DNA from: Owenia fusiformis | Lineage: Eukaryota > Annelida > Polychaeta > Sabellida > Oweniidae | Length of the DNA: 64,000 nt | Direction: 5' to 3' | Assembly (NCBI GenBank): GCA_903813345.2 | Contig: CAIIXF020000010.1 | Span: forward strand, 20,779,181 to 20,843,180 | Shown: positions 1 to 64,000 of the stretch, piece by piece | Numbering within the stretch: position 1 is the stretch's first letter | Layout: every line of letters starts with the position of its first letter | Program-made: the position numbers and the translations under genes | The notes under the pieces: generated by a model | Databases searched by the model: none | What the model was told of the DNA's origin: nothing | The model's input: only the letters and a program-made list of their open reading frames with translations

Positions 1-37
1 TCTGTATTGATACACAATCATTTTCATATTTACTTAC

Positions 38-3000
38 ACGAGCCTCAAAGATGTAATCAAGCTGTGGTCTGGCCCCATCTCCTAAACTCTGGGCATAACA
101 AAAGACAGAAACATTGCCAAATGTACCCTGAGTTCTCCTGATCAACAGAGGGATGTCCCGATCTGTCTCATTGGTCTCAATTCTAAAATAAAACAGGAGT
201 TCAATTTCAACATAATCATATATGCTTGGTATGCTTTTCTATCATTTCTGTATTTGTAAAGTAGATGTTATCTTCAGTTTTATATAACAGCTGATACTTT
301 TTTTAAATTTTACAACTCCAAAAATATTTTTATTGAAAGGTATTTTGAAGAGGAAATATTTTAGTTTATTTACTTATTTCTTAAAATTCACCAAACAGGT
401 TATTTGTAGTTAAAATACATCTGACCACTTCCTTTGTTCTATCTTTAGTTGGTAACTTACTTTGCATCTTGTAATCTAAAGATGACCACTCCCTTTGTTC
501 CATCATTTGCTTCTATGGTCACCTGAGATTTTGCCCCATTGACATCTGAAATAAAATAATCATTGTTTGATGAAAAAGCAAACTAACTTTCCGAGTAGTC
601 TGACCATTTCACCCATCAATCAGACTTTATTTCCCATGTTTTTTAAAATGAAAACAAAAGTTCGCAGAATAATTAATTAATTCATTAATGCAAAGATCTT
701 ACTGACCTATGGTTGGTTTGAAGCTGCTACCAATAGGGGAAACAAGTTCTACTTTGGTTAGCTCAACAATAAACTCCTCATCAATTTCTGGGATGTCATC
801 TTCAAATACAGTCACCTGCAAGTCAAATTATAAAGCATATAAGCAAGGAAATGTGAGTCTCACGAAATCAGCAATCATTCTATTAAAAGAAAAGATGCGA
901 ATTACTCGTTGATAACAAGCTTCAACACAAAAAAACTTTTCAAGATTTTGGAATTCTTTAATATTGTTGTTTCTTTTGTATACTTCAGGCTACTACTATA
1001 ATAACAATTACCTCAAATTGAACTGAGTGAGCACCATCAGCTATTTCAATGGAGGTAGAGATTGCCGTAAAATCTAGCCCAGCATCAGCAAGGCCCTCTG
1101 GTGGTGTGTCTTCCAGCAGTGAGCCATTCCTGATTGTGTAGAACACATTCACAGCACCTATAAGAAAATATCATACTTGTTAAGTTTGTCTTTAAACTGG
1201 GTACTTTTAAATTCATTTAATTAATGTATACATATTATTAAATCTAATGCGTTTCAAAACTCATCAGTACAGAATACTTTCTATTTGTTTGGAAATTTTA
1301 TTCGTAAACTTATTGTTTATTCCATGTTCCATTTGAATATTTCACAATCAATTTACTCCCCCACATGTACAATATTATAATGCGATTTTACTATACCTAT
1401 AGAACCAAATTTCCTGTCCACAATAAGTTTCAATGTTAGATCTCCCTCTTGAGTGTAGAGCTTCCTCGAGCTGCTGGCAAAGCTGAATACCCCATGTGGA
1501 TTGTTCCCTCCCTCTATAGTAATACTAGCCACATAACTCTGGGGGTCGACAGCTGCTCCCCCACTTTCCCGCACACCTGTTTGAAACAATAAACGCAGTG
1601 TGATTGTAGAATGTGATCATGCTCAGTTCTTTACATTTGAAAGCAGTGCGGAATTAGACCACATGTGGAGCAAAATTTGCCTCCCTAGGGTTGTTCACAA
1701 ATACATCTATTATACTGTATGTTATGTTTTCATTGTAATCATATATTTGCCACCCATGTCTTTAATACAAATAAAACAAAAAACTCTCAATAGAATTCAT
1801 GCTATTTATACAGCTGAAACTTTAGTTATCACAAATGTTTGTATTCATTCTAATCTGAAATAAATATACTGAATGGTATTTTATAATAATGTTTTCCCTT
1901 TCCAATGGTGTTATTGCACTTTCTTTATAATATTGCATTTTTGCTATTTTAACGTGAAATGTGGTAACTAATAATATAATCAATTTTATGCATTAAGCAC
2001 ATGTTCTGCCTATCATTTCTAAGAGTGACCTGTATTTCTATACCTTCAGTTTGTGGTTCACGTAGTATTATGTTGTACTCCTGGTTGATCTTTGGTATGT
2101 CATCCACTAGAATCTCAAGAGTCAAACTATTGTCCAAATCACCCTGGAAAATTCAAACACAATATGGTTTACTTTTCACAGTCTGATCTGCTCTCAATAA
2201 TGATGTGTTTTGGATGTATAAACACATGAGCAAGGCTAATTCGACGAGTATACACAATTGTAGATTGAGTTAATATGGGAGTTAAAAACTATCCGGGTAT
2301 GAAATGTCTGTTTTTCCAATTTATAAGATAATTACCTGTGGGAATTTCAAAGTACCATTCCATGTAGTGAACCTCTGAAAGGAGGGTAGACTTGTCCCAA
2401 GAGCCTCAATCACCCAGTCGACTGTCACATTGCCCAGACCTGGCTCACTTCGTGCTATATTCACCTCCAATGTATCACCTAAACAAAAAATAAATCTATG
2501 TTATCAATATTCAACTTGAGGTGAATAACTGTACATCTTTCACAAGTGATATTCCATGAAGTCTGTGAAGGGCTAGTGGAATATCATCTCACAAAGTGCC
2601 AAAGGTTTCACCGATAATAGAATGAAATATTTGTTTTATTAAATTACCATCACACTAGCCATCATCAAAGCAATTTAATCAAAGCAACCTGTAATGCCAA
2701 ATGGCGATTGGTATGCTTTTACATGTAATTGTTTATATTGTTTTCAACAAGTGAAATAAAATCATTAACTTGAACTAGCCATCATCAATATCATTTATTC
2801 ATATGCTCAAACATTGATTTATTTTTTATCATCACGGTGTATCATTGCATGGTATTTCAATGCAAAAATATCATTAATACATCATAACTTAGGCCTGCAA
2901 AATGCCCTTGTGCTGCATCCATTCTAAAACTTACAATGGACCAAGAAATATAAATATGGGGAAATTAATCCAGAGACTTGATCAGAACTAATTAGAGGTT

Positions 3001-6000
3001 TTAAATCATTTCCAAACTTACCCTCTTTTGCAACATATGAGCTCTCGGTGAAGCCAATGAGGCCTCCAACATAGTCATTTGCAGTCACAATAACAGTTAC
3101 TGTTTTCTGGGGAGCAAGGATTGAACCTCCTTCAGGATTGGAGAGTTCAACAATAATGGTTTCATCATCTTCTGGTAAGGTGTCATCTTTTATGCTTAAT
3201 GTTAATGCTGAAATATATAAAATATGAAAATTAGCAGACTACCAATAAAGATTTAATGATGATGTCATGTTGAAATAGCATATAATTACACAATAGAGGA
3301 TACAAACTACTTTATTACATTACCATACAATACATTACTATACAATACAATACAATACAATAAAATACAATACACTTAAACATTACTTAGCTGACAACTT
3401 ACATCTTGTGGTTTCTCCTGGGAGAAAGTTGAGAGTGGCGCCATCTGCTGTGAAGTCACTCCCCGCAGTAGCTGTTCCTCCAACTACTCCCCAAGTCACT
3501 GAAACACTTCCAATGCTTCCTCCTTAAAAAGATACATGTATTTGCATGGAAATAAAATAATGATTATCAAATATCTAATATTCAATGTTATATTTTCTAC
3601 GAACTAAATTATAAAACTGAGGGCTTATTAAGAATGCGTGGACTTGAAAGCCCATGGATTAAGGGAACTGCCATCTTTAAATTTCACGTTTTTCATAGTA
3701 CGAGGGTTGTCCAAGAAGTAATGCACTATATGCTCTAACTTTATCAATAATTAATATTTTTTCATGAAATGTTCAGTAAATGTTCCTTAGAGACATTTTG
3801 ATTATTCTACAAATTTTCATGTTGACTGATAAAACTATATTGATGTTATAATAAAATCAAGTTGGTGAGTTTGGGTAGGGTGGGGCAGGTTATACAGGGT
3901 GTTCCATATGTTTCAGGAATGATGCTGTATTTTAGTTGTTTTCTTTTCAATCTAGCTGAATTTTTAACAAGATGTCTCCATGATAGTTGTGAATGAATTG
4001 AGAAAGTTTTATATCATGAAGGTCAGTAGACCTAATAATATGGTTGCTATAGTAACCCAGGGGTAGGGTAGGTGGAGCAGGTGTAACAATCTGCAAAATA
4101 TATGTCATATTTGTAAAAATAGTCGTTTTTTGTATGAAGTGTGGGTAAGTATTAGGTTGTCATAGTTGCATCAAAGTCAGAAATTAAGCAAAAATGAAAG
4201 TGAATTCCTGGAAATTAAAAAAAATTGTCATCATTGATGATATATCACAATTGAAAAACCTGTCATGGGTACCAAAGGAGAATAATCACAGGTCATTTTG
4301 ACTGAGTGGCCATCTTGAAAAGTGAAAATGTCATCAGTAAAACATGAATTTCAACTAAGGTAACACACAACAGTCCAAGACTGTGGAAAACAAGTTTTCT
4401 GCAGCAGTTAAAATTAAATACCTTGGGAGTATATATGGGGACTTAATGACAACAACCCCAAGAGTGTATGAGTGGTATAAGGGATTCAAATCAAGGGAAT
4501 CTGAGACAGATAATCCAAAACTTCTGATGTGGCTGCACGCTCAGCCAAAATGACCAGTGATCATTCTCCTTTGTGACTCATGTCATGTCATGCCATGGGT
4601 GTCAATTGTGATACCATCAATAATGACATTTTTTTAATTTCAAAGAATCCTCCTTAATATTTGCTTTAATTTTTGACAATTTTGATGTAACTATGACAAC
4701 CTAATACTTTCTAACACTTCATACAAATAATGACTATTTTTACAAATATGACATATTTTGCCGATTGTTACACCTGCTCCACCTACCCTACCCCTGGGTT
4801 ACTATAGCAACTATATCATTAAGTCTATTGCGCTTCATGATATGAAACTTTACCAACTTATTCACAACATATTTGGACACATTTTGTAAAAAATTCAGCT
4901 CGATTGAAAAGAAAACCACTAAAATACACCATCATTCCTGAAACATATGGAACACCCTGTACAGTCACGTCAAAATGAATAAAACATTGAAAATATGAAA
5001 TAATTAATCAACAAATAATATTTTGTGTAGCCATAAGAAGTATGCTCAAAAATACATTTTAAGATACTAAATTACTATGAGCATGTCCTAGATTTAATGG
5101 ATGTACATTGCATGTAGTGTCCCATTTCACGTTTTCTCAAAATATTGCCCTTTGCATGTTATGAACTTTCGATGCCTGTCAGGAAAAACACTCTTGGCAA
5201 TTTCTTCCACTGTGACTTGAGTTTTTGCCTCCCATGTTTGGAGTTGTCATCCAGGGTCCAGTCATCTCTTTTAAATCTCTTCTGCCATCTCGTATGTGTA
5301 GTTCTATCTGGTATATACTCAAATTTTATACTTTCTTCATGGTAGCATCAGTTTTGTGTGGCTGTGAGTCCAAGTTAAGTATGAAATTAGGCCACCAAAC
5401 GCAAGGCCTTCTGTTATCAGGTGAGAATTGCAGCCATTTTGCAATTTCTTGACTGGGACTGTATTTGAATTTGTGACTATTGAACTGTGGTATTATGACA
5501 TGACAGTGCTAAATGTCATTATTTGTACTTGGTTAACATCATGCTGAATAAATTTAACAATTTCCGAAACATTTTGATCATTTAAAAGAAAGAAATATTA
5601 ATAAAATAACACTTTGGATCTTTAAATATTTAGAAAAATTGGTACCTGCCCCGCCCACCCCTACCCCCATGTTGCTATAGCAACAATATTAAGACTTAAT
5701 ATTAATGTTTGATGCTGAAACTTCAGGATATGATAGATAAAACTTCAATTGTTATATACACAAAATTTCAGCTGAATTGAGGAATATTAAAGAAAGTTAG
5801 AGCATATAGTGCATTAATTCTGGGACAACCCTCGTATACAAGTTATCAAATGTGTTAATATAATCAATGTGAACTACTTATGAGAATAATAGAGATAGAT
5901 CAGTTGACCTCTGACTGGTCCAACCCACAAAATCTGAATCTGACTTGCACCAGAAACACCTCTGATATTAATCAAATAGAACATACCCTCTCGTTCTACA

Positions 6001-9000
6001 ATCAATTCCACTGAGAGGCGATCCCTCTCTTCAACAGGGACAACATGGCCATCATCTTCTGCAAATGGATCCATACTCCTGATGCTAAACACACCATTAG
6101 CGTCATCATTAGCAGCGATCACAACTGTTGCTGAGCTCTGAGCCCCAACTGTTGGGTTGTCATTGGTATTAGTGACATCTATATTCATCAGTATCACTCT
6201 TGTTAACCTATAAGTAATATAATACTTTCATTGCACATTTGAAGCACCACATAATATTTAAAGATATAAATGATTAATAAAATGGTTGATAATTTATTAG
6301 CTATAGTCCTTACTTAACAAAGAATAATTCATCAAGTTCAGGTATGCTGTCTGCCTTGATGGTGAGAGGAATGGTACCCTGTCTTTGGCCATCTGCTATT
6401 GTGATATAGGAACTTGTCACTTGAAGGTAATCGCTCCCTGCATAGGCCTGTTTAGCATACAGTGTTCTAGTCTATAAGTGAAAGATTTTATGTCAAATAG
6501 GTTTTACAAAATGGGGTAGAATGTCTCAGATTTTAATTAAGTTTATTGGTCATTCATGGCAAATAATTTTTGTGCATATTCAAATGAATTTTAAGAGTAA
6601 TGACACTGATCATTTTAAACAATCCGGGAAATTCAATATCTGGCTGTTCACAGAACGGATGCTGTAATATATTTTCGACGTTCCTTCAGAAATACTTATA
6701 CAAGTATGTCATATCAAAATTCAAAATTATCTGTGGTCAATGCTGCCATCTATTTCAGTAATCCCCCTTTATCAATACATTGCAATCACTCTAACTAACC
6801 ATTTCAAGAGACTTCACATAGTAATTGGTGGAAGGATCAGGAAGAAGGCTGGAGTCATCTGCAGTTGTAAACCAAGTACAGCCCTGATTGCTTATATTAT
6901 ACTGGAATGACAGACAAGCGACAGCTGCCAGACAGACACTGCCACAAGACTGAAATAAAAGAGATATCAAACATAAAGTGTGATCTTTCTAAACTGGTAA
7001 TCAATTCATTATTTAATAAAAACGATTCACTTGCACATGTATTTTCTAAATAATGTTTGTACTAAAACAATATATCTTACATTCAAAGGATTTGGAAGTC
7101 CAACAACATTAACAGGGCTGCCCTGTATGTCTTTGGGCCTAGCTCCCTCTTTAGTTGCCCCAAAGTAACTAGTTGCTTGTTTTCCTCCCTTCATTGCCTC
7201 AGTTAACAGGTCTAATTCCTCAGTGCTGTAGTAAACACGAAGTTCTCCATAGTCACCTCCACTGTGAAACATAATCAACAAATATATTACACACCTCATT
7301 GAAATACTGTACTCTGATTGGTCTATTAATATACAAATATATTACACTTTGGTAAAATACTGTCCTCTGATTGGTCTATTGGCTTTTTTCATCTGTTTTT
7401 ATTAACTTTAAATAAGTTAATATACAAAACTTGTACTATAAATTTTCTAATAATTCCGATAGAGGAAAAATTTTAAAATTCCTAGTGATGGCTATATGGC
7501 GTTAATTTTTTTGAAAAATTGTAAAAAGTTTTGTATTATAAAGGGAATTAAAAGCTATCCACAAACCTTCTATTGAGACTAATGAACTGCTCAGAGTCAG
7601 TCTTAGTTTCTTCAAGTTGAAAACTTGCAGCAGTGAACTGTACAGTGCCATGTGGGTTGTCATTGGGTTGTATTTCAAGCGTGATTTGATGCTGTCCATA
7701 ATTGACTCGTCCACTTGTAGAAGTCAACAGAGTAATTACAATTTCCTGTAAAAATAATTAGTTAATTTAGAGTTCTAGTTACTTTGTTGTAGCTTTATTT
7801 CTTCTTCTATTGAGTAATTATTAATATCTAACTGTATTTATAGACTATTATCTATTTTTATCATTTAATTGGGTTTTATGGTTGCTTGGCTTTATAAAGA
7901 ACACATATATATAAAACATAACAATTAGTTGCATATTAAATTAAATATTATAGACAGGTGTCAATTGTAACAGTGAATTTAATATTCCAAAAACAAGTTT
8001 TACTCCTTTTGTATGATATATTACTGCTTTGATTTTAACCATATGAGTAACATAATTTGGGAAAAAATCAAATATTTTATTAAAATATGTTGTAGGTCCA
8101 TTCTCTTACCTCCACGCCTTCAGCATCATCATCTGGTAGAATGTTGATTTCAATATTTTGTCTCGCATCATTACTCACAAAGTACACTGTCCCTGTAGTG
8201 GGGCTGATATCTCTTGCAACGTCACCATTCGCGAGAGACGCCTTCCAAGTTACGGCAACAACCCCAAGAGTGCCACCTATCCTGACAACAGCAAACTGAG
8301 CAGTTGACGTTTCTCCATCCTCTGGCTCCTCAACGGAAATTCGCTCTTTTTCAAATCCAAAAGCGCCATAAGGGTCATCTGAGGGTAAGATTACTACTTG
8401 TGTTTCTTGGATCATTCCTAATGATGCTCCTCCAGTAATTTGATTCAGAAGGTGAATTGTGAAAACCTCGGATAATTCAGGAATTCGGTCGTCGATTATC
8501 TCAATTGGAACGCTTTTGGTTCTCTCTTCATTAGAAAGTACAACGTCAGTTGACGAGACAATGTAATCAAAGCCATACGTTGCATTTGTTGTGATAACTT
8601 CAAACTTTACTGTTACTTCACCAAATGATCCTTGTGTTCTAACAACATCAACAACTGACCCAGTGTTATTTTCATGAACTGACACATGTGTCGCTGACAG
8701 CTGCAGCACCCCATTGGCTGCGTCATTTTGGTTAATGATTACCTGACCATAAGCATCAGAATCTGGTCCAATACGCGGAGAATTAATAACATCTCTCGAT
8801 TGTGCTCCAGTTAACAACTCAACTGAGTTTAAGATAATGAAAACTGATTCATCAATTTCTGGATCGCTGTCATCAAGGATTTGTATTGTGATCACAATCT
8901 TGGATTCATCGGGTGTAAATGTGACACTGCCACTTGTCGACAGGAAGTCAACACCATCTGTTGCCCTGGCGATATTGCTTGGGAGATATGGGTAATATTC

Positions 9001-12000
9001 AGTTTCTCTTAATGTGGTATAGTTAACCCTTACACTTCCATACATGCCCCGTTGTCTCTCTATAGTCAGGTTCACATCTGAAAAATTATCATTGAAGTAT
9101 TAAAACAACATTTCCATGGTGACATAAAGAGAAACCATTTTTGAAAAATCTACTCCTAATCATTTTCTATAATCTATTATAATTAATTCCATCAGAAAAA
9201 AAATTGGCATAGAAATGATACTCACCTGAAGGAATTTCCAGCACTCTGATTGGTCGATGATCTGTTGCTATGACAAACATTCCATATGGGTCGTCATTAG
9301 CAGCAATCGTGATCAAGGCCGACACTTCAGTTCCAAGGCTTCCCTAAAAGATAATATTCACATTTAGAAAGGGGAGACAATGTAGATAAAATAAAACAAT
9401 GCAATGCATTTTTTCCAAATATACATGTAGTTGATATTAGAGATATTTAAGATTAGTATTTCAAGGATGAAGCATTCAAAGTAGGCAGAGTAGGATAATC
9501 ATTAACTCCTCTTAAAATCATGTTTAGAATTGTTCTTGAACCCTAAAATCTGTAAAAAACCTGAAAACATTCTTGAACATAATGTAAAACAAATAAAACT
9601 ATGAATTAAAAGTGACAACATGATTAAAAGAAATAAGGTCTAAAGATAGGTCAAACTGAGAGCTTTTTGGTCTTGGACCCCTTTAGGGACGTACTGCGAG
9701 TAAATCACAGTTATAATTGTACATTATTTACAAACCTTTGAACTGTCTACAAGTGAAACTGTATATACTTCATCTAGCTCTGGAAAGGTGTCACCACGTA
9801 TCTTAATGCTCAATTCAGCTTCCCTCTGCTGATCTTTGAATGAGACGATCCCTGTGATGTCAACGATGTCATTCTTGGCAGCCTCTGGGAACTCCCATGT
9901 GACATTCACTGGACCAATGATGCCATCTGATCTAACGATCTGTAAACGATAAGTAAAGAATTTTCAAGCTTTATGAGAAAACATGATCTTAAAGCTCCAT
10001 TGCTTGTAGTAATTTTGCAGTGGGGAAAATCAAAATTTTTGCAAATTATTTCTTAATCATATTCTTGAGAGAAACTGGCTAAAACTGGCTAAAGCTTTTC
10101 TAAACATCAAAATGAGTGACCAATACAGGAAAATGCAAAATTTGCCTCGTTTTCTATACTAAAAATTATACCCTTTGTTTTAAACTAAACTTCATCCAAT
10201 ATTTTACCATATAATTCCCTGCTGCCTATGAGTAGCAGTCACATTCAAACTACCATAAAAGGCTAAGAAGGCCACATTTGTGATTGTTTAAATCTCATCA
10301 GCTTCAAAACTTTATACTGTATTATTAATGTACAATAGTCAGATGTCAATGTGGTTTTTCAAATACATATTCAAGGTATTTGACTTACTGTGAGGTTCAC
10401 CAAACTATAGTCCATATCTCCCACTTCTGATGCCATCACATTAAGGGAGTCCCCAGTAAACATGAAAACACCATAGGCATTATCAGAGTGGCTGATTGTA
10501 ACAGTAATTGTTGACCCCAAACCTATATCTGCACCTCCTGTGGGGTTCACCAATTGTACTTGAAAGGACTTATCATCTTCAGGGGTCAGATTATCAACGA
10601 TGCTTATGTTGATGTAGGCATAGCGCTGATTTTCTTCAAATACAAGTCGGTTGACCCCCGCCTGAAAGAACAATGCAATAAAATTGATTTAATATGTTTG
10701 TGAAGGCATAGCTCAAGGTAAGCATTAAATAATATGTCATGATGAAAAATGTCTCCCAGGGTTATATCCTTAACTATATTCTCTCGACTTTTTGAGCTGT
10801 GTACTAACACATCCTGTTGAAGAGCAGATTTAATTTTTACTAATCAAAAGATAAAACTGATATTAATCCCCATGAGTCTTTTCCCATGTTTTATGCCACG
10901 AGGGTTGAATGTGGGTTAGGATGTCATTTTGAGCTGTTTGAAAATCCCAAAGATAATATTATAGTTAACGAAGCAAAATCTAATCAATATTTGAGAAAAA
11001 CTAATTTACCATGAAATACCGATAATGAAAAATTGTTAACCATAGTGATTCCAGTCTCGGATTTGAAATTATTTATGCCCCTACTCAATATCACTGAAGT
11101 GTTATCTTTACCAAGCAGATAGCTTATATTTCCTCTTAAATTAAAACTCAGCAATTGAAAGCATCATTTAACCTGCAAATTGATTCTAACTAATCCTGGT
11201 CATCGGTGGGCAATATATCTATCACATTTTCTAATTAAAACTGGCTAGGTTTAATGGACCATTGGTAGATATATTACTTGGAGGTTTTGGTACATCGAGT
11301 GAGGTTTATATGGCCCCAAAATCTTTCAATTAACAGCTAATCAACTAAAACTTGAATGCTATGGGTTAAACAAGCATTGGAGGAAAAGGTGATCAGTAAA
11401 TGACTAAGAAATGAAACAAGAAAACAAGGAAAACCTTAATTGAATATATATATCACAAATTAACTTTTGAGGATGGACCTTTGAGGTGTTTACTACATTT
11501 CACAGAAAACAAATCAGACTTACTTGCACTCAAGACATTAGGAGCCTTTTGAGTAAAATGGATATAAAATTTTTGATTATTTTCACACTACTATATATGT
11601 CATGTCTCGTTCTGTCAAATAAAAATATGACAAAATTTCCAAGTGCGAAATGTGCAGTAAGACACAACAAATGTACTTATGAGTTAACACTTGCACCGAG
11701 TGAGGATTGCCGCAAATATGATATTTTTACCAAAACAGGTCAACCATCTGATAAACTTCTCAAAACTCTGCACCAAGAAGGCTTGAAAGATTTGGAAATC
11801 AAAATCGCAAGAATGATTGATGGACTACAGATAAAAACTCTGCGACGGATTCGAGGAGTCGAAATGAAAGTGACCGAAGTCATCAAAAAACTAGATGATA
11901 AAATGAACATTATGGGAGATGAAGGCCACAAGGAGGAGGTTGCCATGGAAGTTAATACTGAGAAATGCCCAAATGGGTATATAACAGTAGCTAACTGGGA

Positions 12001-15000
12001 GTCTTGCTACGCATTTGGATTGTTCAACGCATCATGGAATGAAGCTAAACAATACTGTGGAGCTATGGGAGCTAATTTAGTTGCCATGGAAACAACCCGG
12101 GAGTTCTATTTGTTGTCATTTCTCATCAGAAATAAAGCAGGTAAATTTATATTTTGTCTTTTATTCTTATTGAAGGTAAAACTGCTACTGAATGTTATTG
12201 GGTTGATTGTGGCAGATAGAGGATCTCTTTGAATGCCTTAAAAACATAACAGAAAGATAATCAAAACTGTACTTCTTATTTTGGTACGAATGTTTTGTGA
12301 TTTGCCGATTCTGAGGGAAAACTAAAAAATTGGCAGACTTAATTTGATTTATCAAATTAAAAAGATCCAACAACCAAGTGAGCTATCAGTTTCACCACCA
12401 TGTGCCTAACTTGAATAAAATTTGTTAAGATTATCATCAACCATTATTGAATATAATGAATGTCACTTAAAAGCTGTCCAGTAGATAGAATTATTTTCTT
12501 TTTATTAAAAAATAGGTATCAATATATCACTTTTTGATAGACTCTACAATAAAATCTTAACCCCATTTAAAAAGCACATTTTCAAAATTTCAAAAATCGA
12601 TATCATATTAGGGATCCTCACAAAAAACTGAATTATTAATATAATATCTGGGTTGTATGACTTTAATAGTCTACTATTTATCAATTTATCAAACATTTTG
12701 GAGCAGTATTTTCTTTGCTAAAGTAAATAACATGCACATTCTACTTTTGTAGTATTTTAATAGAATATATACATTTTAAGTGATGGTCAATTTTATTACG
12801 TAAATTACGACCATGTACATACGGGATATACCCAAGAGGTATTTTTCACTTTCATTGGTGATAAACAAAATACAATACAATACAATAAAATAAGTAAACA
12901 TAGATTACTCACATTACATTTAAAAACAACCATTTAATCAAGTGACTCATAATGAAATTACATTGTAAATGTAGATTGGAAAAGTACATGTATTGTCAAA
13001 GTGAGAGAAAGATTAGGGAAAAATTCTGTGAGAGATTTATACATCACTCTAAGTCTGAAAAGATCTAGGTCCATGTGTGACAGATATATATGTCATTCTT
13101 ATTAATGAAATGTAGCAGATAAAAATATTACAATAATAAAAATAATACAACAAAAATGAATGTTTTTTAACCTAATCTGTATTGAGGTGAAGCTTGTCTA
13201 AGCTCACTGACATTAAACCAAGAGCAAATAACACATAAACCTGGGTCTGGATCATTTCACTGAATTTCCACCTATGCTCTCCCATTTTTTTGTGCTTTGG
13301 TCATTAGTTATTTAATCAGCAGGTCACTTGAAAAGTTCAATTTAATGAAATAGTTTTTCTTCAGATTTCTATTAATATTAAATAATTCCTTTTTAAATTC
13401 TTCCAGAGTTAGATGACATGAAAGGTTGGTGGACGGCAGGACAATTCGATGGTCAGGACCGTCAGTGGATGTGGAGTACAAATCATAACAATAAGCCATT
13501 TGCTTTCTTCAAATGGGGGGCTGGGGAACCACAAGCGGAGAAAGTACAACAGTGTATGCTTCTGTATGGGTCAGATGATATGTTATGGCATGACACACCA
13601 TGCACGGAGAGACTGAACTTTGTATGTGAATATAATATAACAGATAAGTAGTCATTAAACGCTTCTATAATGATACAGTAAGGGGTATGGGGTGTCACTT
13701 AGAACTAAAACCCTGTCTTACTTCCTGGGATTATAAATACTAAAGTAGGATGGGTTGAAGCTATATTGACAAAACTGAGACTGGCTTTCATTGATAGGAG
13801 GTTGACTTTTAGTGGTCTGAATCATATTTTTCCAGATTGATACCTTTCATCTGCTATTTTTCAAAGACATGAATTTTGAATGAGAATATTCACAAGCAGA
13901 CACTATAGAAAGTCCAATTTTGTGAGTAAACTCAACAGAAGATGGAAATTGCTAAAATTGATATTTGATATTTTGGAAGTTGCAGAAAAAAAACCAAAGT
14001 GACAGCTACTATTAATATAAACATTTATCAGTGTGACATTAGTATATTTCAAATACCACATATATAATGTATATACAGTAAGTCTGTTAGTCCAGTGTTT
14101 GATGTACGATTACTTGTATTTGTTAGTCTGTAATTATGTTATATACATTACCTCCTCCTTAAACATGTAACCAAACCTATACTATTTGACAAATATACAA
14201 AAATCTTTAACTGGTAACATAAGTTTGGAAAAAATCTGAGATTCCTAATACTCTTATGAGAAGGTGGATACAAGATACTAGATTTATATTAAAAGAAATA
14301 CATGGGGGATAATGCTACTCTACGCTATTATCACTTTAGAAGGACAGAGCATCATAGTCGCTGCTACATATTTGCATGTTTGCATATATATTTTGTAAAT
14401 ATGCTTGTTAACAGTTGTACCTAAAAAGCTTCAATACAAGAATAATATACAATAAACTACAGTTACAGTTGCTTACATGTATATGGTTAAAATGAAATCC
14501 TGATAAACAAAGTACATAAATAAAAAAGCTTATTATCTCAGAAAATAGTTATGCAAATAAGTAGTTATGAAGATTAGTAGATTAAGAAAAATAGTAGATC
14601 ATCAATTGGAACTTACGATATAATCTGGAGGAGATTTTCCTGCACTTTTAGCCGTGCCATCTATAGTTCTCCACTCCACAGTGACACGCCCAGTTAGACC
14701 CTGTGCCCGCACCACTAGCAGGTGGACCTCAACACTTTCCTCCTGTACTGTCACCTGAATTAATAAAGAGATCATAATCATAAATAAAACAGGAATACTA
14801 TCGACAGAGGTTTTAAAACGTGCCACTATTGTTGACGGATGGACGGACGGACGGACGCACGGACGGACAAGTGAGTGATTACAAAAGCTCACCATGTGAG
14901 CTAAAAATGCATGGCTTGGGGATAAAGATCAATTTAGGACAAGGCAGGAACTAATAGTAATATAACGAAGGCAGTTCAATAATACAGAGAAATCCTCAAA

Positions 15001-17888
15001 GAAATATGTCACAATTAAGGCCCCTTCACATAGTACAAATGTACCTCTCTTTGTGATTTATGATTACTGCTCATTATCTTTGCTGATATGGTATAATGCT
15101 GTACTTTCCATTTTACAATTTACAACTTCCACACATGACACTACATGCAGTAGGAGAGTATGTAGAGTATGTTATAATCACCTCTGGTTGCTGTTCAGCA
15201 GGGACAATCATAGGGTCATCCAAAGTTGGTGGATCCTCTGACGTAGAAAACTGAAGCAAGCCATAGGGATGATCATTCTCAACAATTGTAATAGTATTGC
15301 TCTGCGTGTCCTCATCAATACTTGCCCCACTTGTCAAGGTGCTGCCCTCTATCCCATCTGCAGATCGGGCTTTAGTGAGAACAACTCTAAAGTTTTCTGT
15401 CAACTCAGGGTTGGCATCATTGAATGCTGTCACAGTTAATGTCTGGAAACAAAGAACAGCCAAATATTAATATGCTTTCCTATTAAAAAATTTAACCTTG
15501 TAATTTTAAGGTATAATCCAATGATCTGGTCACTTAAATAGTACTCATGATGGAAAAACAAGTATATGGTTGAAAAAACAGCTTCTTTCAGAAAATCAGA
15601 AAAATGAAAACTGAATACTCTAAAAGTTTATCCGAGAAATATTTGTCTGAAGAAGCAATCGTTAACTGTGGAGTACCCCAAGGGTCTGTTCTAGGCCCCC
15701 TCCTATTTATCATATTTGTAAATGACTTCTATCTAGTTTCTGATAAACTCAAACTGGTGATTTATGCGGATGACACTAATATATTATGTAGTGATTCCAA
15801 TCTTGATAATTTGACCACAACTGTAAATTCTGAACTGTGTGACATCAATGATTGGTTGTTGGCCAATAAACTCACTTTAAATGTTAAGAAAACAAAATAC
15901 ATGGTCTTTGGAAATAAAAGAAATATATCTGTGAACAATGAAATAAAAATTGCAAATTCTAACCTTGAAAAAGTAGATGAGATAGGATTCCTGGGAGTAA
16001 TTATTGATTCAAAATTATCTTGGGCTCCCCATATCAATGCTCTTCATAGAAAAGTTTCAAATGTTATAGGAATGTTATATCGAACAAATTATGCTCATAC
16101 TTTAAATTCAAAGATGATAATATATAACTCTCTGATTTTTTCTCATCTTAATAACTGTAATATTTTATGGGGAAATGCTTGTAAGAATCTATTAAATAAA
16201 CTACTGATATTGCAAAAGAAATTTGTTAGATTAATAACAAATTCAGATAGATTAGCTCACACATTCCCAATTTTTCAAGATCTTAAAATACTTAATATTT
16301 ATCATATTCACACAATCCAAACCGTTTCATTCATGAAAAAAGTTATAAGCAAATCTGTACAGTTCCCTTCAAAATTATACGATCACTATTTCAAAACTAG
16401 AGAAAACATACATCAACGTATAACTCGATTTGGTCATAACTTAGATATTCCTAAACATAGAACCAGAATTGGTGAAAATTCTATTAAGGTCCATGGTTCA
16501 TATATATGGAATTCCCTCAATGAAGATATTAGAAATAAACCATTAAATTCACTCATATCTCGTTTGAAAATTGACCTCCTGAGTACAGAGTAACCAAAAC
16601 ATTTATTTCATTTCTTTATTGTCTCATATTATTGTATTTGTATATTGTATTTATATTATATTATTGTATTGACCTATGTACCACTTTAAATGTTCACAGT
16701 TTATCATGTTTATTGTAAATTTAATTATGGGCAGTCATACACCCCCTGGGGTGTCATAGCCTGTATAATGTTGTAATTTTTGTAATGAAAACTGAAATAA
16801 ATTATTTTGAAATTGAATTGAAATTGAAAATTGAAAATTGAATTGAAACTAGTGACTTTTCCATTGATTTTCGATATTTTTGCATGGTGTTTTTAATTTG
16901 AGAATACAGTGTACTCAAAATTTTGAAAGCAAATTAAGCACATTTGAAGTATAGTTATTCAAAGCAGCTTGCAACCTAAAAAGAATTTTTAAATGAAATT
17001 TCCCCTATGCATGGCATTTCATTAAGGTTCATGAAATATATTCAAAAACATTGTACTCACTTGCGATCGTGTCCCTGGTTCAAAGATAAGCTGACCTTGG
17101 TACGCAGTGAAATCCTCCGTTGCTAATGGTGTGAAGTCGGGCCGTACCATTTGCTGGACTTCCCAATCTACTGACACTGTATCAGCATCACCACGACGAC
17201 GCTCGACGGGACAGGAGAAAATGGCGGCTTCATTTGTGGTTGATTCAGGGGAGCATACATCACTAAAGCCAAACAGTCCATTGGCATTGTCACTTTTCAA
17301 TACTGGAAAAAAGTATAGTTACATTGCAGTAAACATTGAGTATCATTTGGGTCTGAATAATACTGATTAGTTTCCTTTCTATCACTATTTTTTGAGGCTT
17401 TTCAAACCTAAATTATATTATTTATCTCTTTCAATTTAGCCATGCAAGTAGCTTTACATTGCAAATGCTTCATTAAGGAAAATGGTTTAAACATTTAATA
17501 GCAATAAAGACCAAAATACATATTTTTCTATTCTGATGATTTTTGGGCAATGTAGTCATATCGATTGAAAAATTGTACTTCCTTTTAATGCAAACTAGCA
17601 CTAAGACTTTGTCATGTAGAAACACATCAACGATTTCTAGCCGGCCAGAGAAAACAACAAATTAAACAAGTACCTTTAACAATTCCAGTATTATCGTTAT
17701 CAGAAACTCTTGCTCCCCCTTTGGCAGATATCAACTTTATAGCAAATGTCTCATCTGCCTCTTCTTCAGTGTCTTGCAGTGATGTCACAGTTATCGTCAT
17801 GGCATCCACACCCTCGGGAAATGTTAAGTAACCGGATAGAGGACTGACGTCAAGCTTTGAGGGTGTTTCATATAGCTCATGTATTTCC
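38..17888 (-). CDS. ADGRV1: ADGRV1 coding exons 24-45 (Calx-beta block 2 and Cys-rich module)
   Basis: Exons in transcription order: 17674-17888, 17061-17302, 15182-15442, 14617-14754, 10389-10661, 9736-9939, 9226-9343, 8110-9077, 7567-7745, 7081-7261, 6800-6949, 6314-6471, 5987-6207, 3403-3522, 3022-3207, 2336-2478, 2044-2143, 1397-1576, 1012-1157, 707-815, 461-545, 38-182. The last exon ends in phase 0 at a GTAAGT donor at 37-32, so the gene continues past the window edge. The intron 10662-14616 hosts a lectin gene, 15443-17060 hosts a reverse-transcriptase remnant, and 3523-5986 hosts nested mariner-like elements. Exon 8110-9077 (968 nt) encodes about three Calx-beta units, including the segment IPNSPRLGP-like NSPRIGP that is well conserved in ADGRV1. 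Confidence 0.92.
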
Positions 17889-20800
17889 CTAGAATTTATC
17901 AGATGGAATGAATATAAGCAACAAGATCACTGAACCATATGTAGCAACTGAAGTACTGTAAATTCTACTATTGACTAAAATAATGTTAAGAATTTAAATA
18001 ACCAATTTACAATCTTTTTGATTTCTAGCAGAAAGAACGCAATCCCATATTTACCCTGCATCCAGCTTTCTACTGAAGACCCTGGCATCCTGCATGAGGC
18101 CAATATATTGGTCTACACCTGGCTCAATGGCACCTACTAACAGCACCCCTACACCATCCTGGGTATTCAGGCCAGCCAGGACACTGTAAATAATACATCT
18201 TCATGGTAATCATGCCCATGGTATTATATGTATTGTTAGTATTGCAATTTAAAATCTTGCTTTTCATTGGCCAAAGACCAGTCAACAGTTTTGACATCTA
18301 ACTCACTAAGTTGAATTCCCAGGTACTAGGTAAAAATGTGTTTAAATTCCTTAAATTAGGTGTGACTAGAATATTAAGAAAACAGCCCAGTACTGACAAA
18401 ATAAAACTGATAAATAACAATGTATTTCCCCTGACACACTATAGTACAGTGGGTATATTCATGTTGTCATCATATCAATACGTCCACCTACCTTGTCCCA
18501 ATGGAGGCACCATCTATGAAGAATTCAGCAAGCCCATTGTCGACTGTGAGTAGAATATGATGCCAAGCCCCATCCTCTATACTGTTGTCTGACGCTTTCA
18601 CTGCTACTTGGTTGTTCTGCAGCATACAGAAATTTTAATATCAATTTTGGCAAAAGAAATTGGCTAAAAACTACAAAATACACCCAAAACGACTAAATAT
18701 AATTGACACAAGATAAGTGGAATGTAATAAGTTTGCTTGTGAAAATGGACTATTTTGAGGTGAAATCTAAATCTAAATCCATCTTTAAATCTTTCTGATA
18801 ATCTATGTGTATTTTACCTTGTCAGTGGCAACGCTGTACCTGAACTCTATCACTGTATCATCCCCCGCAAGGTCTAACCGTAATCCATAGTAATGTATGC
18901 TTCCCCCTACAGATGACTTAGATAGGAGATAACCACTGGTATTATTCTCTGGCTTCACCCAGACGCTTATACTAAAGCCTGTCTCTATATCAGCTTTTGA
19001 TGTTTGGTACTCAGTCGGTACATTTACATATGATCCTGGAAATAGTGAGCTCATATAATTAACAGTATGAAATGTCACTTTTACCAATCATTATAATGCA
19101 GTATACCCATGCATGGCCTTTAACCTATAAATGGATCTAAAGCATGTGTTCAACTTTTGAATGGTTGCACAATTCAAAGAATTTTCTGACTTGCCATCTC
19201 AGTAAATTTTTGAATATATTTAGTGTTGAGAAAATTACCTGTTTGACTAGTAAAGTTGAGCACCATAGATCCTGTTTCCTTTCTCCCACCACCCTCCACA
19301 ACCTCCACTGCTTCAGGGACATCCCCAAGGAACAGAAGATCTTTCAGACTAGGCAGATTACCAGCACCTGCTATTTGGTAAGAGAATATCTCCCATGCAA
19401 CCTGGAAAAATAATGATGATGAACTATAGTTGGAGTGATGTGGAGTTCAAATTAGTCTAGATTACTTGAACTTTTGGTGTTTTGGATTCATATTTTGAAC
19501 CTGTAAACATGAACATTCATTTAAGAATCGATTTATTTCAAAGTATTGTGTGTATTTAACTTATCTCATATTAAAGATGTCTCTACTATTCATTTCTCCC
19601 TCCCCAATATATAGCATCATGGTTATCCCATATTGGTAGGTAAAGTTTAAGGAATGATCAGTTTTAAAAAAAAGTCCATTCATTAGGAAATACACCTCAG
19701 TCCTCCAGGATTTCTGTCGAGATAAATCCTATATACCAAACCTCCTGTGAGATAATAGTCAAATTGTTTACCTGAACATCCTTGAAAGTCCCCTGCTTCC
19801 TGACAACAGTAAAAGTTGTCCTGCTTTCCTCTTCTTCCCCAGGATTAAAGTCCTCTGCAATACTTAACTCTCGAGAGTCAGCAGGAAAAGCAAACACGCC
19901 ATAGGGGTCATCATTTTCTGCTATTTGTATCATAACAACCTGGTCCATGTTTGAGAGGACCCCTACTTGACCACTAGGACCTCCACCTATAGGACATAGA
20001 ATATTGTTGTCAAGAATCTTAAATATATAGATACTGTAGAAGTGGAAATTTTGGCGTAAGATACTAAAACACTACTGCCATTTATTAAACTTTCCCAGAT
20101 CAGCAATCAAGAAAATGGAAAAATACTCGAGCCAACTTCTTGTAATTGTTATGTCATGTAGGATTTATTAAATATGTTATTGCCCTATAGGTATGTGCTT
20201 TAATATGGCTCCAATATAAAAGTAATTTCTTTTTTAATTTTCATTACAAATGGAGTTTAAATTGTAATGAAATAGCACATGCCACATCATTATTACTTTT
20301 TAAATGTGGTTTTAAATCAACTGATAAAAGCCCAGTTATTCAACTCACCTGTGGCATTAAGCAGCTCAAGTCGGAAGTTTTCAAGATATTCCGGGACATT
20401 ATCAGCAATAGGTGTCAGCACAATAGGCTTACTTTGCTCCTGATCAAGGAATGTGATAAAATCAGAATTCTCCGAAAAATCAGTCCCAGGTTGAACAAGT
20501 TCATCTGTTTCATTATTATAGATCTGCCAGTATATATGAACTTCACCAAATCTGCCTCGATCCCTCGTCACACTAAAATAATATTTCACATTGATTTTGT
20601 GATTAAAACAGTAAGCCAAGGCATGAACATGCGAAATAGCACCACCTGCCATTTGTTACAGACATCGACTGCTGAACTGCTAAACATCATCCACAAAAAG
20701 TTAGATACTATAGCAATATGTCACTACATTTTGAGAGTATGGGCCAATAATCCAAAATGCCATTCTTAAAATTTACCTAGCATTTCCAAAAATTAATCAA

Positions 20801-23800
20801 TTGCAATTTCAATAAACATCATTTGAAAGCTACTGATGCTACTACTATTATTCAAAATACGAGAGAATAATACAGGAAGGGGAATTTCAAAATATGTTCT
20901 TAATACAAATACAAAATTACTTACTCAAACGATATCGGTGTCCCCTCATTACCAGTCTTCATGAAGGGAGGGGAGAATTTAAACACGCCATTTGCCTCGT
21001 CATTTGCCATGATTGTGACAGTTGCTTCAACATTACCAAATACAACTACATCCCCTGTAATAAGAAAGATATCTAGTAAATTGAAGTTTTTTGAGTATTG
21101 AATGAAATGATATTCCTGTGAACGGATAATGGCCACCATCCAACCTTATTGAGGACACACATGCAGTATATTTTGTGAAGTGTAACTTTTCTAATGCAAA
21201 AATGATACACAAAAGATCCTTATTTTAGTTAACAAAATGCCACAATTAAGTAAGAAACATATGGGAGGGTGCCAAAAAGCTTAGGATATAGTACAATAAG
21301 TATGTATTAAAACAATTAGAAAAACTAGATTAATTTAATAATTTCTTACCTTGGGCATCATACAATCTCACATAGAATACTTCATCAGTCTCAGGAATCT
21401 CATCTTCGAGTGTTGCAATTGTTATAACTTTCTCCATTTCGCCAATGGCAAACTGCAGTACTCCATCAACGACTGCTGTGTAGTCAAGTTCTCCCGATTT
21501 TGCTGTGCCATCTATGGTCCGGTATTTCACAGTAGCAGGGGTTTTAAGTTCTCCATCGCGGACAATTGTGAACTCCACTGAACCCGATTCTGAGGTGCTT
21601 TGTGTTATGGGCACTGAAATTTGTGATTATGCTACATGTAAATGCCATGTTAAATTGGGTTAGATTTCTTAGGACATACAGCAAGAAATGAAGACATTGA
21701 AGTCATGTTTTAAAATCCAAAATAAGATTGAAGAGTCAGCCAGGCATAAAGTAAACACTTTTAATTGTATATTTTCAGAAAATCAAATTATTGATTGCTC
21801 ATGTTTATAGTTATACACAGGAAAGAAAGAAGTAGACTGAAGGAATACATATATATTTAAATATTCCAGAAGCTAATGTACTTAGTGACACATTGATTAT
21901 TTGACAGCTTTGGTATTCCAAAAACTAGTATTTCTAAAAGATCGAATACCTTTGAAATGTATCGCATCATCGTTTTTGTTGATTGTAACAGTTGCCTCTG
22001 TTGGAGTGCCTAGTCTTGAGCCCCCAGTGGGATTAGATAGGACAACATCAAACACCTCACTGCCCTCAGGGAGCTACAAACGACACAAATATTATAATGG
22101 TATATTCCAAATAAAGATCATTAAAGTCCCCGTCTAAAGTTTGAAAATATTTTTTTATCATTCATTTACTATTTGTCAGGACTTAAAAAGTGATTTTAGA
22201 GATTTTTGAACAAAAAAATTTTTTTGAAAAAAAAGTTGTGAGCATTTCATTTCTCAAATATTCAAATTTCCCGCCATTTTTCAAAAAAAGTTGAAATTTC
22301 TTAATCATCAAATATTTCTTAATGCATTTCAAAAAAGATTATATTTTTAACTCCAATGCAAAGATTGAACAAAAGACACACTATTTCGATAATAAAATGT
22401 CATATTTAATGGGCCACTTCAATGTTTTAGCTTATCAAAAATATTTTGAAACATTAGTGATGTCACTAAGGTAACAAAAACTTTTTGAAAAAAATTGAAT
22501 TTTTTTTTTCGATGTCAATCTTTTCTAAATATGCTAGACTTTCATAAAAAAACAATGTTGATTGTCTGACCAGGTTAAAAGGAAGAATAAATTATTTTTT
22601 AGATATCATTGTACCATTGGTTTTTATGAGAACTAAAATTTTGAAATGCATTTTTCTCAGAACCATTTTCATGCACTGATAAGTTCATTTCTCGCTTGTT
22701 TATCAACCGATTTTCTTAATTTTTTCGGCAAAAAACATAGGAGGATGTATGCTATGCATTAGTATGAATTGTGGCTAATTAAAAGATATGAGTGACCTCT
22801 AAAAGTTGGTTTTAAATAAATTCACAAATTTTGGAACAAAAAGTCTATCAAAAACCACTTTTTGAAATTAAAAAAAAAAGTTTCACATATCACACTTTGA
22901 TAACATTGGGTAAGACTACAATATAAGCCAAAGTGGTTTAAACTTTACATGGGGCCTTTAAAGAAGTATCTCACCTCATGAATACCTCCATATATCTTAA
23001 ATGTACACACATATGTTTAAATACATTTCGAGGATTCAAAACAACGGTCATTACATGTAACTATATAAGTTATTGAATGATTTGAAGTGCATTACAGGAT
23101 ATATTCTGCTTGAGAAATTCTGTATTATATTAGAACGAAACGAAGTCAAGTGCCAATACAGAATATCGAAAGCAGAATATATAGACACAATATATATATA
23201 TAGACACAAAGTAAAACATGATATACTTGATTTAATGAAATAATATTTCAAATCTTGATGATAAGTTAGTATATTCATTTTATTTATAGCACAAAATCTT
23301 TTAGGCAGATACCTCATCAGATACTGTCTCAATCTGAATAATTGCATTATCCTGTCCCTCGACAAACTGCAATGTCCCCGAGAGTGGCCTTAGATCAGTG
23401 CTGTTAGATTGCGTAACACTCCAGTCTAGTAGTACAGTGCCGAATACGCCTCTGGTGCGGAGAACTCTTATCTCAGCCAGGAACTTGGAATCGCCTTTTG
23501 TCTCATCTAGGATAATACAATAAGAGAGTGAAATATTCTGTAACTCTGGGCTAATATTATGACTTAATATAGTTTATATTCTGAGAATTTCCTTGGTAAA
23601 TTGATTTTCTATTTCCTAAATTATACTTTACCATGTACCACATATTTACTCCCAAACTTTTTCTTTATTTTTTATTTATTAGAAATCATATGAACATATT
23701 TATTGCATGATAGTAATAAAGCACCTCAAGGAATGTAAGCAAAAATATTCAGTTACAAATCTTTTATACTCCAAAGGTATATTTATTAAACTTACCCACA

Positions 23801-26800
23801 AACACCAAAACGCTGTCTGGATGGAACTGTAGTACACCATAGGGATCATCATTTTCCTCCACTGTGATATTAATGGTTGACCCTTCCCTAATCACAGCTG
23901 TATCATCACCATAGCTACGTAGCAACAGCTGGTAAGTCTCAAACAGCTGCAAAAAAAGATATTCAATACTCGTATGTTATAGAATTGAGAATTATTGAGA
24001 GATTAAGATATATCATACGAATAATGAATCTGATAAGAGTTCAGAATTCAGTCAGGCATGAGAGAAAACATACAAAAGCATATTCATATCATCCCTAGTT
24101 TTTCTAAACAAAGCTGTGTAAACTTATTTCTATGAGTTGGAATTTTAAAAAAAAGTTGAATGTTAAATTTGTAAAAAAAATATTTAAAAAGTATTCTACA
24201 TTGTATTTCTGCCTGTTCCTCAAACAGAAATGTTATTGAAAAATATACATTGCTTCTCCAATAAGACTTTTTATTCTCAAAATTGCTTAATATTCTACTT
24301 AAAATGATGACAGCTATAATACTGGAACAGTATTACAAACCTCTGGAACTCCATCTCCTTTGGCAATTATTGTATCATTTTTAACATACTCTCCTGGTCC
24401 AAACTTTAATACACTTGTCCCTCCATAAAACTCTGTTTCCCCATCAGGATGGATATAATACTGTATGAATCTTGTCACTAGGGCGCCACCTATTCTCTCC
24501 ACTGAGACTATGACAGGTGTACCTTCCTCCTACAAAGTATGGACACTTTTTACAATTTGATTCAGTTTGATATATCCCACGGAGCATGTTGATGTTATCA
24601 TCCCATTTATATGGTATCACCTCTTCAGAAACAACAACTTTTTAACAGCTATAAACTATTTCAAACTGCCTCTTTCACATAGTGAATCTGTTTTGTATTA
24701 TAGACCAAATTGAATTATAGACTGCATTATATTATAGACTGTATTGAAACATAAAGTGTATAGTACATGTATTATATAGAGATTATCCTATATGAGGTTC
24801 AGGATATTGGGATTATCCCATAGCCAATATGATATATCTGCACAATATGCGAACGGTGATTATGAAGTAGTGAGCAGAGATACTATATCTGCCCCCTCAG
24901 AACGGGAGGTAAAGCTATATCTGCCCGCTGATTAAAATATAAGATTTTACAAACTGGCTTTATGTACCTGTAACACGTCCAAGTATGGGATAAAAGATTT
25001 TACAAACTGGCTTTATGTACCTGGAACACGTCCAAGTATGGGATAAATAGTATTACAGACTGAACTGTATAATAGTGTACTGTCTATTGAGGTGTTGATG
25101 AAGACATGCAATTGCAAGTGCTTATTTGTGAATTGGACGTTGTCTTGTCTCAGATTATGCTCATTTCACTTGAATTTCTTCAATAAGGGGTCAAGTCAAT
25201 ATATTCTTTGAAAATGTTCTGTCCATCAAATGGATCTGTTAATGCAATTTGTACATCCAGAAATACAATCAATAGATTTCATAAAACTGATATGTTCTTT
25301 TATGGCCTAGTCACATAGCCCGGCCGATGTCCGGCATCGGTAGAGCTCGGTGGATTTTTTTGGTGCCACCGAGCTCTCCTCATCGGAACCAGAGCTCGGT
25401 GACGTGAACGGACTCCGTCCGGACATCTTCAGGTACTATACTTTCCAAGGCTCTGTCCCACATCGGCCGGAGCTCGGTCGGAGCTCGGCCGGTGTCCGTT
25501 AAAAAAACCTCGTCCTCTGGTTGTCTCAGATGCACGGGACACCGACCGATACTCGGCCGTGCACCGGCCGACGTGTGTTCTGATGTGGTTACGATGGGGC
25601 TGCGATGAGGGAGCTCGGTGAGAGCCCGGTGAAATTTAACTCCGAAGTTAAAATTTCACCGAGCTGCCACCGATGCGGTTTTAAGCAACAAACGCCACGG
25701 ATGTCCGGCCGGTGTCCGGCCGGTGTTCGGCCGAGTTCGGTGAAAATTGCATCGCTGGCTCATCGGAACCTCATCGGCCGGGCTATGTGACTAGGCCATT
25801 ACTCAAAAAATAACTTTTGAATGAAGTCAATTTTTGAGTCAACCCCCAATTTCTTTTCTACTCTACTATTCTATTTCAGTGACAGGATCATTGTGAATGT
25901 GATGAGCATTATCATAAGTGTAAAAATACTATTCCTCTAACTTACTGTGCAGAAAATCTACATTCAAATAAAGGAATTTGTATCTGTTTAATTTTCATGT
26001 AAGAAACACTAAACATTTATACTATTCATATTGCTGTAATTTAATTGGTTCAGACAGCTGTACATTACCATGTAAAACCAATCAGATTACGGATAATCCA
26101 TAAGTTATACACTATATATTTATGTTATACTAAACATTTACATCGCCTACATGCAACCAGAAGTTCGCTTCTTGATAGCATGCTACTTAAGCCTCTTTAT
26201 TCCTGGCAATTTAAAACTCAAAAATTTTGCATATTTATTTTATTTCAGAATATTGTAAATAAAAGAGCAATATAAAAATTCCGATATTAACAATGAAAAT
26301 AACTCGCTATCAAATGAAGATTTCTAGCTGCTAATCTTAGGGAGTGGTCAGTATATTATACACTATACATTAAAATAGAGAAAAACTTTCCATTATTACT
26401 ATCTAGTAGTACATGTAATTATATTTTATCAATTGGCTACTGCTGCACATACAACATGGGAAGTTCTTAAACCATTCACATAAACTAGTACTACATATTA
26501 TGCCATTCATAAAACAATTCTTATTTGGTGTTAGATATTTTTATCCAATTACCTACCTCCATATTATATCCTGATAACATACTCCCCGAAAACTGAAACA
26601 CGCCACCGGGATTATCATTTTCCTTTATGGTCACACGCACTTGGATGGAATCCAGACGTAGCTTTTGAGTCCCACTAGGTTCAACGGAGGTCAAGGTCAC
26701 GATCAATTCCTCGTCGGTTTCTGGTATTTCATCGGGCATTATCTGTATGACTATCTCTGCAGTTGATTCACCTGAAACAGAATGACAGGTCCACTGTAAC

Positions 26801-29800
26801 CATGGAAACGTTGACATCAAAGTAAGCAGATAATCAATTCTTATTCTTCTGGTAATGAACCTTTTGTTCGTAATTTCAGATAAATTAATGTTAATGGCAT
26901 ACCAGAGAGCATTGTCACATTGCCAGATGTTACTCCAGTGTCGTCAGGGGTAACAGATGCTACATAACGTCCTGTCCCAACCATCGACCAATAGACAGTC
27001 ACATCACCATTTACTCCTTCTCTATTTAGCACAAGTGGAATCTACAACATAGAAAACTGATTATGAGTATATTTGAATATGATTATATTTCTGTTTCTTT
27101 AAAGTGAATAATAAATGAATAAATAAATATTGAATAATATTTTTGGTTTATACTTAGGCCCAGCAAGTACACCACAACCAACCAAGCCAATATACATATA
27201 TTTACCCTTTGATTAAAGTTGCCTTCTGGCTCAGCTACAAAGATATCTTCTGTTGCAGCAAATCCAACTTCTCCATTAGCATCTTGTTGTCTCACTGTAA
27301 CAGTAGCTTTAGTATTCTCCCCTAGCATTGGACTGTTGAAAGGGCCCACCTCTGCGGCTGAAATAGTAAACGTTGTAGAATGTTATCAGTAGGCCTGGTA
27401 TTTCTAATATGAGAAAAAATGTTTAGTCCCTAAATCTTTATTATTTCTTTAAGCAAATCAGAAAGGGGAGGGAATTTTTTAAATCACTTTTTGAAAATCT
27501 TGGACCTTTTCATTGTTCCTCCAGTTTTCAGGAAGGGATGGATAGATAAGACAATTGAGTTAGAATCAAGTGTTCCTTACGTATGTATATCACAGAAAAT
27601 TCCTGAAATAGTAAACAGAATACCTGATGCTAATTCCACTTCAGTGAGGTAAATCTCGAAAGTTGAGTCAACCTTCAGAAATGCAGTCTCCTTTATAGCT
27701 ACATCAAACTTATAAAATATCTGGCTGTTTGGAATAGTCACTTTCATGGGTAATTCTGGTACTAATATATTTGTGACATCTGTGGTAGGATCTGTCATGT
27801 TGATGTGGATTGAAGCAGAAATATCACCAAATATGCCCCCATCTCTTGTCAGCGTCAACTGAAGTTTTCTTGGAGTGTTTGTCTGAAATTAAAATCACAA
27901 TATAATCTGTGCATTGCTTTCTAGGGGTCAATTTAAAAAGGCAGGGTTGATAAATTGTAATTGCCTTAAATATTAATGGACTATTGCAATCCTCAATAAT
28001 CACTTTTTAAATCTAGTAATAAGCTAGGTGAGGCCTTGTTACTTTAAAAAAAAATGAAACAAATGAACACATAGTGGATCACGTATGCCTTGGTCACATT
28101 TGCTCCGATTTTCACTATGGCGCCCAGCCAATTGAGTATTTTGTTCAAAATTGAATACAATATTGAGCAAAACACTCAATCGGCCGGGCACTGGCCGATG
28201 GATCGGAGCAAATGTGACCCAGGCATTACACACACAGTAATTTTCCTAACCCATATATACTAGCTATGCCACTGCATTACATATTATTATATACTCACTG
28301 TAATCAGAGACTGTTCTGAGTCAGGTGCCAATTCAAGTATGCCGTATGCACTATCACTGTCCTCAATGATCAACTCTCCAGATAAAATGTCTAAAATACC
28401 AAACAAAAATATATCAAATATCTACAACAATATTCAACAACAGACCTGACTAACAAGAGATTCCTCCTCCTCCTCTCATAAACAGTTTGCTTTTTTGATG
28501 TGAGAGAGAAATCAAAGCTACGTGTATGTATTAGGTTTATTCATGAGCTTATTCAGGTTTCATTAAATCTACAACAAGCCTGACTTACTAGAGATTCCTC
28601 CAATGTAAAAGCAGTCATATTTATTTATATATCATCTCATAAAGAATTTGCTTTTTTGATGTAAGAGGTAATTCGTAGCTTCATGTATTAAGTCAGTATT
28701 CATGAGCTAACTCAGGTTTTATCAAATCTATTAATTTAAAGTGGCTCCGAGCAACTCTGACTTTTAATTACTTCAACAAAACATAACAATCTACAGACTT
28801 TGACACAAACTTTCATTTCTAAATATACCACTTTCCAGGATAAAAGATTCTTGGAAAATGTGATATACAGAGCTTGGTGCTGCTCTAAAATAAAAGCTAG
28901 GTGTATCCAAACAGAAAAAAATGTATCAAAGTCTATTGATGGAGAAAGTTAAAGGTTGCTTTGATTTTCTAAATGTTGGTATATTTTAGAATAAGGATGT
29001 ACAGACTAAGCCACTTTTAACATTACATACCTCCTGCCTTTGCTCCCCCAGTGACAGTCTCAGGCAGCAAATGGAGCATGTATCGCTCCCCTATTTCAGG
29101 CAAAAGATCCTGCACCAAAGTCAACAAGATAAACTGACTCCTGTCTCCTTCAAGAAAAGTCACAGTCCCTGATTTTGGAGAAATATCCAATAATACATTA
29201 TCTGAGTTAGAATCATTTCGTTCTAGTATCCAGTCAATTTCTACTGCCCCGAATGTTCCCCCGCTTCGTGTGACGACGAATTCAGTGAATTGAGCAGTTT
29301 CATCCTCATTGATTCTAAATTGTGGGAATTCTGCCCCATCTGGTGTTTTTAGACTGAGGACACCATTTTCATCATCATTGGCTGTGATTGTTACCGTGGC
29401 AACTGCAGGATCGACCAATACAACATCACCACTTGGGTTCTCTAATTCAATTGTAAAATGTTCAGCAATTTCAGGGATGCTATCTTGAAGTATGTTGACA
29501 GCTATGGTGTATTCTGTCACGCCAATGCCAAATCCTATAGTGCCATTAATTCCCGTGAAATCCTGATCCCACACTGCAGATCCGGACAGCACAAAGTAAT
29601 TAACAGTGGCTGGTTTATCTACTGGACCTATAACGGACACACCATCGTCACCTAAACCACGTTGAATAACTATCTCCAATGATGTGATTTCTTCAGTTTC
29701 ATCAACTCTGTAGTTACCCTGAAAATAATAAAAATACATAAATTTAAGTGAATCGAATGCCTTGTAGAAATCATAAGACATGTACCCCTAATAAGTATTT

Positions 29801-31873
29801 TCACATGGAGTGACACCTACTAGGGAAAGAACTTTTTTATTACATGTGAGAGTTGCGAATCTAACATCACCAACTAGTTTAGAATCAAATTTCTAGAAAG
29901 CAAATCATGCACTTACATTTTGAAACCTTATGGGAGCATCATTTTTCTGTATCGTTATCTCTACTCCGCTTTCTTCCAACAATGGCCGCTCTTCTGGATT
30001 GACACTATCGCCTCCTGTAGCTGACATTAGCCGCACAATAAAAACCTCATCATTTTCTGGGATCTAAAATGAGAATTTGAAAAGTATCTAATAAGTCTTA
30101 TATACACATGTTTAGCAAATTAACAATTCTAACACGTTAAAGTTTTTTTTTATTTCAATGACATATAGATCTGTAGTTTGCAAGTGTAATATTTCCAAGG
30201 ACAATAATACAGCTATACAGCTGAAGCTATTAGAAGCTCATATCAACGGACCTGATGTGATGGGAAGTAGATTAGATATCCTTGGAATTATGCAAACAGA
30301 ATAATATGCATGTGACAACAAAGGAAGGTAGACCTCTTCTTCAAAAGAAGAGTACAGCAAAAGCTGATTTCAGGCTAATTATAAACCCTTCAAATTTTCA
30401 TTTTCCAATCTTCAAAAATTAGCATAATATTATGTGGTCTATAACATCTACCTGGTCAGGCTGTACAGCTATTGTAATTTCCCTCTGGCTCTGCCCCTCA
30501 GCAAACACTATATTTCCCACACTTGGGGTGATGTCCTCTCCTGGCACAGCCAATGGATCTTCATTAACAGCAAATACCTAAGGCAAGAAATTAACCTCTG
30601 GCATGTAAGCTGGCACATTAAAGATATTGTAAAATTTATCACTAAACACACATATAACATGAATAAGTTTGTTTTGACTGTTTATCTTGTCATCTTCTTT
30701 CTGTTTTGTATAATTTATGCACCTTTTGAAATAAAAAAAATGTAAAAAATTAGTTAGGAAGAAAGTGAAAACAGCCAAGCTCACGAGTGTCTGTCTAAAC
30801 AAATTACTAACCTGGTACAAAATGGTGATTTCACCGAATGTTCCACGAGACCGTTGCACACTTAAGCTGACATCAGTCTCCGTCAGTTGCTCTACAACAC
30901 TCAGACTGGGGGCCTGAAACATTCAATACAGAATAAAGAAAGTTTTACATCTGATGAGAACTTGGAAAATGATAAAGGAAAACTCAATATGTTGGATACT
31001 ATGATGAACAAAGAAATATAATAACAAGAATAATGTCAACTTTTTATTTTATTTTATTAGTGCATTCATTCTTATCAAACCCATAATCCAACAAAAATTA
31101 CAGAAAATTATGTAATAAAATTTTGATGAGAAACTTACTGATGAGAAACTAAATGTTCCAAAAGCTCCATCATTGGCAATGATTATCACATTGGCTAGAT
31201 TTGGCTCAGAGACAGTTCCAGAACCTGTTGTGATGAATAACTCAAGAGCAAATGGTTCATCTGCTTCAGGAATGTTGTCATCTCGTACTGTGAATGTCAC
31301 AGTTTGCACAATGTCACCACCAGATGGAGCAAATACTGTTGCGTGACTGATGTCGATGAAATCATCACCACCATTGGCACTCGGGTTTTGTAACTGAAAA
31401 AGTACAACATAAGCTGATTATGTATATTATAGTCTCCCCTATCATCAAAATGCTTTTATTTCAATATATCTTTTCTTTGGACCTAAAATTATGACATATG
31501 CATCATTCTCTTTTGATTTTTCTCACAACTGTATTATTTTCTCATGTATTTTTACTAATCCTAGAAATGTTAAGTTTTGGTAAAAATATTGCAACTGGAT
31601 AGGAGGTAATTGTCATTTCTTGTTGGTATTCTCACATTTCAAAGAATTCTTTATCTTGGAATCATTCTCCTTTCAAGTGATTATATTAATTTGTTTATCA
31701 CTTACTTGCACAACTACACTCAACTCCTCATCTTGCTGACCAGATTTCTTAATAGGAATTGAAAACTGCTGCCCCTCTGCCACTTGGAATTGTGTAGCAT
31801 CCAGGCTAACAAGGCCCTGGCTGAGACATATAGTGGGGAGACAAAGTAGGACGGATATGTAGATCACATACAT
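38..31873 (-). CDS. ADGRV1: ADGRV1 (VLGR1/GPR98) giant adhesion GPCR, N-terminal half, 3'-incomplete in window
   Basis: The gene encodes a very large cell-surface adhesion GPCR; in vertebrates this protein forms ankle links of hair cells and photoreceptor links with usherin. Forty-five consecutive coding exons were placed by AG/GT boundaries. All phases agree and the sum is 8,991 nt (2,997 codons), with no frameshift or stop. Order: signal peptide (residues about 1-19), many Calx-beta repeats with recurring DDxPE and NDDPYG/NDANG motifs, a laminin-G/pentraxin-like module at about 1280-1490, more Calx-beta repeats, a Cys-rich module at about 2356-2466, then further Calx-beta repeats. The LamG and Cys modules lie in the same order, at similar positions, as in vertebrate ADGRV1, which separates it from FRAS/FREM or Na/Ca exchangers. 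The remaining Calx-beta, GAIN and seven-helix parts would lie left of position 1. Two introns contain foreign genes or RT sequence on the opposite strand. Confidence 0.95.
3325..3373. repeat. (ATACA)n microsatellite
   Basis: A run of ATACA/ATACAATACA pentamers lies just downstream (in + coordinates, left) of the mariner cluster in an ADGRV1 intron. A shorter run of the same pentamer is present near 12869-12890. Confidence 0.7.
3699..5836. mobile_element. Outer mariner-like element with long inverted ends, decayed
   Basis: The ends read TACGAGGGTTGTCCAAGAAG and, in inverse, the same sequence with few changes (CTTCTGGGACAACCCTCGTA-like), both at TA dinucleotides as expected for Tc1/mariner insertion. 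Similarity between the ends continues inward (AATGCACTATATGCTCTAACTTT). On the minus strand, 5228-5293 reads TRWQKRFKRDDWTLDDNSKH, resembling the second helix-turn-helix of mariner transposases; the rest is broken. A second element is inserted within it. It lies in the ADGRV1 intron between exons 5987-6207 and 3403-3522. Confidence 0.75.
3893..4961. mobile_element. Inner long-TIR mariner-like element nested in the outer element
   Basis: The terminal sequence TACAGGGTGTTCCATATGTT is perfectly inverted at the other end, and both ends abut TA. The inverted similarity runs about 400 bp inward on each side, including the landmark GTTGCTATAGTAACCCAGGG and its complement, so most of the element can fold back on itself. 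A short central plus-strand segment (4452-4514) reads TTPRVYEWYKGFKSRESETD, like the DNA-binding region of mariner transposases; no catalytic domain remains. The arms differ at roughly one site in ten, so the insertion is old. Confidence 0.75.
6800..7261 (-). CDS. ADGRV1: Cys-rich module of ADGRV1 between Calx-beta repeats (two exons)
   Basis: Exons 7081-7261 and 6800-6949 interrupt the Calx-beta pattern. The first gives GGDYGELRVYYSTEELDLL and a Pro/Gly-rich linker; the second holds four cysteines in SCGSVCLAAVACLSF and QGCTW. The spacing resembles a PAN/apple-like fragment. Vertebrate ADGRV1 has an equivalent cysteine-containing insertion in this position, so this is conserved architecture and not an intron misread. 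No function is assigned. Confidence 0.75.
11445..11452 (+). promoter_or_regulatory. Possible TATA box of the nested lectin gene
   Basis: TATATATA lies 106 nt upstream of the preferred lectin start codon in otherwise non-repetitive sequence. This spacing would place transcription initiation near 11475. It is a motif match only. Confidence 0.3.
11558..13651 (+). CDS. Secreted C-type lectin-domain protein, two exons, nested antisense in an ADGRV1 intron
   Basis: Exon 1 (11558-12140, donor CAG|GTAAAT) and exon 2 (13407-13651, acceptor TTCCAG) join in phase to give 275 aa. The ATG at 11558 starts a signal peptide (MDIKFLIIFTLLYMSCLVLS); an in-frame ATG at 11486 would bury it, so the later start is preferred. 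Residues about 85-125 form a charged, probably coiled-coil stalk. From about residue 135 a long-form CTLD follows: CPNGY, ESCY, WNEAKQYC, GANLVAMET, then WTAGQ, FFKWGAGEP, CMLLYG, WHDTPC and NFVCEY. The usual EPN/QPD triplet is EPQ and WND is WHD, so Ca-dependent sugar binding may be altered. Invertebrate proteins of this type often act in pathogen recognition; that role is inferred here only from the family. Confidence 0.88.
14838..14868. repeat. (GGAC)n microsatellite
   Basis: Tandem GGAC tetramers with one GCAC variant, in the ADGRV1 intron between exons 15182-15442 and 14617-14754. Confidence 0.7.
15565..16850 (+). mobile_element. 5'-truncated non-LTR retrotransposon (LINE) with RT domain
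   Basis: The main ORF (15604-16593) encodes the C-terminal half of a LINE reverse transcriptase: CGVPQGSVLGPLLF, the catalytic YADDT box, NDWLLANKLTLNVKKTKYM, the thumb FLGVIID, and the C-terminal SIKVHGSYIWNSLNEDI that is common in Jockey/CR1-like elements. Upstream, a WLKKQLLSENQK-like stretch at about 15565 appears in another frame, suggesting a frameshift near the truncation point. The 3' end is an A/T-rich short repeat (AATTG/AAATTG units, 16800-16850) instead of a pure poly(A). It lies antisense in the ADGRV1 intron 15443-17060. Nothing before the RT palm is present, so it is not autonomous. Confidence 0.88.
18055..19401 (-). CDS. ADGRV1: Laminin-G/pentraxin-like module of ADGRV1 (four exons)
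   Basis: Exons 19239-19401, 18818-19035, 18492-18616 and 18055-18183 encode one jelly-roll LamG/pentraxin-type module. Visible signatures are FSISVWVKPENNTSGYLLSK, WHHILLTVDNGLAEFFIDG and YIGLMQDARVFSRKL. These are the strands and the 'W-V-K-P', 'F-I-D-G' and 'G-x-x-x-D-x-R' landmarks of the fold. Vertebrate ADGRV1 carries a single such module after its first block of Calx-beta domains, so finding it here between two Calx-beta blocks is the best single argument for orthology. Its function in ADGRV1 is not established. Confidence 0.88.
18055..31873 (-). CDS. ADGRV1: ADGRV1 coding exons 1-23 (signal peptide, Calx-beta block 1, LamG module)
   Basis: Exon coordinates in transcription order: 31706-31873, 31139-31393, 30812-30913, 30452-30577, 29917-30063, 29031-29718, 28299-28390, 27624-27882, 27206-27357, 26903-27041, 26557-26771, 24341-24529, 23796-23946, 23313-23506, 21950-22073, 21350-21613, 20925-21054, 20349-20572, 19772-19986, 19239-19401, 18818-19035, 18492-18616, 18055-18183. 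Each is bounded by a GT donor and an AG acceptor, and the reading phase is continuous. The start at 31873 begins a hydrophobic leader (LLCLPTICLS). The ATG is preceded by TTTATTTTAG, which looks like an acceptor, so a non-coding 5' exon probably lies upstream. Exon 29031-29718 is the long one of this block and carries about two Calx-beta units. Confidence 0.92.
22121..22962. mobile_element. Non-autonomous DNA element with TTAA-flanked inverted ends
   Basis: The left end TTAAAGTCCCCGTCTAAAGTT matches the inverted right end TTAAAGGCCCCATGTAAAGTT at 17 of 21 positions, and both start with TTAA, the target used by piggyBac-type transposases. The interior is A/T-rich with many homopolymer runs and no ORF of note. 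It interrupts the ADGRV1 intron between exons 23313-23506 and 21950-22073. The assignment to piggyBac-like rests on the TTAA ends only. Confidence 0.6.
24941..25046. repeat. Tandem duplication of a 53-bp unit
   Basis: Two copies of AAGATTTTACAAACTGGCTT followed by TATGTACCTG(T/G)AACACGTCC lie head to tail with one or two differences, in an ADGRV1 intron. Recent duplication; no function suggested. Confidence 0.8.
25304..25798. mobile_element. GC-rich MITE with 27-bp inverted ends
   Basis: The left end TGGCCTAGTCACATAGCCCG (continuing GCCGATG) is repeated exactly in inverse at the right end. TTA flanks both sides and may be the target duplication. The interior is far richer in G+C than its surroundings and is made of recurrent CCGGCCGGTGTCCGG-like and GAGCTCGGTG-like words on both strands, so it could form many alternative hairpins. 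It has no coding capacity; the short plus-strand ORF inside is incidental. It lies in the ADGRV1 intron between exons 26557-26771 and 24341-24529. Confidence 0.75.
28085..28227. mobile_element. Small MITE with about 24-bp inverted ends
   Basis: The left end ATGCCTTGGTCACATTTGCTCCGAT matches, in inverse, ATCGGAGCAAATGTGACCCAGGCAT with one mismatch. The interior has a second imperfect palindrome around TTGAGTATTTTGTTC. The outer word GCCTnGGTCACAT recalls the end of the GC-rich element at 25304, so the two may be mobilised by related transposases; that link is inference. It lies in an ADGRV1 intron. Confidence 0.7.
28441..28740. repeat. Imperfect tandem duplication, unit about 133 bp
   Basis: CCTGACTAACAAGAGATTCC at 28445 recurs as CCTGACTTACTAGAGATTCC about 133 bp on, followed in both copies by CTCATAAA, TTTGCTTTTTTGATGT and TTCATGAGCT. 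This is an old intronic duplication in ADGRV1. Confidence 0.65.
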
Positions 31874-34465
31874 TGTAACCTAAAATAAATTAATGTACCT
31901 GTTATTAAATTTTTCTCTAAGTAGGAAAGCTATTAGAGACATGAATATACAGGCCTGTAGCAAAAAATGTCTTCAAAATCATGCAGCTAGCATATCACCA
32001 TTTTAAGCACTTTTGGGCAAAAATTGTCAATCCACAACTTGTTTATGTAAATCAATCCCCATCGTAAAAAGGCCAACTCCATACCTGGAGCAGGAGTTAG
32101 CACTTCATTCAATGACTAAATTTTACAGACACTTGGCATATCTGATTATCTAATACAATCATGAGGTATGTATTTGACCATATAATTGTCTTGTTGCTGA
32201 ACCCAGACCTTTCAACTTTAAGAAAGTTTACTGCTATATAGCAAATGTTTTTTGTAATATATTTAGATACATCAAATTATTTCTTATTCAAGCCCTACAA
32301 CTGTTATGTCCTTAATTGGAAGATTATATTATTTTCTAATTACTCATACCTCCCATGTACTGATTGGTTATATTATTTTCATAGCTGTTAAAACAATTGT
32401 TTACTTCTGCCAGTTAAGTAATCAGATTGAGCTAACTTTCTACAGAGAGATCACTTATTGGATGTCTCTTTAACTCTCTCTTCTCTAAATTATTAATGAT
32501 TTAATGCAATTAACCCTCACAAAGAGTCTACCTGCTTTTTCTCATTGCTTTTTGTAGTTTGGGTACAATTATTTAGGTTCGATTATTTATCCTCCAGTTT
32601 TTTTTCAGCTTTTTACATTTCTAAAGCAGGTGATGCCCATTTTAGTGAAAGTAGTCGACAGATATCATTCCTACATATTTCAAATGTTTTGTTTTTTTGT
32701 AAAATGGATGAAAATTGTTCAAATTAGAGCAATTTTAGTGAAATATTTGGTGACAGATTATAGTATCACTCTAGGTTTCAAGGTCATTTCTAAGGTGACG
32801 AGAAATCTTGTCACTCTGGGCAGTCAGAAGGTTAAACTAAAAATGTATCAAAAATTAAATGGATTAATGAAATCAAGGAATATCATCTACTACGATATCA
32901 AACGCCTTATAGCTCTATTGATTGAACATGCATTAATTTCCATGAAATAAGAGATATGCCAACGTGTATCATTCCTCCTACTTTATTCATTTTTGACTAG
33001 CTTAGAGACAAATTTTGCATTGATCCACAGATTTGCCACAGCTCAAATTTTGAAAGAATGATGAAAAAATAATCAGCCTTACCTAAGTAATTTTATAGTT
33101 TCAGCAGCTCAGTTAAGAATTCTTCCCAAAAATATTTCAATTTGCTTTTCTGTTAATTGTCTTATATTTGCTAGATGACAGTCTTCTCCCATGTCTGACC
33201 AAATCACAATATTTTTGTCATATTTGTCTTTCATCTAGAACTGAAGAATTCACTTATGAAAGAACATATCTTTGCTAGAACACATATGCCTGATTAGCAA
33301 GAAGTTGAATAAATAATTTAGAGTTTTGTAATTAAATATGCGGAGGCATGGAGTCCCAATAGTAGTTACACTGATCTTGCATTCTCTTTATGATGTTATT
33401 TCTTTCCTTTCCCAGTCATGCAATAATATCTCCACCCATATTAACAACAAATATGATATTTACAATAATTGGATTTTTAGCCTTTAAGCCTTTCAGTGTG
33501 TTACCTTGGCATTCAGTCTTTTGACCCCCTCCCATGTGGACCCCCCCCCCATCTACTTTAACTCCACCTTCTGGAAGTGAGGTGTATGGGTGTCACAATG
33601 GCTTCAAGCAAGACTATTAATTTGTCAAAATTTAACTTGTAATTAGATGAATAATCATGACAGATATACATTCATAAGAAATCAATCCTGTATCTCTTAC
33701 AGAAGGCAGACTATTAAATCTTAATAGAACATTTCTTATTTGTTCCTCTACCAAAATGTTCTGTCCCAATTGAACCTAAAAAAATTTCTTTTCACCTTTT
33801 GCTTTTTTAATATTGGAGCATGGTCTATTTGGATAAAAGAAACACCTTCAGAAATCAAATAATATCTACCAAGGGAAATATTTTCTCTATATGAAGAGAC
33901 AAGACCTATTTTTACTTGAATTCTTTAAAAATAGAATCTCAGGATTTATGCAGTATAATCATTAATTACACTGTAATAAATGAAATGAGCCTTAATTGTT
34001 TAAAAATCTGACAAACATATCTCAAAGTAATCTTACTAAGATGATACTGGAATTTTTCATCTCCTACAGTATGAGATTATTGATTTCTTAAAAAACACAA
34101 TCGACACAACATTGAGTTAATCCAGCAGTATAGCTTATATGGTAATCAAGCAATGGCACACCTGTATTGATGCTGAGCAATATTGAAAGTAATCAATAAA
34201 ATGTTCTCTGATTCATTAACAGATTGTGGCATGCAGTAAACATCAGTAATTTCACTAATTTAATCAATTATGCAAATTATGAATCACAGGTTGGGTTTGG
34301 CTGGATGAACAGTTTTATTATGATCATTCAAAAGAATGAAAACAAGTCTATCTGAGTTAGATCAACCCTTTAACAATGTCACAAAAATTGATTTTGTCAG
34401 AAATAATCACCAATATTCCATCAAGATAATAAAAGGATGTAATGATCTCCCAAGGGTTATTTCTG
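31874..34465. other. Upstream region of ADGRV1, no gene seen
   Basis: AT-rich sequence between the ADGRV1 start and the foldback element. Short overlapping ORFs near 32545-32950 show no recognisable domain and no coding-like composition. A C9 run lies at 33541-33549. An upstream ADGRV1 5'-UTR exon and promoter are expected here but cannot be located from sequence alone. Confidence 0.5.
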
Positions 34466-34467
34466 AA

Positions 34468-35200
34468 CAGGGTGTTAAAGGAGTGGTATCGATATGGAGA
34501 ACTGAATTCAACAATGTTTTTCTCTTAAACCAATCATTGAAAACATTCTGTAAAAAAACATGGTATTTTATGTAATGTTGACTGATTGACAACAATTTAA
34601 TGGGAAATTTATTTTGTATAACTGTTTTTGTTAACATTTTTTGTTTTTTTAGTGCAATTTTTTTGCTCCTTTCTACCAATTCTAGAAAATAAAATAAAAT
34701 GTCTTTCCGAACCTTGTTGGAACAAAATAGCATATACAACATGTTTTAGTCCTCTCAATATTATAGATATACAAAGGAATTTTTGGTTGATTTTAAAAAA
34801 GTATTTGAAAATTAGAACAAAATCCCCCAAAATAGATAAAAATCAAGATAAACCTTTTATTTCATTAACAAGATACTTTTTTACAATCAACCAGAATTTT
34901 TGTACAATTACAATATTGAGAGACCTAAACATGTTGTGTTTAATGTCGTTTTGTTCCAATGAGGTTCGGAAAGATGTTTCATTTCACTCTGGAAACAAAA
35001 TACCAAGAACAAAACAAGTGTTTGATGTGTTTTCTGAAATGATATAGATGAAAGTATATATATTTTTCAAATTATATTGTTACCATTCAAAAGATGACCA
35101 TTAAATTGACGATGTTTTAAATTTTTAGATTTTTTTTATGACTGGTTTAAGAGAAACGTGTGTTCAAAAAGTTCTCCATATCAATACCACTCCTTTGGTC
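34468..35200. repeat. Foldback element (large imperfect inverted repeat)
   Basis: The left arm (about 34468-34835) and right arm (about 34860-35200) are inverse copies. Shared landmarks are CATGTTGT, TTTGTTCCAA(C/T)(A/G)AGGTTCGGAAAGA, GATTGGTTTAAGAGAAA / GACTGGTTTAAGAGAAA, and TCTCCATATC(G/A)ATACCACTCC. The centre is marked by AATTTTTGGTTGATT and its complement. Short ORFs occur on opposite strands in both arms with similar peptide words (WFKR, SNEVRKD/SNKVRKD); they look like products of one decayed source sequence. Element type is unknown. Confidence 0.65.
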
Positions 35201-35590
35201 AGCACATCTCATTATTTCACCCAATATTTTAGCAAACTGAAGAGAGATTTACTTCAAGGAGTTGGATGGATTGATATTTTGTCAGATGACTTGTGGCAAA
35301 CCTCCCATTTCCCATTGGTGAACATTGGAATGTCGATTTTCAAAAATTCATCAAATTTATCATCAATTTTCGACTTATTGTAATTGAGCAAAAAAATATA
35401 GAAAATTTGGAGGTATTGGAAATAAGCTGTGGGGGATATGTAAGATATAAGGTAGAAGGGGGTTCTAAACATTGGTGGATTGGGGTCATTTTTTGTTCCA
35501 TCAGGGCTACCCAGAGATATACATGTATCTTGACACTGATGCAGAGATAGTTGATTCAGAGACATATTAAACATTAGGCGTAAACATTAT

Positions 35591-35675
35591 CACCTTGATC
35601 TGAGAAAAAATCAGCTTGATCTGAGAAATAGTTAACTTGATCTGAGAAAAATTCAGCCTGGCCTGAGAAAAAATG
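35591..35675. repeat. Four tandem copies of a 20-23-bp unit
   Basis: The unit CAGCTTGATCTGAGAAAAAAT repeats four times with small changes (CTTGATCTGAGAAA core, the last copy CCTGGCCTGAGAAA). Confidence 0.8.
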
Positions 35676-36293
35676 AAACAACTAGATTCCATTTCACTGT
35701 TTTATTGTATCAATAGAGCCCCAAAAATAAGAAATCGGGAGACCATTCATTTGTGCAATAATATATGGTAAAGTATATTCATATTGTACATGAATGACAT
35801 TTGTATATTTCAGATTTTTGGTTTTTTGTGCAATAAGCCTGTGCCCTCTTGTAATTTGAAGAATTTCAGCCATGTTAATATTAATGAAAATAACATGGCA
35901 GAGAAGCATCCAAATATAAGAGGCGACACACTTTATAAGCTAAACTAGAAGATATACAAATGTCATTCAATTACAATAGGAATATATTTTTCCATATATT
36001 ATTGCATAATGATATTTTGATTTCCTATTTTTTGGGTTTTACTGACGCAATTTAACAGTGAAATGGACTTTAGAGGCTCAGAAGAAGTGAGTAGCTCCCA
36101 TAATTCTTTCATATTCTATCGTATTCTGGGATCCCCCGTTACGTCATCTCCCGCATTATCTCCAATCAAATTGCAGGATGCCATCACGTGAACAAACATG
36201 AGCACGTACTCTATCAGAGCTACGCATGGGCAAAGTAAAATTTGAAATCGTGGAAATGGCGTTAACATCAGTTCAATAACATCATTTCACATA

Positions 36294-37212
36294 CTATCTA
36301 TTGCAAGACTTACGCCTGGCGTAACCGTCACCATGTTATTCAGTGTTTTTAAGTAGCGCAAGGATCCTGCCATGACCGTGGTAGTGTTATCGTGTAAGCC
36401 TGGTTTAACCGTGACAACGCTGTATTATATTGCAAGGCCTGTCATGGCCGTGGTAATGTTAAAGCCTGATATGACTTTGACAATGGTTGCAAAGCCTGTC
36501 ATGACCGTGATAATGTTAAGGCCTCTTATAACCGTGACAATGCTTGCAAGGCCTACCATGACCGTGGTAATGTTAAAGCCTGATATGACTGTCATTATGA
36601 TTGCAAAGCCTGTCATGACCGTGGTAAGGTTAAAGCCTGAACTGGACAATAGTTGCAAGGCCTCTCATGACCGTGGTTGTATTAAGTAACATTTAAAGTA
36701 GCATGAGAACACTGTAGGCTAATGACAATTTTCCTCGTGTTTAACTACCTTAAATATGTAAATCGAGACTACTATACATGAACATGGTACTCATGTTCAT
36801 TGATACATAAAAATGTATATTAATTTCACAACGAAACCCTCATTTTTAACTCAGTCATAAATGATTTTCGAACAAACTACATCTCTACTCTCATTCAAGA
36901 AGGTTCGATTCGAAAGCACATACTTTCTATAATGATCAATTAATAAGGTAATCCATAAAAAAAACTAATAGCAGCAACGGGAGAAACATGAAATAAGTCA
37001 TAAATGTCATATAAAGCGGCTACGGTCGCGCCAGGCTTACACGATTACATTGTCACGGTCATGGCAGGCATTGCAATATAATACAGCATTGTCGCGGTTA
37101 TACCAGCCTTTCACGATAACACTACCACGGTCATGGCAGGATCCTTGCGCTACTTAAAAACACTGAATAACATAATGACGGTTACGCCAGGCGTAAGTCT
37201 TGCAACAGATAG
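36294..37212. mobile_element. Inverted-repeat element carrying a 57-bp tandem array
   Basis: The ends CTATCTATTGCAAGACTTAC and, inverted, CTATCTGTTGCAAGACTTAC begin arms of roughly 190 bp that stay about 90% identical, with shared GCCTGGCGTAACCGTCA and GCGCAAGGATCCTGCCATGA. No transposase-like ORF lies inside. The left arm continues into a tandem array (see 36432-36689). The structure sits about 0.8 kb upstream of the XRCC1 start codon and might lie in its promoter region. Confidence 0.7.
36432..36689. repeat. 57-bp tandem repeat, about five units
   Basis: Units begin GCAA(G/A)GCCT at 36432, 36489, 36546, 36603 and 36654 (the last spacing is 51). Each unit has two related halves built on GCCT...ATGACCGTG and ends in a TTAAAGCCTGATATGAC-type stretch. 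Because 57 is a multiple of three, ORFs stay open on both strands here; these are not considered genes. Confidence 0.85.
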
Positions 37213-37977
37213 GGTCTCCATCATTTTAAACCTACGGTAATACTATTAAACTTGTAGAGAGTACTCCAAAACTACAGCGAACATTAGGAGATGCAGTTCA
37301 ATGGCAAATGAGGCCTGTTTATAAAATTTGTTTTTGAACGTGCAAATATGAAAGGTCATCTTTGGGAAATCTCCCCCCCCCCTGTTAGAGGCTTTAATTT
37401 TTCTGAGGTGAACTTTTTGTCCAAGAAAATCTAGAAAAAATAAACAAGTTTGTTTACTAGTTTTATATAACAGTCTACAGTAAAATTGCTACTTTATTGG
37501 AGTTTTCTGATAAACACTTACCTAAAGGCTGAATAATGCTGACTTTTGACACTTCAATCCATATCTAGACAGGGAATAAGGAGAAATCCTAATGTTTTTT
37601 ATATTGGTTTCGAATTTTGGCGTGACCTACTTTTGAAAGCTTCCCTGACAGTATTACGACATGTCGTAAATAGATTGTTTTCAAAATATTTATGAAGAAT
37701 ATATGTGAGAACATAACTTATTGTTTGAATGTTTAAAAACATTTTTATTGAATATATATTGTATACTATAATTGATAGCTATTAATGTAAAGATCATTAT
37801 ATTTGAAAACACACACACATCATTTCGTGAATCATGATAGGCAGGCACAAGCCATTCACTAATTGATCTATCGTGAGTGAGTCGGTGCTTGGTTTGAACA
37901 TGTCTTTTAATTGAGTATAATTTACTCTTTATTTAGCCTTGAATCATCATAAATACGTCCTTAGCCATCAAGAAAAG

Positions 37978-40900
37978 ATGCCTGCAATAAAGTTCCAGCA
38001 CGTGGTCTCGTTTAGTAGCGAGGATAAGGTCAGAAATTGTCTTAACTGAAGTCTCAATTAATTTTCAAGATTTTTTATAAAATTATTTTAGAACTGGGAG
38101 GTTTGCCCCCCAGATTTCTAACACTATATTTCAATCTCTAAGCGATTTGATCAAGGAGAACGTATCAGGAGAATGGCTGCCTGATATTTTTAGCAATAGT
38201 GATGACAATGACGAAAATATCGTTACCGCACACATTATGGTTGTAAAATCTAGTATTTTTAAAACTCTGCTTGTTCATTTAAAAGTATTTTACGACCTCT
38301 TGTCATTCTTGCAATCTTCAATGTATAATCTGTATCCAGGGTCTCTATGTATTTTGAAATAAGACCAAAACTTGGGATTCGAATTCTGAAGTGATAAAAT
38401 GGTGGCTGATTATTTTGAATTTTGTAATCACGACATGAATCCATAAGTGGCAGAATGTCGATATTGAATTCTAGGAGCCAAACATTGTAACTGGGAATAA
38501 ATGAGTGGGATCCCAATGGCCATTGTGGGAATAACACAAATAGTTTTCCTGCCTCTAAAATGTATCAGTGAACAGAATTTTGTACATTATCTGTCATCTG
38601 CCTCAGGTGGACTTATTGGCCTTTAACAGATTGTAGATGACATGATCACATTCGTTTGGTATATAGTCTTATACTATAACAACTGAAGTCAATGTTTTAA
38701 AAACTCTGCTTGGTGATTTAAAAGTGTTAAGTCGTGACTAAGTCGTTTGCCATTCTTGTATCTTTATTTTGTGCTCTTAGAACTTCCCTGCAACTAATCT
38801 TTTAAAACCAGAGGGAACAAGTAAATGGCGGTGTGCTAAAGCTGGTGAGAAAAGTGCATCTGTAACGATTCAAGTAAGTAATAATGAAGTATAAATTGAT
38901 GATTACCCTCAATTAAAAATGTTAAATTTGTGATTACCCTTATTTAAAAAAAACATAAAATCCCGAATCTCACTCCATTAATGGCCTTTGATACAAACCC
39001 TCTTTTTGTAAATAAAGCAATTTGAAAAATGATAACTTGATAAACAAATGAAGACAAAATATTAAATGAAAATGTTCTATAATATTGAAGGTGACCAGTA
39101 ATTTCAAGCTTTCTATTTCAAGCTTTATATACAGAAAAGATATCCCAAGAACATATGGCTCCAGAATACATTCCTCCTTCTAATTCTATTGATGGTGCAA
39201 ATTTTCAGCCTGTCAAACTTTCAAAATATTGGGGTATTTTGGGGGTCATGAGCCACTTGAGATCATCATCAATAAACAACTGTATTGTATTTTAGCTTGA
39301 AAAGTCGACCAAAATATTGAGTCTGGATATTGGGAATAATGGCTCCGCTTTTGTTGAGGTCCTTGTTGGACGTGCTTCTATGGCATCAGAGGATGACTTC
39401 AAGGTTTGTAATTCCAAGTACTTATAAATTATTCATCCATATCTAATTACTATAATTTCTAATTCCTATATGTACAACAGATCACTTTATTTCTCATTCC
39501 TCTAAAATAAAGGTCAGAATATTGTCCATATTGAAATTTGTATATTTGTTAGTAATATAAAGAAGAAGGATAATTTTCTTTGTTTTGTTTAGATCTTACT
39601 CCTAAAATACATGATCTCCAGTTCAAGTTTGATAATTTTCTTATTGATTACAGTACAGTTTCAGTTCCAATATTGTGACATCTGTCTCACTTCCAGGTTT
39701 TACTGATAGCATCTTCATTCATGACTCCCCTTGAAGCTAGGAGCAACAATGGTTTGACGCGAGTTCGTATGTTTGACAATGAGAAACTCTCACAACCAAC
39801 AAGAGATGAACATTGGGACAAAGTAAAGGTTATCTGCACACAACCCTTTAACAGAGTAAGTAGAATCAGCCTTTGAAAGGTTGTGCAAAAATCAAATTTT
39901 ATTGTGCCTAAAATTACATTATTGTGGTCAGCCTTGAAGGCAGTGTGCAGCAACATCTCTCTTTTCTTGTCTGTGCATTTCTAAACAAACTACTAATGGA
40001 TTAATTTTTGGGAAATTGCATGGATGCTTCTTCAAACTGATTAGTTCTCTCGCATGGTGCATAAATTTGAACGTTTTAACAGATATGAGCTAGTTTAGGA
40101 TAAGGATTTTAATGAGAAAATAATGTTATATCCAAGTATTAAAAAACTTAATTTTATTGTATATACCTGACATACATGTACTGCATGAATAGTAATAAGG
40201 TCAAAATAAGTACAGAAATTGATAGGTCAGTGGTTCAAGTGAAACCTCTTCCATCGAGTTTTCCAACTTACTCCACTTTCATGATTTTGCAAACTATTTG
40301 TGCATTTTTCTGCAAACCTTTTTGACTGAACTTGGACGATAATAGAGGAATGGTGTCATGCGTCATCTATTAGCGAGTTCGGTGTTTCACTCCATTAGAT
40401 CATATTTATTTATAATTGCTATATCTGCCTGTACATATATTTTCAGACAAGCAATTATGGGCTTTCATTTATAAAGCTCCTCAGTCCTGGGACACCAAAT
40501 GATGGAACCACAACACCTTCTTTGAAGAAAGAGGTATGGATATTGTAATTTGTACAAATAAAGATTTACTGTTTATTGAATTGAATGGTTGCCTATAATG
40601 TGGTTTTGTTAGTATTGGCGTTTTGGAGTGTGAAGCATATAAATTACTTTATTTCATTCGAGACTTCTGTCTCGAAACTTGGTGGCTTTAAGCTCAAACC
40701 TGAAGAGTCAAGTCCTGTTCGTACTGGAAGCTTATTTGCAAATCGGGGAAAAGAGGAAGTAAAGACGAATATTCCCCTGAGTGGTAAGTCTTTTCTTCTG
40801 TATGGTGTAGGGAAATCCTATGTTTGAATAAGACGTTTAATATTATATGGATTTTTCCATTTCAAATCATTGTATTGTTATGTAAATGTCTGAATTTCAG

Positions 40901-43900
40901 TGGAATCTTTGAAATAAGAAAGGAGGATTGGCTCCCAGTGTTCCAACTTGATATTGACCTTGACCTATATCAACGACACCATTGAAAATGTCATTATTTT
41001 CTGGCAAAAAATAAATGACTTTAAATTCATAATCAGCCATCCAAAAGATTTGAACTAATATCTTGATCATTTGTGTCTTGAATTTTTTTTTTTGGAAATA
41101 AGACAAAAACTCGTGATTCAAGTCTGAAGTGAAAATATGGGGCTGTTTGATTTTGAATTTCGTAATCACGACATAATTCCATAGATTCCATGGCAGAATA
41201 TTGAGTTGGAACCTTGTCCCGTCAATAATTATTATATGTGTCTGGGTACATGTTTATTTATGAAACTCTGCTGCTAGGTGCAGCTGCTGTAAGGGCAGCC
41301 TCCAGGGAGGTAGATGGCGCTCTAGGTACAACTCCCATCAAACACATCCCTAAACCATCATCTCCTATTGTACATGACAGAACCCCGAAACCATCAACCA
41401 CCAAAAATGGCCATGATGTCAAAGAGGCAACCCCCACACATAAAGCAGAAAAGCGTTCAAGGGAGGATGGTCATTCTGAGAGTTCAAGGAAGCCGTCTGC
41501 AAGTGATAAGATCTCCAAAAGAGAAGATCCACCACCCCGTAAAAAGTCAAGATGTAAGTTACAAAAAATATTATAGCTTGTTATTATGTGGATGGTGTTT
41601 GGTGGTTGGTGTTTGGTGGTCAGCATCTGTAACACATGGCAGGTGGTGACATTTTGCATGATAATGCCATAATCTTACCCAAACAATGACTTTTGAATCA
41701 CAGTTATTTTATTGGTCAATCAACAAGACATGAACAGCTTGTATATCAATTCTAATTTGATATTAAACAGGACTTTTAAACAGATTTACATTTACCAGTA
41801 TCTTCTAAAGGATTCTTAAAATATGGTCTATTTCAATTTTAGCTGATGCTCCTAAGCCCAAAACACCCTTCAGACAGATATTAAAAGGAGTTACGTTTGT
41901 GATGAGTGGCTTTAAGAACCCATATAGAGGTGAACTGAGGGACAAGGCACTGGAGATGGGGGCAAAATACAAGCCTGATTGGGACAAGAAGTGTACACAT
42001 TTGATGTAAGCATCTATTCTATCTATAAACCCCTAAAAGATTTCAAATCTTACGAGATACAAAAATTTTGACCCCAACAGCCAATTTCATAAATAAGTTG
42101 CACTGTCCCCCGTCCAATCAAGACTCCAACTTTTATCAGTGCTGCTTTAGTGCTTAGTAGCAGCTTTTAGTAGCTACTTTACTACAGGATTTTATAGTTG
42201 AATCTTATATTTTTGCTATTTTTTGCAGAAATACTGTATCTCTAAAATTAGTCTAAAAAGAATGACCTGATCATCAACAAATGTGCATGATTATTCAATA
42301 TTTTTATCAAAATCCTTAATTTGATCCTTAATACCATGGTAGTAGCAAAGTAATCTGTTCTAGTACAATCATCGTTTCATAGTGTAAATATCCAATACTA
42401 CAAGTAGTCTAGAAAGTGAAAGTGTAATCTTCATGTGAAAACATGCATTTATTTGTATTTTACATGTTTAAAACAGTTCTACACCAATACAGGTACAGTT
42501 CAAGCAAAATAATGTACATAAAATACAAAACATATTCATTATGGTATCATGAACATTAAGGTGACACAAATACAAACATTATTACATTATCCTATTACCA
42601 TATTTGAATACAAAAAATGATCTATGTAATGTTTACTTAAAACTTACGAGTATACATCATCATCATCATCTTTTTATGACATTACATTTATGAAACAGTC
42701 TATTTAATATACATAATCTAGACTTAATCTTTTAGTCTAGTATAGTTGGTACATTACTTAATCTAGATTTTATTCTATTAGGATTGTGTCATAGATATAC
42801 AATTTTAAATACATAATAAACATAATGTAGATTTTACATGTTTTATCTGTATATAGTTTCATAAATATACAAGGTATATAAACATTATTTAGATTATAAT
42901 CAATGAGTAAAGCATCATAAATGTACAAGTTCATTTTATAAATACATAATACACATGATTTGGATTTTATTCCACTATTGTAGTTTCAGAAATGTACAAT
43001 CAAGACACCCTAATATACAATGTACCACATATTGTTGTTTTAGATGTGCATTTTCCAACACACCAAAATTCCAAGAAGTCCTTGGTAAAGGGAGGATTGT
43101 CACTAAGCACTGGCTCTTGGACTGTTATGAGAAGAAGAAACTATATCCATGGAGGAAGTAAGAAACATATTTTAGTGTTTTTACCAGTTTTTAGTTCATA
43201 TGATGGGCTATTGCAATCACCCACTTGTCTGTGTGTCTGTCCATCTAATTGTCAATCCGTCTGTCAAAATATAGAGGTCACACTTTTTTACACTTTTAAT
43301 CCACCACTGCATCAGCCCAAGATTGTCTGTGTGTCTGTCCATCTAATTGTCAATCCATCTGTCAAAATATAGAGGTCACACTTTTATACACTTTTAATCC
43401 ACCACTGCATCAGCCCAAGATTGTCTGTGTGTCTGTCCATCTAATTGTCAATCCATCTGTCAAAATATAGAGGTCACACTTTTTTACACTTTTAATCCAC
43501 CACTGCATCAGCCCAAGATTGTCTGTGTGTCTGTCCATCTAATTGTCAATCCATCTGTCAAAATCTAGAGGTCACACTTTTTTACACTTTTAATCCACCA
43601 CTGCATCAGCCCAAGATTGTCTGTGTGTCTGTCCATCTAATTGTCAATCCATCTGTCAAAATATAGAGGTCACACTTTTTTACACTTTTAATCCACCACT
43701 GCATCAGCCCAAGATTGTCTGTGTGTCTGTCCATCTAATTGTCAATCCATCTGTCAAAATCTAGAGGTCACACTTTTTTACACTTTTAATCCACCACTGC
43801 ATCAGCCCAAGATTGTTCGTGTGTGTGTCCCTGTCTGTGTGGGCAGGCGCCACATAAATCTTGTTAATTCCGGAAAAACAAATTACTTGTTCATCTTGAA

Positions 43901-46900
43901 AGTTTTACAGATGTAAGAGCAGGTTAGTGCCGATGTCAAGATTTTGTTAGGTTTTTATTAAAAGTGTGGTGTATATCAACTGTATGTCTTGTTCTAGTTC
44001 ATCATCTTTAATTCTGATTGGACTCATTCAGTTGTATTTATAAGATGGATGAAATTCTCAATGCAAGTACATGTATATGGCTTAATTCATTGCTGACCAA
44101 CCCCGATATATTTCGTCTATGACTTCATAATTGTATCTGACCAACCTCCTACATATCACGGGATGCTCTCCAATAATTGTCACACGATCTGTACCAATAA
44201 TCTTACCAAATATTGTAGGGGCTGCTAGGGGACCATGGTTGGGTGCAATTGAAATATATTGCCATTGGCTTCACAATGGCATAAAACATAGCACAGTGGG
44301 TGTTGATATAGTCCGTTTTATGCTTATAGCTTTGGCCAGCAATGAGTTAATAATTGTGTAATGTTTGTAATATTTGTTAGTGTGTTAATTTGGTGACTTA
44401 CATTGATATGTATGATGAGTCTACTTTTTGTTAAGCTTGATCCCGATGCATCTACTCTGTTCAAATTATTTTCTTGTCTTATAATCTCTCACCTTTCATT
44501 GAATGTGCTTTACTAATGTTATCAAGTGTATTTGCAATGCTAGGATGTGACTCGTCCCCAAATATCTCAATGTACATGTTAAGACTCTGATTCAAGTATT
44601 GAATAGCACGGTCATAATCACCTTTTCCTTCATCAACGTATGCAAGACCAATGTTATTGAGCGTATCTGCTATGCTAGGATGTGACTGGTCTCCAAATAT
44701 CTCTCTCTTCATGTCCAGACTCTGATTGTAGTATTGAATAGCATGTTCATAATCACCTTTTCCATGGTATGCCCCACCAATGTTATTGAGTACAACTGCT
44801 ATGCTAGGATGTGACTGGTCTCCAAATATCTCTCTCTTCACATTCAGACTCCTATTGTAGTGCTCAATAGCATCATTATAATCACCTTTATTTCTATATG
44901 CCTCGCCAATGTTGTTTAGTGTATCTGCTATAGAATGATGTGATTGGTCTCCAAATATTTCTCTCTTCATGTCCAGACTCTGATTATAGTTTTGAACAGC
45001 CTGTTCATAATCACCTTTGTTACTGTATGCAGCACCAATGTTGTTTAGTATATCTGCGATGCTAGGATGTGATTGGTTTCCAAATATCTCTCTCTTCATG
45101 TCCAGACTCTTATTGAAGTTTTGAACAGCATGGTCATAATCACCTTTACCGAAGTATGCAAGACCAATGTTGGTTAGTGTGTCTGCTATGGAAGGATGCG
45201 GCTGGTCTCCAAATATCTCTATCTTCATGTCCAGACTCTTATTGAAGTATTGAAAAGCAGGATTAAAATCACCTTTATTCCAGTTTGCAAGACCAATGTT
45301 ATTGAGCGAATCTGCTATGGTAGGATGTGGCTGGTCTCCAAATATCTCTTTCTTCATGTCCAGACTCTTGTTGTAGTGTTGAATAGCATGGTTAAAATCA
45401 CCCTTGTCCATGCTTGCAATACCAATGTTATTGAGTGTATCTGCTATGCTAGGATGTGACTGGTCTCCAAATATCTTTTTGTTCATGGTCACACTCTGAT
45501 TGTAGTGTTGAATAGCATCATTATAATCACCTTTAATCCTGTATACCTCACCAATGTTGTTTAGTGTACCTGCTATGTCGGGATGTGCCTTGTCTCCAAA
45601 TATCTTTTTGTTCATGGTCACACTCTTATTGTAGTATTGAATAGCATGTTCATAATCACCTTTAGCTCTGTATACGTCACCAATGTTGTTCAATGTACCT
45701 GCCATGCTAGGATGTGACTTGTCTCCAAATATCTCTCTCTTCATATCCAGACTCTGATTGGTATATTGAATAGCATGATCATAATCACCTTTACCTTTGT
45801 ATGCCTCACCAATGTTGTTTAGCGTATTTGCTATGTTAGGATGTGACTTATCTCTAAATATCTCTTTATGCAGTGCAAGACTTTGTTGACAGTATTGAAT
45901 TGACAAATCATATTTTCCCTGAGATAAATAAAGAGAGCCTATGCTGTATTTTACATCACTATATTTAATTTTGTCTTCTCTCCCTTCAAGTAAGGCAAGC
46001 CGCTCTTCTTCACGTAAATACGCTTTGAGTGCATTTTCAGTGAAAAACATTTCTTCATGAAGTTGACCTTTTACATTGTCACTGTTGTCAATATATCTCT
46101 GTAGATGTGTGCATGTTGCGAGATCTTTAGAATGTCTTTTTAGAAATTCAGACCATGGGAATAATGAAGCACAGAACCTGTAGATTGCATTGAAATCTCT
46201 CACAGATACTACATCATCTGAAGTTCCCTCACTAGGGTTTGGAGCCAAGAAGGATACCATCTCTTCTTGCTGACCATATCTGCTGTACACTAGATGTCTC
46301 ATATTTGTTGATAGGCAAACCATTACTTGTAAATCTTTCTTGGCTCTACCTGTCAGAACCTGTTTCTTTTCCAGCTCCTCTAAGATATCAAGGGGGCTAA
46401 ATGATTGACAGTGATATATCAATTTGAGAATGTTGATAGATATTGTGGCAAATCTGTAGATTGTGTGTTTTGTACGCATTTGTTTTTGAAATGATTGAGG
46501 TGTTAAAGGATTTTTGTTGTAGTTTTTTAAATCATCCTTTAATGTCTCAAGTCCACGTTCTTGACCTATGGTTTTATTTGGATTTAGGGAAGATTTTGAT
46601 GCAATGATTTCATGAACCTTCTTATTGTACATTTCCCATAAGGATTTGTCTCCTTTTATAATGGTGGATGTCATGAGCACATCACTTAGGTGATAACCTT
46701 CTTTGATTGAAATGTCCTCAAACTGGCATTTTGTCATTTCCTCAAGTGTCATGATTAGCTCTAGTTTATCAGATTTTTTGTTTGGTGGAAGAGTGGTGGA
46801 CTTTCTGCCAAAAGGTGTCTTGCTTGCTTTCGGTAGGGTACCATCAAAACACAGACCCTGTTTTGTCACTCTGTCAAAGAAATTGTTGTCTTCAAAACCT

Positions 46901-49900
46901 TGATCAAGTTGTTTATTAAAATCACAGAGAACAGGAATATCAAGAACATTTAAACGAGTTTCGCCTAAATTGATGACTTTCATGTGAAAATAGTGCACAA
47001 GAACCCTAAAATACTGTTTGATCTCTTCAATTTCTGAAGGTGTTTTACCAGTGGGGTCATAAATTATTGCTGATTCAAGATCAGACCATGCTGTCACCTC
47101 TTTTCTACCCAGTGAACCTAACCCTAACTTAACAAACTTGCACTTTGGAGCACCAAGTACTTTCACACAATCATCAAATATTAAGCCATGGAACTTCTTT
47201 ATCTGATCTGTTAGGTTTTCATAGTAGTTCTTGCAGTTTGCAATCAGTCTTTCTTCACATTCATCACTCATTTCAAATGTAACACTATCAACTTGCATGT
47301 CATTCTCATGAATATTCTTTATAGTATCATTAGAGAATGTCCTCACTTGTTGCAGACATTCCTTGTACCTTTCTGTGCACTTTACAGTTGATTCACTGTT
47401 GACCTTAGATACAGTGTTCAGAAAATTAGTTTCTGTTTGTTGTAACTGGTCAATTATAGATTGTGCAGTTACATGATTACCTTGAAGTGTTGTTACTGTA
47501 TCATCATGGTCCAAATCAGGTTTAGGTTTTTTATCAATGTGTTCTTGTGCTGATTGCGCAGTTACATGTTTACCTTGAACTGTTGTTACTGTATCATCAT
47601 GGTCCAAACCAGGTTTAGCTTTTTTCTCAATGCGTTGTAGTGCTGCATTGAAGAGTGCTGTTGCATAAATGAACTGCCAGTGATCTGATGTTTCACATGC
47701 CAGGTCTGCATACGCCACTCCTAGTTCATACATGTACCCAGCTTGCTTCCTGATCTCGGTCTTCTGATTGCATGCTGTAATGTGCTTTCCCAGCTTGTAC
47801 ATTGCTTCAGAAGTCTCTGGAAAACAGTTGCAATATGTAACATTAATAGCTAGTTCAATATTAATAGCGAGTTCAAGTCACTTTCTTCTTTCTTTCTGTT
47901 CCTGATTTCCTCTGAGATATTATTCAATTTGTTTGCTGAAAACAGGAATGGAGAACATTTGGATAGCATGAAAGAATCATCCACAACATATTTCAAGAAA
48001 TTGAAATTCAAAATCTGAATCTTGGATCGGAAGGCTCGGGTCGGGTCACGAACAACTAATTACCAATTTCAGGTTGGGTCAGAACACTAAAGAATATCGT
48101 AAATTATTATTGAATGCTTTGTATTCCCAGCAAAAATTTCAAACTTTTAGCTGGCCTATTTCTTGTTTACATATAAATTATGAACATAAGATAATTCACA
48201 GTTCTTCTCTACAATTTAAGTTTCTATTTTTTTTCTTTATCAAAGCAAAACATGCAGTAATGCAGGCTTAAACAGTCTTATAATGTGCCATATATTCCCC
48301 TACTCGTTTCAGGTGCTAGTAGTAATTTCATTTTTTCTGTTGTCTTCTAAACCCGACCTGAAATTACCCAGCACACTTTTTTTCTGGCACGACCCGACCC
48401 AAAGAAAATGTGACACATCTAGTTAATTAGTCACTGGTTACAAATTCAGAGTAAACTATAATTACTGTAGTATCAATTACTTTTTGGTGTATTATTCCTT
48501 TTTACTTTTACTTTATTTGAATCCTTACTTGGTGTCTCATCTTTTGAGGTCATGGGTCCAGGGTTATATTCAATACCCCCTATCAGCAGAAGAAGTGTGA
48601 TCACCACCAACAATCGAGGATTGGTTGTGTGTGATCCTGCAATAACATCACTGTGGTTGGTGGATCCATGTGGATGGAAGTTGCCTATAGCACTTCGCCA
48701 TTGGGATATAGTCACCCCCATGACCTATATAATAAAATGCGTTTTTTGACTGACTACATTTACTTGTATGTGTTCCATGAACATTTATATCGTGGGCAAG
48801 CATTTATTTTTATTTATTTATTTATTTCCAATAGTAAGCTTAGGATAATACATTTTCAAGTGGATGACACCCTACTGGGCATATTATAGACGCAATTTGA
48901 AAAATTAACATGGTAAATAAAAAATATGTGTTCACAACATTTTCAAGTCAGTACCCCCTGCCCCTCCCCCCCCCCACCCAAGAAATAAAGTCAACTGAGT
49001 TGCTAGTAAATGTCTTAGAGCAAAATACACAGAGAAGGTTGAATGCAAATCAAATCCATATGTGTCAGCCTTGCCAATTAGAAGATGATTAGATAAAATA
49101 CAAACAAACAAAAACAACATATGCTGCAGTAGTATATGTAGACTGAGAATTGCAATTGTACACACTCAAAATTAATTTGTCTGGTATTGGTGATTAATAT
49201 CATTATCATTTATCAAGAGTGATTTGATTTTTTCTTGTAAAGTGCATCACATATGAATGTGTCAAAAGTCCATATTGTTATTTGTTATTTCATCATATTT
49301 TATGCCTATTTAAAAAATTATGAAAGTTCGAGACACATGAGGTTCTGTGTTTATTCTTTATTGATAGTTTATATAAAAATAAAAGAATAAGATTTGATTT
49401 TGCTTTTAATTTGAAAGTATTCTTCTCCTTTAAAGTAACAGTCTATCAAGGCATAGCTTTAACTACACTAAATAACCCACTCACAATACTCCATTTAATA
49501 ACCACATTCAATAACCACATTCAATACTCTCAATAACCACACTCAATAATTATACCCAACAACTATACTCAATAACCACACTCAATAACTGTACAATAAT
49601 TACACTCAATGTAACCATTCTCAATAACCACACTCAATAATTATACCCAACAACTATACTCAATAACCACACTCAATAACTGTACAATAATTACACTCAA
49701 TGTAACCATTCTCAATAACCACACTCAATAACTATACTCAATTACTACACCCAATGTTTCAATTAATTAATTCTTCCCCTAGCACAATTGAATTCTATAG
49801 GATACTGGTTTGCTTCAACATTTAATGACACCTTTTTACATTCTGCTGGAATTAATTTGAAAATAGATTTGAAATGTGCATGCATTTGATATTTCTACTT

Positions 49901-52658
49901 ACCGTTTCTACTTCTAATTTGATCGCTTATTGTACATGAGGGTGCAAAGTCTGATTGTTTATATGTCTAAAGTTCAATTGTTGTCAGTTGTTTGTTTTTT
50001 GTTTGATTTATCACGCAATGGTATTTGGGTTTGCTGTTCTATATATTTTTTAAACTTTGACTTCTTCATCTAAATAGCGTAATACTTCAGGCTTTGGTGT
50101 TTGGATCTAAATATCACTGTTTATGTAGTGATGGTTACATTAAGGGGGGGGTTGCCCATGTCACTTGTCATTCTAATGTTTATCAGCTGTTTTGAAGATC
50201 TGAAGAGTGGGAGGGGGTTAAATCCTTTGTTAAATTTTTTTCACAATTTTAAAATAATGATATGTCAAATATGAATAGTATATTTGTTACTATTCTACAC
50301 TAGTGAGCAAATACCCTTGAAAACCCCTTTCTTTTTTATTTTGATTCAAAAAAATGTACATTTAGGATATAGTTCTTTCATGATGCCAATTTTAAAAGAT
50401 TGTTGAAAACAAATTCAACATTCTCAATTTCTTCAGATACCGACTTGATGGTGCTGATTCTCCCTCTGGTTCAGGGTCTTCAGGGGATGAAAGTGAAGAG
50501 GAATACAGACCTGTCCCTAAGAAGATTACTCCACATAAATCACCATTGTCCAAAACAATAGCACATAAAACACCACAAAGATCTGTCGAAGGTAGGACCT
50601 ACAGTGTATTTGCTTTTGAGTTTTTAGGAGTTTAATTACAAAAGTACATAACATGTAGTCAGAGACATATAAAACGTATGTCTTATATGTCTCTGATGTA
50701 GTCCATTAATACATGTATTTTAGATTATAAGTTGATTTTAATATTTATGAGAGTTATTAAGATGTCGAGGCGCTGTACTGTTTTAGTTTTTCAGCTAACT
50801 CGTAATAAAATTGAAGTAAATAATTAAAATTAAAAAGATTGTGTCTCCATAAAATGCTGTAAGCCTTATTATTGTTTTCATCAAATTTTTTAAGGCCTGC
50901 TGTACATTTCAATACATGTGTGCTGTCTTTTTAGATTCACCCAGCACATCTAAAGCTTCAGAGACAAAATACAGCCCACGAAAACTGAAAGAAGATGGTA
51001 TGTAATATTGATCTATGTAATGTTCCATTCATGAAAATATTACAATAACATAAAAAAAACTGAGAAACATCTATTGTTTGATCGGGAAACATATTTATTT
51101 ACGAATCTTTAGTATAAGAAATTATGTTATCTTTATAATTACAGAAGATTCCACAGATGTTGAAATGGATACTGATGATGAGATAGAAAAGTAAGTTTTT
51201 TTGTTGTTGTTTTTTAAAAAAAATTTCAGAGAAGAAAAAACATATTAAAGCAATTGCAAAAAAACAATTACAATACAGTTACATGGTAAACATACATTTT
51301 ACAATACAGTCATGCTGAATGTATGTGAACATTTTACTCATTGCTACATAATAAGTAGGTCACATCACATCAGGTTAGGTTTTATCAGGCCTGAAGTTAT
51401 TGCCAAAGAAAATTTTAAACCAATATAAAGATGGCAGCTCTGTTTGTCTTAACTAAGACATAATATTGGCTGGAAAATACAACTCGGTAGAATAAACATA
51501 TATCATAGAATTTTACATAATCATAGTCCTATACAGAACTAGGCATTAATATTCTTAGGATATTTCAGGATCAAAAATGATGCATTAAAAGCCAAGTCCA
51601 AACAGGAAACAAACGATGCAATATACGACCAATCAACTGATGAGGAAACTGATGATGATATTAAACCAAATGATAAAATTCACAACACTCCTCCCTCAAA
51701 GACAGTGGACAATGGTTCTAAAGATATTCAAAAAGATGAGCCAGGAAGTTCAAGTGATTCCGATGATGAGGGTCTTCCTGAGTTACCGGATCTGCCAGAT
51801 TTCTTTGCTGAAAAATATTTTTTCTTTTATGGAAAGTTTGCAGCAGCAGATAGGAGGACGTTGGTGAGATATATCACTGCATTTGATGGGTAGGTCCAAT
51901 AAGTTAAGATTAGTTCAAAGTAATAAGGAAATTATAAGGACAAATCTATGAACTCAATAAGCATGTTAAATGTTATCCCTGACGAGACTAAGAAATTGGG
52001 CCAGTAAAGTTTAAAAATATTTTTAGCCTATTTGTATTTTAAACCCTGCAGGTTAAAGATATGTTAAGAAATATTAATCAGCCAAATTAAAAAAAAGTAT
52101 ACTTAACAAATTCCAAAACTTATACAAAAATATGAATATTTTGAGGAACCAATGATATGATTATGATGTATGTTGCAGGACTGTCGAGGAATATATGAGT
52201 GAGAAGATTCACTTTGTTATAACAGAATCTGAGTGGGATGATAACTTTGATGATGTAAGTACACATACATTGCATGTCACTCTCCAAATGACTATTCATG
52301 CACATCAAAAGTAAGCTCATTTAAAGTAATGCCTGCATTTGGAGTGTGATTTATGGTGTTGATATAAAACATCTTATATAAATAAAGTACAAGAAATCCA
52401 TCCATCTGGTTTTTTGAATTTCAGGAAAAATCAAAATGTTCTAAGTTTGCCATACCTTGCAAGTACAATAATATGATTGCCAATATGGTGGCTAAAATAT
52501 GCATACTTGAATAAAGTTAACACTATAAAAAATAATGTTACTTTCAGGCCCTGAAGGAGAATCCAGAGGTGGCGTTTGTAAGACCTGCTTGGGTGTACGA
52601 ATGTAATGATAAATCGAAACTTGTACCACATCAGAAATATATTGTGACAGCATCATAG
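37978..52658 (+). CDS. XRCC1: XRCC1, DNA single-strand-break/base-excision repair scaffold, complete 15-exon CDS (647 aa)
   Basis: XRCC1 is a nuclear scaffold that assembles DNA polymerase beta, PNKP/aprataxin, PARP1 and ligase III at single-strand breaks. Exons: 37978-38028, 38781-38873, 39296-39403, 39697-39855, 40447-40533, 40663-40783, 41278-41553, 41843-42005, 43044-43157, 50437-50591, 50935-50997, 51145-51190, 51569-51889, 52179-52254, 52548-52658. Phases agree and total 1,944 nt, close to the human length (633 aa). Residues 1-166 form the XRCC1_N domain (HVVSFSSED, NLLKPEGTSKWRCAKAGEKS, IGNNGSAFVEVLVG, RVRMFD, WDKVKVICTQPF). About 299-391 is BRCT1; about 546-647 is BRCT2. The start is at the first Met of a MPxIxxxHVVS amino end, as in vertebrates. 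Intron 9 (7.3 kb) contains an antisense gene and a minisatellite. Confidence 0.96.
38355..38480. repeat. Dispersed intronic repeat, copy 1 (XRCC1 intron 1)
   Basis: GAAATAAGACCAAAACTTGG followed by GATTCGAATTCTGAAGTGA, TTTTGAATTTTGTAATCACGACAT and GGCAGAAT closely matches 41093-41213 in intron 6 of the same gene, same orientation. It is an unclassified SINE/MITE-like family. Confidence 0.6.
41093..41213. repeat. Dispersed intronic repeat, copy 2 (XRCC1 intron 6)
   Basis: GGAAATAAGACAAAAACTCG, GATTCAAGTCTGAAGTGAAA, TTTTGAATTTCGTAATCACGACAT and GGCAGAATATTGA line up with the copy at 38355-38480. Confidence 0.6.
41843..43157 (+). CDS. XRCC1: XRCC1 BRCT1 (PARP/poly-ADP-ribose-binding) exons 8-9
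   Basis: Exons 41843-42005 and 43044-43157 encode the central BRCT: LKGVTFVMSGFKNPYRGELR, ALEMGAKYKPDWDKKCTHLI, CAFSNTPKFQEVLGKGRIVT and HWLLDCYEKKKLYPWRKY. The Trp of HWLLDC and the G-A-K-Y glycine of the BRCT fold are present. In vertebrates this domain binds poly-ADP-ribose and directs XRCC1 to breaks. Exon 8 ends in phase 2 (AT|) and is completed by A from exon 9. Confidence 0.93.
43218..43830. repeat. 98-bp minisatellite, about 6.2 copies, in XRCC1 intron 9
   Basis: The unit starts CCCAAGATTGTCTGTGTGTC and contains CATCTAATTGTCAATCCATC and AGAGGTCACACTTTTTTACA. Starts fall exactly 98 bp apart at 43316, 43414, 43512, 43610, 43708 and 43806, with a partial unit before. Copies differ at only a few sites (ATATAGAGG/ATCTAGAGG), so the array is young or homogenised. 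Confidence 0.92.
43831..44478. other. XRCC1 intron sequence, 3' flank of the TPR gene
   Basis: No gene is seen. On the minus strand AATAAA occurs at 43954-43959, about 520 nt past the TPR-gene stop codon, and could be its polyadenylation signal. The plus-strand ORF at 44131-44361 has no recognisable domain. Confidence 0.4.
44479..48721 (-). CDS. GlnD/DUF294-like nucleotidyltransferase-TPR protein with N-terminal 2A-like leader (2 exons, 1,176 aa)
   Basis: Exon 1 (48529-48721, donor CCAA|GTAAGG) and exon 2 (44479-47816, acceptor TTTTCCAG) join in phase (3,531 nt). Residues 36-56 form a hydrophobic stretch ending in GIEYNPGP. Residues about 125-190 hold a 31-residue direct duplication (KPxLDHDDTVTT). 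Residues about 298-312 read GSLGRKEVTAWSDLE, the G-S...S-D-x-(D/E) core of the GlnD/DUF294 nucleotidyltransferase fold, followed by a GlnD-like helical part (STIIKGDKSLWEMY). The last about 480 residues are 11-12 TPRs of 42 aa (LNNIGxAYxxKGDYxxAIQ), kinesin-light-chain type. It lies antisense in XRCC1 intron 9. Substrate and role are unknown. The second acidic residue is Glu, so catalysis is uncertain. An alternative is that exon 1 is a retroelement relic. Confidence 0.8.
44500..45960 (-). repeat. 126-bp coding repeats (TPR array)
   Basis: Eleven to twelve 42-codon units lie head to tail. At DNA level they share long identical words, for example CCAATGTT(A/G)TT and GGATGTGACTGGTCTCCAAA on the plus strand, showing recent duplication or gene conversion among units. 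Units differ mainly in the second-helix positions xxKGDYxxA, which line the concave binding surface in TPR folds. Confidence 0.9.
48036..48403. mobile_element. MITE-like inverted repeat in the TPR gene's intron
   Basis: CTCGGGTCGGGTCACG at the left and GGCACGACCCGACCC at the right are inverse copies. An inner pair, TAATTACCAATTTCAGGTTGGG and CCCGACCTGAAATTA, is also inverted. The interior has no ORF of note. It separates exon 1 from exon 2 of the TPR gene. Confidence 0.6.
48529..48721 (-). CDS. Exon 1 of the TPR gene: QWRxAIG...hydrophobic...NPGP leader
   Basis: This exon encodes 64 residues plus one base. It starts MGVTISQWRSAIGNF, continues with a polar segment, then RLLVVITLLLLIGGIEYNPG and the following proline, then a charged stretch. 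The hydrophobic run directly before GxExNPGP is the layout of 2A-like peptides known from some non-LTR retrotransposons and from sea-urchin NLR proteins, where they double as signal sequences. The exon-1 base A plus exon-2 AG make one Lys codon, and the frame continues through TSEAMYKLG. That join was deduced from splice signals and has not been observed in RNA. Confidence 0.65.
48554..48577 (-). other. 2A-like ribosome-skipping motif GIEYNPGP
   Basis: The 2A consensus is D-(V/I)-E-x-N-P-G-P, with skipping between the final Gly and Pro. Here Ile, Glu, Asn, Pro, Gly and Pro all match; the Asp is Gly (G-G-I-E). Loss of the Asp could lower efficiency, so this may act partly, or serve only as a signal anchor. 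Confidence 0.6.
49488..49760. repeat. ACTCAATAACC-type short tandem repeats with a 91-bp higher-order duplication
   Basis: Ten- to eleven-base units (CTCAATAACCACA, CTCAATAATTATA, CTCAATAACTGTA) run for about 270 bp. A 91-bp block beginning TATACCCAACAACTATACTC at 49551 is repeated at 49642. XRCC1 intron 9. Confidence 0.8.
51569..52658 (+). CDS. XRCC1: XRCC1 CK2-type acidic cluster and C-terminal BRCT2 (ligase III-binding), exons 13-15
   Basis: Exon 13 first encodes an acidic Ser/Thr cluster, YDQSTDEETDDD (about residues 497-508), equivalent to the casein-kinase-2 sites that in vertebrates bind FHA domains of PNKP, aprataxin and APLF. Then follow LPELPDLPDFFAEKYFFFYG, RRTLVRYITAFDG, EEYMSEKIHFVITESEWDD, NPEVAFVRPAWVYECN and LVPHQKY, a complete BRCT2 that in vertebrates pairs with DNA ligase III. 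The stop (TAG) is at 52656. Confidence 0.93.
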
Positions 52659-53129
52659 TGCAATTGTGTACATTCTAAATGATTGATCGTGTACTGCTAA
52701 GATCAGAAGCTGAATGTGTAAAACGAGGAGATTTGGATGTGTTATAGGCTTGAAATCTATGGGGCCTAATAGGAAATATTGACAACTTTTGGTAATCCAA
52801 AAATAATCCTACAGAGACCAAATTATAAAACCACCAAATGGACAACAGTCACAGTTATCTACAGGTTGGGCCATAGTTTATTTAAATAAGTTATAGCAAA
52901 ATTAAAAAGTGGATGTTTTGTCCACCCTGTAGTTACATCCCAAATTACATCATATTTCTATAAATCATTTTTGTCAGATAAAAAGATGCAATTAGTGAAT
53001 CCTACTATAAGAATAAACTTAGAGTTCAATACAATTTTTGTAGTTGATTCAGCTCGTTAGGTGTAATAAATAATGAATTATTTTATGGAATCAATAAATT
53101 GGCATGCAGAATTTGTACATTGAAGCCAA

Positions 53130-53135
53130 AATAAA
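53130..53135 (+). terminator. XRCC1: Probable XRCC1 polyadenylation signal AATAAA
   Basis: AATAAA occurs 472 nt after the XRCC1 stop codon and before the LINE tail at 53.3 kb. It is the clearest signal on the plus strand in the expected range. Confidence 0.5.
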
Positions 53136-53264
53136 ATGGTTGTGAATGTGTGTTCTCTATTAGAGAATGATATTGTATAATATGTATAGATATTACGTGT
53201 GTAATGAGCAGCAGTAAAATGTTGATTAATTAGCAAATATGACATTTTGTGTCATTTCTGTGTA

Positions 53265-53703
53265 TAAAGGTACTGTACAGTTGAAGACAAATGTTATTGA
53301 CTTTGTTAAATTACAACAACATGAGACAAGATTCCAAAATTGCCTTCACATGAAAAAATTTAGAACAATTATAGGTCAAAACTCAATAAAATATTCAGGT
53401 GCTCAGCTTTGGAATAATCTGCCAACTTCTTTGAAAACATTACCTTCCATTAACTGTTTTAAAAAGAATTTTAAAATTCATATGACATCAACCTATTCTG
53501 AACTGAATTACTGACAAACATATATGTAGATTTTATATATTGTTATCAATTTTATTCTCATTTAACTGAGTAAATATTTTTAAATTGTTCTTTTTTCTCA
53601 TTTCCATTTGACTCAGGTTAATATTTAAATGTTTTCACGCTGATACACTTATTAAAAGTGTCAAGTGTTATTATGTATTTGATTTTAATTTTAGAGAATA
53701 AAT

Positions 53704-53734
<31 letters not shown>
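53265..53734 (+). mobile_element. 3' fragment of a LINE with poly(A) tail
   Basis: An ORF at 53239-53514 encodes only the C-terminal end of a LINE reverse-transcriptase protein (FRTIIGQNSIKYSGAQLWNN, LPTSLKTLPSINCFKKNFK). It is followed by an AT-rich 3' UTR and a pure A-run at 53708-53734, the mark of target-primed insertion. The 5' junction is not certain. The C-terminal words resemble the LINE at 15.6 kb, but the poly(A) tail differs from that element's AATTG repeat, so they are probably different families. Confidence 0.8.
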
Positions 53735-56700
53735 TGTAAATGTATGTTCAAGGTACAGACAGAATGTCATAGTGTGAGACAGAATTGTAAACAATATTTA
53801 CAATTAAACTAATGTGTCGTCCTAGGATGATATCCCTGATGCCAAATTCCAACTGAATATGAGATACAAACTCATATGTATAAACCTCTGAACTTATCTA
53901 ATCAATAGGAGTCAGTTGACTCATTATGCTAAACTGGAAATGATTGGTTTTAGTGAGAGGGTCAGAGTGCATTACTTGATCTCAGGGTATTTGTATTATA
54001 GCATTGGCTTTAAGAACCCCATATGGTTTACTCATTGTATATTGTATTTTCATGAATAGATGTAAAATAATTTGTAAATAAATGTATATATTAGAAGTCA
54101 AACTCATTGTCAAAAGTTGAGGTGTTTAGGGGGACGCGGGGTTCTTCAGCTTTAAATTACCAAGGACATCTATCTCTATCTAGATAGACGTCCTTGAAAT
54201 TACTAACACATATGGCGATATAGAGAAATAAAATCAGTACTATTATTCAATTTGTACATGTAACATTTGCAAGGGGCACTCTGCTGCCTTTGGTGTACCC
54301 TGCGTACAGAGTATAATTATAAGCGAGGCTCTCTTCAAGAATCTACCCTTTGCATTCGTTTGACTTCGCTTGAAAGAACATGTTTAAAGAGAGCTTCATC
54401 TTCAGTAGTTTATAACTTAACTCTGCGCGCAGGGTATTAAGAATCGTAGTCGAACAGTGCAAAGGGTACCCTGGATGCCACACTAAAACAAAATTAAAAA
54501 ACATTCATTAATATTTCAGATAACACATGCATGCCTTTGATTATTAGTTATTAGATTACACATCAATAATTTGACCTGCAATATGCAAGATACTCCTTTT
54601 TGACACTTTAATTACGAATAGTTGATTGAACGTAATCAGAATTGGTACCTATTTGACATGTTATTGACTTTCTAGTTGTGATTGTCTTCAATATTACGAT
54701 AAAAACACGATGACATGAATAGTTCATTATTGTTGCTAAAAGCCATTTAAAGGAACACAAAATAAACAGTGCAAAGCGTAACCAGGATCAAAAAGGCGAG
54801 GCAAATGTAGATAGGCGAGGCAAACTTGAGTCGAAGAAAACAGCATACTATTGTAGCATTACTTGACATCATTATATCATCGTCATCTAAAAACGTAAAA
54901 AAGTCTGAAGAATGTTTTCTTTGTGAAATTATTGGTGAAGAAGTAGCCTCCTAGCTAGATACGCCCATTTGAGTGATAGAAATCAGCAACTTTTACTTTA
55001 CTTGAATAATTTACTCCCAAGATTTGGTGCTTTTATTGAACTCAAGATCTCTAAATGCTAGGTTAGTTTGAGTGAGCCATTGTGAAGGGTTCATTTCATG
55101 ATACTGGATGAACTATATGAATACCATGGGCATTCAATATCTATTGAAATCCCATGACAACACTGAAAGATCCGATTTGTCATGGAATCATTCCCACTTT
55201 TTAGATATATTTTATTCCAGTGCTCAGCTGCTAAACTGTGATTCTTTGGAAGTCGGTAAAATATTCGCAAATGGAGGTGAAATCATATAGCATGGATGTT
55301 ATTATTTAGGCCAATGATATTGTCTTTCTTTGTGTAACTGTGTTTTCAATAACGCCGTCCTTACATTACATACACGCAAAATATATCCCTTGGACCCGGA
55401 AATAAAAAGTGATTGCGTTTTGTGGACGCAGTGCAAGCCATACTCATACAATCAACTTTGGATGAATGATTTGATAAAGATCTTACCTTCAGTCTCTTTA
55501 TTTCGTCAGATTCCACTAAATAATTGAAGGAAATTCTATTTCTAAAATAAATAAAAAAAAATTTCGAAATTTCCTTCCCGGAAGTTGATTTCTGATCGAA
55601 ATAGTACGAGGCATGTGATAGGACAAAAAGTTATCCAATACTCGATTTCCGAGCAGTAATCAGTACGAGTCCTACGATTGGCTGGTAGCTGACTGATTTA
55701 AACCATTTTCAATTGGTCAAGTGCGATCACGTGATCATTATTTGAGACTGCACCTGCGCAAGAAACTGAACCAAAAAATGGAACGGAACCTCGCGCAGAT
55801 TGCCCCTAAACTAAACATGCTAAAGCAAAATCAATAGCAAATTGCTACGGAATTTGCAAGGAAAATGTGTTTTTAATGGGTGAATATAAGTTATACCTCA
55901 CAAGTGATGGTATCTGTATCATTCAATGACATACTAGACTTGCAAGAACGCTGATTTAGGCCGATAAATAGCAAAAGCGGGATACAAAATTTCATCAATT
56001 TATTTCATCCAGTGTAAAAACGTGACTTTGAATTCCCGGGAACATTTTTTCAAGGGACGCAGTTTTTTGAGGGGAGACGCATTTTTTGAAAATCATTACG
56101 TCCCAGGGACGCAATCTTGGACAAGCCTACTGAAAACACTGGTGTAAGCAATCCCCTGGAACTGAGAAAAACTAATCTTAAAATGTCCATGTTAAAAAAG
56201 CTAGATGACCTATAATGTACATTTTTGTGTAATAAATAATTAATTTGGGTGTTGCTTAGTTTTCTTGTTTCCCACTGCCATTTATTGTTATTTTAACTTT
56301 TCGTTTTTCAAATTCTCAGATTGAATTTTAAGAGGTACTTAAAGCATATTTGGATCACGTATGACTTCGTGGTTAACATGTGCTCGCACCTTCTGTTTCA
56401 TTGTTTCTTATATGTGATATCATATTTCTGTTTTCGCAGCTTGTCGGTGCTGGGAAATGTGATTGTGTTGAATTGTTTCAATATTTTGATTGAACTCATT
56501 GTTTTGAAACAGTGATAACTTGGAGAATATTATCAGATAAGGTTGTCGTGTGTTTATTTCTCTCAAAATGGTGTAGCATTGATGCCAAATTTAGAACCCT
56601 ATTGGCATATCGGGACACACCTACACCTATAATAAGTGAAGAGGAAATAACTGCAATTTGGTGTTTCTGCAGTTGCATAGAAGGGGCAAATGAAACTCCA

Positions 56701-57070
56701 CCCACCCAGGATTACATTGGACTTGGATCGATGTTCTGAAATAGATCGCTAAATCTTATAGATTCTATGGTATAAACTTGTTATGAATGAAGACTAGTCC
56801 TTAAATGATGGACATCTCAATACTTGAATTGTCAATTGTATTGAGGGATCTGTTTAAATGAATAGGGGCAATAGTCCAAGGTCCTAGAGATCTATACAAA
56901 CCCGAATCCAGGGTTATTCAAGGAAAAACAAAAAATTTAATATTTTAAATTCTTGCATTTATTCGCATTAATTACTTTGGTTCAGCAAAAGTACAATGAC
57001 CCATCTCAGAATAGCTACATAGAAACTCAACGTGTCTTACCAAGACTGTCATTTCTTGATTTACTCGAAC
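53735..57070. other. Gene-poor intergenic DNA
   Basis: No supported gene. A short perfect-stem hairpin is at 54157-54198 (AAGGACATCTATCTC and GAGATAGATGTCCTT-like). TACCCTGCGTACAGAGT near 54297 and ACTCTGCGCGCAGGGTA near 54421 form an inverted pair that may bound a small unclassified element. A plus-strand stretch at about 56575-56640 reads FRTLLAYRDTPTP, reminiscent of a gypsy-type integrase word, with no support around it. Confidence 0.4.
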
Positions 57071-60000
57071 TGCATTGTAAATCGTAAATGATATGGAAAT
57101 AGGCCATCAGCTTCACCCCAAAATTTAGGTTATCGGTATCAAATCAGGGGAATAATCACCATAGTGATTTTTGGGAAGGTTAAGACCTCTAGAGTAAGAA
57201 AATATGTGATAGCATTGTAACAGTTGTAGCTAAATGGGTATTATCACCCATTTTTCAAAATGGCCGCCGGTGTACGTGTTACAATATAAGAGTGTGTATA
57301 TCTAAGCACACTGAGATGCAGAAACTGTGATTTTAGGGCCTTTGTTTGGGTTTTAGGGGTCAAGGATTTCATTTATGCCAAAATCTAAGTCATCAAGCAA
57401 TTACTTCTTAAAGAAATCCAAGATGGTTACCAAAATGGGTGCCAAAACTAATACCCGTATGTAACCATTGATTTAAGCTCGAAGAACAGTTAAGAACAGT
57501 GATTTTGGAGATCATGTCACAGTTCTAGAGTCAAGGATTTCATTTATGCCTCAATCTGAGTCATCAAATAATTACCTTTTCAAAGAAATACAAGATGGCC
57601 ACCAAAATGGGTGCCAAAATGAATATGTAACTATTGATTTAAGCTCAAGGAACAGTGATTTTGGAGATCATGTCTTGGTTTTAAGGGTCAAGGATTCCAT
57701 TTATGTCTAAATCTAAGTCATCAAACAATTACTTTTTATAGAAATCCAAGATGGCCACCAAAATAGATGCCAAAATGAATATGTAACTATTGATTTAAGC
57801 TCAAAGAACAGTAAAGGCGCTTTAGTGGAAAGCGCTTTACAAAATTGCAATCCTGATTATACCAACAATTCTAAAGCACCTTAGGAATTTTATTTGGGAA
57901 TTACACCTGTCATTTTTAAAACGCCTTTCGGGCACTTTTAATGATGTAGATATGGAGAATATCCAGCAGATGTGTACATCTACAATAAATGTATTCTTTT
58001 AGCATTTAAAAGAAAACGTAACCAAGACTTTTGCCAGTGATGTGAACTTACTTTCAATTTTTGCAATATGATTTGATGACCTATTGCATCTTTTGGCTCC
58101 CATCCATCATTTCCTGTATTTTTGCGGTGGCCCAAATGTGTAGCATTGGAAATACGTCTTATTTCGTTTAGGGCAAAACCGATCGGTATTACACTACACT
58201 CCAAAAGCGCCTAATGATTTAAGTCGTTTTCTAGTGACTAGGGTTCTAGGAGTTTTGGAAAAGCGCTTTTGTAAAACCGCAATCGTGATTACACCTATTT
58301 TTCAAACCGGGTTAAAACCTTAGGCGCCTTTCTAAAACGCATGGTGTAATTCCAGCATCTGTCTATTTTATAGGGGCCAAGGGTTTCATTTATGTCTAAA
58401 TCTAAGTAATCAAATAATTACTTTTGATAGAAATCCAAAATGGCCACCAAAATGGGTGCTGAAATGAATATGTAACTAATGATCTAAGCTCAAAGAACAG
58501 TTAAGGACAGTGATTTTGGAGACCATGTCCAGGTTAAAGAGGCCAAAAATTTCAATTTTGTCTATAATTAAGTCATAAAATAATTCCTTAATTTTGATAT
58601 CCAAGATTGCCATCAAAATGGCAATTTTGAGGACTGACTAAAATGTTTATCTTCATCAAACTCTTTCTGGTGTATGATACACTTGTCTTTGAGGAATGCT
58701 TGATCTTCTCCATCCAATAATCTACTTCTTCCTGTGGGCAGTCTACTTCTTTCTATAGTCAATGTTTATGATACTAAGCCACCACAAAACCAAGGGAAAG
58801 GAAGGCAAATTACAGTAATATTGCTAATGTGATGGTTATACCTAAGATTTTATTTCGCAAATGTTCATGAAATTGTTTGTTTTTATTTGACCTTTTATAA
58901 TATTAACACTTTGGCATCAATCTTGAATTCTGATATTAATCACAGATTGTTTCATGGCATGGCTCTAGATAACTGAAATTCTTGACCTCCTTAAAGTAAA
59001 CATTACTTCCAAAATTATTGTTCTTGGTGATCTATGTGGTTAAATGGATAGCTATATGAATTCATTTTAGCAGCCATTTTGGAGGCCATCTTGGATATCC
59101 AGATAAATAAAATGTTTGTTGATTTTATTAAAGACAAAATTAAAATCATTGACCTCACAAACTTAAAATATCAAAAATGAATGTTCTAACTCCTCTATAT
59201 GTTTAGGTAATAAATGTTGGGATTATTTATAGTTTTAGACATAACTGGAATTCTTGACACCAAAAATCTTGACATGGTCTCAAATTACTGTTATAAACTG
59301 TTCTTTGAGCTTAAATCAAAATTTACATGTTAGTCGCACCCATTTTGGTGACCATTTTGGATTTCTATGAAAAGCAATTATTTGATGACTCAGATTTAGA
59401 CAAAATGAAACCTTTGACCCGTAAAACCTACACATTGTCTCCAAAATCACTCTTCTTAACTGTTCTTTGAGCTTAAATCAATAGTTAAATATTCATTTTG
59501 GCACCCATATTGATGGCCATCTTGGATTTCTATATAAAGTAATTGTTTGATGACTTAGATTTAGACACAAGTCAAATCTTTTACCCCTTGAACCTAGACA
59601 TTGTCTCCAAAATCACTGTTCTCAACAGTTCTATGAGCTTAAATCAATTAATTAAATATTCATTCTGGCACCCATTTTGGTGGCCATCTTGGATTTCTGT
59701 ATGAAGTAATAGTTTGATGACTCAGATTTAGACATATATGAAATCCTTGACCCCTAAAACGCAGACATGAGCTCCAAAATCACTGTTTTTAAATGTTCTT
59801 TTAGCTTAAATCAATAGTTGAACATTCATTTTGGCACCCATTTTGGTGGCCATCTTGGATTTTTTATTTAAAGTAATTGTTTGATGACTTAAATTTAGAC
59901 ATAAGTCAAATCCTTGACCCTTAAAACCTAGATATGGTCTCCAAAATCACTGTTCTTAACTGTTATTTGAGCTTAAATCAATAGTTACATATTCAATTTG

Positions 60001-60500
60001 GCATCCATTTTGGTGGCCATCTTGGATTTTTAGGAAAAGTAATTATTTGATGACTCAAATTTAGACATTAATCAAATCCTTGAACCATAAAACATAGATA
60101 TGGACTCAAAAATCACTGTTCTTGAGTGTTTCTTGAGCATTAAGAGTAGTTACATATTCGTTTTGCACCCATTCTGGTGGCCATCTTGGATTTCTATAAG
60201 AAAACATTGTTTGATGACTTAAATGTAGACATAAATGAAATTCTGGACCCTTAAAACCTAAACATGGGTCCTAAAAGCACAGTTTTGCATCTCAGTATGC
60301 TTAGATATACCCTCTATTATATTGTGACACATGCACTGGCGGCCATTCTGAAAAATGGGTGATAACACCCATTTAGCTACAACTGTTACAATGCTATCAC
60401 ATATTTTCTTACTCTAGAGGTCTAAACCTTCCCAAAAATCACTATGGCGATTATTCCCCTAATTTGATACCGACCAACCCCCCAGGCTGATCGCCTAAAA
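57070..60500. repeat. Large inverted array (about 3.4 kb) of about 160-bp tandem units
   Basis: The outer sequences are inverse copies: GGGAATAATCACCATAGTGA and GTTACAATATAAGAG-like words on the left, TCACTATGGCGATTATTCCC and CTATTATATTGTGAC on the right, plus ATGTGATAGCATTGTAACAG with its complement. Inside, units containing AAATCCAAGATGGCCACCAA and TATTGATTTAAGCTCAAAGA repeat about five times forward (57.4-58.6 kb) and about seven times in the opposite orientation (59.1-60.3 kb). No transposase ORF is visible. It could be a foldback/satellite-carrying transposon. Confidence 0.8.
57812..58368. mobile_element. Insertion within the left arm of the inverted array
   Basis: The regular units stop at AAAGAACAGT and resume after about 560 bp. 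The inserted block begins AAAGGCGCTTTAGTGGAAAG and ends near TTAGGCGCCTTTCTAAAACG. It has an internal direct repeat (GCGCTTTACAAAATTGCAAT / GCGCTTTTGTAAAACCGCAA). It has no counterpart in the right arm. A minus-strand ORF inside (57980-58204) is not recognised. Confidence 0.5.
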
Positions 60501-62090
60501 TGTAAATTTTCTAAATATCTCATATAGGAATATTTTGGATGGTGAAGAGCACATTGGTTCAAAAATTTGCGTTTTATGTCATTCATTGTAATAGCTTTCA
60601 AGGTCATTCGTGGCTCTTGGATTCCCACACCTAGCCTAGGACACGTATGTGAAGCTCCAAGTATTCTTGGCTACCCAAGTATTCCGACTCTTGCCGAAGT
60701 ATTCTGACTTGACCCAAGTCTATCAAATCACCAAGTTTATCAGATCGATGCGTTGATTTTCAATTCAATTTTATGTTTCTTCCAGAGAATGGTGGATTTA
60801 AGGTAATTAAATCACTTATAATGATGCATGCATGTGGCTGCCTCATGAACAAAATAACTTTCATTTATTTTTAAATATAATTTAACGGGGTGCCCGTTGA
60901 GGACTGTTAGATCCTTGACTGCTGGATTTTTGCACCTTGGTACACTCCTAAGCAAGATAATATTTAAATATCTTGTAATATATTTAAGGCTGGGTCACAA
61001 TTTCAGAAATATACGCTATTTTTGGAAAATTAGCTTTTTGAAGACATGAGTTTCAATTTTTAAATTAGGTCCATATCTTCAAAACTTGGGTCCAAATTCT
61101 CATAAATGGCTCACATTTTGGGGCTCAACGTTTTTTCAGCAAAATTATTTTTTGGCACCATGTTCTGTGAATTTTCAGACCTGATTAAAATAACTGAACT
61201 CGGAACACTTGGATTGTTAGAATAGTTGGGCAAGAGTCAGAACACTTGGGTAGCCCAGAACAGTTGGACTTCCACACAAGTAACTAGTCTTGCTTCAAGA
61301 CCATGGACCATCTACTCTTAACAAGTTGTTTAGATACATGTCAGGTGCAGTCTTGAAGCAAGACTAACTACAAGTTCTCATATTTGAATGGTTTATAGTA
61401 GCAGCAGAACAGAAGTGCATTATCTCGTAACTGACTGTCGGAACCCTTTAAACATGCATTTCTATAAAAGATCACAATGACATTCGATCAGGAGCAAGCA
61501 CTGTGACATTACATGTAAAAGATAACAAAAGTATATACAAGGTGCTTAGTCAGTGTAAATAAATTTATTTCGATGAATAATCGTAATTCGCATGTTCAGA
61601 TACTGTCTTTATAGTGTGCTGAATATGACTCGATTGAGAAGTGACTTCTAAAGAAATATCAGATTAATAAGTACAGCCAAAAGGCCCAAAAGAACCCTGA
61701 CGAAGCGAAACAACGTTCTCTATCTCCGGTTAAATCTTAAAGTTAATAGAATTGATGACATTCAAAACATTTTACAAGCGGCAGTTAACCTGTTAACATT
61801 GTTGGCCTACTCACTACATAATGATCGCGTTCCCGGCGATGTAAACATATACAGTAGTTGCACAGATGAAAAAAGTCGAGGATTGGTTAAAGGAAGAAGT
61901 TCTGACCAAAAGCCAAGATACTATTAATAAGGCGGATTAAACCCTGGATAATCCACCTACATCGCGCGATTATAGCGTGCAGTATTACTTGAGCTTTCGA
62001 TTGACCGTATCAGTTGACTTTCCGGTTGTGGACACACAGGACAGTGATAATTCGGAGTGGATTTAGGATAAACTGATATAAAGAATCAGA
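60501..62090. other. 5' flank of the Rh-type transporter gene
   Basis: No gene is seen. An imperfect inverted word pair (AAGTATTCTTGG near 60659 and CACTTGGGTAGCC near 61236, with AGTCTTGC... TTGAAGCAAGACT at 61287-61370) hints at degraded repeats. The region just before 62091 should hold the transporter promoter and 5' UTR; no confident TATA box was found. Confidence 0.35.
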
Positions 62091-62280
62091 ATGGCAGCTG
62101 TCTGGAAGAGGGGAAAGTTTACGGCAGTGGTGTTGCTCCTTCAGCTTATCTTCATCATCTTGTTTGGAATATTTGTGAGATATGAGAAGAGCGCCGATGC
62201 TCGCGCCATCGAGAACAGTGTCGACTATAGGAGAGGGGGCGCAAATGCCAACAATAACCCTGTCAAGGGGCTTTACCCAA
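62091..62280 (+). CDS. Rh-type (RhAG/RhBG/RhCG-like) ammonium/CO2 channel, first coding exon only
   Basis: Rh glycoproteins are twelve-helix membrane channels for NH3/NH4+ in epithelia. This exon encodes 63 residues plus one base: a basic start (MAAVWKRGKF), the first membrane helix VVLLLQLIFIILFGIFVRYE, then a polar extracellular loop ending GLYP. The helix-plus-'FVRYE...ADA' and terminal YP before a phase-1 donor (CCAA|GTGAGT) match the N terminus of Rh proteins, in which YPS and then FQDVH follow in the next exon. No second exon was found up to 64000, so intron 1 exceeds 1.7 kb. Which Rh paralogue it is cannot be told from one exon. Confidence 0.8.
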
Positions 62281-64000
62281 GTGAGTGCTCAAAGATATCA
62301 ACCGTAATCATATCACGTTTAATCTTAAGTCAAAAATGAGACATGAGATCTGTTTATTACCCTCCTTATGGTTTGACTTTTCTTTAAATTCATCTTCTAG
62401 CCGTTTAACATTACGATTTTTTATATTTTCACATGTGAGCAATATTGTTAATATTATCATGAAAATCAATCGTTCAAGTTATTCAATTAGCTACATGTAT
62501 ATGTGCAACACGGGAGGTTTGGTTATCGGCTCTTTAATATGATAGTAGCAATTAGTTGAATTAAAAGCGTTGATTGTGATTGTGCTGAATCTGATCTCAG
62601 TTTTCATCCATTTGCTTCTCCACCTACAATGCACCTTCCTCAGTAGTATGTGAGAAGGGATGGAAAAATAAATGACTAAAATTCAGCGTGGTGTGTCCTG
62701 GCATCCTAGTTGGCTTTCAATGATTATTTTTTCTTATGTTTCAAAGTATCAAAATCAACGGTGCAGCCCATGTAAACACATATTAAATCATGCATGCATG
62801 ATCTATTGCTGAACTGTTTATATCGTTATATCCATGACAATTTAATATAACGATAATCAGTGTAAGCAAATACAATGATAGCGTTTCGTACGATCGGACT
62901 GAACTGGTTGCGTTGGGTGGATTGCGCTGATCAGATTGCTCTGTCTTAATACTCTCTGAGAGAAACAATCATAATATGTTATCTCTTAGAAGCGAAATAT
63001 TTCATAGCCACCTTATCTTTGTAACGGCGTTCGACAGTTTGGTTCCTCGGGTTCTAATCTATAACAAATTGTTACAATTGCACCCAGGTGGTGATATTTT
63101 GAAATGTGAATCCATACTACCTGGTTATCATTTACGAGAGACAATCATCTTTACTTACTCAGATAATTTTATGTCTAGCGCTTACATGAATTTCAGTTAG
63201 AGTAAGAGTTAAAGTTCAATTGTTGAGAGCTTTGGGCCATGTTTAGAAATAGTACAATAAAACCTATACTGAATGACTGAATGATTGAAGGCAACATCAG
63301 CACTGAAATGAAAACAAAATGTAGCGTTCGTATAGATTCCATAGATTTCTTGTTACATTTAATATTATGTTTGATATTTTATAGCAACTCGGAAATTGAT
63401 TTGTAAGTTGCATTTATTCAAGTATTTTCTGTATTTTCTCAATCTCACTGAGCATTTTCCATAATAAAAATATTTTTAGTTCTGATCCAATCGAGAGTGA
63501 ATGGCCTATTTATAAATTCCAAAGAAGAAATTGTAAAGATTTAATCGCATTCAGTGATAGTCAATGGAAGTTACAAAGTGAGAATAACTATTTTTAAAAT
63601 CCCACATATTGTTACGCGAATAACGATAATCGACATTTTTCAGGCTGACGGAAATGAGGTAATAACACCGGTTCGGGGGTTTTCAGTTCATTATACATTT
63701 ATTTCAATCATATTGCAGTCAAAAGAGTTACACAGGTCGCTGCCTAGCGCAATGTGCAATGTGGTTCGTGGGTCTTGAAGAAAGACTATCGCAACAATGG
63801 TGTGTGTGCGTTGAACGATATTAATGCTTCTGATATATTGCATGTCGTATGCAATATACAATACGTTTGATAAAAAAGAAAAAAGACCGAAATAAGTTTC
63901 AACTTTGTTTTATAAGAATGACTATGCCGATACATACTTGATCTTGTATTAAACTAAGTGTGGGTAGGTGTTCACTACAGAGAGGGTAATTTATACAGAA
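62281..64000. other. Intron 1 of the Rh-type gene, nothing else seen
   Basis: No exon with Rh helix-2 features and no repeat of note. Short ORFs here have no recognisable domain. Confidence 0.5.

Follow-up and report, generated by a model that had tools for sequence, protein, structure and literature searches.

The window, that is, the whole 64,000-nucleotide stretch of Owenia fusiformis DNA analysed here, contains on its minus strand a short exon ending in NPGP that faces a long frame encoding a TPR protein, and the locus raises the question of whether a 2A-like (StopGo) element can be the regular N-terminus of a cellular gene and, if so, what it would do there. As described in PMC12846837, the StopGo core is (D/G/C/N)(V/I)ExNPGP, the skip falls between G and P, variants at the E position keep over 95% activity with H and are cited at 56% or 26% with Q, and StopGo is rare in cellular genes. 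A literature search that covered titles and the starts of abstracts returned no 2A leaders of TPR or DUF294 genes; Rao 2025 and Odon 2013 lay outside its scope. To our knowledge, Rao 2025 (Cell Rep 44:115822) is the one systematic survey of eukaryotic 2A sequences. It seems quite probable that the 2A/StopGo leader is the first coding exon of a large DUF294-TPR family and separates a short peptide from a TPR-nucleotidyltransferase that starts with Pro, with dual targeting in a subset of its members.

The original prediction had placed a leader at 48529-48721 and joined it to the TPR frame, and its coordinates, phases and acceptor are correct on the sequence (Table 1). The ATG at 48721 opens 56 codons, MGVTISQWRSAIGNF...LLVVITLLLLIGGIEYNPGP, that end in GGIEYNPGP; read down to 48529, the exon gives MGVTISQWRSAIGNFHPHGSTNHSDVIAGSHTTNPRLLVVITLLLLIGGIEYNPGPMTSKDETP plus one base, followed by GTAAGG. 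From 47816 onwards (TTTTCCAG/AG ACT TCT GAA GCA ATG) the frame is restored and open to its stop, which by arithmetic amounts to a spliced coding length of 193 + 3338 nt, or 1176 aa plus the stop. Since TATATAG or TTTTAG lies 3 nt 5' of the ATG in the window and in the C8 copies, "exon 1" may itself follow a 5'-UTR exon. The identity proposed for the second exon, a nucleotidyltransferase-TPR protein, was borne out as well: the DUF294 profile score exceeds the curated cut-off, reaching 28.0 in the genome-wide PF03445 scan, and the DUF294-TPR label holds. GSL(G/A)RKEVTAWSDLES is present in the window and the C8 copies, and is presumably a catalytic motif of nucleotidyl transfer, the activity being putative. 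The nucleotidyltransferase region gave one match to solved structures (E 0.57), NCBIfam gave 24 matches, nearly all to TPR families and none reaching its cut-off, and neither NACHT nor LRR appeared among the best 25 of 32 Pfam families.

Table 1. Features of the leader gene in the window (window coordinates) and places of related leader copies elsewhere in the genome (contig coordinates)
Feature	Position	Strand	Basis or remark
Leader exon	48529..48724	-	coding part 48529-48721; GTC, ATG after TATATAG, a possible upstream acceptor
Conserved N-terminal box MGVTISQWRSAIGNF	48677..48721	-	family consensus MGNSxxQWRxAIGTF; alignment of 27 leaders, box-pattern genome search, omega ~0.20
Hydrophobic segment LLVVITLLLLIGG, which may be a signal sequence or an anchor	48575..48613	-	hydropathy only
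GIEYNPGP, the 2A/StopGo core; last Pro codon at 48554-48556, with the skip predicted just before it	48554..48577	-	core motif of PMC12846837 and genome pattern
Intron, 712 nt, phase 1, CAA/GTAAGG ... TTTTCCAG/AG	47817..48528	-	sequence and paralogue splice sites
Coding exon 2 (DUF294-TPR protein), ending in the stop codon at 44479-44481	44479..47816	-	open frame, Pfam
DUF294 nucleotidyltransferase-like match with GSLGRKEVTAWSDLES	46963..47172	-	Pfam 24.5 bits, cut-off 21; genome-wide PF03445 scan
TPR_12-type repeat array, limits approximate	44560..45942	-	Pfam TPR_12 8.8e-105, 8 stretches
Tandem arrays of partial leader-exon copies	C8:34412054-34413812, C8:34263716-34264554, C8:34589418-34589781		unit ~163 bp in first array
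Leaders with GGVQLNPGP or GGVHLNPGP (L061-L067)	C7:38120150, C7:38177050, C7:38242400, C7:36440100, C33:46250, C136:93550, C354:18250

By eye, minisatellites stand on either side of the gene (window ~43500-43870 and 49470-49740), with units of roughly 100 bp containing CAATCTTGGGCTGATGCAGTGG and short units like TTATTGAGTGTGG. Elsewhere in the window, and also by eye, many Calx-beta-like repeat frames at ~2900-31400 on the minus strand probably form one large adhesion- or matrix-type gene, and a 339-aa open frame at 15574-16593 on the plus strand resembles part of a LINE reverse transcriptase.

The predicted 48529/47816 junction is supported by conservation. A total of 58 non-LINE leaders were fetched, together with the stretch to exon 2 where this was close, and their donors were scored with generic weights; by this measure, 57 of the 58 have their top-scoring donor downstream of NPGP in phase 1, the phase-1 donor ranks second in L015, and the donor of L010 is weak (2.3). 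In four LINE copies scored likewise (L043, L049, L052, and L072), the best donor after NPGP reaches -2.6 to -3.6. On the acceptor side, an in-phase YAG lies near the start of a conserved SEAMYKLG-like stretch in 35 of 35 two-exon loci, a raw count made without a shuffled control; its position is the same codon in 31 (27 at -2, 4 at -5) and -26 in three, and in L024 the sole in-phase YAG is off position at +7 and the likelier site ends in AAG. Intron size ranges from ~225 nt to 5.5 kb among the paralogues. In-phase splicing of a 2A-like leader to a DUF294-TPR frame, originally proposed for one gene, recurs as a predicted two-exon plan in dozens of paralogues.

The 2A-like leader is a trait of the whole DUF294-TPR family. 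All counts come from one 498-Mb genome and are lower bounds. The degenerate DNA pattern for (D/G)(V/I)ExNPGP matches 148 places, against 1 in the reversed control, and strict G(V/I)ExNPGP (G-type) matches 53, again against 1, on which grounds a chance motif was rejected; 100 of the 148 places were listed, 67 of them D-type, so that subtraction gives a D-type total of 95, with 28 unseen. With the first 406 residues of exon 2 as query, the nucleotidyltransferase region gave at least 65 matches of 47% identity or higher, together with 35 distant ones (<47%) among the matches listed. Of the 53 G-type sites, 45 have one of the 65 at most 60 kb downstream on their own strand; for 40 of them the distance is no more than 20 kb, and for 36 no more than 8 kb. 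The chance expectation at 20 kb is, by arithmetic, ~0.07 of 53 sites. Some of these 45 pairings may be mistaken, as five exceed 20 kb and one leader stands ahead of two genes. The remaining eight G-type sites are three LINE frames (L043, L049, and L052), three sites at TPR loci on C11, and two unpaired ones; no gene was found for the gene-type leaders at C1:60903230 and C11:35430909. The 20 kb upstream of each of the 100 listed DUF294 matches hold none of the 67 listed D-type sites (95 in total), and no G-type site falls within 60 kb upstream of any of the 35 distant matches listed.

Seen from the genes, 46 of the 65 listed family matches have a G-type leader within 60 kb upstream, and for another seven a protein search places a variant leader upstream, at 0.6-41 kb by arithmetic. 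For the other 12 listed matches, a leader was not found upstream, and the ~7 kb inspected upstream of five of them showed no leader (stray NPGP, 13-codon frame, L093). At E <= 10, a protein search with the leader found 86 matches; apart from the leader itself, the best are on C8 (67% identity) and lie directly 5' of paralogous DUF294-TPR frames. Gene-type leaders occur on all 12 large contigs. The C11 trio of G-type sites belongs to two loci, ahead of TPR-coding frames that have no DUF294 match and to which the join is putative. At L056, L110, L102, and L103, the downstream frames are TPRs, one with a MATH domain, and the C11 leader may therefore also serve TPR-MATH genes. At L056 (C11, 27982685 and 27982727), the 2A core is in tandem duplicate (GIEKNPGPRVIETD twice), with a QWR box upstream.

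The leader is under purifying selection, and it has diverged together with the gene body. Pooled over 135 paralogue pairs (dS 0.05-1.0), which are not independent and include a few loci with identical leaders, omega is 0.34 for the whole leader; it falls to 0.20 over codons 1-17 and to 0.19 over the final 20, against 0.69 in the linker between them. Leader and exon-2 distances correlate with a Mantel r of 0.756 over 31 of the 35 two-exon loci, two identical and two short leaders having been dropped, and 0 of 5000 shuffles were as high. Selection and co-divergence together make it very probable that the leader is translated, that both of its ends are constrained, and that it has been passed down along with the family. 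A history in which single genes captured leaders repeatedly and independently was rejected, since the Mantel result favours descent with the family.

The strict core octapeptide (D/G/C/N)(V/I)ExNPGP is found in 49 of the 58 non-LINE leaders, with GIEYNPGP of the window conforming; because most leaders were collected by the core pattern, part of this conservation, that of G at p12 in particular, follows from the sampling. For that reason, leader queries stripped of the core were also run. The strict core is present in 22 of the 23 matches that these gave at E <= 1e-5, a count that takes in the loci of the queries themselves, and the remaining match is the MDPGP copy. Leu at p8 and (A/G/S)G at p11-p12 are present in 58 of 58 leaders, and the upstream sequence agrees with the StopGo context in a comparison made against the written description of motif 5 and the L-rich type, not against the matrices of PMC12846837. 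Nine leaders depart from the core (six GGVQL, one GGVHL, one GGLET, and one MDPGP), and thus some leaders may skip poorly or not at all. The group L061-L067, in which GGVQLNPGP or GGVHLNPGP replaces the G(V/I)E type, forms a natural series for altered skipping, and L060 (C10:36078700), with GGIEMDPGP, is possibly skip-dead and has frame, donor, and acceptor intact. L051 (C7:35478909), of the weakly hydrophobic class described below, has CTG in place of the box ATG, with core and donor intact, and L098 is one further leader copy, frame-broken.

A second conserved element was missed in the original prediction. The leader opens with a MGxSxxQWRxAIGxF box, which is as constrained as the 2A end and common to LINE ORFs of this genome. 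The pattern GxxxxQWRxxIG, blind to 2A, has 89 genome matches against 2 in controls. Within 800 bp downstream, 49 of them have a G-type site (three being partial tandem copies on C8), nine a variant gene-type site (the frame-broken L098 included), five a listed D-type site, and 26 none of these. The last comprise two partial tandem copies on C8, nine inspected matches, and 15 others. Seven of the nine inspected are LINE frames that open with the box (L069, L070, L099, L104, L105, L106, and L108), followed by a long hydrophobic stretch, NPGP (a decayed site in L105), and endonuclease sequence, of which the first residues alone are in view in L099; Pfam finds the endonuclease in L069, L104, and L106, and RVT_1 also in L069. 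The other two are L107, which looks like chance, and L109, a fragment. Among D-type sites, an ORF1-like coiled coil follows the box and 2A in L071 (by eye), and 18 of 20 chosen for diversity from the 67 listed continue into LINE-like sequence (by eye), L075 and L080 meeting a stop within 20 codons. Box plus 2A is a common property of LINE ORFs and the DUF294-TPR family, and in this layout the leader resembles the N-terminus of same-genome LINE ORFs; with so few alignable residues in LINE and leader copies, either side may have taken it from the other.

Three C8 paralogues (L005, L006, L008, L010, and L011; Table 1) have partial leader-exon copies in tandem immediately 5' of the intact leader; most of these copies keep the QWR box without the 2A part, and a few have internal stops. 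N-myristoylation through the conserved Met-Gly of the box was considered and dropped, the consensus for this modification wanting Ser/Thr at a place where the leaders often have Q or E.

By hydropathy, the best 15-residue mean reaches 2.2 or more in 39 of the 58 leaders, classed as hydrophobic (2.65 in the window leader), and the other 19 are weakly hydrophobic, with pre-2A segments that are mostly charged, many like LRLIKLLLVRAGVEQNPGP. The strict core is kept by 30 of 39 leaders in the former class and by 19 of 19 in the latter, all core departures being in the hydrophobic class (9/39 vs. 0/19); these nine are not independent, since seven come from one similarity group (C7, C33, C136, and C354). 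This distribution bears on the idea, put forward in the original prediction, that failed and successful skipping would send the protein to different destinations. As a main function, the partition of the protein between the secretory pathway and the cytosol through incomplete skipping is possible but doubtful. The hydrophobic majority would suit it, as would the confinement of altered cores to that class, as if skipping were tuned there (seven of the nine again being from one group), and the sea-urchin NLR leader behaves so in HeLa cells according to PMC4981915. However, the weakly hydrophobic leaders all keep the strict core, which makes separation the more probable shared function; dual targeting alone leaves the constraint on the QWR box, equal to that on the 2A end, unexplained; and a TPR protein of 1,100 residues would be an odd secretory cargo. 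Dual targeting fits the 39 hydrophobic leaders and seems to fail as the common function: with hydrophobicity variable and QWR box and core constant, separation, perhaps with a released peptide, would be shared, and dual targeting would be an option of a subset.

Two other explanations deny the leader any skipping or any place in the gene. If it served solely as a signal anchor or as an extension of the N-terminus, with no skipping at all, its NPGP would be an inactive LINE inheritance; altered cores in 9/58 leaders and the dependence of core activity on upstream context, reported in PMC12846837, would agree with this, but the low omega of the last 20 codons, the strict core in nearly all strong matches to core-less queries, and the fact that class-to-class variation sits in hydrophobicity render it improbable. 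Still further from likely, indeed very improbable, is a TPR gene that starts at an internal Met of its own, with the exon being part of a different transcript, one from a LINE or derived from a LINE. The same box and NPGP site do occur in same-genome LINE ORFs, but the window has no other frame of at least 100 aa from 47,878 to 51,542, the paralogues agree in having donors and acceptors in phase, leader and body co-diverge, and the four LINE copies have no good donor after NPGP. Membership of the window leader in a local LINE was likewise rejected, given the lack of such a frame nearby and the conserved splice plan.

In the preferred reading, a separating leader with dual targeting in a subset, the spliced mRNA would yield a ~56-residue leader composed of the QWRxAIGxF box, a linker, a Leu-rich segment, and GIEYNPGP. 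In most passes, the last Gly-Pro bond would not be formed and the leader peptide would be released, the ribosome continuing into a cytosolic, nucleotidyltransferase-like TPR protein with an N-terminal Pro. When skipping fails, a retained hydrophobic leader may direct its protein to the ER or a membrane, and the unskipped form with a weakly hydrophobic leader would stay cytosolic. Splicing of the exon in this manner in RNA, skipping at the core, the destinations of the products, and a role of the released peptide in its own right are what we infer from the sequences. A more far-reaching possibility, which is rather unlikely, is a domesticated, LINE-related two-product cassette of ~50-60 genes, in which the ~55-aa QWRxAIGxF peptide would act in trans and the TPR-nucleotidyltransferase would be the sensor or effector of an innate-defence-like family. 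If so, the trans targets of the peptide could be, for example, the LINE ribonucleoprotein or translation, and one mRNA would give a fixed pair of products, with skipping strength varying naturally among paralogues.

The importance of this locus lies in a whole animal gene family that carries a StopGo core in an exon of its own under selection, cellular use being described as rare in PMC12846837. The family offers a natural series of strict cores, E-to-Q and E-to-H changes, one NPGP-to-DPGP change, and hydrophobic and weakly hydrophobic leaders; thus, the purpose of cellular 2A leaders, be it targeting, separation, or a functional leader peptide, becomes directly testable. Moreover, the shared N-terminal box ties host genes to LINE ORFs.

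Among known systems, APE-type non-LTR retrotransposons reportedly contain 2A sites (Odon 2013). The window leader is like the LINE sites in having NPGP in an ORF, several of those in this genome also opening with the QWR box, and is unlike them in being followed by a host TPR gene instead of endonuclease and reverse transcriptase; moreover, the LINE sites of the genome are mostly D-type or D(I/V)HxNPGP, with three G-type. With viral StopGo of motif 5 and the L-rich type, as presented in PMC12846837, the leaders share the core, a Leu-rich upstream segment, and the (A/G/S)G ending at p12, but they differ in residing in a cellular gene family and at the N-terminus. The sea-urchin precedent invoked in the original prediction is real: for the SpNLR2A leader (Roulston 2016), PMC4981915 describes a product partitioned between the cytosol and the secretory pathway, and, as in the window leader, the 2A-like element is N-terminal, a hydrophobic run precedes NPGP, and the invertebrate family is large and repeat-bearing. 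However, SpNLR2A belongs to NLR proteins and is a 26-aa element with D(V/I)ExNPGP (PMC4981915), whereas the window protein gives DUF294 and TPR, with neither NACHT nor LRR among the best 25 of 32 Pfam families, and the leaders of the DUF294-TPR proteins are 54 to over 200 aa long, carry the QWRxAIGxF box and a G-type core, occupy their own exon before a phase-1 intron, and include a weakly hydrophobic class.
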